Assembly: GCA_015178975.1 (NCBI GenBank) | Contig: WHVD01000026.1 | Coordinates: 124,001 to 188,000, forward strand | Length of the DNA stretch: 64,000 bases | DNA from: Hysterangium stoloniferum | Lineage: Eukaryota; Basidiomycota; Agaricomycetes; Hysterangiales; Hysterangiaceae | Direction of reading: 5' to 3' | In this document: piece by piece, positions 1-64,000 of the stretch | Position numbering within the stretch: position 1 is the stretch's first letter | Layout of the letters: every line of letters starts with the position of its first letter | Position numbers and translations under genes: made by a program | Notes under the pieces: model-generated | Seen by the model: only the letters and a program-made list of their open reading frames with translations | Database searches by the model: none | Told to the model about the DNA's origin: nothing

Positions 1-42
1 ATTTTCCTTGAATCCATCTTAGGTCGAAGAAGGCAGGAGTAG
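1..42 (+). pseudogene. 3' end of a CYWFA-family copy (copy A, cut by window edge)
   Basis: Only the last 13 codons are inside the window. They read IFLESILGRRRQE followed by TAG and match the C-termini of the copies at 2884-3621 and 8591-9328. The conserved 3' intron follows (donor gtgagtaatg near 60, acceptor tgcag near 118). The stop lies a few codons upstream of the stop in the other copies. Whether the rest of this copy is intact cannot be seen. Confidence 0.75.
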
Positions 43-545
43 ACCATGCCGGTGACATGGTGAGTAATGTTAATCGATCTAAGCTTTTTCTCACACAAAT
101 TCGGTACCTAATGCAGATTGAAAATTGATTGAATAAACGGAAATGCGGTACAGTCTATGGTATACAAAAACCTTGCAGGATTTACCGGTGTTCAAGTTGG
201 ACTGAATTCTCACATCCATCCACAACTTCACGTCCCGGCCCCGCCTCAGGGTGGTATTCCATGTTATACCTTACAAATAGCGTTATTTATATCGTTTAAA
301 TATTAAATTTTCTTGGGATACACACTAGAATTAAATACTGTCCTCATGGACTCAATGGCATCTGCCTATGGCGGTGTCCATAGGGAAACACCTTATGGAC
401 AGAGTTGAGTTGGGGTTATGACTTAAATTACGAACAATTCCAATTATAGGTAAGCGAACTAATACACTCTCGGATTCGCACGGCCGCCGTCCGTTGCTTC
501 CTTGGATACAAACCGATAGGCAGTCCATGTGGTTTTTTCGTCAAC
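43..545 (+). repeat. 3' flank of CYWFA copy A
   Basis: This non-coding stretch is shared with 3675-4150 (+), about 8095-8541 (-) and about 10085-10620 (-). It runs from the conserved 3' intron, through a segment with ctcatggactcaatggcatc and ggttatgacttaaatta, to cggattcgcacggccgcc. The sharing shows that whole segments, not only coding regions, were duplicated. Confidence 0.75.
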
Positions 546-552
546 ACCGCTG

Positions 553-1019
553 CTAACAGAAGCTTCCCAATTGTCCGGTTTGACCGTTTTGATTCCATTG
601 GTGTATAGGTTTCTTGTCACTCAATTCGAACAGCGCTACTAAAGGACAATATCTTTTTACTATCAAGTATGGCCGTGCGATAGAAGGCTCTTGGACCGTC
701 ATAGTATCGTGACATCGATCCTGCTTCAACAAAAGAAATTCCTGTCCACTGAACATATGAAGACATTGGAAAATCGGGTGGTTCTTTACATGAGTTTCTG
801 ATACTGCATGGATATTGCTGCGTGTAAGATATACGAAAAATGTCACCCATTGGGGCGGGTGGAAGGATATGAAGTTGTGCATGGATTTGAGAATGCAGCT
901 CCAACTTGAAGCACTGTAAATCATCAGGCTGTAAATTCCCCGTCTGACCGGCCTGTATCACATTTCGGTGCGTTTAATTTCATTTTCATTCTACATTTGA
1001 TATTAACATAATCCACATT
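553..1019. other. Intergenic, with an inverted piece of CYWFA 3' flank
   Basis: No convincing gene. From about 870 to 985 the sequence matches the minus-strand 3' flank of copy C (8420-8540), so it lies in inverted orientation to the flank at 43-545. The catttcggtgc stretch near 961 recurs at 25081 and 28990. Confidence 0.45.
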
Positions 1020-2079
1020 TTTCAAGTGTCGAAGAGGAAGACGTGTTCGTGGATGGGGAAGCGGAGAGGGAGGTGGACGGCGGCCCCTCTGAGGTGTTTG
1101 GACGGCGGACGCACTCGAGTCGGATCCGATGGACGACGGAGATGGATAAGCTTTTTCATCGGCTCAAGGAGTCATTTGATCTGTGTGGGACAGATTGGGA
1201 GGTGATGCAGTGGGCGAGGACGGTTCTGTTCCAGAAGGCACAACCAGCCGCGACTCCTCTGGATGGGGAAGCGTCGACACAAGTACAACCTCAATCTAGA
1301 TCTACCACACAAGGACAACAGCAGTTCGAATCTTGCTCACATCAACAACAACAAATCCAGCCCCAGCCCCAGCCCCAGAAAAGGTCAATTTTCCCCCAAT
1401 CTACCCCCTCCTCCTAACCTACCTAATGCGCAAAATGCGCGTCTCGCACCGCAACCCGCGCGCCTCCCTCGCGCTCTTCGCACACGCCAAGCAGCGCAGC
1501 ATCGCAAGCTACATCTTTGGCTGCACCACGCCCGCCTATAACGAGCTCCGGCGCGCACGGTGGGCGACTGAAGGGCTCGGCACGGCGGTGGGGGACAACG
1601 AGGGGCTGAGAGGCATGGAGAGCGTCCTGCGGGAGATGAAGGCCAACGGGCTGGGCTTTGATTCGTCGACGAGGGCGTTTATGGAGGATGTGAGGAGGGT
1701 GGGCAGAACGGGGATGGGGAGCGGGGTGGAGATGGAGATGGAGAGTGGGGTTGTGGCGCGGGAGCGGGAGTGGGAGGGCAGCCGTGGGTGGCCTCAGGCT
1801 GAGGAGACTGTGGGATTGGATGCCCATGAGGACAAAGATGGAGGAGAGGTGATGGTTTGGGAGGTGATGGTCAGGATTGAGGAGGTTTTGACGAGTTCGA
1901 AGCGCAGACGAAGGGGGAGGCATGGTGGGATTGGGAGGGATGAGAGAGAGGATGAGGCGGAGGGGAGCGGAAATATTGGAAGAAAAGAGGGCAAGGTGGA
2001 AGGAGGAAACATTGGGATGAGGAATGGAAGATGGAAGGGGGAGAGGCTGGGTTGGCTATTGGGGAGGAGGACCGGTTGA
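1020..2079 (+). pseudogene. Mtf2-like mitochondrial protein fragment, frameshifted
   Basis: Two overlapping reading frames together resemble the fungal Mtf2-like C-terminal domain. The first (1043-1417) has EMDKLFHRLKESFDL and a Q/P-rich tail. The second (1333-2079) has LLTYLMRKMRVSHR, ASLALFAHAKQRSIASY, FGCTTPAYNELRRARW and SVLREMKANGLGFDSS, the typical Mtf2-domain order. Mtf2-type proteins act in mitochondrial RNA metabolism and transcription. The frame change lies in the CAG/CCC-rich tract near 1370-1410. There is no mitochondrial presequence or plausible start, and upstream sequence is CYWFA flank, so this is a 5'-truncated broken copy. Its 3' half is GA-rich and recurs as fragments at 9594-9836, 23095-23470 and 25790-26050. 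The family call rests on motif memory. Confidence 0.6.
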
Positions 2080-2800
2080 CCTTAGAGTAGGGTCGTTAGA
2101 TTGCTTGTAGTACCCTACATAGAACAAATGGATTGGCATTTAAGGCAAAAGTCCGACCCAAATAGGTATCCCGTCGAGATCGACGGGAACATCTGGGAGA
2201 TTCCCCATAGTCGTGGCAGGGTGCTAAAAATCGGAATGATGACACATCTAAGGTACAATGTGAACATGGAACATGCTCTGAGCGGAGTACGAAGGCGGTG
2301 TCGAGGAGATTGGGCCAAGTTCTGGATTTAGAATAGATATTGTATTCGGTAATGGAGATAGACTAAATTTCGGGAGAATGACAGAGACTTTGTAGACGTC
2401 GATGAATGGAGTGGGAACAGGTGTGGGTGAAGTTCTACTCCAATGGATCTTTAGACTCGTTTTCATCCTCACTGGCAAACAGGGGATTCGGCTCCTCACC
2501 CTTTACGCACTGTTGAACAGATCGTTCATCCCGTGAGGCATCCCTTACATCATGAAAGTGGGAAGATCAGTAAGTATGCCGTCTGTATTGTCTAGCTAGC
2601 TCGGCTAGACTCGGCTAGACACACTACTCCCGAGTGTGTTCAGCATCCAGGGGTAGGCGTCATTTGCACAAATACTCCGAGCTTTTTCCCATCTTTGGCT
2701 GGGGGAGCGCCCATTGGTTGAGCGACGGACACACATGCATATATATCTATTTCCATCATGTCTTTTTAGAATGTGAGCGCTTGTTTATAATGTCCTCCAT
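2080..2800. other. Intergenic, no supported gene
   Basis: Open frames here are short and overlap without domain features. A small tandem of ctagctagctcggctagactcggctagac lies near 2591-2620, and a related tag (agactcggccagacacac) recurs near 4150 beside another CYWFA flank. Confidence 0.4.
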
Positions 2801-2883
2801 TATAATGTCACCCCCATATAAAAGCTACTTCCAGTCTCCAGGTAACAAAATGGAAAATCGTCCAAGAACGATAGACTTCATAC

Positions 2884-3621
2884 ATGGCTTCCGACTCACC
2901 TTTTCCAATATCCTCCGACACCCCGGAAGAGTCTTGTCCTCCGACATACTACAAGTTCATCCGCCAGGTCCTCCCCTTTCGCGGGGACGTTTACATTGTA
3001 TCCTTCATCGGCATATTTAAGGAGAAAAATAAGAAGGGGGAGCACGAATTCGTTGTTGCAGCTGTTTCACCACTAGGATCCGAGTCGCACAAGTCATTGG
3101 TCTTCCTGGTCGTGGAGCGTGCACCCCATCCGGTGTCTGTCATTGATGTCCACCGAACACTTTCCTCTCCCAATCATCACGTTCAGGCGAGAGATACTAT
3201 TTTTGCCCTTGAATACTGCAACTTTGACGCATTCCTACAAAAAAGGTCTGCGCAGCTTTTGCAGTATGTCAGTTTTAATACCGCTCTCGTTGGCGGCCAC
3301 TTCCTCGCTCTCGACTTTGTGCGCATTGTGGCCTCTATATCGGAATACAAGAAGAGCTACACCCTTACCGGGACGTCCTGCTACTGGTTTGCGGGAACGG
3401 TGATGGCGACCGTCAAGGAATGTCGCTTTCCTGTGTCGCATATAAGTGGCAGCGCTGAGGCTGCTGGGAGGTATTTGGGCAAAAGAATTTTCATTCGTGA
3501 TGTAAATGAAATACGTGATCTCATCGAAATCTACAACATTAAGAGGAGTGAAGACATCATTTTCCTTGAAACCATCTCAGGTCGAAGAAGGCAGGAGCAG
3601 ACTATGCCGGTGACATGGTGA
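2884..3621 (+). CDS. CYWFA-family uncharacterised protein, intact copy B
   Basis: This is an open 245-aa frame of unknown function. It has no signal peptide or transmembrane segment, so it is probably intracellular. Conserved blocks, in order: DSPFPISSDT near the N-terminus, TYYKFIRQVL, KKGEHEFVVAAVSPLG (about 50-65), SLVFLVVER, DTIFALEYCNF (about 105), FNTALVGGHFLALDF, then SYTLTGTSCYWFAGTVMAT (about 165-180), EAAGRYLGKRIFIRD and SEDIIFLETISGRRR. The start was chosen because every copy diverges upstream of ATGGCTTCCGAC. A 57-nt intron (3618-3674, gtgagt to tgcag) splits the stop codon: spliced, the frame ends in TGA two bases into the next exon; unspliced, one Trp codon is added. Copy E has about 80 further N-terminal residues from upstream exons, so this copy may be a shortened form. 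The open frame is certain; function is unknown. Confidence 0.7.
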   Translation: MASDSPFPISSDTPEESCPPTYYKFIRQVLPFRGDVYIVSFIGIFKEKNKKGEHEFVVAAVSPLGSESHKSLVFLVVERAPHPVSVIDVHRTLSSPNHHVQARDTIFALEYCNFDAFLQKRSAQLLQYVSFNTALVGGHFLALDFVRIVASISEYKKSYTLTGTSCYWFAGTVMATVKECRFPVSHISGSAEAAGRYLGKRIFIRDVNEIRDLIEIYNIKRSEDIIFLETISGRRRQEQTMPVTW

Positions 3622-3674
3622 GTAAGGTTAATACATCTAAGCTTTTTCTCACAAGCTTTCGGTACCCAATGCAG

Positions 3675-4150
3675 ATTGGAAATTCATTTAATGCACAGGA
3701 ACACGATACAGTCTATGTGATATGGAAACTTTGCAGAACGTACAGGTGTTCAAATTAGACTGAATTCTCATATCCATCTACAACTTCATGTCCCACCCCC
3801 ACCTCAGGGTGGTATTCCCTGTTATACCTTACAGATAGCATTATCTATGTCGTTTTAGTATTGATTTTTCTTATTCTACGAACTCGAATTCAGTACTGCC
3901 CTCATGGACTCAATGGCATCTGCCTATGACGGTGCCCATAGGGAATTTCCACATGCATCCACGACTTCATCTCCCCTCACGGACTCAATGCCATCTGCCG
4001 TATGATGGTGCCCTTAGGTAAAACACCTTACGGACAGAGTTGAGTTGGGGTTATGACTTAAATTACGGACAATTCCAATTCTAAGTAAGTGAACTAATAC
4101 ACTCTCGGATTCGCACGGCCGCCTTCCATCGCTGGCTCGCTAGTTCATAT
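3675..4150 (+). repeat. 3' flank of CYWFA copy B
   Basis: Same segment as at 43-545, with the ctcatggactcaatggcatctgcctatga block duplicated (about 3902 and 3976) before ggttatgacttaaatta. It ends at cggattcgcacggccgcc. Confidence 0.7.
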
Positions 4151-5479
4151 AGACTCGGCCAGACACACAATCTTCTGATATCCCGACCTATTTTACTGGT
4201 CACTATATTGCTGACTAAAACTATCGGTGGTCTGTGTAATCTTTATAACGAGTATAGTTTCTTAGACATTCCTAAATCCCTGGTATTATGTAAATTATTC
4301 AACAAAGACGTAAAAATACGCTCCATTGAATCATGATGTGGGGCGGTTGGCGAACCATAGAGAAATACTAGGAACCATGAGAGCCATGAATTCCAAAGTA
4401 TGTGCGCTTCGCAGACACTTTTGATCAAAGGATATACTGCCTGGCGCCACAGCCATGCCCGCGGACCTTTAGTTACTCACGTGAGCATCCTGTTTTTCCT
4501 GCTGCACAGCCATGGTCCTGTTCGTTAGTTCGTAGAGCAATACACCGTTGTCCTATCAACCTGTACGACCCAGACCCAGTGAACCTATTTGACGACAGGC
4601 TTTCAGTTATTTGCCTTTCCCGCGAGTTTATTTGTTCTGCTGTCTTGACTCGAACGCCATAAATCTCTACAACTACGGGTTTCAGATATTGAATGATATT
4701 TCATACATGATAATGCGGCCTAGTAATTTTGTTTTAAGAAGAAAGAAGCTGAGTGGAGTTCGATACAACCACCTAATAGTTGGAAATACTTTTAATGCAG
4801 GATCGGAAAAGACATGGATTCAATAGCTGGTTCGAGAAGTGGCTGTATAAATGCACGAGGCAAGGCAGGACCCCGGGAGGGGGTCTGGGCTGCTTACCAA
4901 CCGAGGTGTGCCTCGACTGTGATGCCTCAATCACATGCTTTCCATAACTAGTGGAGAAAAGTTCGCAACATCTCCTGCAGAACAGAGTAGCATTAAATGC
5001 CATGTCATGGAAGATTAAACCGATTTGGACGTCAAAATACACAGATGGCACTAGACAACCTGTATACATGTACATGGACATTCCCATCCCCCGGATGTAC
5101 ATAGCACATCATATTATATGACATGGCGTCGCACCATCACTTCAGGACCTTTCAGCGATCTTATAAAGCAGTAAATTCCCCTATATGCGTGCCAGTGCCG
5201 GTCGCGCACCCATATTGACCACAGTGTCCAAGTGTGAAAGAGGAAACGAAACCTACAAGACTTCTTGGCCAGATAAAATCGAAATTAACACGGATGAGAC
5301 TAAGCATGGCATGGTATCGTACAATTGCACAATAGATATAAATCTGATCGACTTGAGAATGCCACAATGGAGACAAGTCATTCACAAAATTCCACATACA
5401 AGCTGTCTGAAGTGGACAGCCGCTTGGCCAACTATAAAAATATGGCGCGCAAACATTAACAGATTACCTTTATGCCAAT
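4151..5479. other. Intergenic, no supported gene
   Basis: No open frame shows domain features or codon structure. A stretch near 4685-4760 (gaatgatatttcatacatg, then aagaagaaag) resembles the outer part of the repeat seen at 24260-24330, 25400-25470 and 38830-38920. Confidence 0.35.
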
Positions 5480-5800
5480 TACTTATTAAAAATAGTATGA
5501 GTTGACTCTATTGCAATACACAATATACAAGGGTTTAATAAGCTTGTAATAAAAGTATTTGTTTCTCAATATCTTGTGTCAGTTAGTGTAGCACCTCCTG
5601 ACAATATAGGTTGGATGCTCTGGGAGGTGTATAGTGGTTCTGACACACATTAACCTCCAAAAGCATGGTCCACAATTAGCATCTTCATATGAAAAGTTGC
5701 AATAATTGGTGGACTCCCCCTATAAAAAGGTGTGTTTCATCATCAAATTTAACATTACTAGTGTTCAGGAACAGATAAATATTCGTGTCCCTGAAAGAGG
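5480..5800 (+). repeat. Dispersed repeat R1 (inverted partner at 27430-27760)
   Basis: Starting at tattaaaaatagtatgagttg, this stretch matches the reverse complement of about 27430-27760 over some 300 bp, including gtgtcagttagtg and catggtccacaattagcatc. No coding potential and no clear TIR or LTR ends are visible. It is probably the end of an unidentified transposon or a MITE. Confidence 0.5.
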
Positions 5801-6470
5801 CTGTGCAGTTGCAGCCTAGCTACCCGCGACAAATAGCAATTTCCCCAAATATGCTGACATGGGTAATAATAGCAAGATCGCAAAAGTGCCAGCGACGATC
5901 ACCATCTGGGCAACGCAGATGGTGGCGTTAGATGTGCGATATAGGCGAGAAAGGAGGTGTGGTTCATCGGTCTCTGGGGAACTAGTATGAAGTTTGGGTC
6001 TCCCTCGTATTACTTTTCAAAAATAGTGATGGAAATTTCTGAAATTGCAAGTCATTCTGAACTGCCGGTCTGATCGGTTTGGTTAGAGATGTTGGTTCTT
6101 CAGAAAAAACAAAGCGTTGGTTGGACTCTAAGAAGCCCTCAGCCGCAGTGGTCGAAATGTGTGCTTATCCCATTCAGAGTCTTGATTACAGTCTTCCGGT
6201 CGTTCCACGGACCACACCATCACGTGTGTTGTTCTGTCCCTGATAGGTGAGATGACGACGTAACATCGCCCGTTCAGCTCGGACTCACTGCTATGTATAA
6301 TCATATTACTGCGGATTAGTCTTAAAAGTACATACGAAATATAGGCACGGTGCTTCTTCCTGTGCTGAGAGTGTGGCCGAGAGGCGAAAGCTGTGAACTT
6401 ACGTGAGCTGGATTGGACGAGAATCAACAAGCAGCTCTGCCTGAGATGCCCAGAATTTCCTTAAAAAAGC
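5801..6470. other. Intergenic, no supported gene
   Basis: A 100-aa minus-strand frame (6128-6430) has no recognisable domain and looks like chance. Nothing else is evident. Confidence 0.35.
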
Positions 6471-7088
6471 ATGAAAAAGAACTTATCTTTTGATTCGGCG
6501 TGTCTATCCATGAGCCACGTAGCGCTTATAGATAGACTCTTTAATCGCCCCGGTTGGCTGAACGCACACATCGACTTATTGGCGAATCTCAGACCAAACA
6601 GTGGGGACCTTTTACGCAGATTGTCTCTGGAAAAAGAAGCTTCTGTACTATTCCCTGTATACCTACATCTATGTAAACTCGAAGTATCAAGAGGTACACC
6701 CCGTCAACAAACGATTGGCTTTCTATCCTGTATGACTTATGATTCACCTTTCCCAATATCCCTCGACACTAGGGACGTTTCGTGCGTTCCGATATCCTAC
6801 AAACTCCTCCGCCAGATGCTCCTTTCCAACAGAGTCGTTTATGTCGCATCCTCCATTGGCATATTGAAGGAGGCTAATAAGAAGGGGGAGCACGAATGTG
6901 TTGTCGCAGCTGTTTCACCACTCAGATGCGAGTCACACCGATCATTGGTTTTCCTCGTCGTGGAGCGTGTTCCTCATGTGGCATCTCCCATTGATGTTCG
7001 AACACTTTCCTCTCCTGATTATCACGCTGAGGCGAGAGACATACTTTGCCCTGGAATACTGCAACGTTTACGCATTCCTTCATCCCTT
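6471..7088 (+). pseudogene. CYWFA-family copy, 3'-truncated by a MITE
   Basis: From about 6732 the frame gives YDSPFPISLDT, YKLLRQML, NKKGEHECVVAAVSPL and SLVFLVVERVP, the N-terminal half of the CYWFA protein. Near 7035 a small deletion shifts the frame (ARDILCPG where others have ARDTIFAL). Homology stops at gcattccttc, exactly where the MITE at 7089 begins, and the missing half is not found beyond the MITE. The in-frame ATG at 6471 adds about 87 residues unlike the N-terminus of copy E. Not functional. Confidence 0.7.
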
Positions 7089-7687
7089 CTAAGATAGGGC
7101 TCATGCACATTCGACCCCATCACGTGGACTGTGACCAAATGTGACCATGTTATTGCCAATATGCAAGCCTAAATTGGTTTAAAATTGATCCAGGTCTAAT
7201 AACTTCTTTCCTTCGTCGAAATTGAGTGATTGGAAACCTAAACCCTCTTTGAATTACAATTTTACATCAACTTTAGGTTTCCTTTTGTCACAGAAGGTTT
7301 GTTTGAAGCAGTAATTAGAAAAATGGTCATTTGTCACCCTTTGTCACCCTTTGACCACGTGATGGGGTCTTTTTTTTTTTTTTTTTTTTTTGATATATTT
7401 GTATCCCGCTTCAAGCAACAATGGCTAACTGCGGCTAGGGGGTGAAAAGGCCCCCAGAGAAACTATGCTACAGTGGTACAAAGTTCCGAGTGAGCTACGT
7501 GCATGCAAGGGATTTTAGTAAGCAAAGGGGGGGCATGTAGATATATATACATGGTATAGAGCTGAGGCCTTGAGGCCTTGGGCCGAAGCCCCAAGGAAAG
7601 CCCGAGATCCTGCTAGCAGGCGTCGACAAGGGCTGCAGGCACACCGGACCACGTGATGGGGTCGAATGTGCATGAGCCCTATCTTAG
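7089..7687. mobile_element. MITE with 39-bp TIRs, split by a retroposon
   Basis: Terminal inverted repeats of 39 bp (left 7089-7127, right 7649-7687) begin CTAAGATAGGGCTCATGCAC and match perfectly by eye. Without the retroposon inside, the element is about 305 bp and has no ORF. The second and third bases of each TIR form a TA, consistent with a Tc1/mariner-type TA target, though the duplication cannot be separated from the TIR. It contains short tgtcaccctt repeats near 7330-7350. Confidence 0.75.
7370..7646 (-). mobile_element. Poly(A) retroposon (SINE or 5'-truncated LINE) with 17-bp TSD
   Basis: The insertion is flanked by perfect copies of GACCACGTGATGGGGTC at 7353-7369 and 7647-7663. 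A run of about 20 T follows the left copy, so on the minus strand the element ends in poly(A). A long target duplication plus a poly(A) tail is the mark of LINE-type target-primed integration. The body is about 255 bp and includes a hairpin-forming stretch ccttgggccgaagccccaagg. I see no convincing Pol III A and B boxes, so SINE and truncated LINE 3' end cannot be told apart. Confidence 0.75.
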
Positions 7688-8094
7688 TGTTGGAGGATTG
7701 CGAGCGCTAGAAGCTACTAGAAGATTAGTAAGCTTGGTCACAGGATATTTAAGTCGAGTCACTGCAGTTCACGCAATTGGCAGCGCTAATTGTGTGCGGA
7801 CCTCGAGAGTTAGCATTGAGTGGTATTCGCGTTTGTCTGAGTTTGGAGTTGAAGTAACGGCGTTACGTAAGCTACCTTTGGTAAGCTGGAACGCAGTGTA
7901 GGGCACCTGTATAGTTGCATTACGCTTATGGATGCTATATAGTTATACCTCCAAATGCGTAAGCTCTTAGTGGAGTTATCACTCAATAAGAGTTCTTACT
8001 AGAACTGCGCATTTTGCGTTAACAACCTATATACCAATGGAATCAAGAAGGTGAAATGGGAAGCTTTTGTCGGCGGCGGTGTTGGCAAAAAAAC
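7688..8094. repeat. Dispersed repeat next to CYWFA copies, no gene
   Basis: Segments recur elsewhere. Acaggatatttaagtcg through gtggtattcgcgtttgtctgag matches 9830-9980. Gaagtaacggcgttacgtaag through cttagtggagttatcactca matches the reverse complement of about 30515-30660. No open frame is convincing. Confidence 0.45.
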
Positions 8095-8541
8095 CGTATG
8101 GATTGCGCAGCCAAGCAAGCGACGCTCGGCGGCCGTGCGAATCCGAGAGTGTATTAGTTTGCTTACCTATAATTGGAATTGTCCAAGTCATAACCCCAAC
8201 TCAACTCTGATGGGCACCGTCATACGGCAGATGGCATTGCGTCTGTGAGGAAACATGAAGTTGTGGATGGATGTGAGAATTCCCTATGGGCACCGTCATA
8301 GGCAGATGCCATTGAGTCCATGAGGCAGTACTGAATTCTAGTTTGTAGACTAAGAAAAACCAATACTAAAACAACATAGATGATGCTATCTGTAAGGTAT
8401 AACACGGAATGCCACCCTGAGGTGGGGTGGGAGATGAAGTTGTGCATGGATGTGAGAATTCAGTCCAACTTAAACACCTGTAAATTCCGCAAGGTTCCAT
8501 ATAACATAGACTGTATCGTGTTTATTAAATTAATTTTCAAT
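8095..8541 (-). repeat. 3' flank of CYWFA copy C
   Basis: Reverse-complement version of the flank at 43-545 and 3675-4150, containing ggcggccgtgcgaatccgag at its outer edge. Confidence 0.7.
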
Positions 8542-8590
8542 CTGCATTAGGTACCGAAATTGTGTGAGAAGAAGCTTAGATGGATTAACA

Positions 8591-9328
8591 TTACTCACCA
8601 GGTGACATAGTCTGCTCCTCCCTTCTTCGGCGTGAGATGGATTCAAGGAAAATGATATCTTCCCTCCTCTTAATGTTGTAGATGTCGATGAGATAACGTA
8701 TCTCATTTGCATCACGAATGAAAATTTTCCTACCCAAATACCTCCCAGCAGCCTCAGCGCTGCCACTTATATGCTCCACAGGAAAGCGACACTCCTTGAT
8801 CGTCGCCATCACCGTTCCTGCAAACCAGTAGCAGGATGTCCCGGTAAGGGTGTAGCTCTTCTTGTATTCCGATATAGAGGCCACAATGCGCAAAAAGTCG
8901 AGAGCGAAGAAGTGGCCGCCAATGAGAGCGGTATTGAAACTGACATACTGCAAAAGCTGCGCAGACCTTTTTTGTAGGAATGCGTAAAAGTTGCAGTATT
9001 CCAGGGCGAAGATAGTGTCTCTGGCCTCGACGTGATAATCGGGAGAGGAAAGTGTTCGATGAACATCAACGGCAGATGCCGCATGAGGAACACGTTCCAC
9101 GATGAGGAAAACCAATGATCGGTGCGACTCGCATCCGAGTGGTGAAACAGCTGCGACAACAAATTCGTGCTCCCCCTTCTTATAAGTCTCCTTAAATATG
9201 CCGATGAAGGATATAATGTGAACGTCCCTGCGGAAAGGGAGGACCTGGCGGATGAACTTGTAGTATGTCGGAGGACAAGAAACTTCCCTGGTGTCAGAGG
9301 ATATTGGAAAAGGTGAGTCGGAAGCCAT
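8591..9328 (-). CDS. CYWFA-family uncharacterised protein, intact copy C
   Basis: This is an open 245-aa frame collinear with copy B, with differences spread over its length. It keeps TYYKFIRQVLPF, KKGEHEFVVAAVSPLG, SLVFLIVERVPHAAS, DTIFALEYCNFYAF, SYTLTGTSCYWFAGTVMAT and EAAGRYLGRKIFIRD. The 57-nt 3' intron is conserved at 8542-8598; spliced, the protein ends after one further Asp codon at a TGA at 8537-8539. Start at ATGGCTTCCGAC as in copy B. No signal peptide or membrane segment. Sequence upstream (9329-9540) contains an aacggttgtccattttgg remnant also seen 5' of copies B and D. Function unknown. Confidence 0.7.
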   Translation of the reverse strand: MASDSPFPISSDTREVSCPPTYYKFIRQVLPFRRDVHIISFIGIFKETYKKGEHEFVVAAVSPLGCESHRSLVFLIVERVPHAASAVDVHRTLSSPDYHVEARDTIFALEYCNFYAFLQKRSAQLLQYVSFNTALIGGHFFALDFLRIVASISEYKKSYTLTGTSCYWFAGTVMATIKECRFPVEHISGSAEAAGRYLGRKIFIRDANEIRYLIDIYNIKRREDIIFLESISRRRREEQTMSPGE

Positions 9329-9593
9329 GTATGAAGTCTACCGTGCTTGAACGGTTGTCCATTTTGGTACTGGGGATTATAAGTACTTTGCCTATGGCAC
9401 CTTCTTCATAGCGAAACACTAGTCGGGCTGTACATTCCCACGGAGCGTTGCCGTATGGGGTGATTGTGGAACATTTCAGCCAGATTACACGCATCATCTA
9501 CACTCCATAGAATATTGAAGTCGGACTTTATGCCTATCCATTTGTTCAATGTAGAGCACTACAAGTAGCCTAACGACCCTACTTTAAAGTCAA

Positions 9594-9836
9594 CCAGTCC
9601 TCCTGATGGCCAACCCAGCTCTGCCCCTTCCATCTCCCATTCCTCATCCATCCCAATGTTTCCTCCTCGCCTACATCTTGCCCTCTGTTATTCCTAGATT
9701 TCCGCTTCCCTCCTCATCCCCTCTCTCATCCCTCCCAATCCCACCATGCCTCCCCCTCTGCCTGCTCTTCGAACTCGCCATAACCTTCTCAATCCTTACC
9801 ATCGCCTCCCGAACCGTGTCTTCTCAAGCTTGGTGA
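9594..9836 (-). pseudogene. Mtf2-like 3' fragment
   Basis: Pyrimidine-rich on the plus strand (ccttccatctcccattcctcatcc). It is the reverse complement of about 1830-2070, the 3' part of the Mtf2-like fragment. It is too decayed and truncated to code. Confidence 0.5.
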
Positions 9837-10084
9837 CAGGATATTTGCAGTTAGTATTCTTCACACATTTGGCAGCGCTAATTGTTAAGTTTTCGGTGTG
9901 GACTAATTGTTAAGTTTTCGGCGTGGACCTTGAGAGAGTTAGCAATGAGTGGTATTCGCGTTTGTCTGAGTTCTGTTCGAATGGAGTTACAAGAACCTAT
10001 ACACCGGACCAAATACGAACGGACAGGTATGGTATCAGGGAATGAGTCAGTTCCGCGTAGCGCCACAACCTAGAATCAAAAAGG
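9837..10084. repeat. Dispersed repeat upstream of copy D
   Basis: Matches 7725-7850 (ggtgacaggatatttg, ggcagcgctaattgt, gtggtattcgcgtttgtctgag). It contains a short tandem duplication of ctaattgttaagttttcggygtgga at about 9878-9928. Confidence 0.45.
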
Positions 10085-10640
10085 CCAAATGGGAAGCTTT
10101 GGTCGGCGGCGGTGTTGACGAAAAAACCATATAGATTGGCCATCATTTTGCAGTCAAGGAAGCGACGGACGGCAGCTGTCCGAATCCGAGAGTGTATTAG
10201 TTCGCTTAATTGGAAGTGTCCATAATTTAAGTCTTAACGCCAACTCAACTCTGTCCATAATGGGCACTGTTATAGGCCAGATGCCATTGAGTCCGTAAGT
10301 TGTGGATGGATGTGAGAATTCCCTATGGGCACCGTCATAGGCAGATGCCACTGCATCCATGAGGCAGCACTGAATTCTAGTTTGTAGACCAAGCAAAACC
10401 AATACTAAAACGACATAAATAATGCTATCTGTAAGGCATAACACAGAATGCCACCCTGAGGCAGGTGGCGGGACATGAAGTTGTGGATGGATGTGAGAAG
10501 TTAGTCAACTTAAACACCTGTAAATCCTGCAAAGTTTCTGTATAATATAGACTGCATCACGTTTCTGTGCATCAAATTACTTTTCAATCTGCATTCGGTA
10601 CCGAAATTGTGTGAGAAAAAGCCTAGATCGATTAACATTA
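10085..10640 (-). repeat. 3' flank of CYWFA copy D
   Basis: Reverse-complement version of the conserved flank, including catccatgaggcagcactgaattctag. The 3' intron signals of the family (actcac near 10641 and ctgcat near 10591) are preserved. Confidence 0.65.
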
Positions 10641-10668
10641 CTCACCATATCACCGGCATAATCTGCTC

Positions 10669-11377
10669 CTACCTTCTTCGACCTGAGATGGATTCGAAGA
10701 AAATGATATCTTCACCCCTCTTAATGTTGTGGGTTTCGATGAGATCAGGTATTTCATTTGCATTGCGACTGAAAAGTTTCCTGTCCAAATACCTCCCAGC
10801 AGCCTTAGCGCTGCCACTTATATGCGACACAGGAAAGCGGTGTTCATTGATCGTCGCCATCACCTTTCCCACAAACCAGTAGCAGGAGGTCCTGGCAAGG
10901 TGTAGCTCTCCTTGTATTCCGATATAGAGGCCACAATGCGCAAACCGTCGAGAGCGAAGAAGTGGCAGCCAACGAGAGCGGTATTGAAACTGACATACTG
11001 CAAAAGCTGGGCAGATCGTTGTTGTAGGAATGCGTCAAAATTGGAGTATTCCAGGGCAAAAATAGTGTCTCTCGCCTCGACGTGATGATCGGGAGAAGAA
11101 AGTGTTCGGTGAATATCAATGACAGAGGCTGGATGGAGTGCACGCTCCACAACTAGGAAGACAAATGACTGGTGCGACTCGGGTCCTAGTAGTGAAACAG
11201 CTGCAACCACAAATTCGTGCTCCCCCTTCTTATTTTTCTCCTTAAATATGCCAATGAAGGGTACGGTGTGGACGTCCCTGCAGAAGGGAGGACCTGGCGG
11301 ATGAATTTGTAGTATGTCGGAGGACAAGAAACTTCACTGGTGTCGGAGGATATTGGAAAAGATGAATCAGAAGCCAT
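10669..11377 (-). pseudogene. CYWFA-family copy D, two frameshifts
   Basis: Homology to copies B and C is full length from the ATGGCTTC start at 11377 to GEDIIFFESISGRRR. The frame breaks twice. One base is missing in cctccc(c)ttc near 11285, just after YYKFIRQVLP. Another is missing in the AAGGG run near 10899, in the middle of SYTLPG...CYWFA. The three frame segments together are close to the intact copies, so inactivation looks recent. Confidence 0.75.
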
Positions 11378-11429
11378 GTATGAAGTCTATCGTTCTCAAA
11401 CGGTTTTCCATTTTGTTACCTTAAGTATC

Positions 11430-12230
11430 GTTTTCACCTGTTGCGTGCATGTGTCGATTGCGCATTGGCCCTTTAAAATAATAGATTTAACAGCTACCTC
11501 AGATATATCAGAGTTTTACCTTGGTAAATTTCTAGACAGCTGATACACATATTGAGAAGCATGCGTCGAGTTGATTCACTCACCAGAATGCAAGGATACA
11601 TACATGTCAAATCCGAAGCCGGAGCGCTTGTCAATTTGCAATAAATGATGACATCATAGATAAAGCATGGGAAGCCTGGTATCTGCTAACAAGTATGGTG
11701 TATATTCTCGTGTGCCCAGTTCAAGAAGTTATGATCCTGGGGTCTGATGATCCAATTGGAGAGGTTGTGAAAAACAGAGTTCAACCTCCGAGTTCGCCGT
11801 GACCACCTCAGCTTTTATCCAGGCGATGCAGTCAGGCGCTTTCCAACAATCACTGCAGTGAACCCCTTTGGAGCACCGCAAAATTCTTCCCAAGGAGATG
11901 AATTTTGTTTTTTACAAAATAATACTTAAGATAGACATTTGAGGTCACACAAAAATGAAATTAAAGGTAACCTTTAGGCCGAATTTAGTTTGTATGTAAA
12001 TATCACATCTAGCTACAGTGTTGAGCGTGTCAAAATTTACTCTAAAAATGACCTTCTTTGAGGGTGTTATGACTACATAAAATGAATAATTTTAAGACAA
12101 CATTAAAGAGAAATAATAGTTGAAAATTAGATAGACCTTTGAAAGCCTAAAAAATATAACATTTTGTATCTATTTTAAATAAAATTTAGTAGAAACAAAT
12201 TTCATCTCTTTGGGAAGGTTTCATCAGTAA
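11430..12230. other. Intergenic, AT-rich, no supported gene
   Basis: No long open frame. A segment at 11857-11884 (gcagtgaacccctttggagc) is an inverted copy of part of 12351-12381, and aaattcttcccaaggagatga near 11881 resembles the region near 12203. Confidence 0.35.
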
Positions 12231-12237
12231 AATGGTA

Positions 12238-12961
12238 TTAAACGCTGGGAGGAGGTACCTGCTCCACACGCTCCACAACGTCCAGGAGCTTCCTAGAATG
12301 GGGGGATCTCCTCCGGGAGCCGTCCGGAACAAATACCATTTTACTGATGTTTGCGGTGCTCCAAAAGGGGTTCACCGCAGCAGTGACTGGGTTGATGGTG
12401 CCGATCTTATTATCAAATACCGGGATTCTCGCCCCTCTTCGGTCTTTATTCACGACGCCGACAATACTTGTTGCGAATGCCCAAGCGCCCCGGCCTCGGA
12501 ACTGGCACACATCCTTGCAATCCACTGAGTAGTTGTTGATCCATGTTTCTTCCGGCCAGTCTTGGTAATGTTGTACGCACGCCGTCGTAAAATGTGATGT
12601 GAGGTTCCGGGTGAATTGGTTTGACATCGATTAGAGCATTGTCGGGTGACAGAGTGTGAGTCGAGTATCTGGAAACAAGGAAACCCAAACGTATTTTCTC
12701 AGTTGCTTTAGTTCATTCATTGATTTGAAAGGTTTTTCAAAGTAAATTTTTTGATGCGACAATAAATGCAACAATGATCAACAAAAGACAAAACAGCAGG
12801 TGCAAACCCATACTATTCGTCATTGTGTGCCACTTAGTCGCGATTTGTTTGTAACAATGGTGGATATGGCGACCTGATGGTCGTGTGGATGTAAACCCAT
12901 CGAACAGAGAGTCAGCTTGCAGGCTTAGGCTACCATCTAGCTCGGTGTTGAACGTGCTCAA
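12238..12961 (-). CDS. Possible small secreted protein gene, low support
   Basis: An upstream frame (12737-12961) ends with MTNSMGLHLLFCLLLIIVAF, which looks like a signal peptide or membrane anchor (ATG at 12823). It is followed after about 110 bp by a 129-aa frame (12238-12627) with paired cysteines (SVDCKDVCQF) and a Gly/Arg-rich stretch (FRGRGAWAFATSIVGVV). A spliced small secreted cysteine-containing protein is possible, but I cannot place intron borders, and the frames overlap alternatives of similar length. It may be noise. The 3' end lies in a local inverted repeat. Confidence 0.22.
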
Positions 12962-12969
12962 TGCGTGTC

Positions 12970-14246
12970 GAATAATGCTGCAGAAACATGGTGAAGATGA
13001 AAAGTGTTTGCGCGTCGTTATGATACGTTTTAGAATATGATGGCTAGATTAAATTTAATATTTATGTTGATCCTACTTTTCACTTGCAACTTCTTCAGAA
13101 ACGCTAATGGCAGGTTTAAAGCCGCAGGGGCGAATAGCGTAATTTAATATTAGATACATAAAATCAAGTCTGGAGTAGGGGCAGGCTTTGGGTAGCTGTT
13201 GGACGCTTCACCTCCAGACATGACTGACGTATCCGCGTCTGGTTCGACCTAGGAAATTAATCCAATTTGAGAGAATTCTGGAAAAATCGTTTCCAACGTG
13301 TATATGGCCTTTCCTATAAACTCGTCCGTATTAGTTGGGATATCTTCTAAAGGAGAAGATGGCGCCGCATCAGGGATTTGGAAGAAATCTATGGCAAGTA
13401 GGTCGGCTATATAGACTACTTAGCTAGACCATATAGTGACAATTAGTCGAACCGTGCTAGTGAACTAGTTAATCTAGTATTGTTAGATAAAGTAGCTCAG
13501 CCGGTTATCTCGCCTAGAAAAGCTAGCGGTTTGGAATTCCATTTCCTGATGCAGAGGAATGATAATGGAAGGGCAACACTGATGTCGGAACGGAAGGCAC
13601 CTCGCTGGAGTATTGACGAGTAAGTCAGTGTCAAAGACAAGGATGAGGAATCCTTGCGAAGGTCTGCCGTTTTTGATTATAAGCCAAGCGGACATCTGTC
13701 GGACTTCTACACAGCCGGCATTGCAGCTTGAACCAGGATCCAAGCTGGGCGCGGAACTGGCGTTTTTCGAGGTTAATACAAGAAATAAAATGACCCGCCA
13801 AGTTCAGGTGGAATTTGTATTTTGTCCAAATCTAATGGTCGTGTGAAACCGCCGGAATATCCTGGGGCAAATCCACTCAACAGAGTAAGATCTCGGCAAA
13901 GTCCGTGCTGCGACGGTTTAACAGCCTTCTTTGAGGTTTAGTCATAGTTGAGGGCTAGACTCCAAGTAGCTGTGCCAATCCTTTACCGTAGACGCTGTCC
14001 TCAGACAGTGTTCAGTCCATTGTCCCCCTCGTCATCGTCCGCGTTTAGTCAGCTATCAGTTGCTTCAAAGAGCATGGCGAAGCTTAATTTTTTCCGTTCA
14101 TTTCTTCCCCGAGACTATAAAAGTAGCAGCTCTGGTCTCCTGCTTACATTTTCCCCAGCTGTCATTTAAACGTTAATCCCGCTTCGTTGATTGATTGTGG
14201 AAACATTTTCGCCAACAATCGACTCGCTCCTCTTCTCCCACAACAC
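12970..14246. other. Intergenic, no supported gene
   Basis: Short frames only (for example 13613-13846), with no recognisable domains. The last 200 bp should contain the promoter of the gene at 14247, but no clear TATA box is assigned. Confidence 0.35.
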
Positions 14247-15378
14247 ATGTCCAGAGGCACGTACCAACGAGATTCATACCGGCGTGACATAGACCGCGAG
14301 TCACCCTCATACCTTGAGCGTCTCCCTTCCATATACTCAGTCCATGGAGGTAAATAAAGCCGTTATCTAGTTATAAATGGCTTCTTACTCTGACACAAAC
14401 CTCAGATGTGTTCGGCCAGTCGTCATCCCCCAGTCCCTCAAAACGTCGATGGAGTGTAAGTACGGGGGGAGGGGGCGAACTACTTTCTGAGCCATATCTC
14501 ATACCACCCTTCGTCAGTGTCCTCCCCCAAGCAGCAGCGAATGTGAGCATGCCAGAGACATATATCAACAAGATTCATACCAGATAGACACCGGTGATTG
14601 TGATTCCCACTCACCAAGTATCGAAGTGGGCACCCCTTCGAGAAACGATCCACCTTGTATACACATTCCTTCCGGCTCACCTTTTCCAATATCCCTCGAC
14701 ACCAGGGAAGTTTCGTGTCCTTCGATATACTACAAGCTCGTCCGTCAGCTACTCCTTTCCTACCGGGACATTTACGTTGTATCCTCCTTCGGCATGTTTA
14801 AAGAGAAAAAGAAGAAGGGGAAGCACGAATTTGTTGTTGCAGCTGTTTCACCACTCGGATCCGAGTCGCACCAATCATTGATTTTCCTAGTCGTGGAACG
14901 TGTTCCTCATGCGGCATCTATTGTTGGTATCCATCGAACACTTTGCTCTCCCAATCATTATGTCGCCGCGCATGACACGATTTTTGCCCTGGACCACCAC
15001 AATTTTTACGCATTCATTCAAAATAGATCAGCGGAGCTTTTGCAGTATATCAGCTTCAATACAGCACCCGCCGGCGGTCACTTCCTCGCTCTCGACTTTT
15101 TGCGCATCGTTGCCTCTATATCGGAGTACAAGATGAACTACTCCCTTACCAGGACCTCCTGCTACTGGTTTGCGGGAACGGTGATGGCGACGATAAAGGA
15201 GTGTCGCTTTCCTGTGACTCATATAAGTGGGAGCACTGACGCTGCTGGGAGGTACCTAGGGAAGAAAATCTTTATTCGTAATCCAGATGAGATACGTGAT
15301 CTCATTAAAATCTACGAAATTAAGAGGAGCGAAGATGTAGTTTTTCTTGAATCCATTTTGGGTCGAAGGAGCGATTAG
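14247..15378 (+). CDS. CYWFA-family uncharacterised protein, three-exon copy E
   Basis: This is the fullest gene model of the family. Exon 1 (14247-14349) begins MSRGTYQRDSYRRDIDRESP. Exon 2 (14406-14455) encodes VFGQSSSPSPSKRRWS. Exon 3 (14518-15378) carries the CYWFA body. Introns of 56 nt (14350-14405, gtaaat to ctcag) and 62 nt (14456-14517, gtaagt to gtcag) keep the frame, giving about 337 aa. The N-terminal ~85 residues are hydrophilic, rich in Ser/Pro/Arg/Asp and probably disordered. The body has SPFPISLDTREVSCPSIYYK, KKGKHEFVVAAVSPLG, DTIFALDHHNFYAF, SYCYWFAGTVMAT-type motifs and GRYLGKKIFIRNPDEIRDLI. The stop TAG precedes the 3' intron seen in copies B and C. It is more diverged from B, C and D than they are from each other. 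The model is by eye; function is unknown. Confidence 0.72.
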
Positions 15379-15720
15379 GACTAGACTATGTTGGCGCCGT
15401 GGTGAGTAAAATTGATCCATTTAAGCTTTTGTCAAAGATTAATAAATTTGCCTCTTTAGATACCCAATGTAGATTGAAATAGATGATGTGCATATCAAAC
15501 GCGATGCAGTGTATGACTTGTAGGATTCACTGGGTGTTGGGACTAAGTTCTGATATCCAGCCACAATTTTATATTGTGCTTGCCGTCTTAAAGTGGCAGT
15601 TTTGTATACCCTATACCAGTAATATCCATGGTGTTTTCGTAGCGGCTTCTCCTCTGAAAACTAAAATTCAAAAGCTGATCTTACGTCGTATGGTTCTCGT
15701 GATGCTTTCATGATTTCAAA
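15379..15720 (+). repeat. 3' flank of copy E (shared with copy F)
   Basis: Contains a gtgagtaaaattgatcc donor-like site and the cttgccgtcttaaagtggcag stretch. It matches the reverse complement of about 19490-19735, downstream of copy F. Copies E and F are therefore one subgroup. Confidence 0.5.
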
Positions 15721-16270
15721 GGGAGAGCAGTGATTTAATTTTAAGAAATTCATGTAAAGAACTTTTCGACATGCCAATGTCCTCATATTTTCAGTGATTT
15801 TCTCCATTGGGGCGGAATCGATGTCACAATATCAGGGTGATTATAATCACTGCACCAGAGTTTGTACTGCACAGCCATCCTACCCGTCATGCGCTGAGTG
15901 TAAAAATATGGTAAAACAAGGAAATTTGGACCGTAAAGCACCTGAATGGGCGACACTTGAGTTTCGAGATGGTGAGAGAGAAGAGTTGTGAAGGAGATAT
16001 TTGAAAATCTTCCATTGCGCTTGAGTGCATTATCTCATTGTACCAAACCTAATATTTATAGCGAATTCAAGTCCCGTCCCATTTGGTGTCGATTTCTATC
16101 GGAACACTTAAGTAATCAAAAAAAAAATATTAAGCCGACTTGACCGAACCATAGAGTGCTCCCATTGACCTCATTTAATTATTCTCCATTCCATTCTTTC
16201 TTTGTCCCAAAGATTTCATGAACGAGCTAGCGTTAGTCGAATCACCCTTGATTCGGATAGCTATGGCTCC
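15721..16270. other. Intergenic with a short shared segment
   Basis: A segment near 15925-16080 (taaagcacctgaatgg, gagtttcgagatggtgag) resembles 39755-39880, the 5' side of the diverged CYWFA relic there. No gene is supported. Confidence 0.35.
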
Positions 16271-16512
16271 TAATGTATTTAACCTGGGTCTTGATATTAA
16301 GCACGTGGGATATCTCAATTGCCAAATCAGGCCCAGGAATATTGATTGACAGGGTGAGCGGGCCTTCTCCAAGAGCATTGGCGCAAAATCAATTGAAACT
16401 GCATAGGCTGGACATAGATTCAGTGGCTGCAACAGTCCCAGTCAAGACAGCAACCAGTTTGATCGGTTTGTTGGTGGAAGGATGCAATAATGCGCTACGT
16501 GAGGAGAGGTGA
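16271..16512 (+). pseudogene. Unidentified conserved gene fragment (module M2)
   Basis: A plus-strand frame reads DISIAKSGPGILIDRVSG then QLKLHRLDIDSVAATVPVKT. I do not recognise the family. The same fragment recurs at 29300-29490 (+) and 40440-40640 (-), each time close to a diverged CYWFA relic, so the two were duplicated as a pair. Broken frames in the other copies suggest an exon of a dead gene. A minus-strand reading is also open and cannot be excluded. Confidence 0.35.
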
Positions 16513-16675
16513 GACATACATATCCGTATATATACAGTTAAGCAGACCTGGCTCTATCTAGAAATGAATATTGATATATAATGGGAAGATAAGTTTCTAT
16601 TGAGAAGGGTTAATTCCAACGTTTGCAAGGCTGAGCGACCCACTTGGGCGCCGGTTGCAGGGTCTCTGGGGACTA

Positions 16676-17240
16676 CTAATCATTCATCTCCGCGACTAAA
16701 AATGTCTCCATTTTCTCTGAAAATAATGCAAGCTCATTAATCAATGTTTCCTCTCTATTCCTGTGAGTCATTCCGTGAAGGAGTCGCTGGAGACGTTCTT
16801 CTTCAATCATTCTGATATCGTAGTTGGCTTTGAGAGAACACATTGCACCTGGATCGGGCATGAAAAGCGTTCATGTTATCGTACCGACCTGCAGCCTCTC
16901 TGCTACCACGTTTACGTTCGAGGGGACGACGGCACCGCTGAAGGAGGTTTCTTCAGGCGTGCGCTCTACTACCAAGAACGTTGACTGTGACTGATGTGGT
17001 CCTGAGATTTCCGCGGCAATAAACTCGTGCTTCGCCTTCGACTTTTCCTGCGTGTATATGACGATGGAACAGATGAAGAAAGCAGCTCGGAGGGTAGAGG
17101 GGAGGTGGCATTAAATTGTAGAGCATCTGAATAGGCAAAAGTCAGTCTGATAATGAGGAATCGGCAGCTTAATACCTTGATGGGCGCAATTTCGGTTTTG
17201 AGACGGTACGAAAGGCGAGATGTGGTATGGGGATTCAAGT
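16676..17240 (-). pseudogene. Diverged CYWFA-family relic (subgroup 2)
   Basis: The minus strand gives DPGAMCSLKANYDIRMIEEERLQRLLHGM at the C-terminus (16676-16861). A second piece further upstream (about 17000-17060) has KSKAKHEFIAAEISGP, which corresponds to the KKGEHEFVVAA block of the family. The CYWFA core between them is missing and the pieces lie in different frames. It is closely related to 29648-30000. Confidence 0.5.
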
Positions 17241-17340
17241 TGCGAATGCTTTATGAGGGTCGCTGCAGTATACTAGCCATCTTTACGGTTAACGCCCAGT
17301 GGGGAAAGAAAGCAGCTCGTCGCTGTGAAGTTTAACCGAC

Positions 17341-17774
17341 TTTCCGGAACAGAACTCTGCCAAAACCCAGGGATCAAACGGTGAGAAACCCGCCGTTTCC
17401 CACGTCTGATTCAAGATGTGGTGGACCTCCCAAACGGGCCGGTGTGACACTTACTAAGGTGTTCCCCTTTGGGCACCCCAAGCTTTTACCACATTCATTC
17501 TCAATATATGCGTTCATCAATTTCGGTCAACTACCGACCTCGAAAAGTGTTACAACTTATTGTGTTGCAAGCCGTTCTATGCTCTTTGTTTTTAACGTAG
17601 TTTATTTCATGCTCGGCTAAGTAGTACTTTACAGTAGCTTAGTCATCGGTTGTATTTTTAGTAGGGACTTTGTCACCCCTTCACCCGCATAAAAACCCGT
17701 CATATATTCTTACAAAAAGGTGCGTCCGTGATACCTCGAAAGCTTACCCGATTATAGGCCAAGTCTCGATAGGA
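17341..17774. other. Intergenic, no supported gene
   Basis: Only short frames without features. It leads into the target site of the solo LTR at 17780. Confidence 0.35.
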
Positions 17775-17779
17775 ATTAG

Positions 17780-17986
17780 TGTAAGAATTACATAAGCAGG
17801 GTGAAAATATTGACCTGAGCTGGATTTGAACCAGCAACCACTAAGTTTGGATTACATGTCTAGTGCTCTTAACCCCTGAGCTATCAGGCCATTAAGAGTA
17901 GTTCTGTTAGGAACCAGTCACTACTGAGATGGTTAGTCATCAGTAAGATATTATTTTTATCCAAGTCAACCATTGCTCATTCAACA
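17780..17986 (-). mobile_element. Solo LTR (207 bp) carrying a tRNA-like gene
   Basis: Begins TGTAAGAATTACATAAGC and ends TGCTCATTCAACA (TG...CA). It is flanked by a perfect 5-bp duplication ATTAG (17775-17779 and 17987-17991). A near-identical 207-bp copy with its own duplication lies at 30303-30509. Strand is given as that of the embedded tRNA-like gene, by analogy with the TRIM at 23720, where the primer-binding site fixes the orientation. Confidence 0.88.
17811..17890 (-). tRNA. tRNA-like gene inside solo LTR, Thr(UGU)-like
   Basis: The minus strand folds as a tRNA: acceptor GGCCTGA/TCAGGTC with discriminator A, D stem GCTC/GAGC, T stem GCTGG/CCAGC with loop TTCAAAT (B box GGTTCAAATCC). 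The anticodon arm is odd: CTAGACATGTAATCC then AAACTTAG is six bases too long. Read with a 7-base loop CATGTAA, the anticodon would be UGU, but position 33 is A instead of the near-universal U. The six extra bases could be an intron or an insertion. Pol III transcription looks possible; a functional tRNA is doubtful. Confidence 0.7.
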
Positions 17987-17991
17987 ATTAG

Positions 17992-19489
17992 AATAACAAA
18001 CATTTTGCCTTCCATGACTCGCTCATGCTCATTCACTGGTAAGCCAACGATTTCCTCTATCTTACACACTCAAACCCCTTGCCAACGATTCGCTCCAGCA
18101 ACCCCCTTTTTTTTATTCAAGTGCTAATTCTACTTTTATTCACTTGGTACAGGATTTATACGAACCTTAGAAGATTAACCGGATCTTCAACAGGGATCAT
18201 GTAACAGGACAGTCTATCCTCTAAGACGATTCAAAACCTCCGGAATGTAATTATCACCCTCCTTCCCCACTCCTCCCCCACCATGCCTCATCTCCCTCCA
18301 ATGTTTCCTCTCCTTCCTGTGCATCTCCCCATGACTCATTATCTGTATCCACGTTATGAAAGATTTCGAGTGCTAATTTTATCGACAGTGAAGTCTAATC
18401 AGGCGGTTACGGTCGCCACTATTCAATATGTTCACTTTGATCCCTTTCCCTAATCCATATCCCTCCAAGTCTTTCACATCTTTATACGTTGGTTTGCATT
18501 GGTTTCATTCGCCAATCTACTTTGACGCGTTAAGGATGGTTTTGCCTTGGTGCCAATATGATTTATATGTATCGTTCTGACAAACCAAGGGATCTTGTCT
18601 ATTCTTTCCGTCGGAATCCATGAAGAGCGCATTCAATTATCCTACGCCTTTGACAATTATGGGACACTCGTCATTTGCCAATGTTACATTCTCCTCTTGT
18701 GACTTCCCGACGTTCATTGAATACTGAACACTAACTCTTTTGATGTTTGGACTTTCGGTTTGTCTAGGAAAGCAATACCCAGTTCACCTAACAGCAACAG
18801 TCCACCCATTCTGTGGTGGGGTCCTTGATCCGCTTTGGAATGCGCTTGCCATCTTGTCATTACAGCTTCTTGTGTGCCCATACCTTTTTCCGTTATGTAC
18901 CTTACGATCCCTTGGCTCCATTTACTCCGAGTGTGTCCTGATCGGCTCTATTTGGTAAAATATCTTCATAAGCTGTGGATCCTATCACAACCTGTCGAAA
19001 GCGCCTTTCAAACCGGCAAAAGGTGACGGTGCATCAGTGCATTATCCAGCGCCGGATATTCCACCATCATTACCTTCCATATTCACATGCCATTGGTAAG
19101 AATGACCAATGTAAATCAATACAAATCAGATCAAGCACACGGGTTCATAAATCGGTGTTCTGGTGTCCTTGAAACTTCCGCTTTCGTGCAGCTCGAGCTA
19201 TAATTCACGATTTTACTTGATGAAAACAAAGAGAATGCATGGTGCACACGTCATAACAGCCGCTCTTGACGAACGGTCTACGAAATGCCGCTCGATTCCT
19301 GCCAATATTGTTCGGCGCGGGGGATTATCATCGTCCATCGAGAGAATCCAACATTGTCGCCCCACATCAATCCCGCTTCAATGGAGAAAATGACCCAGAA
19401 TATGAGGAGAGTGGCAAGTCTAATAATTATTTACATGGGTTTCTCAAACCTAAATCACTGTTGCCGGTTTGAAAATATGCACAAAAAAA
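17992..19489. other. Intergenic; part shared with 30990-31190
   Basis: No supported gene. About 18660-18960 (including ttcattgaatactgaacac and cggtttgtctaggaaag) is similar to the reverse complement of about 30990-31190, so another dispersed repeat is present. A c/t-rich patch near 18250-18310 is faintly like the Mtf2 3' fragment. Confidence 0.35.
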
Positions 19490-20357
19490 ATGGCTAGTCT
19501 AAGGTGTACAAAAGTGCCATTTTAAGACGGTAAGTATAGTATAAAGTTGTGGCTGGATACCAGAATTTAATCCCGACACCGTGAATCTCGCAGTCTCTAC
19601 GGCTGTATTTCGTTTGATATATAAATGATTTATTTAGATCTACATTGGGTCTCTAAAGCAGGCAAATATTTTTTGAGAAAAAGCTTAGATGGATCCAATT
19701 TTGCTCACCATATTGCCAAGGTAGTCTCATCCTAGCTCCTTCGACCCAATGTGGATTCAAGAAAAACAATATCTTCGCGCCTCTTAATTTCGTAGATTTG
19801 AATGAGATCACGGATCTCATCTGGACTACGAATGAAAATTTTCCTGCCCAAGTACCGCCCAGCAGCGTCAGTGCTGCTGTAAGCCTGGTGGCTTACGACA
19901 TACTGATTACGTTATCACAGACGCGCATAGTAGTTTTTTCATATCGTTTACTTACCGTCATCATCGTGTACCGTACTCGCCGTTCTCGAGGAATACAGTT
20001 TGGTCCTATCAACGTCTGGACCGATGCCAATGTAAGGCTGCATTAGACAGCAGCCTTTCAGCTGCCACTTATATGCGTCACAGGAAAGCGACACTCCTTT
20101 ATCGTCGCCATCACCGTTCCCGCAAACCAGTAGCAGGAAGTCCTGGTAAGGGAGTAGTTCTTCTTGTACTCTGATATAGAGGCAACGATGCGCAAAAAAT
20201 GGAGAGCGAGGAAGTGACCGCCGGCGGGTGCTGTATTGAAGCTGACATACTGCAAAAGCTCGGCTGATCTTTTTTGAGTGAATGCGTAAAGATTGGGGTG
20301 GTCCAGGGCAAAAATAGTGTCTCTAGCCTCAACGCTGCATTTGCCGATCCTTCTCAC
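19490..20357 (-). pseudogene. CYWFA-family copy F, 5'-truncated and interrupted
   Basis: The minus strand gives EARDTIFALDHPNLYAF, FNTAPAGGHFLALHF, SYCYWFAGTVMAT-type sequence and ECRFPVTHISGS (20357 to 20058). A break of about 175 bp (about 19880-20065) follows, then the C-terminus with DEIRDLIQIYEIKRREDI (about 19735-19870). The interrupting piece has hairpin-like ends (gtaagcctggtggcttac; aaggctgcattagacagcagcctt) and may be a small transposon. The N-terminal third is absent beyond 20357. The 3' flank (19490-19735) matches that of copy E. Confidence 0.65.
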
Positions 20358-21209
20358 ATCTATGTGTGCCTCGTTCTAACAACTGTGCCCTGTTGATTGA
20401 TAATGCTACACTGGCCATGTTACCGATTGGCATGCCTCCATGGCCTTGCCCCATGCAAACATGAACAAAGCATCGAGTTCATAACGTAAACGAGGCCCAG
20501 GTTTTCATTGGTGGAATAATATCTCCACAGAGTTTCCGCTCTCGCTAAATATACTAAGTTAACGAGTAAGACTATTTTTAGCAAAAATTATTTTGAAGAA
20601 TCGGGGATTATCTGAAACATCACTTTTATTACGGGCGTGGCACCTATACCGGATAATGGTCTCTTCCTCAGAATAAAAACACCTGATTGTGGTTCTGCGG
20701 GTCGTGTCAAATTTCCGTAAATGACTGACTCATAATCCATTTGGCGTTGACAATGGTGAACATCTCTATATGTCATTTGATTCCAATCCGGTCGCAATTC
20801 AGTAGTTCACTCACTTTTCTTATTATATAACCAAGAGAAGAGGAGGTTTCAAGCTCTGTTATTACAGATTTTTGCAAAACTCGGACGACTCATATTTGGC
20901 TACCGTGGAGCTAGCAACAGCTAATTCATCCAATCTACCCGCTTATCCATATATCGCTTGACTCGGTAGAGATGATAAATGTATGGTGCTTAATCACTAC
21001 CTTTTTCTGATGTATATTTGCCAGCCTACAGGCCAAGTCGAGGTTCTCATATCCACGGCTGCGATATGAAACGTGTGATTTCATCGTCTATGCCTAGATA
21101 GCCCTTGAGTCTTCGGAAATATTAGTAAGTAACTAATATTCATTTAGTATAAAAGACTCGATAAACATCTCGAATATATCATATATTATCATCTTTTGAC
21201 TACACTTTC
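20358..21209. other. Intergenic, no supported gene
   Basis: Short frames without domains. Borders the outer end of the left arm of the large inverted repeat. Confidence 0.35.
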
Positions 21210-21287
21210 CAGGGACTAAATCCTCACATCCAGTCAACAATTTCCGATCCCGCTCCACGCCTCGGCATTGTATGTTTATAAATATCG

Positions 21288-21449
21288 TGTTGAAATAGTA
21301 GATAGAAGGACACAGAAGTCACCAGAAGTGACCAAACTCAGACTCAGACTCAAACTCGAATGACCGGCGGTGGTAGATTGCCAACACGCAGATAGCGCTA
21401 CGGTAAGTACATGTGGGTACATATGGGTCCAAACCACACACAACGAACA
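21288..21449 (-). repeat. 3' LTR of the Copia element
   Basis: 162 bp; on the minus strand it begins TGTTCGTTGTGTGTGG and ends CTACTATTTCAACA. The purine-rich GGTGGGAG next to it on the minus strand is the likely polypurine tract. Confidence 0.85.
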
Positions 21450-21589
21450 CTCCCACCTGGTGAGGATCCAAGAATATGTAAAACTCCCACCGAATCAAAG
21501 AAATATGAGAAAGATAAAAGGAAGCTCCCACCAAATATAAACAGTGAACAAAAAGAAAATACCTTGGAAGCTCCCACCAAATGTAAAAA
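21450..21589 (-). repeat. Four polypurine-tract-like repeats
   Basis: The motif ctcccacc (GGTGGGAG on the element's sense strand) occurs at about 21450, 21484, 21528 and 21572, spaced 34-44 bp. Only the first adjoins the LTR. This looks like a duplicated 3' end, perhaps from the deletion that removed pol. Confidence 0.5.
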
Positions 21590-22558
21590 CTAAGTGCGAA
21601 GCACAACAAAGGGATGTGAATCATTCTCAGGAGAAGGGGCTCGAGATAATCTAGGGGAAGAGTGTGAAGAATGAACCAGACCAGAGTAAGCACCACCTGA
21701 AAAATGAACTTGGGTGGAATTGGCATGATCAGGAGGACGAGATGATCCTGACATGATGTAATCCTTGATGTGAGAAGGCATATCATAAATGCAGGTGACT
21801 GAATGATGATTGGGTCTTCCACAACGATGACAGTGACCTTCATTGGCAGGATTGCACCAACGATACCCTTTATCATCCTCTAAAGAATGATTGGGAATAG
21901 CTCCATATTCTGATTTCTGACCTGAAGAATGTAAATCACCTCTGGTAGTTCATCCACCCCGGGCTAAAAATGAAGTCTCGATCGGCTCAGTTTTGATATC
22001 GATAACTGAAATGGAGGAACCAATGAGAATGTCGATGATATCAGAAAGTGAGGGTTCAGTCTTGGCAGTAAGAATGCTAGTGCGAACAGTATGATAGGAT
22101 GGATGGAGACCAACAAGAATGATGTCACCAATGAAAACATCACTGAATGGAACTCCAAGACCTTCTAGCACTTGACGAGACTTCTGAATCGATTGGATAT
22201 ACACCTCAATAGGTTTGGAAGGATCCTGTTTAGTTGCCATAAAGGCTTCTACAGCTTTGACCCTACGACCCATGGTAGACTTCTGAAAATAGGCATGAAC
22301 AGCCTTCCAGGATGCCAATCCAGAGCTGATGTCATACACCTTTGACTGGAGTTGAAAAGAAATGCGAGAATAGATAAAGAAGGCTGCCTGTCCATCCTCT
22401 GTGACCTTATCTGTAGGGACAACAGCATTGGGATCATCAGTGATCCAGGTGAAGGCAGCACCCAGGAAACACATCTTCATTGCTCTCTTCCACTCATAGT
22501 AGTTGTCCTCAACAAGGAGAGGAGCACTAGAGAAGATGGAGGTAAGACCAGAGGACAT
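21590..22558 (-). pseudogene. Copia-type Gag with one internal TGA
   Basis: The first 202 codons are open (MSSGLTSIFSSAPLLVEDNY, YYEWKRAMKMC, an N-terminal Copia Gag type). They stop at a TGA (21950-21952). The same frame continues to about 21590 and contains a zinc knuckle C-X2-C-X4-H-X4-C (CHRCGRPNHHSVTC, about codons 244-257). Total about 322 codons. The knuckle would normally bind element RNA in the virus-like particle. The TGA could be a CGA-to-TGA transition. Nothing of pol follows before the 3' LTR. Confidence 0.8.
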
Positions 22559-22642
22559 GATGTTGGATGGAAGGATTCAGGAGGTGTTGGAATAGGAGTA
22601 CTGATAAGGGAATTATGTGAAATTGATGGAGATTTAGTGGAA

Positions 22643-22658
22643 GCTGGGGCCCATAACC
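22643..22658 (-). promoter_or_regulatory. Primer-binding site matching the initiator tRNA-Met anticodon arm
   Basis: Immediately inside the 5' LTR, the minus strand reads GGTTATGGGGCCC-type sequence; on the plus strand it is GCTGGGGCCCATAACC. This equals the initiator tRNA-Met anticodon arm (GCTGGGCCCATAACC) with one extra G. Copia of Drosophila and Ty5 are known to prime with a half-tRNA-iMet cut in this arm. The same site occurs in the TRIM at 23987-24002. Confidence 0.75.
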
Positions 22659-22820
22659 TGTTGAAATAGTAGATAGAAGGACACAGAAGTCACCAGAAGT
22701 GACCAAACTCAGACTCAGACTCAAACTCGAATGACCGGCGGTGGTAGATTGCCAACACGCAGATAGCGCTACAGTAAGTACATGTGGGTACATATGGGTC
22801 CAAACCACACACAACGAACA
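22659..22820 (-). repeat. 5' LTR of the Copia element
   Basis: 162 bp, differing from 21288-21449 at one position seen. Confidence 0.85.
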
Positions 22821-23094
22821 TATCGATGGGGTTTTAGTATCGCATTCCTCATGCAATCACGAATTTAAGGCCATCATGTACTGCTAATTATTGTGCAACA
22901 ATTTCTATTGCCTTTCTACGTACTATATACAGTCCGAAGCTTTGACTACAGCGATATTTGAGAAGCAAATAGAGTGCCGGCTTGGCTGAGGCTAAGCTTA
23001 TTAATGCAGACATATCGTAATCACACGTCACGAATTAGCACCCGCGTTAACGGGGCGTATAATAAGTTGGCTGGTGCACCACACATCATATCCC

Positions 23095-23470
23095 AATTTA
23101 TTTATTCTAATATCAACCGATCCTCCTCCCCAATAGCCATCCAGTCTCTCCCCCTTTCGATCTTCCATTCCTCATCCACATGTTTTCTCCTCGCCTCCGT
23201 CTTTCCGTCTTTCCCTTGTATATTTCCCTCACCCTTTCCTCATCCCAATCCTGCCATGTCTCCGCTTCGAGCTTGTCACAACCTCCCAATCCTCATAATT
23301 ACCTCCAGACTGCCTCATCTTTTCCATCTTTTCCCGCCATGAACATCCAGTCCCCCCGTCTCCTCAGGCCCATGCTCCCGCTCTCTATCCCCTTGTCGAT
23401 CCGGTTCTGTAAGTGCGTTCTGCATACCTCCTAACAGCCTCCTCAAACACCCTCGTGGTCGAATCAAAAT
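23095..23470 (-). pseudogene. Mtf2-like fragment in left palindrome arm
   Basis: The reverse complement matches the 3' half of the Mtf2-like fragment at 1020-2079 (GFDSTTRVFEEAV-type peptide near 23440, then GA-rich sequence). Several frames are needed to follow it. The matching fragment in the right arm is at 25790-26050. Confidence 0.5.
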
Positions 23471-23741
23471 CCACCCCATTGGCCAGAGCTTTTTCGTTGG
23501 TCCGGGTGAATATGTATGTATTGAGTTGAACATGTGTTATTTGCAAGTTAGGAAGTTTATCTCACAATTCTAATGTGAAACTATTTTTATACTCTCTCAG
23601 TTGTAAAGGATTTTATCGTGGGCGGAGATTGGTATCCTAACGTATACTTCATCAACACACTTCGTTCCTTGTAGTGTATATACCATCCGCTAGGCTATGA
23701 TACTCTGCCCGTGATCCCCTGTTAAAAGTGTAGATAATGAA

Positions 23742-23813
23742 TGGCCAGACTGGGAATTGAACCCAGGGCTTCTGCTTATATAGCAGGGGTGTTAACCATT
23801 ACACCACCTGACC
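23742..23813 (-). tRNA. tRNA-like gene in TRIM 3' LTR, anticodon position UAU
   Basis: A complete 72-nt cloverleaf on the minus strand: acceptor GGTCAGG/TCTGGCC plus A, D stem GTGT/ACAC, anticodon stem CCTGC/GCAGA (outer pair mismatched), T stem CTGGG/CCCAG with loop TTCAATT. The A box (TGGTGTAATGGTTA) and B box (GGTTCAATTCC) are near consensus and recall tRNA-Glu/Gln bodies. The loop is TATATAA: positions 34-36 would be UAU (Ile) and position 33 is A, not U. The loop also reads as a TATA box. It lies in sense orientation relative to the element. Confidence 0.75.
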
Positions 23814-23986
23814 CTGGGAAGCACTGCTAGCATTACTCAATCTAACACACTCCCTTAATGCTAGCACTCAACTATACTATAAGCAGATATAGGTCCTCTC
23901 TGGCTCTTTTGTCCAGACTTGTCCACTATACCACACACAAATATAGCTGTTCACTCTACACACAGGAACCATGCCCTATAGCACAC

Positions 23987-24002
23987 AGCGGGGCCCATAA
24001 CC
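23987..24002 (-). promoter_or_regulatory. TRIM primer-binding site (half tRNA-iMet)
   Basis: The plus strand AGCGGGGCCCATAACC directly abuts the LTR at 24003. Its last 13 bases equal those of the Copia element's site at 22643-22658. Confidence 0.7.
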
Positions 24003-24024
24003 TGTTAAAAGTGTAGATAATGAA

Positions 24025-24096
24025 TGGCCAGACTGGGAATTGAACCCAGGGCTTCTGCTTATATAGCAGGGGTGTTAACCATTACACCACCTGACC
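24025..24096 (-). tRNA. tRNA-like gene in TRIM 5' LTR
   Basis: Identical to 23742-23813 as far as read; being in the LTR, it is duplicated with each transposition. Confidence 0.75.
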
Positions 24097-24965
24097 CTGG
24101 GAAGCACTGCTAGCATTACTCAATCTAACATCCCCTTAGCTTTGTATTTAATTTTTAAAGGTGTTACGCAAATCTGATGGCGAGCTTCGACAGGAGAAGT
24201 ACAAATCCCAATCAGCTCGAAGTCCTCATTCATTTCCTCACGATTACAACCAAATATGGCCCCCAAATACGAATATAATATTTCATACATGCCAAAGTGG
24301 ATTTTCAGTTTTATTTCAGAGATAAGAAAAGAAAATCTAATATGGTCATCCAGCTTCATCTACTTCGGTAATGCTCTGTGCGAGGAGCTGTATGGTTGGG
24401 TAGGGGGAGAGTGTTAGCTCTCCGCGTATGCGTGGGAAGACTTGCCGCTCGGGAGGGCGGGTCTCCTCATGCGTTACAACTCTCGCATTAATGACTTGTT
24501 ATTATGAGTTACAATAGATAAATGAACTGTTGAATTTTAATACTGTCCTTCATATGAGAGGAGGGTGGGCGGGTAAAAATGAATAGAATGACTAAAGGAA
24601 TGATAGAGTGTAGATGAGTGCGAAATATTAGGATTGTAACGACCGTGTTGTAGTAGTAAAAAACGAAAAGGTGTGAGAGTCCTCAGTACGCTCGGCTGGA
24701 CGTTGAGTGCCGAACTACTCCCGGCATGCCAGGGATCGTACGGCACTCGATACTCGGCATACAGGGACGCACGAAGTATATGTATCTCCACACTGCTCTG
24801 TCATCTTCGCTGGTTGATGTAGTAAGAGGTAAGGGGAAAGGCGCGGTTGTGCACAGACACGCCTGAGAAGTCACAACCACCCCGGTATCATGAGATCGAT
24901 TCCCCCTCGACAAAGAAAATACTCATTAAATTAAGTTACGCTGACATTGGGGTAAGGTTGAACAG

Positions 24966-25189
24966 TTCTTGGGATGACCTTCTTAAAACTGAATCCACTT
25001 TTGGTTATTTATAAATTTAGACGCGTCGCGAAATGGCTCAGCCAATGTTTTGTGTCGTGCCAGCTTTGTAGGCTGTAGTGCATTTCGGTGCATTAAATTC
25101 CACTCTCAATCTGCATTATGTATAAAAGGAAGCAAATTTAGTAAAAGGAGCCTAGACAAATTTACTTTACTGACTGTATGGCCAATCCT
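24966..25189. other. Palindrome centre with a piece of CYWFA 3' flank
   Basis: The unpaired centre contains catttcggtgcattaaattcc and aatctgcattatgtataaaagg, which resemble the CYWFA 3' flank and the start of the 29 kb relic. No gene. Confidence 0.4.
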
Positions 25190-26608
25190 GTTCAACATTA
25201 CCCCAATGTCAGCGTAGCCTAATTTAACGAGTATTCTTTGTCGAGGGGGAATCGATCTCATGATACCGGGGTGGTTGTGACTTCTCAGGCGTGTCTGTGC
25301 GCAACCGCGCCTTTCCCCTTGCATCTTACTACATCAACCAGCAATGTGGAGATACATATACTTCATGCGTCCTCTGTATGCCTGACCATATTAGATTTTC
25401 TTTTCTTATCCTTGAAATAATACTAAAAAATCCACTTTGGCATTTATGAAATATTATATTGGTATTTGGGGCCCCTACTGAGGAAATGAATGAGGACTTC
25501 GAGCTGATTGGGATTTGTACGTCTCCTCTTCAGACTTGCGTAACACCTTAGAAAATTAAATAAAAAAGCTAAAGGAATCACGGACAGAGTACATATCATA
25601 GCCTAGCCATTCGAATGGTATATACACCACAACGAACGAAATGTGTTGATGACGAAGTATACGTCGGGAAAGGAATCTCCGTTCATGATGAGATCATTTA
25701 CAACTGAGAGAGTATAAAAAATATTTAAATTAGAATTGTGAGATAAACTTCCTAAACCTGCAAATAACACATGTTCAACTCAATATATTCATATTTACCC
25801 GGACCAACGAAAAAGCTCTGGCCAATGGGGTGGGCTTTGATTCGTGCACGAGGGTGTTTGGGGAGGGTGTTAGGGTGTACGCAGAACGCACTGGCGGAAC
25901 CGGATCCAAAAGGAGATAGAGACCGGGTGCAGGAGAGCAGTCATGGGCCTGAGGAGACGGTGTGGCTGGATGTTCATGGGGGGCAAAGATGGAGAAGATG
26001 AGGCAATTTGGGAGGTAATTATTGGGATTGAGAGGTTGTGACGAGCTCGAAGCGGAGACACCGGGGGATTGGGAGGAATGAGGAAAGGGAAAGGAACATA
26101 TACGGGGGAAAGACGGAAAGACGGAGGCGATGAGAAAACATGTGGATGAGGAATGGAAGATCTAAAGGGGGATACACTGGGTGGCTATTGGGGAGGAGGA
26201 TCGGTTGACATTATAATAAAGTCTTCATTAGAAGAAATAAATTGGCATGTGATGTGTGGTGCACCAGCCGACCTATTATACGTCTCGTGAATGCGAGTGC
26301 TAATCTGGGACGTGTGATCACGATAGGTCTACATCAATAAGCTTAGCCTCATCCTAGCCAGCACTCGACTCAATATGGCTATTGCGTATTTGCTTCTCAA
26401 ATATCGCTTTAGTGAAAGCTTCGGAGTGCATATAGTAAGTGAAAGGGCAATAGAAATTGTTGCACAATAATGGGAAATACATGGTGGCCCAGCTTAAATT
26501 CGTGATTGCGTGACGAATGCGATACTAAAACCCCATCGATATTTATAAACGGACAATACTGAGGCGTGGAGCGGGATAGGAAATTGTTGACTCGATGTAA
26601 GAATTTAT
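25190..26608 (-). repeat. Right arm of the large imperfect palindrome
   Basis: Reverse-complement match to 21210-24965 without the two LTR elements. It holds the empty Copia site (aaaccccatcgatatttataaac near 26517-26540) and the uninterrupted TRIM site region near 25555-25620. Confidence 0.75.
25790..26050 (+). pseudogene. Mtf2-like fragment in right palindrome arm
   Basis: Contains ggggtgggctttgattcgtgcacgagggtg, equivalent to the GLGFDSSTRAF region at 1640-1680, then GA-rich sequence with stops. Counterpart of 23095-23470. Confidence 0.5.
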
Positions 26609-26639
26609 CATTGAAAAGTCCTCTTTTCGCATTCGCATA

Positions 26640-26875
26640 TGCCAGTCCAATCTGCACTTATTGTCAAAGCAAACAATTTTTTCAGAAAAGGCCCGGACGA
26701 ACTAACCTCACCCACCACTAAGTCGTTGATATAGTCCGCGCCTTCGACCTGAGATTGATTCAAGAAAAGTAATATCCTGGCCCCTCTCAATTTTTTCAAT
26801 CTCAATGAGATCATGTATCTCATCTAGATTATAAATGAAAATCTTCCTGCCCAAATACTGCCGGGAAAGGCAAAT
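26640..26875 (-). pseudogene. CYWFA-family C-terminal relic
   Basis: The minus strand reads YLGRKIFIYNLDEIHDLIEI then GQDITFLESISGRRR. It ends at 26860 where unrelated sequence begins, so only the last ~55 codons survive, followed on the minus strand by flank. Confidence 0.55.
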
Positions 26876-27429
26876 AACATTAATTTGATCAAATTATGTT
26901 TGGGAAGCCCAGAAACATTTGGAATTCATGGCCTTTTAGGGTCGCTAGTACTCCTCTCTGAGAAACCAGGCGGACAATCGATTCTGATCTTCACCAAACA
27001 CCCTAATGAGGCAGTTGTAGCTTAGTTTCATGTCCTTGCTACATTGCTTTACACGTATACCAGGGATTTTAGAATGTCTAGAAACCATACCCATTATACA
27101 AATAACATGGATTACCTATAGTTGTAGTAGGCCATTATAGTGACCTATAAATCAGGACACTAGGAGGCAGTGTCTCTGGCCGAATCTACATGAACTCGCA
27201 AGCACATTTAGATAGCTCAAGACAACATCTGTGCTGAGACTCCCATTTCCTGATGCAGCCGCACACAGTGACTGGTCTGACAATATACCAAACTTGAGGG
27301 TGCGGAGGGGGAAGATTACATACAAGGTCTGCTTCTGAATTCGGATCTAGTGCCTACTTTCTTTTCAAGACGATGTTAATGTTAACGCGTTTGCACTAAT
27401 AGATAAAATTACAATGTGTTAACATTGTG
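26876..27429. other. Intergenic, no supported gene
   Basis: No feature recognised; several gttaac/gtgttaac repeats near 27380-27440. Confidence 0.3.
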
Positions 27430-27760
27430 TTTATAGTATTGTTAACGAGTTGTCAGGGGTGTGAACGATCTCGTTGTTGGAATTGGTGATGAAACCACCC
27501 TTTTCCTAGGGGTGGTTCACCCATTTCTTCACTTTTTCATAGGAGGATGCTAATTGTGGACCATGTTTTCTGAGGTTAATGCATCCCAGAACCAGTGTAC
27601 ACCTAAACTACCATCCTACCTATCATGTCAGAAGGTGATTCACTAACTGACACATTGATTGACAAACAAGTACTATTATTACAAGTCTATTACCCACTTG
27701 TAGATTGTGTATTTCAATAAGCCAACTCATACTATTTTTAATACTTGTTCGATTTGGCAT
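27430..27760 (-). repeat. Dispersed repeat R1 (partner of 5480-5800)
   Basis: Reverse complement of 5480-5800 over about 300 bp, including gatgctaattgtggaccatg and cactaactgacac. Confidence 0.5.
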
Positions 27761-28234
27761 GGAAATTCAAGATCTCATCCCCCCGTTGCGAATGGAAGGA
27801 GCCCTTTATGAGATCACATGACCCAAAGAAAGTTGCCATAGTCAAGATAATTCACATAAAGGTTTTCTTCAAAGACTGTGTCACCCACCAGGTATATGGA
27901 AAGGAGATGCTCAGGGTGTGAGTGGGATTGGCACACTGCTATGAATCTCGTTGGTATGTGCATATGGACATGGGTTGTGGGAGCAGAAAAGCAAGTTGGT
28001 TATTGAAGAAAACAGTTGAATACCAAAAGTGGGATTACCACAATGACGGCTGGGGAAGGAGATCAGAGCTGCTATTTCTATAGTTTGTGGAATAATGGTA
28101 AAGGAGTGAAAAAATTTAAGATTTGTTGTGATCGAGACAACATCACATGGCTAAAAGACTGGCAACAGCATCTTGGTTCCTGGCAAGAAGGCTTTACAGC
28201 ACTTTGCATTATGTAAGGCACATGCTAGAAAACC
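27761..28234. other. Unassigned sequence, short coding-like fragments
   Basis: A frame at 28016-28216 (CCDRDNITWLKDWQQHLGSW) is not recognised. The start (ggaaattcaagatctcatcc, 27760) resembles 30767 (ggaaattcgagatctgatc), so part of it is repeated. Confidence 0.3.
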
Positions 28235-28937
28235 CAGAAATATTGTATGAACATTGCGAACCTCATAGCTCCTTCAAATGTTGACCGGTCACCTTGTACA
28301 TTTATATATATATACTATGTAATACTATATATATAGATTGTTTAAGTATTTTTCGGGTAAATTTAACTAGTGAAAGATTAATGAAGTCTAGATTTTCTTC
28401 ACCTATTTTATTTAAGGTGCATTATTATGTCACAACTCCAAAATTCGAGCTGTAGCATATTTCCCACAATTGAACTCCATTTGAGCTTGCAAACTCATTT
28501 GTGAGCCAGTGACTGCACCAAACCAAATGGCCTCATAATATGTCATTGTTCATGTAATTATATAGTAATAAATGACTGCTCCCATCTGTTTCAGTCCACA
28601 TATCAGTCATAAACTCACCAGGTAAATGCATACACCATGCTTCCTACATTTCCATGGCTGGTATTTGGGTCACAATACATAGCTGGGAGTGGCCATTTTT
28701 TACTATAGGAATGCATTTACAATAACATATTATGAGCCAGCAGTTGGCTCACAAATGAGTTTGCAAGCTCAAATGGATTTCACTTGTGGGAAATATGCTA
28801 CAGGTCAAATTTTGGAGTTGTGACATAATAATGTACTAGATATATAGTATTAGTATATATACATATATAAATTTACAAGGTGATTGGTCAATATTTGAAG
28901 GAGCTATGAGGTTCACAATGTTCATTCAATATTTCTG
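28235..28937. mobile_element. Foldback element with ~240-bp inverted arms
   Basis: The ends are CAGAAATATTGTATGAACAT and its near-perfect reverse complement (...atgttcattcaatatttctg). The arms continue through cctcatagctccttcaa, an AT-rich tatata stretch, gcattattatgtcacaactcc and tttgagcttgcaaactcattt. No ORF. I see no clear target duplication. It is a MITE-like non-autonomous element. Confidence 0.7.
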
Positions 28938-28965
28938 TTAAGAACAGAAAACTGACAGTGTTATT
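28935..28965 (+). repeat. Fragment of a Copia LTR start
   Basis: TGTTAAGAACAGAAAACTGAC matches the first bases of the LTRs at 58778 and 59041. The match is lost after about 30 bp. Confidence 0.4.
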
Positions 28966-29033
28966 CAACTGTTTCAACACCCCGACCAACATAGGCTGTA
29001 GTGCATTTTGGTGCATTAAATCCCACTCTCAAT

Positions 29034-29294
29034 CTACATTAGGTATAGAAAGGAAGCAAATTGAATAAAAAGAAGCTTACACACATGGCCAATCACAGTT
29101 TGTGACATCTGTTCCCGGCCCCTTCGACCTGAGATGGATTCGAGAAAAAAAATGTCTTCACCCCTCTTAAGCTTGTAAGTTTCGATGAGATCACCTATGT
29201 CATCTTGATCACAGATGAAAATTTGCATTCCCAAATACTGCCCAGCAGCCTCAGTGCAGCCACATATATGCGGAACAGGAAAGTGACATTCCAA
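29034..29294 (-). pseudogene. CYWFA-family C-terminal relic
   Basis: MECHFPVPHICGCTEAAGQY then FICDQDDIGDLIETYKLKRG and FFLESISGRRGREQM match the last third of the family. The upstream two thirds, including the CYWFA core, are missing; the junction at 29295 is followed by an M2 module fragment. Confidence 0.6.
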
Positions 29295-29299
29295 ACCTC

Positions 29300-29490
29300 A
29301 CATTCTCCGTTGCGATATTAAGCATATGGTATACCTCAATTGCGAAATCAGGCCCAGGAATATTGATTGACCGTGTGAGTGGGACTTGTCCAAGACCATT
29401 GGCACAAATTCAACCAAAATTGCATAGGCTAAACATAAATCCAGTGGCTGCGACACTCCAGTTAAGATAACAACCAGTTTGGACATACAC
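29300..29490 (+). pseudogene. M2 module fragment, second copy
   Basis: Similar to 16300-16470 (aaatcaggcccaggaatattgattgac and catccagtggctgc-type blocks), with changes that break the frame. Confidence 0.35.
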
Positions 29491-29647
29491 TGTCATGAGT
29501 ATACAGACTAGAGATCCTATCCTCATATATACAGTTAAGCAGACCTAGCTGTATCTAGATGTAATATTTAATATATGCCAGAAAAACAAATTTCTATTGA
29601 ATTCCAAAGTCCGCACTTCAGCGCTGGTTGTAGGTTCTCTAGAGGGA

Positions 29648-30180
29648 CTAGTATTTATTCATCTCCACGGCCAAGAATGTCTCCCTTTTCTCTGAAGATA
29701 ATGCAAGCTGATTAACCAATGTTTCTCCTTCATTCCTACGAGTCATTCCATGAAGGAGTCTCTGGAGACGTTCTTCGTCAATCATTCTGGTATCGTAGTT
29801 GGCTTTCACAGAACACATTGCATCCGGATCAGGCATGAAAAGCCTCACATTGTTGTACCGGCCTGCAGCCTCTCTGCTACCACTTTTACGTTCAACGGGA
29901 AAATAATCCTCAATGGTGGCCATGACCAGCTCGGAGAGTAGGAGTGAGGTGGCACATTAAATTGTAGAGCATCTTATGAGCGAAAGTCAGTCAGGTAATG
30001 AGAACTTGGCAGCTTCGTACCTTGATGGGCGCAATTCCGCTCAAGTTTTGAGATGGTACAAAAGGCAAGATGTGGTGTGGATATTCAGGTTGAGAATGCT
30101 CCATGAGGGTTGGTGCAGTGCACTAGCCATTGGAACGTGGTATATAAGGATGTATTTGTTGAGATTATTTGCACAGTTCT
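29648..30180 (-). pseudogene. Diverged CYWFA-family relic (subgroup 2), second copy
   Basis: The minus strand gives MATIEDYFPVERKSG, REAAGRYNNVRLFMPDPDAM and DEERLQRLLHGMTRRNEGE. AAGRY plus F-x-PDPDAM aligns with AAGRYLGKRIFIRD of the main family and PDPVAM of 39084. A deletion joins this to an N-terminal fragment near 29950-30000. Close relative of 16676-17240. Confidence 0.55.
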
Positions 30181-30302
30181 AATAATAACTCTTAGTGAGT
30201 GATAACTCCACTGAGTATATATAAGTATCTACCTAATAATAACTATAGGTAGAGTAAGTATCATGACTAGTGACTAATAGAATAATCCTTTACATACCTC
30301 TT

Positions 30303-30509
30303 TGTTAGAATTACATACGCAGGGTGAAAATATTGACCTGAGCTGGATTTGAACCAGCGACCACTAAGTTTGGATTACATGTCTAGTGCTCTTAACCCCT
30401 GAGCTATCAGGCCATTAAGAGTAGTTCTGTTAGGAACCAGTCACTACTGAGATGGTTAGTCATCAGTAAGATATTATTTTTATCCAAGTCAACCATTGCT
30501 CATTCAACA
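30303..30509 (-). mobile_element. Solo LTR (207 bp) carrying a tRNA-like gene, second copy
   Basis: Begins TGTTAGAATTACATACGC, ends TGCTCATTCAACA, and is flanked by a perfect CTCTT duplication (30298-30302, 30510-30514). Only about three base differences from 17780-17986 are visible. Confidence 0.9.
30334..30413 (-). tRNA. tRNA-like gene inside solo LTR, second copy
   Basis: Same 80-nt structure as 17811-17890, differing by one base seen in the variable region (cgacc versus caacc). It keeps the A at position 33 and the six extra bases in the anticodon arm. Confidence 0.7.
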
Positions 30510-30514
30510 CTCTT

Positions 30515-31330
30515 AGTGAGTGATAACTCCACTAAGAGGTTATGTGTTTGGAGGTATAACTATATATAGTATGCCTCGCGTAGTGGGAACTATACAGTTC
30601 CCCAATATGTACTATGTTCCAGCTTACCAAATATGGCTTATGTAACGCCGTTACTTCAACAGTATTCTAACAGGGAAGCCAGCTTATGCAAACTGGGGTT
30701 TTGAAATGGTCTTTCGTATTCGAGTCCCCACGTCAAACCTTTCTCAACGATTTGGTGTTGGAAATTCGAGATCTGATCTACCCATCGCCAATGGGAGCAG
30801 CCCAAGGTCCTGTCGATTCTCATCGGTGCTAAGGCTAAGTCATATCTCGACTATGGCAACTTTGTAGAAGTCTGACGCATCCTCCGCTCGGCTCATTGCC
30901 GATTTGCCACTTTTGGAAGTTTTGTGGTTATCATTCCTCAGCATCGACGAACGACGCAAACATGATCGGCTCTGAGCTTGTTATCGAGTACTGAGATTCC
31001 AGTCCCTCTCAGTCCCCGGCCCTCATCCACTATTTATTGCAAATGTCCAGACATTCCAGCTTCTGATCAGGCATGATCCTTTCAGTGTGTCACTTTCCTA
31101 AACAAACCGGAAGTCCAAACACAAAAACAGTTAGTATTCATCATTCAATGAATGTCGGGAAGTCATAAGGGCAAATGTAGAATTACGATGTAGAGAAGGT
31201 GAAGGTGGACCTCTACTTATTTGTGAGCACACAAACAACTAAACTACTGTTGAAATTTTGGCCATTCGGTAATAATCTCAACATGATGACACTTGTGGGT
31301 CCTAATATATTTCGCAGTAACACTAAGATA
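30515..31330. other. Dispersed repeats, no supported gene
   Basis: 30515-30660 is an inverted copy of 7855-7990. 30990-31190 resembles the reverse complement of 18660-18960. Confidence 0.4.
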
Positions 31331-34299
31331 TAGGCTGTCAGGAACCAACACCTTTATGTAAGCATGTTAGGGTTAAGGTTAGTGGCCAAACTGAGGTGAC
31401 AAAAATTTTCAGAAGTTGGAGGAGGGCCGAGGGAGCTCTGGCAGAGTATATTGTTTTGTATTACAATAAACTAATTACAATGTTGAAATAGATTTTTTAA
31501 CTTCATTCATAATGTCTGAAGGAAGGACACAATGTCCCCGATATTTCCGATTAGCCCACATGGCCTCCGCACCAGTCAGGCCCTTTGAATAACCATCAAT
31601 AAATTGTGCAGCTCAGTTGGCATATCTACATGCAACTTAAAGTAATCCATTGGCCACAAAGTAATGCTCACCGTTGAATTTGAAGCAAGGGAATGCTATC
31701 CAAACACTCTAGCACCCTCTTTTCCATTTCATTGATGGTTGCTGGCTGGGTGTGGAAGCCACGAAAGCAAAAGTTGACAGCACCCCAATATTGCTCAATG
31801 AAATTTAACTCACAATGATATTTAGATAGAAATCGCAAATGTGCCCCCTCAAGGTGATGAGCTCTTCAAGTTGTGACTTCTGCACAATGAAATCAGGCTG
31901 AGTAAATAGAAGTCGCCAGCAGCAACAATCTGTCTGCCCAGGTTCGCATTTGAAGCCCTCACATAGAGCCAGAAGATTCCCTGTCATAGGCCAAAGTCCA
32001 CGCTCCCAGATGATCTGCTCCATGCCCTTAAAATAGCCAGGGTATTGGGGATGATCAATTGGAAAATAAAATTCTTGAATTTGCCCATTTGAAAGCACAG
32101 TTGGTCACATGCAGGGACCATCTTTATGGTGTGTCCATCCATTATTTGGGTTCTTGGGCATTCTGTGGGCTGAAATTGCATCTGGCACACATTTTTGATG
32201 ACTCGGAGCATTATCAAAGAGAAACAATCCAGTTGCAAATCTAGATGTACGGTCTTCAAAAATGTCAATAGCCTTGTCAACTTGCTTCAAGAGATCATCT
32301 GCATCAAAGTAGCCAATTTTTTCCAGCCTTGAAAATGACACAAGCCTCTCTTTCAGTAGGTAATAAGATACAATCATAATTAGATAATTAGATAACGCAC
32401 TCAGTTCCATCCTTGCTCATCAAACGGCCCCACTCTGATGTCAAAAAATCAGAGATCATGATTGATGTCCCATCACCTTTCCTTTCAGGCTTTGCTTTTT
32501 TGTTTGTATGCCAATGGTTTTGTTTCATTGCCATCATGGTCCCATGTATACATCCGAGGTGTGTATTGAGTCAAAAAACGCATGACAAACTGTTGACAAT
32601 AGGCAACAACATCCTCCCTTTCGTGACCATCAATGTACAACCCTTTCTTCTTCTGTGAGTAATGCCATCCAAATTGTTTCAACCACTGCCACCCAGTACA
32701 TTCTGATATTTGACACTTCTCAATCCCTGCTGCTGACAGTAGGTCCTGGATTTCTTTGCTAGCCACCACCTCAACAACATCTGCAGCTTTAATGAATGTA
32801 TTCTTGGCACGTTTGGCAAGTTGCAGTTGAATTTCAAGTGAAATATCTTCATCTGCAAGGATACTAGAGCATGATCCTTTGTAACGATGAACTGGGAGCT
32901 TCCCAGAGCTGATAAACTGGTGAATCCATTCTCGAATGGTTCTTGCATGGTATATCCCCTGTCCTTGTGACTTTGAAACTGTTAAAGATGCCTGTCTCCA
33001 TGTGTAGGACAGCTCGGAATCAAGATACAAGTTCAAGGTACCAGCCATTGCTGTAATGCGAGCCCAGAAGAAGACATCAATTTTTGTGTCTTTACTTTTT
33101 ATAGTCAACATTGCCAGTGTACGTCGGAGTGCAGGAAAGTTCTTGTAGTTTAGCATGTTCAGGGCACGATCCACCTGCATATCTTCACTGTCATCATGAG
33201 GCCGTTTCCCATTCCTCAGGTCTTGCAACATGCTAGCAATGACCTCTTGGCAACATTGGTTTTCTATTTCTCTCCATCAGATCTAGGCTTTTGTCATTGC
33301 CTTTCTGCTCACCTGCCCATGAGTCTATTGTGGTTTTGGATCCATTCTCACCTTCCGACAAACCTGACTCCACCACCCCTGGCTGGATTTCATTCTCAGA
33401 CTTGGGCTCCTCAGATTCCTGTCAAAGCATTGCTATCACATCTGGTTCAATATCCAGGCAGTGAGGGGCTGCAGAAGTTTTCTGAAACCGGTCTTTCACT
33501 GAGTGGAAACCCTTCCATGCAAGCTCACGACCTATCAGCTGGAAACATCGCTTTGTTCTTGTTGAATTGCCATGGTATTGTTTCAGCCTCTTTCTGCCCC
33601 TTTCTCACTCCCTCTCTGCTGCAAGTGCAAGATCATGTGCCTTCTGCAGGGTGGATGAGAACCATTCCAATGCCGAAATCTCCTGGATCTCAGGAACCTC
33701 TCCCTCCTCCTCATCCTCTGAACCTGACTCAGAACTCTCATCTTCATCATCAACCATGGCTGTGTCTCTCAGGACACCACTAATATCATGGAGCTTGGGA
33801 TCAACTTCACCATTGTGACAAGACCACATGTTTGAAGTGTTGTGTGATTCTGGGTGTGGGAGAGCTGCAGGGATGGTCTCCTCATCTGGAACTGCATCAA
33901 CAGATGCCTTTTTTGTAAATTTGTGTAGATTTTCAGCTGGAGCACAGTCTGCCCTTGTTTTCCTGGGCATTTTCTGTCTTTTTTGCCCTTGTTCATTGGT
34001 TTCTGCCAGTGCTTATATATCACATGATTGTGTTAGTAAGCAGCCAAATCTGTGATGTACCAATTGTGAAAATGCTTGCTTCGGTCCTAAAATACATTTA
34101 GAGGTTGAAAAACAAATAAAAAAGTTTTGGTCTTCTGTGTAAGATCCACGAAGGATATTGAGATTCTGACTCCTAGGAACTCATCAGAAACACCCTAGGC
34201 ACCTTTCCCAGAGCTCAGAATGGTTTCACAGAGATGTGGTGGGGAGGAGTTGCTGTCATCATTGTTGCTTACATAAAGGTGTTGGTTCCTGACAGCCTG
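31331..34299 (-). mobile_element. TA-flanked DNA transposon (Tc1/mariner-like DDE), 2.97 kb
   Basis: Terminal inverted repeats of 34 bp, [T/C]AGGCTGTCAGGAACCAAC continuing to ATGTAAGCA, lie at 31331-31364 and 34266-34299 and match perfectly apart from the first base. TA lies immediately outside both ends (31329-31330, 34300-34301). It encodes one decayed transposase on the minus strand. Confidence 0.85.
31500..33970 (-). pseudogene. DDE transposase, decayed
   Basis: The reading order on the minus strand is an acidic N-terminus (33970-33605, MPRKTRADC... DDEDESSESGSEDEEEGE), a linker with KGFHSVKDRFQ, then an HTH-containing part (33231-32485; HARTIREWIHQFISSGKLP), then the catalytic part. The catalytic part has FATGLFLFDNAPSHQK (32230 area), the GCKCEPG...CCCWRLLF-type cysteine cluster (31900-31950) and IEQYWGAVNF (about 31780), supplying the Asp and Glu. 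Breaks are TGA codons at about 33605 and in AIAML-stop-QESEE near 33427, a frame change near 33240, and further changes near 32485-32410 and 32100. This transposase type is abundant in Agaricomycetes. No longer functional. Confidence 0.75.
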
Positions 34300-34301
34300 T
34301 A

Positions 34302-34936
34302 TCTTACATAGTTCTGCATAGTAGCTTAGTAATACCCAATGCTTTTTGCTCACGTCCACAGGTGTATTCCCAAGCCAAAGGGCAATTTTATCACATGCTC
34401 AACATTTTTATGGCGAATTCTTGAAACTGCCACTTGCATTGATTGCAGGATCATTGATTTACAAATCCTTCCTATGTGTACTTACATGAATGACCTAGTG
34501 CAGGTCCTCAGGTCAGCCCAGCCTGTGACTCTGTGGAGGTCACCATACCTGCCATTTGGTGGTGTTTCAAGTGGAAGTCGTTTACAAAGAGAAAGGGAGA
34601 ATGGGTGTATGCTTGGTTGTTGTGCACAATCTAGAATGCTTACTACAGTAGGCACTTTTTTGGTCTCCGCACCAGGTCCTTAATATGTCATGGGTGTCAT
34701 TGCTCCCAGCTTACTGGCGACATCTTCAGCCATCCTCACAGTACCTCTGGCATGTCCTCCCATATGATACTGCTGCACTCATCAATGACAACGAGCCCAC
34801 GTTCTAGTCTTCCTGAAGGGCCCACCCGGCAGAGTTTAGGATTTCATACGGCTCTTAACTAGTGAATAAGCTCTATACAACATAATATATGTATATTAGC
34901 TAGTTTTATATTTTATATTGTTAACAAACATACCAT
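34302..34936. other. Unassigned; possible helicase fragment at 34680-34815 (-)
   Basis: The minus strand near 34740-34815 reads GRLERGLVVIDECSSIIWED, which looks like a Walker B (IDEC) motif of a helicase. No other helicase motif is found nearby, so it is at best a fragment. Confidence 0.3.
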
Positions 34937-36549
34937 TATTACAGCTGTTCCGGATATGTAGTGCAGAGTTTGAAAATCAATAAAAAAGTTCCACTTTGGT
35001 CCCAAAAATAAATTGCCTTGTAACTCCATAACGGAGAGGAAGTGAGATATAATAATTTGTATTGAACATATATATATATGGGGCAAGCTATTCCTATAAT
35101 CAGAATTTCTTATTTCCTGTTATTTAACATTTAGACCTCTGTCAAAGAATCAGCTCCTCCGCTGCAATTGAACACTTGTTTAGGTTGAAACCCAGGGAGA
35201 ATAATATGACATATTATATATAAAAGTCTAAATAAGAATGGATGCTTATAAAGTATGGAATGTATGTTAAGTTTTCATGGTGCTGTTCCTAGACCATATA
35301 ACTTTCCGTTTGTCTGAGTGAGGTGGCAGTACTCGTTGTAAACAGATAAGGACTAAACATATACAAATAGACCTTATATAATCCAAAATATGTGGTGAAT
35401 TCCCAACCGCAGCAACCCAAGCCCTAATGCTCGTGATCCCTTGCTAACCCAAATCCCAGAAAAGTCAACACACGAGCATAAGGGGCTTGCAGTGACCATC
35501 CCACTCCCTCAAACAGATATCCATACCATCCAAGTCTCCCCACAGCCCGAGCACTCCCTGAAGTTCAGCAACTCCCAATCTGAACCAAAATGCCTCTACC
35601 ATGAATAGCAAGCCTCCCAGTCCAAGCTCCCTCACTGCAACTCCCATTCCTAGTCAATCCCAAATCTCATTATGGGAAGTGTGATGGCAGATGGCGATGT
35701 CTAAACAGTGATCCAGGACAAACTTGATCTGGCTCAGTATTCTGCACAGTCCTTCGTGCTGGCGGCGAAAGTTGATTGTTTATGAGTGATAAGTCTCATG
35801 TGGTGTGTGAGAATGACGATGGAATGTGAGTGGTGGTATGCGAAGGGTGAAATCCGTGCGACAAATGACGGTGCGCAGAATGGCGATTTGTAGCAACGAG
35901 ATCAAAGGTGGTCTGTACAGCACCTAGCTTTGGTTAACGGTAGCTAGCCATGATCTGTTTATGTTAAGTTTTCGTGGTGCTGTTCCTAGACCATATAGCT
36001 TTCCATTTGTCTGAGTGAGGTGGCAGTACTCATTGTAAATGGATAAGGACTAAACATATACAAATAGACCTTATATAATCCAAAATACGCGGTGAATTCC
36101 CAACCGCAGCGACCCGAGCCCTAATGCTCGTGATCCCTCGCTAACCCAAATCCCAGAAAAGTCAACAATGTAGGGAACGGTGACACTTATATGCTGCATT
36201 AGTGTAGGTCTGGCCTTTCCCTACATTCTGTCCCATATAGGCATCCATTCTTGTTTATACTTTTATATATAATATACAATATTATTCTCCCCAAGTTTCA
36301 AACAGAAAAAGTGTGTAATTGTGGTGGAGGAGCTGATTCTTTAACAGAGGTCCAAATGTTAAATAAGAGGAAATGAGAAATTCTGAGTCTAGGAATAGCT
36401 TGCCCCATATATATATATGGTGAATACAAAGTGTTATATCTTACTTCCTCCCCATTATGGAGTTACATGGCAATTTATTTTTGGGACCAAAGCAGAATTT
36501 TTTTATTGATTTTCAAGCTCCGCACTACGTACCCGGAACAAGCTGTAAA
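34937..36549. mobile_element. Foldback element with ~300-bp inverted arms, split by an LTR element
   Basis: The ends are TACAGCTGTTCCGGATATGT and the reverse complement of TACAGCTTGTTCCGGGTACG. The arms (34937 to about 35246, and about 36236 to 36549) share tttggtcccaaaaataaattgcc, ggggcaagctattcctata and tattctcc. Without the 903-bp LTR element and one target duplication it is about 705 bp, without ORFs. TA adjoins the ends. Confidence 0.65.
35265..36167. mobile_element. Small LTR element (TRIM-like), 903 bp
   Basis: Two LTRs (35265-35471, 207 bp; 35962-36167, 206 bp) begin TGTTAAGTTTTC and end AAAAGTCAACA. A perfect ATGTA duplication flanks the element (35260-35264, 36168-36172). The 490-bp interior has no significant ORF, and no convincing primer-binding site or polypurine tract is seen in either orientation, so strand is open. 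The LTRs have ttatataatcc and no tRNA-like fold. Confidence 0.88.
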
Positions 36550-37059
36550 TGATCCTATCCTAGTCTTTTCTCACATGTGCCCGATATTGAGTGTATACAT
36601 TTTCCTGCCCCCCTTTCAATGAGAAGGGGCGACTAGAAGTAAATACACTGCATAGTGCGAAGAGTGAGTAATAAGAAATATGCTATAGGTACAGATAGCC
36701 GAGGTACTACAGACCACGATTTACACTATATAATATATACATGACCTTGACTCTGGGGCAGAGTCCGCTCACGATCATAAACCATACCTATCGAGCATTA
36801 TAACGACAAATCACCCCCGCCTACAAACGCGTACGCTTAATACTCGTACGCCAAGCTTTTTCTCACGTGGGCCGGATATTTTCCATGTAAGCGAATGGGC
36901 CTCTAAATAAACGCATCAGGGGCCGTCCGCCTCGCCATCTACTAACACGTCTTGCTCTTCGATGCCAGGAAAAGGTGGACCGTTGACATTTGGAGGCAGA
37001 CCTGTGCGTGCGCGTAATTCTTAATATTATGTGGACGTTCCCCGAACAATGAATACTGC
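36550..37059. other. Intergenic, no supported gene
   Basis: Nothing recognised beyond short frames. Confidence 0.3.
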
Positions 37060-37345
37060 GTATTAGGTTTCAATGAGATCATGTCTCTCGTCTGGATCAT
37101 AAATGAAAAGCTTCCTGCCCAAATCACGCCCGGCAGCCTCAGTGCTGCCACTTGGGGAGGCGTAGTATTCATTGTCGTCCCCATATGACCCTCTTCATCG
37201 TTCCTGAAAGCGAGTCACAGGATGTCATGATAGGATACGACATGGACGTCCCTGCAAAAAAAAGGAGCTGGTCGATGAATTCATAGTATGTCGGACTCAG
37301 AGGACACGAAGCTTCCCGTGTCAAGGGGTATTGGGAGAAGTGAGC
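37060..37345 (-). pseudogene. CYWFA-family relic with internal deletion
   Basis: The minus strand gives, at the 5' side (37345 to about 37220), an N-terminal SPNTP(L)DTG...CPL...YYEFIDQLL-like piece. It is joined directly to the C-terminal piece AAGRDLGRKLFIYDPDERHD (37150-37080). The central two thirds, including CYWFA, are deleted. Confidence 0.5.
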
Positions 37346-38599
37346 GGGAGTCGTCTGCGGGCTAGGGATTGTCTTTTTAAAAGTTGTGCTTTGTAATACT
37401 TTAATTTCTTATGTGCAAAAAAAACAACCACGAGGTAGTATGATCTTTGGCCATCTATAAGCCCAGGCACCCATGGCTGTAAAGGCCTATGAATTGCCTA
37501 TGTGGCGTCACATAGAGCTTATTTTCATCACAGAGTAGACAGTAGAAGTCAACTCCGTTGTTGCTATTTCTCGGTGAAGTTGGTGATATTTTAATCACCA
37601 CCTGATTCGAACCGCACTCTACGGGTCTCAGCTAATGCCGCTCATTAGACAGCGATAATTCAATGTCTTCTAGAGTCCAACCAATGCTTGAAAAAAAATA
37701 CAAAGAAGCGGAAGGTACAGTAGTTATCCGTCAAGTTTGTTGAGCAGCTTGATTTGACGAGTACGCTAACTTATGCAATAGTATAACTTGGAAGAGTTGT
37801 TTCAACAATTAGGACAAAATTTCACACGTAATTCCCAGTATCTCTGCTTTTACAGCAATTTTATCGCTTCATATCGAGTCGCGACAGGTGTGTAAGTGTA
37901 TTATAAGTCCTCGAATTTCCGATATATACATCGATATAACCTTCAAGCTAGCACGTGGGTTCTGTTGGATATTAGGTTTGCGAGTCACGAGGAGCTCGAG
38001 ACCATCCGGGGATGTTTGACCGGATTGATAAGCGGGTCACTAGGTATATAAGGATGAGGCATGTATTGTCTTACCCTTCCACTCGTATGAGTTACCGCCA
38101 TCTTGCCCCGCCAAGCGGAATGCCATTCGGTCTTCAAAAAAACACCAACCCTCCCAACACTTTCAATATGGCTATTAGATGCTCTCAGCTCTAATCAAGA
38201 TCTCAATCGACGGTTGGATAGTGGTTGCTGCGGTTGTCCTCAAGATTCAAGTGCATTCCTAGAATATTCGCTCATCAGATTATTCTGATAACACATTCTC
38301 TCAGGCTGGCCAATATCTTTACATGTCTTGGGTCGGGAAGCATCTGAGGAATGTCACCATCCATTACTGGCCTCTGCTGTGTTTTTAAAAGTGATGCACA
38401 AGAAGCCACTTGATAGCTTTTGGCTCCACTACGATGGAAATTTCTGACAATTCTCTGTGACTATCTACTTGCTTGGCTGAATATGTTGTTTTGAACTGAA
38501 ATCTCAATTGTTCCTCGGACTGGAAGAGGTCTTGACTTTGATACGGCAGTTACTTATACTTCCCCAGTTCTGAGATATGCCATATTCAGTGATTCTTCC
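37346..38599. other. Intergenic, no supported gene
   Basis: No gene. Near 37598-37660 the minus strand has a B-box-like GGTTCGAATC and a TAGCTGAGACC stretch, but no cloverleaf can be drawn. Confidence 0.3.
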
Positions 38600-38920
38600 C
38601 ACAATGTCTACTTCGGCACCAATCCGGTGTTCGTAGTGTGTATGCAGTCTGCTAGGCTACGGCATTTTACTCATACCTTTCTTTGGCTTAGTTATTCAAC
38701 TATTTTAAGAGGCCAAATCCCACGACGAGTTTCAGCAGCAGCTCTATGTACTCATTAGTTGCTTCGCGATAGCAAATTCCTTTCGCGGTCCTTGCCATAA
38801 GAATTCAAGATACAAACAGAATATATCATAGAACTACAAGCTCCAAATATCAATCTAATATTTCATACATGTCCATGTGGACTAGCGATCTTATTTTTAG
38901 AATAAGAAGAGAACTTGAAC
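38600..38920 (+). repeat. Further copy of the palindrome-arm repeat
   Basis: Gtagtgtgtatgcagtctgctaggctacgg and aatctaatatttcatacatgtccatgtggact resemble 23660-23700 and 24280-24310. A fragment of the repeat that makes up the large palindrome therefore also exists as a single copy here. Confidence 0.4.
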
Positions 38921-39083
38921 AGGGCCAGACACACAATCACTTATTACACGGATACACGATCAACGGCTGGGGCGCTGGTTCAAACACTGACTCGAGAATG
39001 GGCTATATCAATCCCTGCTACTCCCAATAATCCCTCCTTCCGGAATGAGAACATGACCTCGCTGGCCATTCTCTGCTCTGGGT

Positions 39084-39747
39084 TCACTGAAATCGCTTCG
39101 ATGACGGACGCGAGGGATCGTCCTTCTTCGCTTCTCCTTGTATTATGGTGTCGTGCATCGCGACTGGATCAGGGTGGAAAATATTCACGCCTCTGTACCG
39201 CCCTGAAACGTCTTTATCACCCCTTGTCTGCTTCACGGTGAAACAGTCCTCGACCATCTTCATGACCATTCCCGCAAACCAATAGCAAGAGCTGTCGAGA
39301 AGAGTGTATGACTCCTGGTACGCTGATACACTGGCGAGGATATGACAAAAGTCGACAGCGGGGAATGTATCACCTCCTGGCGAAGGATCGAAGAGGAGGC
39401 AGTATACTGTAGTGGCTGGATCTGGTTCGAACGAATTCAGCCAAGGTAGGCTGATCGAGGCTGATAGTGGTGTCCATCGCTGAGACAAAGTTGTTCGAAG
39501 AAAGTGTCCGATAAATATCAAGGGATGATGTTTCTTTCGGCATGCGCTCCACGACCAGGAAAGATAGAGACCGTTGTGGGCCTACGATTTCAGTAGCAAC
39601 AAATTCGTGCTCCCCTTTCGACCTTTCTTGTTTATACATGGTGACGGAGGAGACGAAATATGCATCTCGGAGGAGGTGCATATATGGGGTGATCAAATTG
39701 CAGAATATCTGAAGGAGTGGAAAAGTGGTAAATATATGATAAAACAA
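39084..39747 (-). pseudogene. Diverged CYWFA-family relic (subgroup 2), longest copy
   Basis: Two frames cover nearly the whole body. 39747-39370 has SKGEHEFVATEIVGPQRSLS, FLVVERMPKETSS and MDTTISLDQPTLAEFV. 39521-39084 has FPAVDFCHILASVSAYQESY, LLDSSCYWFAGMVMKMVED, DVSGRYRGVNIFHPDPVAM. They meet near 39400, so one frameshift breaks the gene. Retention of the CYWFAG core and of GEHEFVA shows that this and the pieces at 16676 and 29648 are an older branch of the same family. Confidence 0.65.
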
Positions 39748-40039
39748 CTCGGTTTGGATTGTAAATCACCTGAATGGCCGGCACGTTATTTGAGTTTTGA
39801 GCTGGTGAGGGTCAATTATGAGGAAGGTATTCCATCAGAGCTGGAGATGTCGTGTATTATACTCATTGCACCAAAGCTTGCACCCTTCCTTTTATTGTAC
39901 GGAGATTTCATATTTAGGTAAAATCAACTAATCAAGTAATATCCCAATATTACATAATATTATGGCGTGCCCGACGCCAGACGATGACCCGCTAACAGTA
40001 AGAAGTTCTGTGACAACAGGTGGTGGCCAGTCTTAAAAT

Positions 40040-40650
40040 CGTGAGATCCTGGTGCGACTCGCATCCGAGTGGTAAAACAGCTGCGATAACAAATTCGTAC
40101 TCCTCTTCGCATTTCTCTCCTTAAATATACCGCTGAAGGATATGTAAGCCTGTGGCTAGAGACTCATTCACGGGATGACTCGCAGAAGTGACGAGGTTAA
40201 TCAGCTTACATTATCTTCAGAAGAAAGGGAGATTTTCTTGCCCGCGGAGATGAATAAATAGTAGTCTCTCTAGAGAACCTGCAACCAGCGCTGACGTGGG
40301 TCGCTCAGCCTTGCAGACTTTGGTATTTGAATTCACGTCATATAAAATCTTCATTTCTAGAAAGAGCTAGTTCTGCTTAATTGTATATATATGGATAAGA
40401 TCTCTAGTTTGTATACTCATGGCCGTGATGTCTCACCTCTCCTCACGTAGCGCGTTGTTGCATCCTTCCACAGGCAAACAGATCAAACTAGTTGTTTTCT
40501 TAACTGAGAGCGCTGTATTCATGTTCAGTCTATGCAGTTTCGGTTGAATTTATGTCAATGCTCTTGGACAAGTCCCCCTCACATGGTCAATCAATATTCC
40601 TGGGCCTGATTAGCAATTGAGATATACCATGTGCTTAATATCACCGTGGA
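40040..40650. pseudogene. Cluster of small relics: CYWFA piece, subgroup-2 tail, M2 module
   Basis: 40050-40140 (-) holds the KKGEHEFVVAAVSPLGCES region. 40225-40330 holds the subgroup-2 3' end (gagatgaataaatagtagtctctctagag...cctgcaaccagcgctgacg, as at 29615-29660). 40440-40640 (-) holds the M2 fragment. The last two keep the pairing seen at 16-17 kb and 29-30 kb. Confidence 0.4.
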
Positions 40651-41517
40651 GAATGTGAGGTTTGTCGATAGTGGCCTATCCTTTGACGTCGCTAATATGT
40701 TAGAAAAACGGGGCAACACAGCAAACCTCTAACTGCGTCTCGCATTACAATCACCAAATCCATTTGTGGCAATTGTCTCCGCTTGATTATCCACCCATAT
40801 AATGGCCTTGTGGCAGCCGGAGACCCTGCCGCTACTACATGGAGTGCTTGGCCGTTCCTATATATGACTGTGACCGCTGCAACAATGCTGCCTTTAATTG
40901 AGCCATCGGAGGCACTTTATACCTGGACTTGACTGCAGCGTCCTCCCTAAGAACTGCCTTGCCGGATCGAGTACTTTGAGCTGTAAAATTTGCGTCCAAT
41001 GCTATGGTTTTTAGCTAGTTGAATGGACTCTGTTGAAGATCCCGTTATTCTTCGAATGGTCGTGCAAATCATGTACCTAGTGAATACAGGTAGAATTGCT
41101 ATTTGAATAGAGAAAGTGGTTTGATAGAGCGGAAAGGGATTTCGCCAATCGGAGACACTTTATATTTGTCTGCATCATCCCTAAGAACTTCTAAACCCTC
41201 GGCTCATGAATGGATTGGCGCAAGTAATTGGAACGGAAAATTGTTGCTTCTTTTTCTATCTTTCACTCTGTTGGATTTTGGGTGTGCTTATAACCTCCGA
41301 CCGAAGGCCAGCGCCTATCACGTAATCAGTTCACACGAGTCGTTAAGTTATCGGCGGGCTGTTGGTTGGCGTCATTCTCACTGGCCCTATTATGGAAGTT
41401 CACACGAGTCATGGAGGTTTGAACCACAGAAGCATGTGATTAGATGTGACAGTGGCCAATCTTCACGCTTTTTTTGCCTATGCCTTCTGAAATTCTTAGA
41501 TTAATGCTGAAGTCATG
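40651..41517. other. No supported gene
   Basis: The 133-aa frame at 41103-41504 has one hydrophobic stretch (KLLLLFLSFTLLDFG) but no family resemblance. It is possibly chance. Confidence 0.25.
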
Positions 41518-42198
41518 CCCTGCAGGCACCAACATACCCAACTAATCCCCTTGTCATACAATTATTGCCAGTGGAATGGGAACAGTGGCAGAAGGATAAT
41601 TTGGTGATGGGAAAGTGGGCAAAAACACACGAGTATAAATCAGGTATGTAACTTACATTCATGGCAATTTCCTGAAGACTTATTTTCCATCAGAACCTAA
41701 ATTTAGCTGGAAATGCAAGAAGGAATGGAGTCAACGCCTTGTTTGCAACCATAGTGGGATAAAGTGTGACCATTGAGATCCCAACCTTAGTCCTAGTAAG
41801 AAATGGAAGTGTAGACCTTCAATTAAGGTTGGCTGTGAGGCACATATCAACATTGAAAAACCTGTGGACTCTGACCGGCTTTTGGTGACCTATTATTGGC
41901 AGCATGGAGGGCATAGTATACAACATCAGTTTTGTCTCACGTCTTTTATTACCACTCACTTAAAATTAGATCCATCTTCCATTGAGGATATGTGAAATTC
42001 ACCAAATCCTGGAGAGGTTCGAGATTGGCTGGACAATAGGGTTTGTGACAGATTTGACACCAAGTCAATCAAAGCAATGCTTTGGTTATCATCAGAAGAG
42101 CTTTCTGAGGTATGTGATATTTTGGTTTAAATGATCAGCACATTTAGACATTGTTCTATATAGATTACCCCGGATGCTGTGATGTTGCCATATAGTAT

Positions 42199-42841
42199 TG
42201 TGAAGAGTCGATAGATTCTGACCGTTCAATATACGAAGAATAGTGTTTATTCAACTACTATTAGCAGGTATTGACCATACAGTACAATACCGTAGATTAC
42301 TAGACTGGCAGTACTAGTAAGGAGACACGCTATGCGTCACAAGAGCAACTGTACAGTTGCTCTTGACGGCTAGAATGAAAGAATGAAAGAGTTGACCTTC
42401 ACGGTACAACTCGTAGCTAGACGTAAGATAGATAATCAACGAGAAGCTGAATATCTAAAGTCAAGAGATAGTAGCATGAGTCGACTATGGTGTCGACGAG
42501 CGCAAAGACCTTAGAGTAGAACTCGACCTTCGCGGTTCGAGTCCAAAGTACGTTAGTATGCGAGAGAACACTACCTTTATAGGTAGTTGAGACGTTACCC
42601 TTGACACCTCTCGCTATTCGACGTCTGGGTCATTTACGAGGTGGTGTCTGCTGGGTAAAAGGTGTCTCTCGTTTGGCGCCGAGAGCGCCCATATGTATAC
42701 ACAAAGCTTCGAACTACAAAATAAGGGTATGCTCGAAATATAGAAAGAATGTAAAGCAAGAAAATAAAAGGTAACTAATAAAGTACTATAATCCAACTAT
42801 TATTCCTTAGTCCAATTATGCATATATGCATACCCTTCACA
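42199..42841 (-). mobile_element. Solo Gypsy LTR (643 bp) in the MULE
   Basis: Begins TGTGAAGAGTCGATAG and ends GCATACCCTTCACA, with a perfect AGTAT duplication (42194-42198, 42842-42846). Similar over its length to the LTRs of the Gypsy element at 44056. The MULE frame reads on across the duplication. Confidence 0.9.
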
Positions 42842-43505
42842 AGTATCAAGATCTCTGCAATGGATATTTTCAATGCTATCCATCACAAGGCTATGGTTGA
42901 TACCGTCCTCGCCCCAGCACTTGGTGAGAGTATTGAGCTCTGGATGAAGTGTTTGCAAGAAAAGGGCTGGTTTACACTTTATGAGCCTACACCTGGGGAG
43001 AAGTCTCGCAATGGATTCACCCTTGCCTTCTGCTCCCCTTGGCAATGCAAAGTATGTCTATTTTTGAATCCATTTTTATTTAATATTCACATTTGATTTA
43101 ATTGTAGCTAATTGCAGAATATGGAGATGTTATTTGCCTTGATTCAACACACAATACCTGTCGTGGTGAAAACCAGGTGAAAGTATTCCTTAATACCATT
43201 CTAACATGTTACCAAGTTACTGGAAGAGGTGTGCCATTGGCTTTCATGCTCACCAATCTTGAGTCTCAGTAAGCAGATTATTTATTTACTTGTTTCCTAC
43301 CTATTTATGTCATAATAGTTATCCCCTTGAACACTATCTTAAATGGCTTCGAAAGGAATGCAATCTTGATCCCAATACATTTATGATTGACTGCTCAGAC
43401 ACTGAGGCTTTGGGAATCAACAAAGCATTCAATGATCATGTGATTTGCATCCTCTACTGTCATTGGCATCTCTGGCAAGCTTGGGAGAAGAATATCATCA
43501 CAAAG

Positions 43506-43832
43506 TGTGAGGAGTATGCTTTTACCACAGTTTCATTGTGGTAAAACACTCCTTTTATTTCATTTATATTTTATATATTCTATTCATATTTTTCTATCTT
43601 TCATATTCTTCGAATATTGCATATTTCATTAGTTCGAAGCATTGTGTATACTTGTGGGTGCACTCAGCACCAATTGGAACTCAGACACTTTTTACACCGC
43701 AACCACAACTTACCCAGACACCCGTTAGTGTCCTGTAAGTTGTGATTGGTGTATCGTCTCGACCGTCAAGACGGGCTTTAGCTACTCATTTCTTCGTATA
43801 TAGAACGGTCAGAACTTCCGCCACTCTTCACA
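43506..43832 (+). mobile_element. Solo LTR (327 bp), Gypsy-related short type
   Basis: Begins TGTGAGGAGTATGC and ends CGCCACTCTTCACA, with a perfect CAAAG duplication (43501-43505, 43833-43837). Its last ~40 bp and a ttcgaagcattgtgtatac stretch match the reverse complement of the long Gypsy LTR, so it is a shorter relative in the opposite orientation. A hairpin (ttttaccaca...tgtggtaaaa, 43520-43546) sits just inside the 5' end. Confidence 0.88.
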
Positions 43833-44055
43833 CAAAGGTTTTCTCCCTTCTTTTCTCCTTCATTTCTTCTCCTCTCTCACTTTGACTCTTCTAGTTTTCT
43901 TTCAAACACATGCAATGCAAAGAAGATCGGGCAGAGCTGCTCAGAGATCTCCGGGCCCACTTAGCCACTCTCCTCCAATCTGAAACCCCACATGACTTTG
44001 AGAAACAATGGACTTTCATTCAGTATGAGTATGGTGATCAGCGGGTATGGGTCAA

Positions 44056-44696
44056 TGTGAAGAGTGGTGGGTTCTGACCGCTCTATATACGAAGAATAGT
44101 GTTTATTCAACTACTATTAGAGAGTATTGACCGTCAGTACAATACTATAGACTACTAGACTGTTAGTACTAGTATAAGAACGCACTGCACGCCTCAAGAG
44201 CAACTGTATAGTTGCTCGCGACGGCTTAGAACAGTAAGATAACGAGTTGACCTTTTACGGTACAACTAGTAGCTAGAAATAAGAAAGATACTCAGCTAAA
44301 GACTGAGTGTCTAGGATAGAGTATTAGTAGCGTGAGTCGACTACGGTGTCGACGAGCGCAAAGTCTTGAAAGCGGAACTCGACCTTAGCGGTTCGAGTTC
44401 AAAAGGCTATTAGTAGACTAGAGAATGCTACCTTTATGGTAGCTGAGATACTACCCTTGACACCTCTCGTTATTTGACGTCTGAGTCGTTACGAAGTGGT
44501 GTCTGCTGGGTAAAAAGTTGTCTATCATTTGGCGCCGAGGGCGCCCATACGTATACACAAAGCTTCGAACTACAAATCAAGGTGTGCTCGAAATATAGAA
44601 AGAATATAAAGAAAGAAAATAAAAGGTAAATAATAAAGTACTATAATCCGGTTATTATTCCTTAGTCCAGGTATGCGTATATGCATACCCTTTACA
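44056..44696 (-). repeat. 3' LTR of the Gypsy element
   Basis: 641 bp. On the minus strand it starts TGTAAAGGGTATGCATATAC-type sequence. Next to it is CTGGGGGGCAC on the element's sense strand, the likely polypurine tract. Confidence 0.88.
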
Positions 44697-44721
44697 GTGC
44701 CCCCCAGTTCGAAGGGATGTG

Positions 44722-46767
44722 CTATACTAGGTGTCGAAGAGCATCTGGGACGCCGCCCCAAGCTTCCTGTGAGGATCCCCCAAAGTCCAAAATGAGGTTT
44801 CCCCATCGTTCCCTTTTTACTCTGAAGGATTCAGCTATTCTCGCCCGAGTCAAATCACTAGGATTCCTGTACAAGGAGTCGGCCCATCGTCTGTAGGCTT
44901 TCTCTCTGCAATGAACCACTGCGCGGACACTAACCGGTGGAGCGGAAATCCGCACGAGAAGAGGAGCATTGGGGAGGGGAAACGAAGACGCGGGCAGTAG
45001 GGCAGGAACGTGTGGTTGCACGGTGGTCTCTGTGGGAGGCGTCAGGACGAGGGCCTCGAGTAAATCTACTAAGCCAGCAATAGAGAGGACATTCGCTGAG
45101 TCTGGGGGCAGACGGTGAAGCTCCACTATGATGTGCCGGAACATAGAGAGTTTAATCTCCTGTGCTGCTCGTGCAAAGTTCTTCCCCTCTGCGAGATCCT
45201 CGAAGGAGAGATAGAAATCCTCCATTATCTCCGACAACGGAGCCAGACCGCGACAACCCTTGAGGCTCCCTTGAAGGACCGGTTGTTGAAGTACTGGCAC
45301 AAGCTCTGATAGCACCCTTCTGACAGGAAACTGTTCGGAAGGGTAGTTGACGGCTACTCGCATCCAGAAAGTTGTGGATACGGGCTCAGTGAGGGGAACC
45401 GGGCTGTCAAGGACGGGAATAGGGGATTGTTCTCGGAGAGGAGTGGTGGCTTTCTGCATCTCCTTCACCTTTCTGCTTGCCAGGGGATCAATGACGTCCA
45501 GTGTAGGGGGGTCTAAATTGACATCCATTCGCTCTGGTGGAAGGTCCTGGATAGGGCTACCCAAGGACACGCAATATGAATACGGAGAGTCGGGAGGGAT
45601 ACCTGGTGACGGCGGAAGTTGGGTCGGTACCGGTATAGCTTTCGGGGAGGGAGAGAGACGAGGTGCCAGAATCGGGGAAGGTTTGCGTTGGGCAGAGGGA
45701 GTGTGTGTCGGGTGAAGGATGGGAGGGGGCCTCGACATCCCAAGTGAGGTTGGGACTGGTACAGCGTTTGAAGAGGGAGGTAAATGAGGCGTTAGAATCG
45801 GGGCTGAGGGAGTGTGTGTAGGGTGAATGATGGGAAGGAGCCTCGACGTTGGCGAGAGATGTGGGACCGGAATCGTGGAAGGTTCACGTTCCAGTGACTG
45901 TTGACTAGGGCGGTGACCCCTCCATACTCTGGATGACGGTCTCCGCGTTTGTCTTTGGTTGGGGTCGCTGGTTACGAAACGAACTTCAGATGGGAGAAGG
46001 AACCCTTCATGGCAATCCTCTCCCAAAGATCGGATACTATACACGCCATTCCTGTTCTCGTCCTCCTCCTCATCCTCATCCGAGGAAAACTCAATTGGTC
46101 CCCTACGGTATCCCTTTTCTTGTTGGGGCAGCATTTGACCGTCCCCTCGGGTGAGAACTATGCGTTGCAACTTAATGCGTCGAAGTAGCTCCCAGTCGTA
46201 AAAGATGGTACCCTCCTTCTCCTTCCAGCTCTTGGTTCCCGTAGTCCTAATACAAGGCATCCCACCCTCGCTATCATCGGTCTCCATGAAGTCGGCCCAT
46301 TTCTCTCCCGCTGGGGGAAGGATTGGCACTGAAGCTCCGTTTCCGCACTGCGCTCTGTACTCATGCCGCTGCCGCTTGGAAGGGACTCCTTCTCTTGCTC
46401 CCCTCGCCTCCTGTTGACTTCTATACTCAGCACGCCTTTCTCTTTTGCAGGCGAGTCTCCTTGCGTTGTGTTCTTCCATGAACATTTCCTGCTTCCACAT
46501 GCTAGCATCGACTTCCCCAGATGATGGCCTGACGGAGGGGCCTAACGGCTTGCTCCAATCCGTACCGGTACTTTTCCCCGGCTCATCACCAAAGGAGAAA
46601 GTCGAAAGGGGGGTTGATTCCTGGGTACCCCAATTGCTCTCGACATTGTCTGTACGAGGCACGCGGGTGATGAATCCCCCACCGGTCGTGGATGTACTGG
46701 CTGTCAGGGCTCGCTGGACCTTTTTGAACTTAGGGAGGACTTGCTTGTTTTGTTGGAAAGGGAGCAT
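44722..46767 (-). CDS. Intact 681-aa ORF downstream of Gypsy pol, unknown function
   Basis: An uninterrupted frame in the env position, on the element's coding strand, separated from pol by about 530 bp and ending 25 bp before the 3' LTR. It is not an envelope: no signal peptide, no transmembrane segment. Layout: a basic, charged region (about 95-150; ERRAEYRSQQEARG, SKRQRHEYRAQ), an acidic run (about 230; FSSDEDEEEDENRN), a long Pro/Ser-rich region with repeated PILxPHLxPSSxAVPVPT units (about 300-430), then a more ordered C-terminal region (about 480-681; FWMRVAVNYPSEQFPVRRV, ILDFGGSSQEAWG). No domain is recognised. Its integrity contrasts with the broken gag-pol. It could be an accessory retroelement protein or a captured host gene. 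Confidence 0.65.
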   Translation of the reverse strand: MLPFQQNKQVLPKFKKVQRALTASTSTTGGGFITRVPRTDNVESNWGTQESTPLSTFSFGDEPGKSTGTDWSKPLGPSVRPSSGEVDASMWKQEMFMEEHNARRLACKRERRAEYRSQQEARGAREGVPSKRQRHEYRAQCGNGASVPILPPAGEKWADFMETDDSEGGMPCIRTTGTKSWKEKEGTIFYDWELLRRIKLQRIVLTRGDGQMLPQQEKGYRRGPIEFSSDEDEEEDENRNGVYSIRSLGEDCHEGFLLPSEVRFVTSDPNQRQTRRPSSRVWRGHRPSQQSLEREPSTIPVPHLSPTSRLLPIIHPTHTPSAPILTPHLPPSSNAVPVPTSLGMSRPPPILHPTHTPSAQRKPSPILAPRLSPSPKAIPVPTQLPPSPGIPPDSPYSYCVSLGSPIQDLPPERMDVNLDPPTLDVIDPLASRKVKEMQKATTPLREQSPIPVLDSPVPLTEPVSTTFWMRVAVNYPSEQFPVRRVLSELVPVLQQPVLQGSLKGCRGLAPLSEIMEDFYLSFEDLAEGKNFARAAQEIKLSMFRHIIVELHRLPPDSANVLSIAGLVDLLEALVLTPPTETTVQPHVPALLPASSFPLPNAPLLVRISAPPVSVRAVVHCREKAYRRWADSLYRNPSDLTRARIAESFRVKRERWGNLILDFGGSSQEAWGGVPDALRHLV

Positions 46768-47297
46768 TATAACGCGATAAAAGTGGTGAAGTTGAAGATA
46801 GAGGGAAGGACGTGGTGTGAAAGATAAAGAAAATTTATGCGAATTTACATGTACTTTTTTTTATATATATATTGAATTGAAACTCCGCTCGGTTGGTCGT
46901 TAAATAGAATTCATTAATTGTGGCCGGGTTTTGGGGAAATGTGTCCGCTGCCAATTAATGGTTGTCCCAATCGACAGAAGGGATAGGAAAATGAAAAAGA
47001 ATAAAAGCCAACGAGATGGCTCACCGAATAACTGAGATATTTCTGAAAGGAAGTTACAAAAGAGAGGGAATAGATGATTCCTTGAGCGCATATATCCCGT
47101 TAAATGTTGAACAGCGCCTTGTATGCCCTCAAAAGTGCCAGAGTGTTTCTAAGGTCAGTGCTGCTTAACCACGAATCCTCCTCGGGCCATAACCTTTCCA
47201 GCGCACCCTAAATAGCAGATGATTTTGCTGTTTCCTATGTCCAACAATAGCTTCGACTTCATATTCTTCGTGATCTGATTTCAACTCTCTTAGGTTC

Positions 47298-50200
47298 TCA
47301 AGTTGGGGTCTCAGGACCTAGCTTGGAAGGAGAGGGTTGATATTTCCGCAGATGATCCCGATTAATGACTGGATGCATAGGGTACTCCGGGGGAATCTTA
47401 AGCCTAAATACTTGAGAGTTCAATTTCTCAAGGACCTCGAATGGTCCAATCCGTCTTTGTATCAGTTTCTTCCCCGTTCCCTTGACTTCCACCAGTTCGA
47501 GGGAGTGGGGGTTCACCAATACAAAATCTCCCTCAGAGATATCTTCTACAGGTCTTTGCTTCTTGTTATACGCTCGTGCTTGAATCTCTTGGGCTCGAGC
47601 GATGGAATCCCGCGCCATCTGCCGATGATTTTCTAGCTCGAGGATCCATTGGTCGGCCATAGGGCTGTCTGATAGTTCTCTAGGAACTAGGGGCTCGTCA
47701 CCTCCTAGAACTCGAGACATTCCTCTTGGGAGGTATCCCATTAATAAGAAGGCCGGGGCGTAGTTTGTGGAACTGTGAACAGTCGAGTTGTATGCGTGAA
47801 CAACTACCTCAATCCACTGGGACCAGCTTTCTTTAGCAGAGGCACAATAGGCTCGAAGCATCTGTTCTATGGTCGCGTTCATATTCTCCGTTTGCCCATC
47901 CGTTTGAGGATGATGAGCCTGAAGATACCGCAAGGGTGGTACCATAGATCTTACAGACTTCCCGCCAAAACCTGCAGGTCCATCTCTTATCCCGGTCACA
48001 GATTATTCGAGAGGGCAGTCCGAAGGGGCTTGCTACCTGTTTGACAAATATTCGTGCGAATCCTTCAGCGGTAAGGTTCGAAAAGGTAGGTATTGTAATA
48101 GCGTAGCGCGTCAATTTATCAACGGCAACGAAGACTGCGGAATACGAATCCTTTCCTGAATCGGGTAGTCCAGTGATCAAGTCCATAGAAACTACCTCGA
48201 ATGGCCTAAAAGGTACGTCAGCCGGTCTGAGGGCTCCTTGACGAGCGGTGCGATCGACTTTGGTTTTTTGGCAGATATCGCAGGTACGCGCGTACGACAC
48301 GCAATCTTGTAGCATTCTCGGCCAAAAGAACCGGTCTTTCATCAGGTTGAACAACCGCTGGCCTCCTGGCGTGTGCTCCCTCAAAAGGGTTATCATGCAC
48401 CAACCTTAGAATCGAGTTAATCATGGTTCTGGGTACACAGACTCGACTTTTCCAGTCCGAGTCGCGAAAGTACAGGAGTCGGTTTGCTCCCACGAAGTAG
48501 TGAGAAGGAGTAACAACTGCGTTGGGTGAAGGGGTATCTAAAGCATAGAGATTCCTGAAAACCGGGTCCTTTGAATAACCCTCTAGAAATTTCTTTATAT
48601 ATCCCTCCTCGATGCTGATTAGTAGCTGAGGATGACGCAATGCGAAGTCGGACTCGTCTTCCTGGTCATTCCTTATTGCGTTATGAATATCCCATTCTGA
48701 CCGTCGGACCTTTTGAGTTACTCCAAAAGGCTCCATAGAATCGAGTATGGTAGAGAAGACCGCCTTCTTAGCGGGTTCGTCTTTCCATAGTTTTTCCTCA
48801 GTATTCTTGTCCAGAGAAGTCGAGGTGATAGCCTGCAAATCATCTCTAATAGGGCTCACGAAGGCTGGTACCCGAGGGAGTCTGGACAGTGGATCCACGT
48901 TGCTGTGAACTCTCCCTGCTCGATGCAAAATCTCGAGACCTGGAAATGCAGCGTATATCGCCCCCCATGCGGCTAGTCGACGATTAGTGTTCTCGTAAGA
49001 TCTAGCCCATTGCAGAGCTGCATGGTCCGTAATGAGCAGGACATGTTCACCTTCAATGAAAGGTTGAAAGTGGACCAGTCCCTCCTTTGCTGCTAATGCT
49101 TCCCGTTCAGTAGCAGAATAGTTACGCTCCGCGCTTTTCAGCGTGCGACTCCAATATGCAATGACTCGTTCAACAGTAACTTCGGTCGCCTCAAAAGTGG
49201 ATCCCCACGAATCCGACCACTCAATCTCGGGCTGTTTGGTTTTGTACCGATGAACAAAGGATGGCACGTCCTGCGCACGGTCAAAAGCCAATTTGGCTTG
49301 GGCGTAGATTTTTGTATCCACTAAATCTCCTAAAGCCATCTTCTGGACTTGTTGGAGGCAACAACCCAAGGCAAAATCCGAAGCGTCCGTATACAATCGG
49401 TAGGGCATCCCACTAACTGGATGTCCCAACACTGGAGCTGATCCTAATGCGGTTTTAACATCCTCATAAGCTCGGACATGTTCAGCAGTCCACGTCCAAG
49501 GTGTTCCCTTTTTTAGGAGCGAGAATAAAGGGGACACCATCCATGAATAAAATGGTATATATGCTGAAAAGTAAAGGACCATTCCAAGAAACCGTTGTAG
49601 ATCAGAAACCTTAGTGGGTGGGGCCAATTCCAATATAGCGCGAACCTTTTCTTGATGGGTTGAAAAACCCAGCCTAGATACTTTATGACCCAATAACAAT
49701 ATCGAATTATATCCGATAAAACATTTCTTGGGAGAGAGAGTAATACCGGCCGAAGCGATAGCGCCAAGCACCTGCATTCAGGTGAAGCAAATGATCATCC
49801 CAGTTCTTAGAGAATATGACTATGTCATCGATGTAGACTAAACAAAAAATCCACAAGTAGGGTGCTAGAACCGTTTGCATGACGCGCTGAAATGTAGAGG
49901 GGCCGTTTCTGAGCCCAAATGGCATCCTTTTAAATTGCCACAGCCCTCTATGGGATCTAAAGGCTGTTTTGGGCTTATCGTCCTCCAACATTTCTAATTG
50001 AGTAAACCCGGCCAGCGCATCGAAAGAAGAAAGAACATTTGACCCCGACAGCGCTTGCATAATCTCCGATTGACGTGGTAAAGGGAATTCGTCTGGAACA
50101 GTGAGATGGTTAAGTTTCCGATAGTCGATGACCACCCGCGGTTTACCATTGCGATATACTACAAAGGCTGGCGCTCCCCAGGGGCTTTTAGATGGCTCAA

Positions 50201-50627
50201 TGACACCCTGTTCGAACCAGGTATCCATTTGCTCGCCTATAACTCTCCTATTGGCAGGGGACGAGGGGAACATAGGCATGGATATGGGCTGAGCGCCCTC
50301 TTTCAAGGGGACAGGGACTCTACATTCCACTTGCCCTAACCGTCCGTCGACTCCGAAAGCCTTAACGTTCTCAGTCAAAACTGATCTGAGATGTGGCAGG
50401 ACCTCCATTGGTATATCTGGTCCCAAATTGACTAACTTGTGAAGATCCTCTGAGGCAAATTTCTCATTATCAGCCACTGCAGCCGTCTTAGGACCAGGCG
50501 GTTCGAAATCGTCTGCAATCTCTGGTTCAACAGGTGGCTTAGGCCTTTCTGAGGCGACTTGACGGTCCTCCTCAAGTTGAGAGAGACTTTCGATAAGGTG
50601 TGCAATCTTGGTCGCGCCTGCTACCAT
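47298..50627 (-). pseudogene. Gypsy pol: RT, RNase H, integrase, three frameshifts
   Basis: RT lies at 50627-49770: VIEPSKSPWGAPAFVVYRNG, RVVIDYRKLN, the catalytic VYIDDIVIFS, with a frameshift just after it near 49770. RNase H follows (LYTDASDFALGCCLQQ; SATEREALAAKEGL; LLITDHAALQWA, 49400-49000). Integrase has the HHCC region (CVSYARTCDICQKTK), Asp in VSMDLITGLP, Asp in RIICDRDKRW and Glu in HHPQTDGQTENMN, then a GPF/Y-type module (QRRIGPFEVLEKLN). Frameshifts also lie near 48385 and 47930. No chromodomain is seen after QVFRLKIPPEYP. Inactive. Confidence 0.88.
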
Positions 50628-50705
50628 TAAACCTTTCTCCTCAAGTGACCTGGGCTTGTGAGCCCAACGAGCAGGGTCATGAATTATCCCTATTGTCTCC
50701 CCTCG
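50628..50705 (-). other. In-frame link between protease and RT
   Basis: The reading frame of 52322-50706 continues through a TGA at about 50706-50708 into the RT frame (RGETIGIIHDPARWAHKPRS). Gag-pol was therefore probably one frame. Confidence 0.55.
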
Positions 50706-52934
50706 TCAGATAGTCTTAGGGGTTAGCGATGGATTGGCTAAAGGTACTGCCGCACTATTCCTTGAAATTGCCGTGATTGGTGTGGCTAATATAGAACCGT
50801 CTTCGTTTTGCAGTACAATTCCTTCAACAATCCATTCCTCGCCCTTTAGATCTTCAACAAAAATAGGCACTAGTCTGGCTGACTCTGGATCGATAGTGCA
50901 ATCCTCCAAGGCTCGCGCGACTCTTTCAGTACGCACACCTTTATCGGGGAGAGAGGTGAGTTTGGATGACTCCTTCTCATGCTTCCCGAAAGGGGCCTTA
51001 TTGACAGTGAAGGTCAAAGGTTGAGGTTCCTTAGAAGAACTGGCTGGAATAAAACCCTGTCGTCCTGGGAGAATAAGTCTAGATCCCAGCGGCTGATCTC
51101 TTAGAGTACCAATTTCATAATTAATATGGAAGTCTTCTCCCAAAAGAATTGGCACCGTCATTCCTCTAACGACATAAGTTTCTGCCGCGAACTTCAGTAA
51201 CGTTCCACTGTCGTCCTCCAGGTAAATGGGGATATTAACATATCCGATAACCTTAGCGTTACCCGTGAGCTGGATTAGACGTAACTTGAGTCCTTGTTTC
51301 AACTTATACATGCCCTGCAGTTCCTTGTAGAATTCCTCCGATATAAGAGAAAGATCCGCTCCTGTGTCCATTCGAATTTTAACGCGTTCGGGTGAATCGG
51401 GAGTTCCTACATGACCGAAAACATGGAGCGCTGCAACTCCTATGCTAGAGTAACCACTGGGGGGATCCCGTTTTCGATAAAGGATTGTAGTATCCTCCTT
51501 CATCAGACGACTGGGACGAGGGTATTGGATTTGAGGCCTCTTACTTTCCTTGCACAGGGACAAGATTACGTTCCTGCGTTCACTTCGGCAAGGAACACGC
51601 TTCGAAGGGGAATCCAATACTGGATCATCATCGCTGTCCTCCGAATCCGAATTCTCGTACGGTAGTAAATCAGGGCGGTTCCCGGGATCAAACGGAAACG
51701 TGTCAACATCAGCTCCAGGCAAACAGAGCGAATTCGAACTGATTTGTTCGTGAGAATCTCCAATCTGACAATAGTCCTCGGTCAGGCCTTCAAGGTCCTG
51801 CCGATGAGCACTCAGTCGGTCTCCTTTTTCGAAGAAATCTGCGGCGAATATGGATACGTAAGCTTCAGACAGAAGAGCTTCACCAGTCGTTCGATTTTCC
51901 TCCCTCACTAATTTGTCTTCGCCATGGGGCGAATAAACGGAAACAAAAGTCAATTCGTCATCAGAGTTATTTACTTGTCCTTGTATAGATAGTCCATGAA
52001 CCGCTTCATATAACCTTTGCTCCTCAGCTTCCTCTGACATATCCTGTGCGGAGCAGTTGTTGATAGAGACATAATGAGACATTTTGCCAGCTTGAGGGCA
52101 GTCTATCTTAAAATGCTCTGGACTTCCACATATCCAACATTCCTTGGTGGGTTTGACCGAACTCCTCTTGTTACTCCTCTCGAAGAACATTTTTCCGTAC
52201 ACATCATCATGCGTACGAAGTGCTTCAAGGAACATAGAAAACACCTCCCACTTGAGAATTCTTCTTCCTCCTTCCATAGTAGTCGTCACCTCGTTCGACC
52301 ATTCAGGAATCAATTGGGTCAAATCCTCAAGGTTCCCTGGTCACGTGAATAAATCCCACGCCGATAAAATCACTTGATAACGCCCTAACCAGACTGCTAC
52401 AGTCTCCGGTAGAATAGGGTAATCCGTACTGTACTCCTCCACGAAGGGGGTAACCTGATCCTCAGGGATTCGATCGGTGTAGTGCATGTCCCATTTGTAA
52501 TCGATGGGCTGGGCGTAAACCATATGACCTCCGAGGAACTGCTTAAGGATGACCTGTCTCGGAGGGAATCTGAGAACGGGCGTGGGTGCTCGATTAGACT
52601 CAACATTAACTCCAGGGGTGTCCAACTGCTTGAGTAATGAGCGTTCCTCAGGTGGATCGGGGGGAATATTCATTGACGATCCAACTACTACTCTGAGGGA
52701 ATCCTCTGGAGGAGGTGATCCTGAAGGAAGCTGGGGAATGTTCGTAGACGATCCAGCTACTACTCCGGGGGAATCCTCCGGAGGAGCTGATCCTTGAAAA
52801 GTCGACGAAGACTTCCTCAGGGTGACGTTACGGGGTGGTTCTAGGTTAAAAGATTTTTGACGAGGCATGGAGCTACCCGGCATTGATGAAGGCCTAGACG
52901 TTTGATTCTTGCCCGTAGTCATTCGTGTGTTCAA
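50706..52934 (-). pseudogene. Gypsy Gag and protease, internal TGA
   Basis: A Ser/Pro-rich Gag N-terminus starts at 52934 and stops at a TGA near 52341-52343 (WDLFT-stop-PGNLEDL). The same frame continues to 50706. It has a zinc knuckle CWICGSPEHFKIDC (C-X2-C-X4-H-X4-C, about 52150) and an aspartic protease with RMDTGADLSLISEEFY (about 51370) and VPILLGEDFH (about 51150). Both internal stops here are TGA. Confidence 0.85.
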
Positions 52935-52980
52935 GTCTTAGTAGTCAAATAATAAGTTTTTCCTCGTAGGAAAAGAACGG

Positions 52981-52998
52981 TCCGGCCCGGATCACCAC
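52981..52998 (-). promoter_or_regulatory. Gypsy primer-binding site
   Basis: One base inside the 5' LTR, the minus strand reads TGGTGATCCGGGCCGGA. TGG plus 14 bases is the expected complement of a tRNA 3' end (...CCCGGATCACCA). The tRNA cannot be named from this window. Confidence 0.6.
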
Positions 52999-53638
52999 TG
53001 TGAAGAGTGGTGGATTCTGACCGCTCAATATACGAAGAATAGTGTTTATTCAACTACTATTAGAGAGTATTGACCGTCAGTACAATACTATAGATTACTA
53101 GACTGTTAGTACTAGTATAAGAACACACTGTACGCCTCAAGAGCAACTGTATAGTTGCTCGTGACGGCTTAGAACAGTAAGATAATGAGTTGACCTTTTA
53201 CAGTACAACTAGTAGCTAGAAATAAGTAAGACACTCAGCTAAAGACTGAGTATCTAGGATAGAGTAATAGTAGCGCGAGTCGACTACAGTATCGACGAGC
53301 GCAAAGTCTTGAAAGCGGAACTCGACCTTAGCGGTTCGAGTCCAAAAGGCTATTAGTAGACTAGAGAATGCTACCCTTATGGTAGCTGAGATACTACCCT
53401 TGACACCTCTCGCTATTCGACGTCTGAGTTGTTACGAGGTGGTGTCTGCTGGGTAAAAGTTGTCTATCATTTGGCGCCGAGGGCGCCCATACGTATACAC
53501 AAAGCTTCGAACTACAAATCAAGGTGTGCTCGAAATATAGAAAGAATATAAAGAAAGAAAATAAAAGGTAAATAATAAAGTACTATAATCCGGTTATTAT
53601 TCCTTAGTCCAGGTATGCATATATGCATACCCTTTACA
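52999..53638 (-). repeat. 5' LTR of the Gypsy element
   Basis: 640 bp. It has the palindrome GGTATGCATATATGCATACC at 53612-53631, at its 5' end on the sense strand. Confidence 0.88.
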
Positions 53639-53899
53639 TACTCGCTCCATCTCCATCTCACAATACTTGACCTCATCAGAGCCTGCAGGCTTTCTGACTG
53701 GTCCTTCAACATCGACCTCTGACCTATCGACCTCAGACCAATCATCTACACTCGGACTCCCCAGGTTTCCCATCCACCCATCTGAAGTTGGACATGATGA
53801 TCTCACGAGGGTGCAGCCTATAAGCTGAAGCCAAGTCCTACTGGATTATCCATGGGTCTCTCCGGAAACCCTCTGCTAAGCTTTGCACAACACTTAACA
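53639..53899 (-). repeat. Truncated Copia LTR
   Basis: Ends at cacttaaca on the plus strand and contains cagcctataagctgaagcc. It is similar to the LTR at 58077-58405 but cut at the Gypsy LTR border. Confidence 0.6.
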
Positions 53900-54338
53900 G
53901 ATTATCCTTTTGGGGATAAATTCCACAAAATGGATTGGTTGGCCAAATAGTTCTGGTTAACTTTCTAAACCAAATAAATTTAAATTATATGAACTACATT
54001 TGAAAGTTCACATGTATACAAGAGAATGCATCTTATCCCAAAGATTAAGTCATAACCCAAATAATTTTGTTTAACCATGACATTTGTGCATATTTTGAAA
54101 GTCACAGAGATACTAGAGAATGCATTTTATCCCAAAGATTAGGTAACAACCCAGATAATCTTATTTAACCATGACATTTGTGCATATTTTAAAAGAGCAT
54201 ACAAGTCTTAAAGATGAAATTTTGGGGTAATGAAATATAAACTCTTGAAACATGTAGTCATAGCCTTTTTCCATAAAATTTTGTGTATTCAATAAATTGT
54301 GACTATCCTCCTTAATAACCCACAAGTATATATGTATG
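53900..54338. repeat. AT-rich spacer with a ~94-bp tandem duplication
   Basis: Agagaatgca/c-ttatcccaaagatta through ttaaccatgacatttgtgcatatttt occurs at about 54021 and again at about 54115. No gene. Confidence 0.55.
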
Positions 54339-55080
54339 TTGCTTGAACTAACCATATATCATAGTCGAAATATATTGAAGAAATTATAGAAAAATTAAAG
54401 AACAAATATTGAAATAAGTATATTACAGGTAAATGTCTGGGGAGAAGAGGTGCAAGGATGTTAAGTTCTGGATCTCGGGGGAGAATTTCTGATGGATATT
54501 CCAGACACTTCCAAGAAATATGTCCTCGGAGTTTCGGAGAATTAGTCCAGGAGTTTCTGGGGATTAGTAATGGGAGTATCGGAATATTACCAGAGTACAG
54601 ATGGACTTGGCTTCAGCTTATGTGCTGCGCCCTTGTGCACTCACTCGGGTATCCATATTTCAGAGAATGAATATATGTCGGAATGTTTATGGATACTCAG
54701 AAGTTCTGGGAGTTCCAGATATCCAGAGTCCAGAGAGTTCCGAAGATTGAGCGTGCAGAAAGACAGAAGAGATACAAACTAATTCAAGATTGAAACTAAA
54801 GAGTAAGTACATGACTATGGAAGACTATATAGATGTTCCAGTTATTGTACTACAAATCTAGAAGTATAATAAGACAGATTAGGATGAAGATTCTGAAACA
54901 GGAATACAACAAGAACAATAAACAAGTGAATGAATAACTGTTGACCTGTCAGTTACTAAACATGGAACAAGGATGAGGTTTGGAAATACGGAAACTATAA
55001 ATGTTCCATAGTCAGAAGTCAGGTCGGATTTTGAGGTGGATGTCAGAAAGTCGGATCAGAGATGGGAGTCTGACAGGGAG

Positions 55081-55498
55081 TGTGAGGAGTATGCTTTTAC
55101 CACAGTTTCATTGTGGTAAAACACTCCTTTTATTTTATTTATATTTTACACATTTTATTCATATTTTTCTATCCTTTATATTCTTTGAATATCATACCAT
55201 TTCATTAGTTCGAAGCTTTGTGTATACTTGTGGGTGCACTCGACACCAAATAGAACTCAGACACACTTTTACCCAAGAACCACTACTCGTAAGACATAAA
55301 CTAGGTCTACTACGAGTGGTGATCAGGGTAACGTGTCAGCTACTACATAGGTAGCAGTATCTGAACTATCTAACACTTCTGGCCTCGAACTGTAACAGTC
55401 GAGGCCTCCACTCGAATCATCCTTCTCAAATCATCCTTCCTCCCATTCTACTCATTTCTTTGTATATAGAATGGTCAGAACTTATACCACTCTTCACA
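55081..55498 (+). mobile_element. Solo Gypsy-related LTR (418 bp) nested in the minisatellite
   Basis: Begins TGTGAGGAGTATGC, ends TACCACTCTTCACA, with a perfect GGGAG duplication (55076-55080, 55499-55503). Closest to 43506-43832, with about 90 extra bp. Confidence 0.88.
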
Positions 55499-56260
55499 GG
55501 GAGTCTGACCAGGAGGCTGACCAGGAGTCTGACCAGGAGTCTGACCGGGAGTCTGACTGGAAGTCTGACTGGAAGTCTGACTGGAAGTCTGACTGGAAGT
55601 CTGACTGGAAGTCTGACTGGAAGTCTGACTGGAAGTCTGACCAGAAGTCTCACTGAAAGTCTGACCAGAAGTCTCACTGAAAGTCTGACCAGAAGTCTCA
55701 CTGAAAGTCTGACCAGAAGTCTGACCAGAAGTCTGACCAGGAGTCTGACCAGAAGTCTGACCGGGAGTCTGACCAGAAGTCTGACCGGGAGTCTGACCAG
55801 AAGTCTGACCGGGAGTCTGACCAGAAGTCTGACTGGGAGTCTGACCAGAAGTCTGACCGGGAGTCTGACCAGAAGTCTGACCAGGAGTCTGACCAGAAGT
55901 CTGACCGGGAGTCTGACCAGAAGTCTGACCGGGAGTCTGACCAGAAGTCTGACCGGGAGTCTGACCAGAAGTCTGACCGGGAGTCTGACCAGAAGTCTGA
56001 CCGGGAGTCTGACCAGAAGTCTGACCGGGAGTCTGACCAGAAGTCTGACCGGGAGTCTGACCAGAAGTCTGACCGGGAGTCTGACCAGAAGTCTGACCGG
56101 GAGTCTGACCAGAAGTCTGACCGGGAGTCTGACCAGAAGTCTGACCGGGAGTCTGACCAGAAGTCTGACCGGGAGTCTGACCAGAAGTCTGACCGGGGGT
56201 CTGACTGGAAGTCTGACTGGGAGTCTGACTGGGAGTCTGACTGGGAGTCTGACTGGAAGT
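55499..56260 (+). repeat. 12-bp minisatellite (GTCTGACCAGAA / GTCTGACCGGGA)
   Basis: About 63 units of GTCTGACYRGRA. From about 55735 the two variants alternate, giving a 24-bp higher-order repeat. Since 12 is a multiple of 3, both strands are open: plus gives Ser-Leu-Thr-Arg/Gly repeats and minus gives Gln-Thr-Ser/Pro-Gly repeats. These are not credited as genes. Confidence 0.9.
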
Positions 56261-56539
56261 CACCTTGAAGGGATGAGGATCAGGTACCAGTGGATTCTGG
56301 ATCTTGATACTGGTCCAGAAGATGGTTTGGACCGAGAGATAATATCCGGGAAATACTCCAAAGAGTTTCCAGGAATGGATCTTCACAAAGGAGGAGGAAA
56401 GATTATGCCTACTCCCTCACAGTGAGGGTGCAGCACATGAGCTGAAGCCAAGTCCTTCTGTATTTCTGGTATCATCCTGACAGTTTTGAGATATTACTGG
56501 GTATTTGCCTGGTAGACCTGGAACTTAACAGGTTGTCCT

Positions 56540-57130
56540 AGAAGAATAATACACATAAAATGATAAGTGAGTGTATTTTCAGCAAAGCCATTGGTTCCAG
56601 GGCAAGTGCAGCCATTGACTTAGAGAAGTAGCAGGAGTGGGCTAGAATATAATTTAGGCAAAAGTTGGATCCTGGGTAGAATCCAGACACAGGTCTTAAC
56701 ACATTGACCTGAGACTCTTTTGGATGAGTTTTTCTTGATCTGAGCTACTCTCTGTCCTTTAAATTTAGAGGTAGATGAAATCAATGGTATGATCATTGAA
56801 AAACTTCTAGGGATTAGACAAACCTACTACAGTGCAAACAGTGTCAAAGGTGGAGACAATGCAACATTATGTATATCCTGCTGAGTCCTTAAACTCAATG
56901 AGAGGATTGTCACCAAGCAAACTGCATCTGAAACCTAGATGGGACCTTCATTCATCCCTCAGATAGCAATTAATCCAACTACAAAGTTATCATTTGAATT
57001 ACATCATGAACAGTTTCCACTTTAGTTGGGGTTTGCTATGACTATTAAAAAGTCACAAGGTCAATCTTTAAAACAATTGTTGGATTGGATCTGCATGCTT
57101 GTTCAGACCTGTGCCCAGGAGCCAATTGGC
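56540..57130 (+). pseudogene. Helitron helicase C-terminal fragment, first copy
   Basis: A decayed Pif1-type helicase tail: tacagtgcaaacagtgtcaaaggtggaga (YYSANSVKGGD) near 56826, then sequence for FAMTIKKSQGQSLK near 57040. More decayed than the copy at 61900. Confidence 0.6.
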
Positions 57131-58076
57131 TCCCAATCTATTCATCCTAGATTTCCCTTTAATAATTATTTGCATGGTCTCAGACCTCTGTGAGCCTTTG
57201 AGCATTTACTGAGCATTTATCAGGCCTTGATAATGCTTGTATGCCTCATCATAGATACTTTACTTTACTCTTGTTCACTTCTACTTAGACTGCCTTCAGG
57301 CCCATTGGACAACATATTAGTGTCCCAATATGGCAAATTGTGTAGTCAAAAGATGATAATGTATTATTATGTTTGAGATGTTATCACATCTTTTATACTA
57401 AATAAATACTAACTAATTACTAATATTTCCGGATATGGGATATCAAGTTGCTGGCCCCACAACATAGCATTAGTGAGCCACTGACTCATTACACTGGAAT
57501 GTGATGGAGTCGTCGGGAACCTTTACTAATATTATATTTTATTACCAATACTCCCCCTCAATGAGATATCCCAATTATTAATAAAATGTTACAACTGGAA
57601 CTCCCACTGGACTCCGGGCACCAACCTATATGCACCCGCACTCTAGATACATTGTTTTCAGTCAACCGGAATACCCGCCAGCACCCGGACATTGATCCTG
57701 TCCATGCCGACTTTCATTGTCTTATGAACCAGTCACTGGAATACCCACCAGGACCCGTGCACATCATCTCCTGTCTATTTCTGATCCTGTCCCACCTACC
57801 AGTCACCAGACCCCACTTGGAAAACCCATCAGCTCTCTAACTGAGCCCCATTCCCGTTATGGACATACATATGACCTGTCACGATTCGGACTCCACTCCC
57901 GCCCCATTCCTGTTTACGGTCTAATGACCTGTCACATTTTGGACTCCACTCTGCTCTGTTCCATTCCTAACACCAAATCTAGTGTTTACTTATCTCATTT
58001 CATGTTTGCTAGTTTAGATTTCATTATTCCTGGATTTGGTATTGCATACACTCAGCAGTCTATATAAACTAGTTAA
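57131..58076. other. Helitron-flank repeat, then unassigned sequence
   Basis: 57131-57330 matches 62580-62790 (ctagatttccctttaataattatttgca; ttcaggcccattggacaa). 57331-58076 has only short frames (for example 57586-57840) with no recognised domain. Confidence 0.4.
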
Positions 58077-58405
58077 TGTTGTACATACAATCCAGTCAGA
58101 AAATCAGATTAGATTTCCCACTCTAAACTCCTCTCTGAGAATACCGCTTTACTCTCGTCAGAGCCCACGGGCTCCAACTCTCCTGTCGCTTGACCTCTAA
58201 CTCTATTTGTCACCTGACCTCAGTCTCACCAACTCCCAACCTATCGTCTGTCTCCCTGGACTCCTCGGGTTTCCCATCCACCTGTCTGAAATTGGACAAC
58301 ATGATCTCACGAGGGCGCAGCCTATAAGCTGAAGCCAAGTCCTACCGGCTTTCCTGCAGGTTTCTCCAGAAACCCTCTGATAAGCTCCATGCACGCCGCT
58401 TAACA
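58077..58405 (-). repeat. Copia LTR (329 bp), 3' end of the fragment below
   Basis: On the minus strand it starts TGTTAAGCGGCGTGCATGG directly after the RNase H fragment and ends GTATGTACAACA. Related copies: 53639-53899 (truncated) and 61261-61652. Confidence 0.7.
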
Positions 58406-58773
58406 TAAAATCCCAATTTCTTCTTTAAATAGTTATGCTGGTTTAAGTCCAGCCCTTTCATCATAATATCCGCTGGGTTTTCCTTTGACTGAATGTATGT
58501 AAGTGATGCCTCGTTAGAGACCACTTTCTCACAAATGAAATGATAAGCAGCTTTGATGTGCTTTGTGCATGCATGGAACGTTGCATCATGGGCAAGTGAA
58601 ATCGCACCTAGATTGTTTGGTTTCATAGTTGTTGGGTCATTGCTGATATCGAACCATAAATCGGTAAGTAATTTCCACAACCAAGTTAATTCTTTGGCTC
58701 CCTCAGTTAGGGCAATACAGTAGGCAACAAAACCGTTCAGATGTTTCTTTGTTTTGGAAAGACCCTTTAGCAT
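58342..58773 (-). pseudogene. Copia RNase H C-terminal fragment
   Basis: ALTEGAKELTWLWKLLTDLW, NNLGAISLAHDATFHACTKH, IKAAYHFICEKVVSNEASL and ENPADIMMKGL are the classic end of Copia RNase H. The frame runs into the LTR (the coding part is 58406-58773). Everything upstream of the KGLSKTKKH region is missing because a solo LTR begins at 58778. Confidence 0.8.
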
Positions 58774-59040
58774 TAGCTGTTAAGAACTGAAAACTGACTA
58801 ATGTCAGTGGCTGACAGGGACCGATCGGAAGGACTTGGCTTCAGCTTATGTGCTGTGCCCTCACAAATATCCGTAGGGTGTCCTTAGATTTCGGGCGGGC
58901 GAAGACTAATCCTAAAGAGCTCCTTTCGGCGAGATACCGATCGGAACCGAAGGACAAGTCGAGTGTCGGGCCAAGGGGTCAGGGCCGGGAGTGGGCGAGT
59001 GCACGCAAAGGCGGATGGGGGGGTTCTTAGTATGGGACTG

Positions 59041-60130
59041 TGTTAAGAGCAGAAACTGACAGATGTCGGCTGGCCGACGGGGACCGATCGGAAGGACTTG
59101 GCTTCAGCTTATGTGCTGCGCCCTTGCAAGTTACTGTCGGGTGTCCTTAAATTTCGGGCAGGCGGAAACTAGTCCTATCAAGTAAACCTCTCAGTAAACT
59201 ACCGATCAGAAACTGAAGGATAAGTCGAGGGTTGGGCTGAGGGGTTGGAGACCAAGAGTCGGAGACTAAGAGAGTCAGAGACTGAGAGAGTCGGAGACTG
59301 AGAGTCGGAGACTGAGAGTCGGAGACTGAGAGTCGGAGACTGAGAGTCGGAGACTGAGAGTCGGAGACTGAGAGTCGGAGACTGAGAGTCGGAGACTGAG
59401 AGTCGGAGACTGAGAGTCGGAGACTGAGAGTCGGAGACTGAGAGTCGGAGACTGAGAGTCGGAGACTGAGAGTCGGAGACTGAGAGTCGGCGACCGAGAG
59501 AGTCAGAGACTGAGAGAGTCGGAGACTGAGAGTCAGAGATTAGAGGTTGAAGTCGTAAATGTAGGTTGAATCGTAAATCGGATGGAGTCGGAGTGTGGTG
59601 GTCGTGAATAGATAATGGAGTCGGAAATTAGAGGGGTATCTAAGTTGATCTAAGTCAATATTCTAAGTCAATATTCTGATTGTCTAATAACTACATTTAC
59701 AGTGGGTTTATATACGAGTTGTCGGTGTCTAGAAACTACTAACTAAGGGAAGAGCGGAAACACTATTTGACGAATAGACTTGACTAGAAACCGGAAAGTT
59801 ACAATAAGATCGGAAAGCCGAGATTTAGCCGAGAGCGGGGTTACGAGAAAAGGGAATAGTCCACGGGCTACAAGTATATATGGGCATATGTGAAACATAG
59901 AGTAAAATGGATCATCATAATGAAAAGGGACGAATCAAAGCATAACCAGATGGTACGAGTATATTTTGACAGGGGCGTAAATGGGGTTTGATCGCCGTGA
60001 AGGTATACATCAGTGTCGGTGTTCCGAAGGTTGCCAAAATAATGACTTGATCAATAACATGGAACATCGATAGACAGTAGTATTCTCGGGGACCGTCAGA
60101 TTGCGACATGGTTACGACATGGTCGTAACA
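59041..60130 (+). mobile_element. Nested solo LTR of the same family, 1090 bp
   Basis: Begins TGTTAAGAGCAGAAACTG and ends CATGGTCGTAACA, with a perfect GACTG duplication (59036-59040, 60131-60135). Its 3' half is similar to 60136-60595. The extra length is mainly the 14-bp minisatellite. Confidence 0.9.
59246..59546 (+). repeat. 14-bp minisatellite (GAGAGTCGGAGACT)
   Basis: About 20 units of GAGAGTCGGAGACT inside the LTR, with slightly longer variant units at both ends. Confidence 0.9.
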
Positions 60131-60600
60131 GACTGTTACAGACGTATGAGGGTATTCTGAGTCGATATTCTGATTGCCTCGTAACTACAACTACAGCGGG
60201 TTCATATACAAGTAACAGGCGTCTAGAAAATACTAATGGGGAGAAGGGCGGAAAACGGCATTAACAATAAGCTTGACTAGGAACGGGAAGTTTATGATTA
60301 GTTCGGAGGCCGATGATAACCGAGAGCGGGATTATGATAAAAGGGAATAGTTCAAGGACTACAAATATAGATAGACATATGTGAAACATAAGATTGAACG
60401 GATCAACATAATAAAAGGGATGTATCAAAAGTTTGACCAGACAATACAAGTTATTTTGATGTGGGTGTAAATGGAGTTTGATCTTCATGAAAACATACGT
60501 CAGCTTCGGGGCCGATGGTTTCCGAGATGGTGACTTGAAACATTGATAAGTGGCGATAACCTCGGGACCTATAGGGTTGTGACACGGTCGTAACATTAGC

Positions 60601-60776
60601 CCAAAATAAATTCTAAAAATTCTGAATAAATTATGATAGATGCTCTAATATCACAAAATGTTGATTACATAATCATGATGTCATATGTCCGTTTATGGCA
60701 ATGTAATAATAGGATTAATGAAGCTTGTACATCCGAACGGTTTTGTTGCCTGTATTTTATAAACCTATATACTAAA
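60601..60776. other. Flank of the Tc1 fragment, AT-rich
   Basis: No ORF; probably the 3' untranslated part of the Tc1-like element. No terminal repeat identified. Confidence 0.35.
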
Positions 60777-61260
60777 CTAGCACTTGGTATACCCTCCCTT
60801 GGCCTTAATTACAGCTTCAACTCTTCTAAGCATACTTTTTACCAAGTTCTGACACACCTCTTTTGGTATCTTCTCCCATTCCACTTGACAGTGCTTCCAA
60901 AGCTCCTCCACTCCACTAGGTAGTGTGTTGTAGTCAGTTAGCCTCCTTTTCAAGGGTTTAGATCTGGAGACTGTGCTGGTCATTGCATAACAGTATAGCC
61001 ATGGTCATCAAACCACTTTTGAGCAGTTTTCTGGTATGCTTTGGCCCATTATCCTGCTGGAAGATGGTATCAGATGGAGTTTCTTTGTGAAACTCAAGGG
61101 ATTGCTGAAGTTCATCCTCCAAGATGGAGCAGTAAAGCTGTGAATCCATCTTCCCTTCAATACTAGTGACATATCCAATGCCTTCCCAATGCATGCAACC
61201 CCACATCATCACACTACCACCATCAAACTTCAATGTTCCCTCCACCTCACATCTAGCTGA
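60777..61260 (-). pseudogene. Tc1-like transposase, C-terminal half
   Basis: EGTLKFDGGSVMMWGCMHWE, IFQQDNGPKHT (second Asp region) and, after a frame change and small deletion near 60965, GVEELWKHCQVEWEKIP and SMLRRVEAVIKAKGGYTKC. This is a Tc1-type DD34E protein whose third catalytic block (normally PDLNPIEHLW) falls in the deletion. The N-terminal half is cut off by an LTR at 61261. Confidence 0.8.
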
Positions 61261-61652
61261 TGTTTGTACATACAATCTGGTCAGAAAATCAACTACAATC
61301 AACTTAAAATCAACTCTGAACTCCTCCAGTAACTTAAGCATATACATATCCCACTCTATATCCCACCTCTTAAAGCACATCATTGTCTCGGGGCCCACAG
61401 GCCTTTCCGACTCACCGTCGGACCTATTGACTGCAGGTTTCCTGTATCAACTCTCCAACCTCCCAACTTATCAACTGTTCAACAACTCGACTTATTGATC
61501 ACCTGGACTCCCTGGGTCTCCCATCCACCTGTCTGAAATTGGACACCACGATCTCATGAGAGTGCAGCCTATAAGCTGAAGCCAAGTCCTTCCTGGAATA
61601 TCCATGGGTTTCTCCAGAAACCCTCCACTAAGCTCCGCATGCCCCCTTAACA
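61261..61652 (-). repeat. Copia LTR-like repeat (392 bp)
   Basis: Ends ccccttaaca and carries cagcctataagctgaagcc; collinear with 58077-58405. Outer bases GCTGA and ATATG differ, so no target duplication; the left end is cut or rearranged. Confidence 0.55.
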
Positions 61653-61893
61653 ATATGGTGCTTTGAACCAACTATAGGGTAACATATTCAAAGAATATCT
61701 TAGTCAAAAATATTGAAATAAGTATATTAAATGTCTGGGGAAAAGAGGTGTGAGGTGGAGGAAAGATTATACATACCTACTCCCTCACAGTGAGAGTGCA
61801 GCACATACACTGAAGCCAAGTCCTTCTGTATTTCTCATATCATCCCGACAGTTTTGAGATATTCCTGGATATTTGCCTGGTAGACCTGAAACT
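61653..61893 (-). repeat. Second LTR-like piece, same as 54339-54458 plus 56393-56533
   Basis: Contiguous version of the repeat that is split at 54-56 kb. The core motif is at about 61797-61825 on the minus strand. Confidence 0.5.
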
Positions 61894-62580
61894 TCACAGG
61901 TTGTCCTAGAAGAATAATACCTATAAAATGATAAGTGAGTGTATTTTCAGCAAAGCCATAGGTTCCAGGGCAAGTGCAGACATTGACTCAGAGAAGTATG
62001 TAGCAAGAGACAACAAGAATTTAATTTAGGCAAAAGGATCCTGGGTAGAATCCAGACACAGGTCTTAACACATTCACCTGAGGCTTTTTTGGGTGAGTTT
62101 TTCTTGGTCTGAGCCATTCTCTGTGCTGTAAATTTAGAGGTAGATGAAATCAATGATACATATGATCTTTGAATTTTCTAGGGATTGAACAAACCTACTA
62201 CAGTGCAGACAGTGTCAAAGGTGGAGACAATGAAACATTATATCCTGCTGAGTCCTTAAAATCAATGAGAGGATTATCGCTAAGCAAACTGCATCTGAAA
62301 CCTAGAGTGCCATTGATGCTTCTTCAGAATGTGAATCCAGGACAAGGTTTGTGTAATGGAGCAAGACTTCAGTTGATACAAATGATATAGTACTTCAAGT
62401 GAAGATCATAATGGGACCGTCAGCAGGAGAGTGACATCCATCCCTCAGATAGCAATTATTCCACCACAAAACCATTTGAATTACATCATCAGCAGTTTCC
62501 GCTTTAGTTGGGGTTTGCTATGACTATCAAAAAGTCACAAGGTCAATCTTTAAAAATTGTTGGATTGGATCTGCATACTT
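61894..62580 (+). pseudogene. Helitron helicase C-terminal fragment, second copy
   Basis: GIEQTYYSADSVKGGD, YPAESLKSMRGLSLSKLHLK and VPLMLLQNVNPGQGLCNGAR (62160-62370) are typical of the Pif1-like helicase of Helitrons. The final motif region (FAMTIKKSQGQSLKIVGLDL) follows near 62515-62570 in a shifted frame after stops. The Rep part is absent. The same fragment with the same left border is at 56540. Confidence 0.75.
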
Positions 62581-63636
62581 GTTCGAACTTGTGGCCAGAA
62601 GCTAATTGGCCCCCAATCCATTCATCCTAGATTTCCCTTTAATAATTATTTGCATTGTCTCAGACCTCTGTGGGCCTTTGGGCATTTATTGGGCATTTAT
62701 TTTTGGCCTTGATTATGCTTGTATAATCTACTTTAGTCTTGTTCACTTCTACTTAGACTGCCTTCAGGCCCGCTGGACAATGTATTAGTGTCCCAATTGG
62801 TCCCCAACTTTTATCATTATTAAGATCTTCTCCTGCATACAGAATTTCGGTGCGTTTGAAAGTTACTACTCCATAGAGTACCGGAAGACTGTTGAATGGG
62901 CAATAACGGAATGTGAGCAGTTAGCCAGAACGACTTCGCCATGTATGGATACTTACTCAGTACATTTACTATCTTTTGCTGTTTTTCATGTACAATACAC
63001 TATGTAAAGGAGCCATGACAATGGAAAAGCTGGGGAAATACATTTATACAACACAAAAGACCCACAAATACAAAGAAAAATTCAGTCCCAAACACTACAT
63101 ATCTCACGGGAGGGTTCCTGAGCGTCTTGCAGCAGCCTTTCTGACGCATAAAATTAGCCTTTTAGGCATGTTTATATAATGGCGGCGGAATTAGGCAGAC
63201 AAATACTTGCACAGGAAGATAGCTCAATTCAAGGATGGATCGTAGAAATGAAAACGTGTAATGGAGAAAAGGAATCAACAAATGCAGCAATCATTGTGGC
63301 CTGTGGCAGGAAAATGATGCTAGGATCAGGCGTGCTTGCACACCCGCGCAGCGCACTTGCGCACCCGTGCGGCGTGCCCACATCCATGCACTGCGCGCAC
63401 CCAGTTGTGCACCCACGCGGCGCACTTGTGCTCCCGCGCATTCTACATTCACAGCATCCACCGGCCGTTCCTTAAACAACATCAAATGCCCTGGTGACCT
63501 GTGGCAGAAAAACGAGACGAGGATCATGGTGGATATGTGTAAATGACAATCACGAGGGTTCATTCATTAGAACATCCGAATCCGCTGTTTGATCTACCGG
63601 ATACATCTCATAGGCCTGTCACCGCATTGACATTTA
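62581..63636. other. Helitron flank, then unassigned sequence with GC-rich repeats
   Basis: 62581-62790 matches 57131-57320. 63335-63445 has short GC-rich repeats (gcgcacttgcgcaccc). Flanking it, gtggcctgtggcaggaaaatgatg (63297) recurs as gtgacctgtggcagaaaaacgag (63495). No gene is supported; the 98-aa frame at 63179-63475 is a by-product. Confidence 0.35.
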
Positions 63637-64000
63637 TCAATACATAAGGACAACAAGGTAGTAATCACTATTCACCTCGTTCATATTAAACTCAAATTGT
63701 TGCTGCTCGTTTTCCTCAAATTCACCGAGTGGCAGCTCACATGCGTAAACGTTCGTATCCTTCCATCGGCCTGTCAGGACCTGGCGATCCCGGGCGGATT
63801 CCGCTCCGCGCATGTTTGGGCCTACTATAACCAGGCGCCACTCGACATCGCGTTTGTGATTCATGATTTTGGAAACCTCGTTGAGGCCCTTGGTCGCAGA
63901 GCTATGAGAAGCACTTATGGTGAACTGTAGTGCCCAAACAATGTTGTCGGAGCGAATGAGAGCATCAACACCTTTGAAATTGGACTCCCGAGGTCGCCAG
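63637..64000 (-). CDS. 3' end of a gene resembling the Crinkler/RHS-type C-terminus
   Basis: An open frame runs from the window edge to a TGA at 63637, about 120 codons, 5' part missing. It reads ESNFKGVDALIRSDNIVWAL, then QFTISASHSSATKGLNEVSK, later EWRLVIVGPNM and TNVYACELPLGEF. In Crinkler and retrotransposon-hot-spot-like proteins of fungi and oomycetes the segment F-x-x-D-A-hydrophobic ... Q-x-T-x-S-x-x-H belongs to the PD-(D/E)XK nuclease-like fold near the end. Here Asp and Gln-Phe-Thr are present. If so, it acts intracellularly with an upstream NTPase domain outside the window. Family assignment is from motif memory. Confidence 0.5.
   Translation of the reverse strand, partial: WRPRESNFKGVDALIRSDNIVWALQFTISASHSSATKGLNEVSKIMNHKRDVEWRLVIVGPNMRGAESARDRQVLTGRWKDTNVYACELPLGEFEENEQQQFEFNMNEVNSDYYLVVLMY

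Follow-up and report, generated by a model that had tools for sequence, protein, structure and literature searches.

A Helenus-type retrotransposon in Hysterangium stoloniferum, and cut-short and Copia-fused copies that probably show how, and by whom, such elements are copied

We found that a 411-bp element in the window (the 64,000-nucleotide stretch of Hysterangium stoloniferum DNA analysed here) is, by the published description rather than by Repbase consensus sequences, a further example of Helenus, the TRIM with a tRNA-derived block in its LTRs that was named by Kojima in 2024 (Biology 13:119, PMC10886601). Copies of its family with a shortened 5′ LTR, and chimeras of a sister family with Copia, go beyond what is known of such elements; these cut-short and fused copies probably show how, and by whom, they are copied. 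The first-pass annotation of this DNA, made from the sequence alone, knew of no established name for the element, and on this point it has to be corrected, as the kind had already been named. We hold with high confidence the reading of the element as a Helenus, a non-autonomous LTR retrotransposon (TRIMp3-class TRIM), that moves by the copying cycle proposed below.

The two identical 128-bp LTRs, the TCCCC duplication and the primer-binding site that the first-pass annotation had described within 411 bp were all confirmed by the exact repeat, the borders and the flanks (Table 1). The exact direct repeat runs over 23718-23847 and 24001-24130, of which the LTRs proper take up 128 bp each, and the internal part between them is 155 bp. 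The element reads on the minus strand, as given by the direction of the primer site and the purine tract, which stand at the two ends of the internal part. By its size the element is non-coding, and no ORF of 180 amino acids was found within it. Its sense strand has one stretch of at least four T near the end of each LTR and no others. A long imperfect inverted repeat (22869-23657 and 25647-26489, with pieces 82-90% complementary) surrounds the element.

Table 1. Features of the window element, with the two solo LTRs of family 2 found in the same window
Feature	Position	Strand	Basis
Helenus-type TRIM, 411 bp	23720..24130	- (sense = minus)	repeat, border and genome-copy comparison
5′ LTR, 128 bp, TGTTAG...TAACA	24003..24130	-	
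3′ LTR, 128 bp, identical to 5′ LTR	23720..23847	-	
tRNA-like block of 5′ LTR, 72 nt; ARAGORN Ile, anticodon tat; A33	24025..24096	-	ARAGORN, Rfam
tRNA-like block of 3′ LTR, 72 nt	23742..23813	-	ARAGORN, Rfam
Primer-binding site, 15 nt; complement of the anticodon arm (nt 25-39) of initiator-Met tRNA	23988..24002	-	
Purine tract AAGGGAGTG, adjoins 3′ LTR	23848..23856	-	
GGTGGTG in 3′ LTR, LTR positions 40-46; putative second plus-strand start	23802..23808	-	
TTTT near 5′ LTR end; possible weak Pol III terminator (presumed function)	24007..24010	-	
TTTT near 3′ LTR end; possible terminator (presumed function)	23724..23727	-	
Target-site duplication TCCCC, left copy	23715..23719	.	
Target-site duplication TCCCC, right copy	24131..24135	.	
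Solo LTR, family 2, 207 bp, tRNA-Thr(tgt)-like block 17810-17891, target-site duplication ATTAG	17780..17986	-	
Solo LTR, family 2, 207 bp, tRNA-Thr(tgt)-like block 30333-30414, target-site duplication CTCTT	30303..30509	-	

Elsewhere in the window, the minus strand carries retrotransposon remains at 47298-52937 (zinc knuckle, RT_RNaseH_2/RT_RNaseH domains), which from the domain set we take to be of Gypsy type, and a fragment of Copia gag (Retrotran_gag_2, PF14223) at 21950-22576. The proteins of 2875-3621, 8591-9337 and 14491-15378 look alike by eye; the first is without a Pfam match, and 10 of the 12 homologues found for it come from Hysterangium stoloniferum. A tandem repeat at 55426-56425 is open in several frames (SLTG/SLTR repeats).

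A search of the host genome (111 Mb in 554 contigs; Agaricomycetes, Phallomycetidae, Hysterangiales) with the 411-bp query gave 389 candidates, and because the best 40 of these were scored, the resulting copy number, at least 45 matching rows with at least 43 over the whole query, is a lower bound. Our copy sample consisted of 40 loci (L001 and L053-L091) chosen for their likeness to the whole window element. The 5-bp duplications that the first-pass annotation had proposed to count among genome copies were found as identical flanks at 35 of the 40 loci, against 2 of 1,640 mismatched flank pairs used as a control. The five loci that lack a matching duplication are L070, L081, L085, L087 and L089; L081 and L089 share their flanks and may represent one duplicated site. 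The two LTRs showed no differences in 31 of 42 pairs and one to three in the rest, the primer site was unaltered in 37 of 42 internal parts (one changed base in the other five), and the last 14 nucleotides of the internal part were invariant in all 42. Three loci (L059, L069 and L078) are arrays of three LTRs with a single target-site duplication outside. The idea that such arrays are template-switch products is disfavoured by L078, in which the outer LTRs are two differences apart and the middle one is one away from each; in L069 the outer LTRs are identical and the middle one is two off, and in L059 the LTRs do not differ.

The tRNA-like block is part of the window family. All 83 LTR rows of the 40 loci contain it, a count that is circular because the rows were chosen by whole-LTR likeness, and we replaced it by a sample of 49 places that was made with exact patterns and without regard to the block (46 with the exact LTR end and primer site, plus three with one variant base; solo LTRs of the window family fall outside this sample). 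The whole block precedes the primer site at 41 of these 49 places and therefore belongs to the family. Thirty-six of the places fall within the 40 loci, all with a full LTR, as have five of the remaining 13. The others are an LTR with a 14-bp gap in the block (C508, one place), four places with an LTR border inside the block before the primer site and a complete 3′ LTR (C540, C57, C104 and C335), and three places in an array on C520 (~241.3-242.0 kb; L118, L119), whose ~220-bp units hold only LTR positions 1-23 and 92-128. BLAST within the 40 loci gave 86 hits, 84 of which span LTR positions 1-128; the remaining pair belongs to L087, a rearranged locus, and stops within the block. Among the LTR rows, 9 of the 72 columns inside the block and 12 of the 56 outside it are variable, which gives no sign of selection on the block. 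The first-pass reading, in which both LTRs of a TRIM carry a tRNA-derived block as a parallel to Cassandra, is thus supported by the sequence and by the genome copies; among the 49 places the block is neither missing from most LTRs nor commonly cut by their borders, the two findings that would have made it a chance insertion.

Complementarity of the internal part to the initiator-Met tRNA extends over its first 15 nucleotides at 15 of 15 positions, and the three genes for this tRNA found in the host genome are all intron-less. The 15-mer occurs at 240 places in the genome, three of which are these genes, and its reversed control at none. Among the 100 places listed of the 240, 16 are followed within 5 kb by a Copia RVT_2 on their own strand, ten of them at 2,865-2,890 bp, and the controls over the same distance and the same 100 places gave six with an opposite-strand RVT_2 in front and two with a same-strand one behind; the RVT_2 set consisted of 49 of 150 listed places, which were the best 150 of 1,270 candidates. 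The Copia leaders (nine compared, of 16) share just the first 15-17 nucleotides of the window family's internal part with it.

Two further families carry a tRNA-like block in the LTR. The 10 loci of family 2 that we examined, drawn from 40 listed rows of 154 candidates and including both in the window, each consist of a single LTR with its block, and nine have a target-site duplication. Family 3 has an LTR of 251 bp, a block of 75 nucleotides (48.6 bits in L095) and an internal part of 67 bp whose first 14 nucleotides are the primer site, and its 318-bp units are repeated in tandem. On C112 and C68, tandem tRNA arrays were rejected as a fourth LTR family, since 10 loci had no TG...CA repeat borders. 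Many intron-bearing tRNA genes of 94-95 nucleotides lie on C112 (~0.98-1.22 Mb), C68, C410, C526 and C98 (among L028-L052); ARAGORN often gives these clustered tRNAs the anticodon tta, by eye they are tRNA-Lys(CTT) with an intron, and some stand in units of ~400-450 bp. Among the matches listed, family 3 and many Copia RVT_2 rows occur on common contigs (C534, C543, C182, C514, C60, C441, C35 and C137), perhaps a targeted compartment, whereas the window family is scattered over contigs.

The copying cycle that we propose would begin with the A- and B-box-like block of the 5′ LTR starting an RNA by Pol III. The TTTT of the 5′ LTR would be leaky, so that this RNA passes it and stops at that of the 3′ LTR, at a length of about 370 nucleotides. 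A Copia-type reverse transcriptase would prime on the anticodon arm of the initiator-Met tRNA, to which the complementarity is observed and of which the use is presumed. The second strand would begin at the purine tract and, occasionally, at a tract inside the LTR, the latter giving copies with a short 5′ LTR, and an integrase would insert the DNA with the 5-bp duplication that we observe. The role of the block would thus be in transcription and not in decoding.

Chimeras of family 3 with Copia bear on the partner in this cycle. At C35:906k the tRNA LTR of family 3 stands before a Copia leader; eight of the nine leaders examined (of 16) are without a tRNA. A query made from this junction found at least six places spanning it among the best 40 of 466 candidates, in the leader of one Copia family, and all six junctions fall exactly at the primer site common to family 3 and Copia. 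The joining of a sister-family tRNA LTR to a Copia leader at their common primer site suggests, as far as sequence comparison goes, that tRNA-LTR elements are copied jointly with Copia.

Five of the chimeras were read at both ends, the bodies between being unread, and three of these have matching 5-bp flanks, two of the three in low-complexity sequence. C259 has a Copia LTR followed by the internal part and the tRNA LTR of family 3, then the Copia leader, with a Copia LTR at the far end; the flanks are ATCAC/ATCAC, and the outer Copia LTRs are identical at 346 of 349 positions. In C2 one end consists of the tRNA LTR joined to the Copia leader, and the opposite end of a Copia LTR followed by the internal part and the tRNA LTR of family 3; its outer LTRs differ by one mismatch and one gap, as against three to six mismatches to the five other loci, and its flanks (TTTTT/TTTTT), being a T-run, are weak. 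C35:906k has the tRNA LTR and leader and a far-end Copia LTR, between AGAGA/AGAGA flanks in AG-rich sequence; when joined, these flanks can be aligned to an adjacent repeat unit across the junction (score 109, against at most 100 in 1,000 shuffles). The order in C14 and C256 is that of C35:906k, and their flanks do not match (GACCA/GGAAC and CTTCT/AGTTT). The near end of C35:1081k, of which one end was read, is like that of C259.

For the window family, no chimera with Copia was found with an exact pattern of LTR end (that of 78 of the 83 rows) and unchanged primer site (37 of 42). Three hits to the chimera pattern were discarded, being the window element's own internal part, one at L117 beside a full LTR and two in the block-less array. 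Nor was a Copia LTR found before a window-family internal part, all 46 exact places having their own LTR, whole or cut.

A target-site duplication together with near-identical outer LTRs is taken as a sign of template switching in the part of Sabot and Schulman 2007 (PMC1950507) on which we draw. We give an even chance to the reading in which co-packaging and strand transfer at the initiator-tRNA site swap LTRs between Helenus and Copia, while in the window family the block adds a second plus-strand start. The open frames that contain RVT_2 at C35:906k and C14 are 1,385 and 1,386 amino acids long; if the reading is true, a Copia with such frames now stands behind a tRNA-bearing, possibly Pol III, LTR, and the six junctions are a fossil record of TRIMp3 trans-mobilisation that names the helper of family 3.

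Slightly short of an even chance, in our estimate, is an origin of the chimeras by recombination in the host, with a circle crossing into a copy already inserted, and not by strand transfer in reverse transcription. The sole homology that we saw, ~20 bp of LTR end and primer site, lies exactly where the junctions fall, matching flanks are absent at two of the five chimeras read at both ends, and such a crossing would equally preserve the target-site duplication and the outer LTR pair, which applies to C259 and C2. C35:906k speaks for strand transfer instead, in that AGAGA stands on both sides and the flanks align through the junction, as if a ready-made chimera had been inserted.

As to transcription, a B-box match is present in all three tRNA-LTR families, and the A-box match is 9, 10 and 11 of 11 positions across them (9 in the window family) against the A-box consensus; a different A-box expression matched in none of the three. 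Since it has no U33, the block is more likely a promoter than a working tRNA, presumably one used by Pol III. It is doubtful that the LTR is instead transcribed by Pol II, with the AT-rich anticodon loop as a TATA box and the block as a passenger or a source of small tRNA-like RNA. That loop does read TATATAA in the window copy, its counterpart in family 3 reads CATATAAAG, and Pol III would run into a TTTT already within the 5′ LTR. However, the base that makes TATATAAG is private to the window copy (A in 2 of the 83 LTR rows, T in 81), for which reason we gave up the idea that this loop holds a conserved TATA box; family 2 has no TATA-like motif, and the B box, as noted, is matched in every family.

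The short copies concern a later step of the proposed cycle. In all four (C540, C57, C104 and C335) the 5′ LTR starts at exactly LTR position 47, inside the block, and they have their own 5-bp duplications (GTTTT, GTCCG, ATCAC and GAAGG). No start position from 30 to 69 other than 47 gives a match of the 5-bp flanks, and cross-matches among the four were 0 of 12. GGTGGTG stands directly before position 47, and GGTGGTG/T is the best of the 121 LTR 8-mers when compared with the true junction GGGAGTG/T (6 of 8 positions; the runner-up has 5), although by purine content alone, six of nine before position 47, five other LTR 9-mers reach seven or more. Since the plus-strand primer sets the left end in LTR-element replication, and the start at 47 is exact and common, the short copies are most simply explained if the plus strand was primed at another purine-tract-like site, within the tRNA block. 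In such copies, one step of the cycle would be visible in the genome itself. A single exact start in four insertions would also fit an RNA that begins there and is copied by first-strand run-on, but this is unlikely: position 47 belongs to the A box, within which Pol III type 2 promoters are not known to start transcription, and it directly follows GGTGGTG, in the 8-mer that is uniquely the best purine-tract match.

The block itself, in both LTRs and on the minus strand, is matched by RF00005 (the Rfam tRNA family) with 51.5 bits against a gathering score of 29, so that the covariance-model check proposed earlier for 23742-23813 came out positive. As no other family reaches its gathering score in the window LTRs, a Cassandra/5S identity is ruled out. 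ARAGORN calls a 72-nucleotide tRNA-Ile(tat) in each LTR on the sense strand of the element, where the first-pass annotation had placed a cloverleaf. That cloverleaf is whole, with the reservation that position 33 is A and not U and that a C27-A43 mismatch breaks one pair of the anticodon stem, features that make the block unlikely to decode. Most Helenus blocks are rated non-functional as tRNAs in the relevant part of Kojima 2024 (PMC10886601). It is thus very improbable that the element spreads a functional tRNA gene in the form of this block, even though its score is high and its fold more stable than that of shuffled sequences (z = -2.6; 4 of 200 shuffles equally good). A duplicated pair of tRNA genes or a dimeric tRNA SINE, without LTRs, would account for the tRNA-like head of each unit and for the tandem arrays, yet tRNA SINEs have no LTRs and have target-site duplications of variable length, and this idea, of nearly negligible probability, is refuted by the paired TG...CA borders and the 5-bp duplications (35 of 40 loci), along with the target-site duplications of 9 of 10 family-2 solo LTRs, the primer site, the purine tract and the identity of 31 of 42 LTR pairs.

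In the sections of Kojima 2024 (PMC10886601) that bear on these points, Helenus shares with the elements described here the tRNA-derived LTR block, the 5-bp target-site duplication in fungi, the presence of several families per genome, the solo LTRs and an iMet anticodon-loop primer site common to Copia; the primer sites of fungal Helenus come mostly from the tRNA anticodon arm, with Ty5 and Drosophila copia cited as parallels. Hysterangiales are absent from Table 1 of that paper, and the iMet genes of our host are intron-less where the paper describes an intron. The range of Helenus is extended here to Hysterangiales, a single genome of which holds three or more families with tRNA-bearing LTRs, and in the tRNA annotation of such fungi these LTRs should be masked. 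Mobilisation by Copia is argued in the same sections from primer sites, target-site duplication length and one internal similarity; a term search of the paper's text gave no occurrence of 'chimer' or 'Hysterangi', and no short-LTR copies were seen in those sections. The chimeras turn this presumed mobilisation into joined, testable molecules. Other descriptions of tRNA-bearing LTRs were not found at the level of titles and abstract openings, with the subscription literature mostly outside that scope.

Cassandra of plants is similar in having a Pol III-type gene in a TRIM LTR and, according to the portion of PMC7215508 used here, tandem arrays of LTR and internal part; it differs in that its block is 5S rRNA, whereas the window LTRs carry a tRNA block. 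Among TRIMp3 elements, Pol III transcription is counted as validated for Cassandra only, in the same sections of Kojima 2024 (PMC10886601), where Ajax of nemerteans also appears with the TRIMp3 plan and, in contrast to the window element, with a partial 5S block and in animals. The chimeras resemble the template-switching complexes of cereals, as presented in the part of Sabot and Schulman 2007 (PMC1950507) cited above, in being composites with a flanking target-site duplication and near-identical outer LTRs. The partners in the cereal complexes, however, belong to one family, whereas here a Copia is joined to a non-autonomous element whose LTRs are unrelated to those of Copia.
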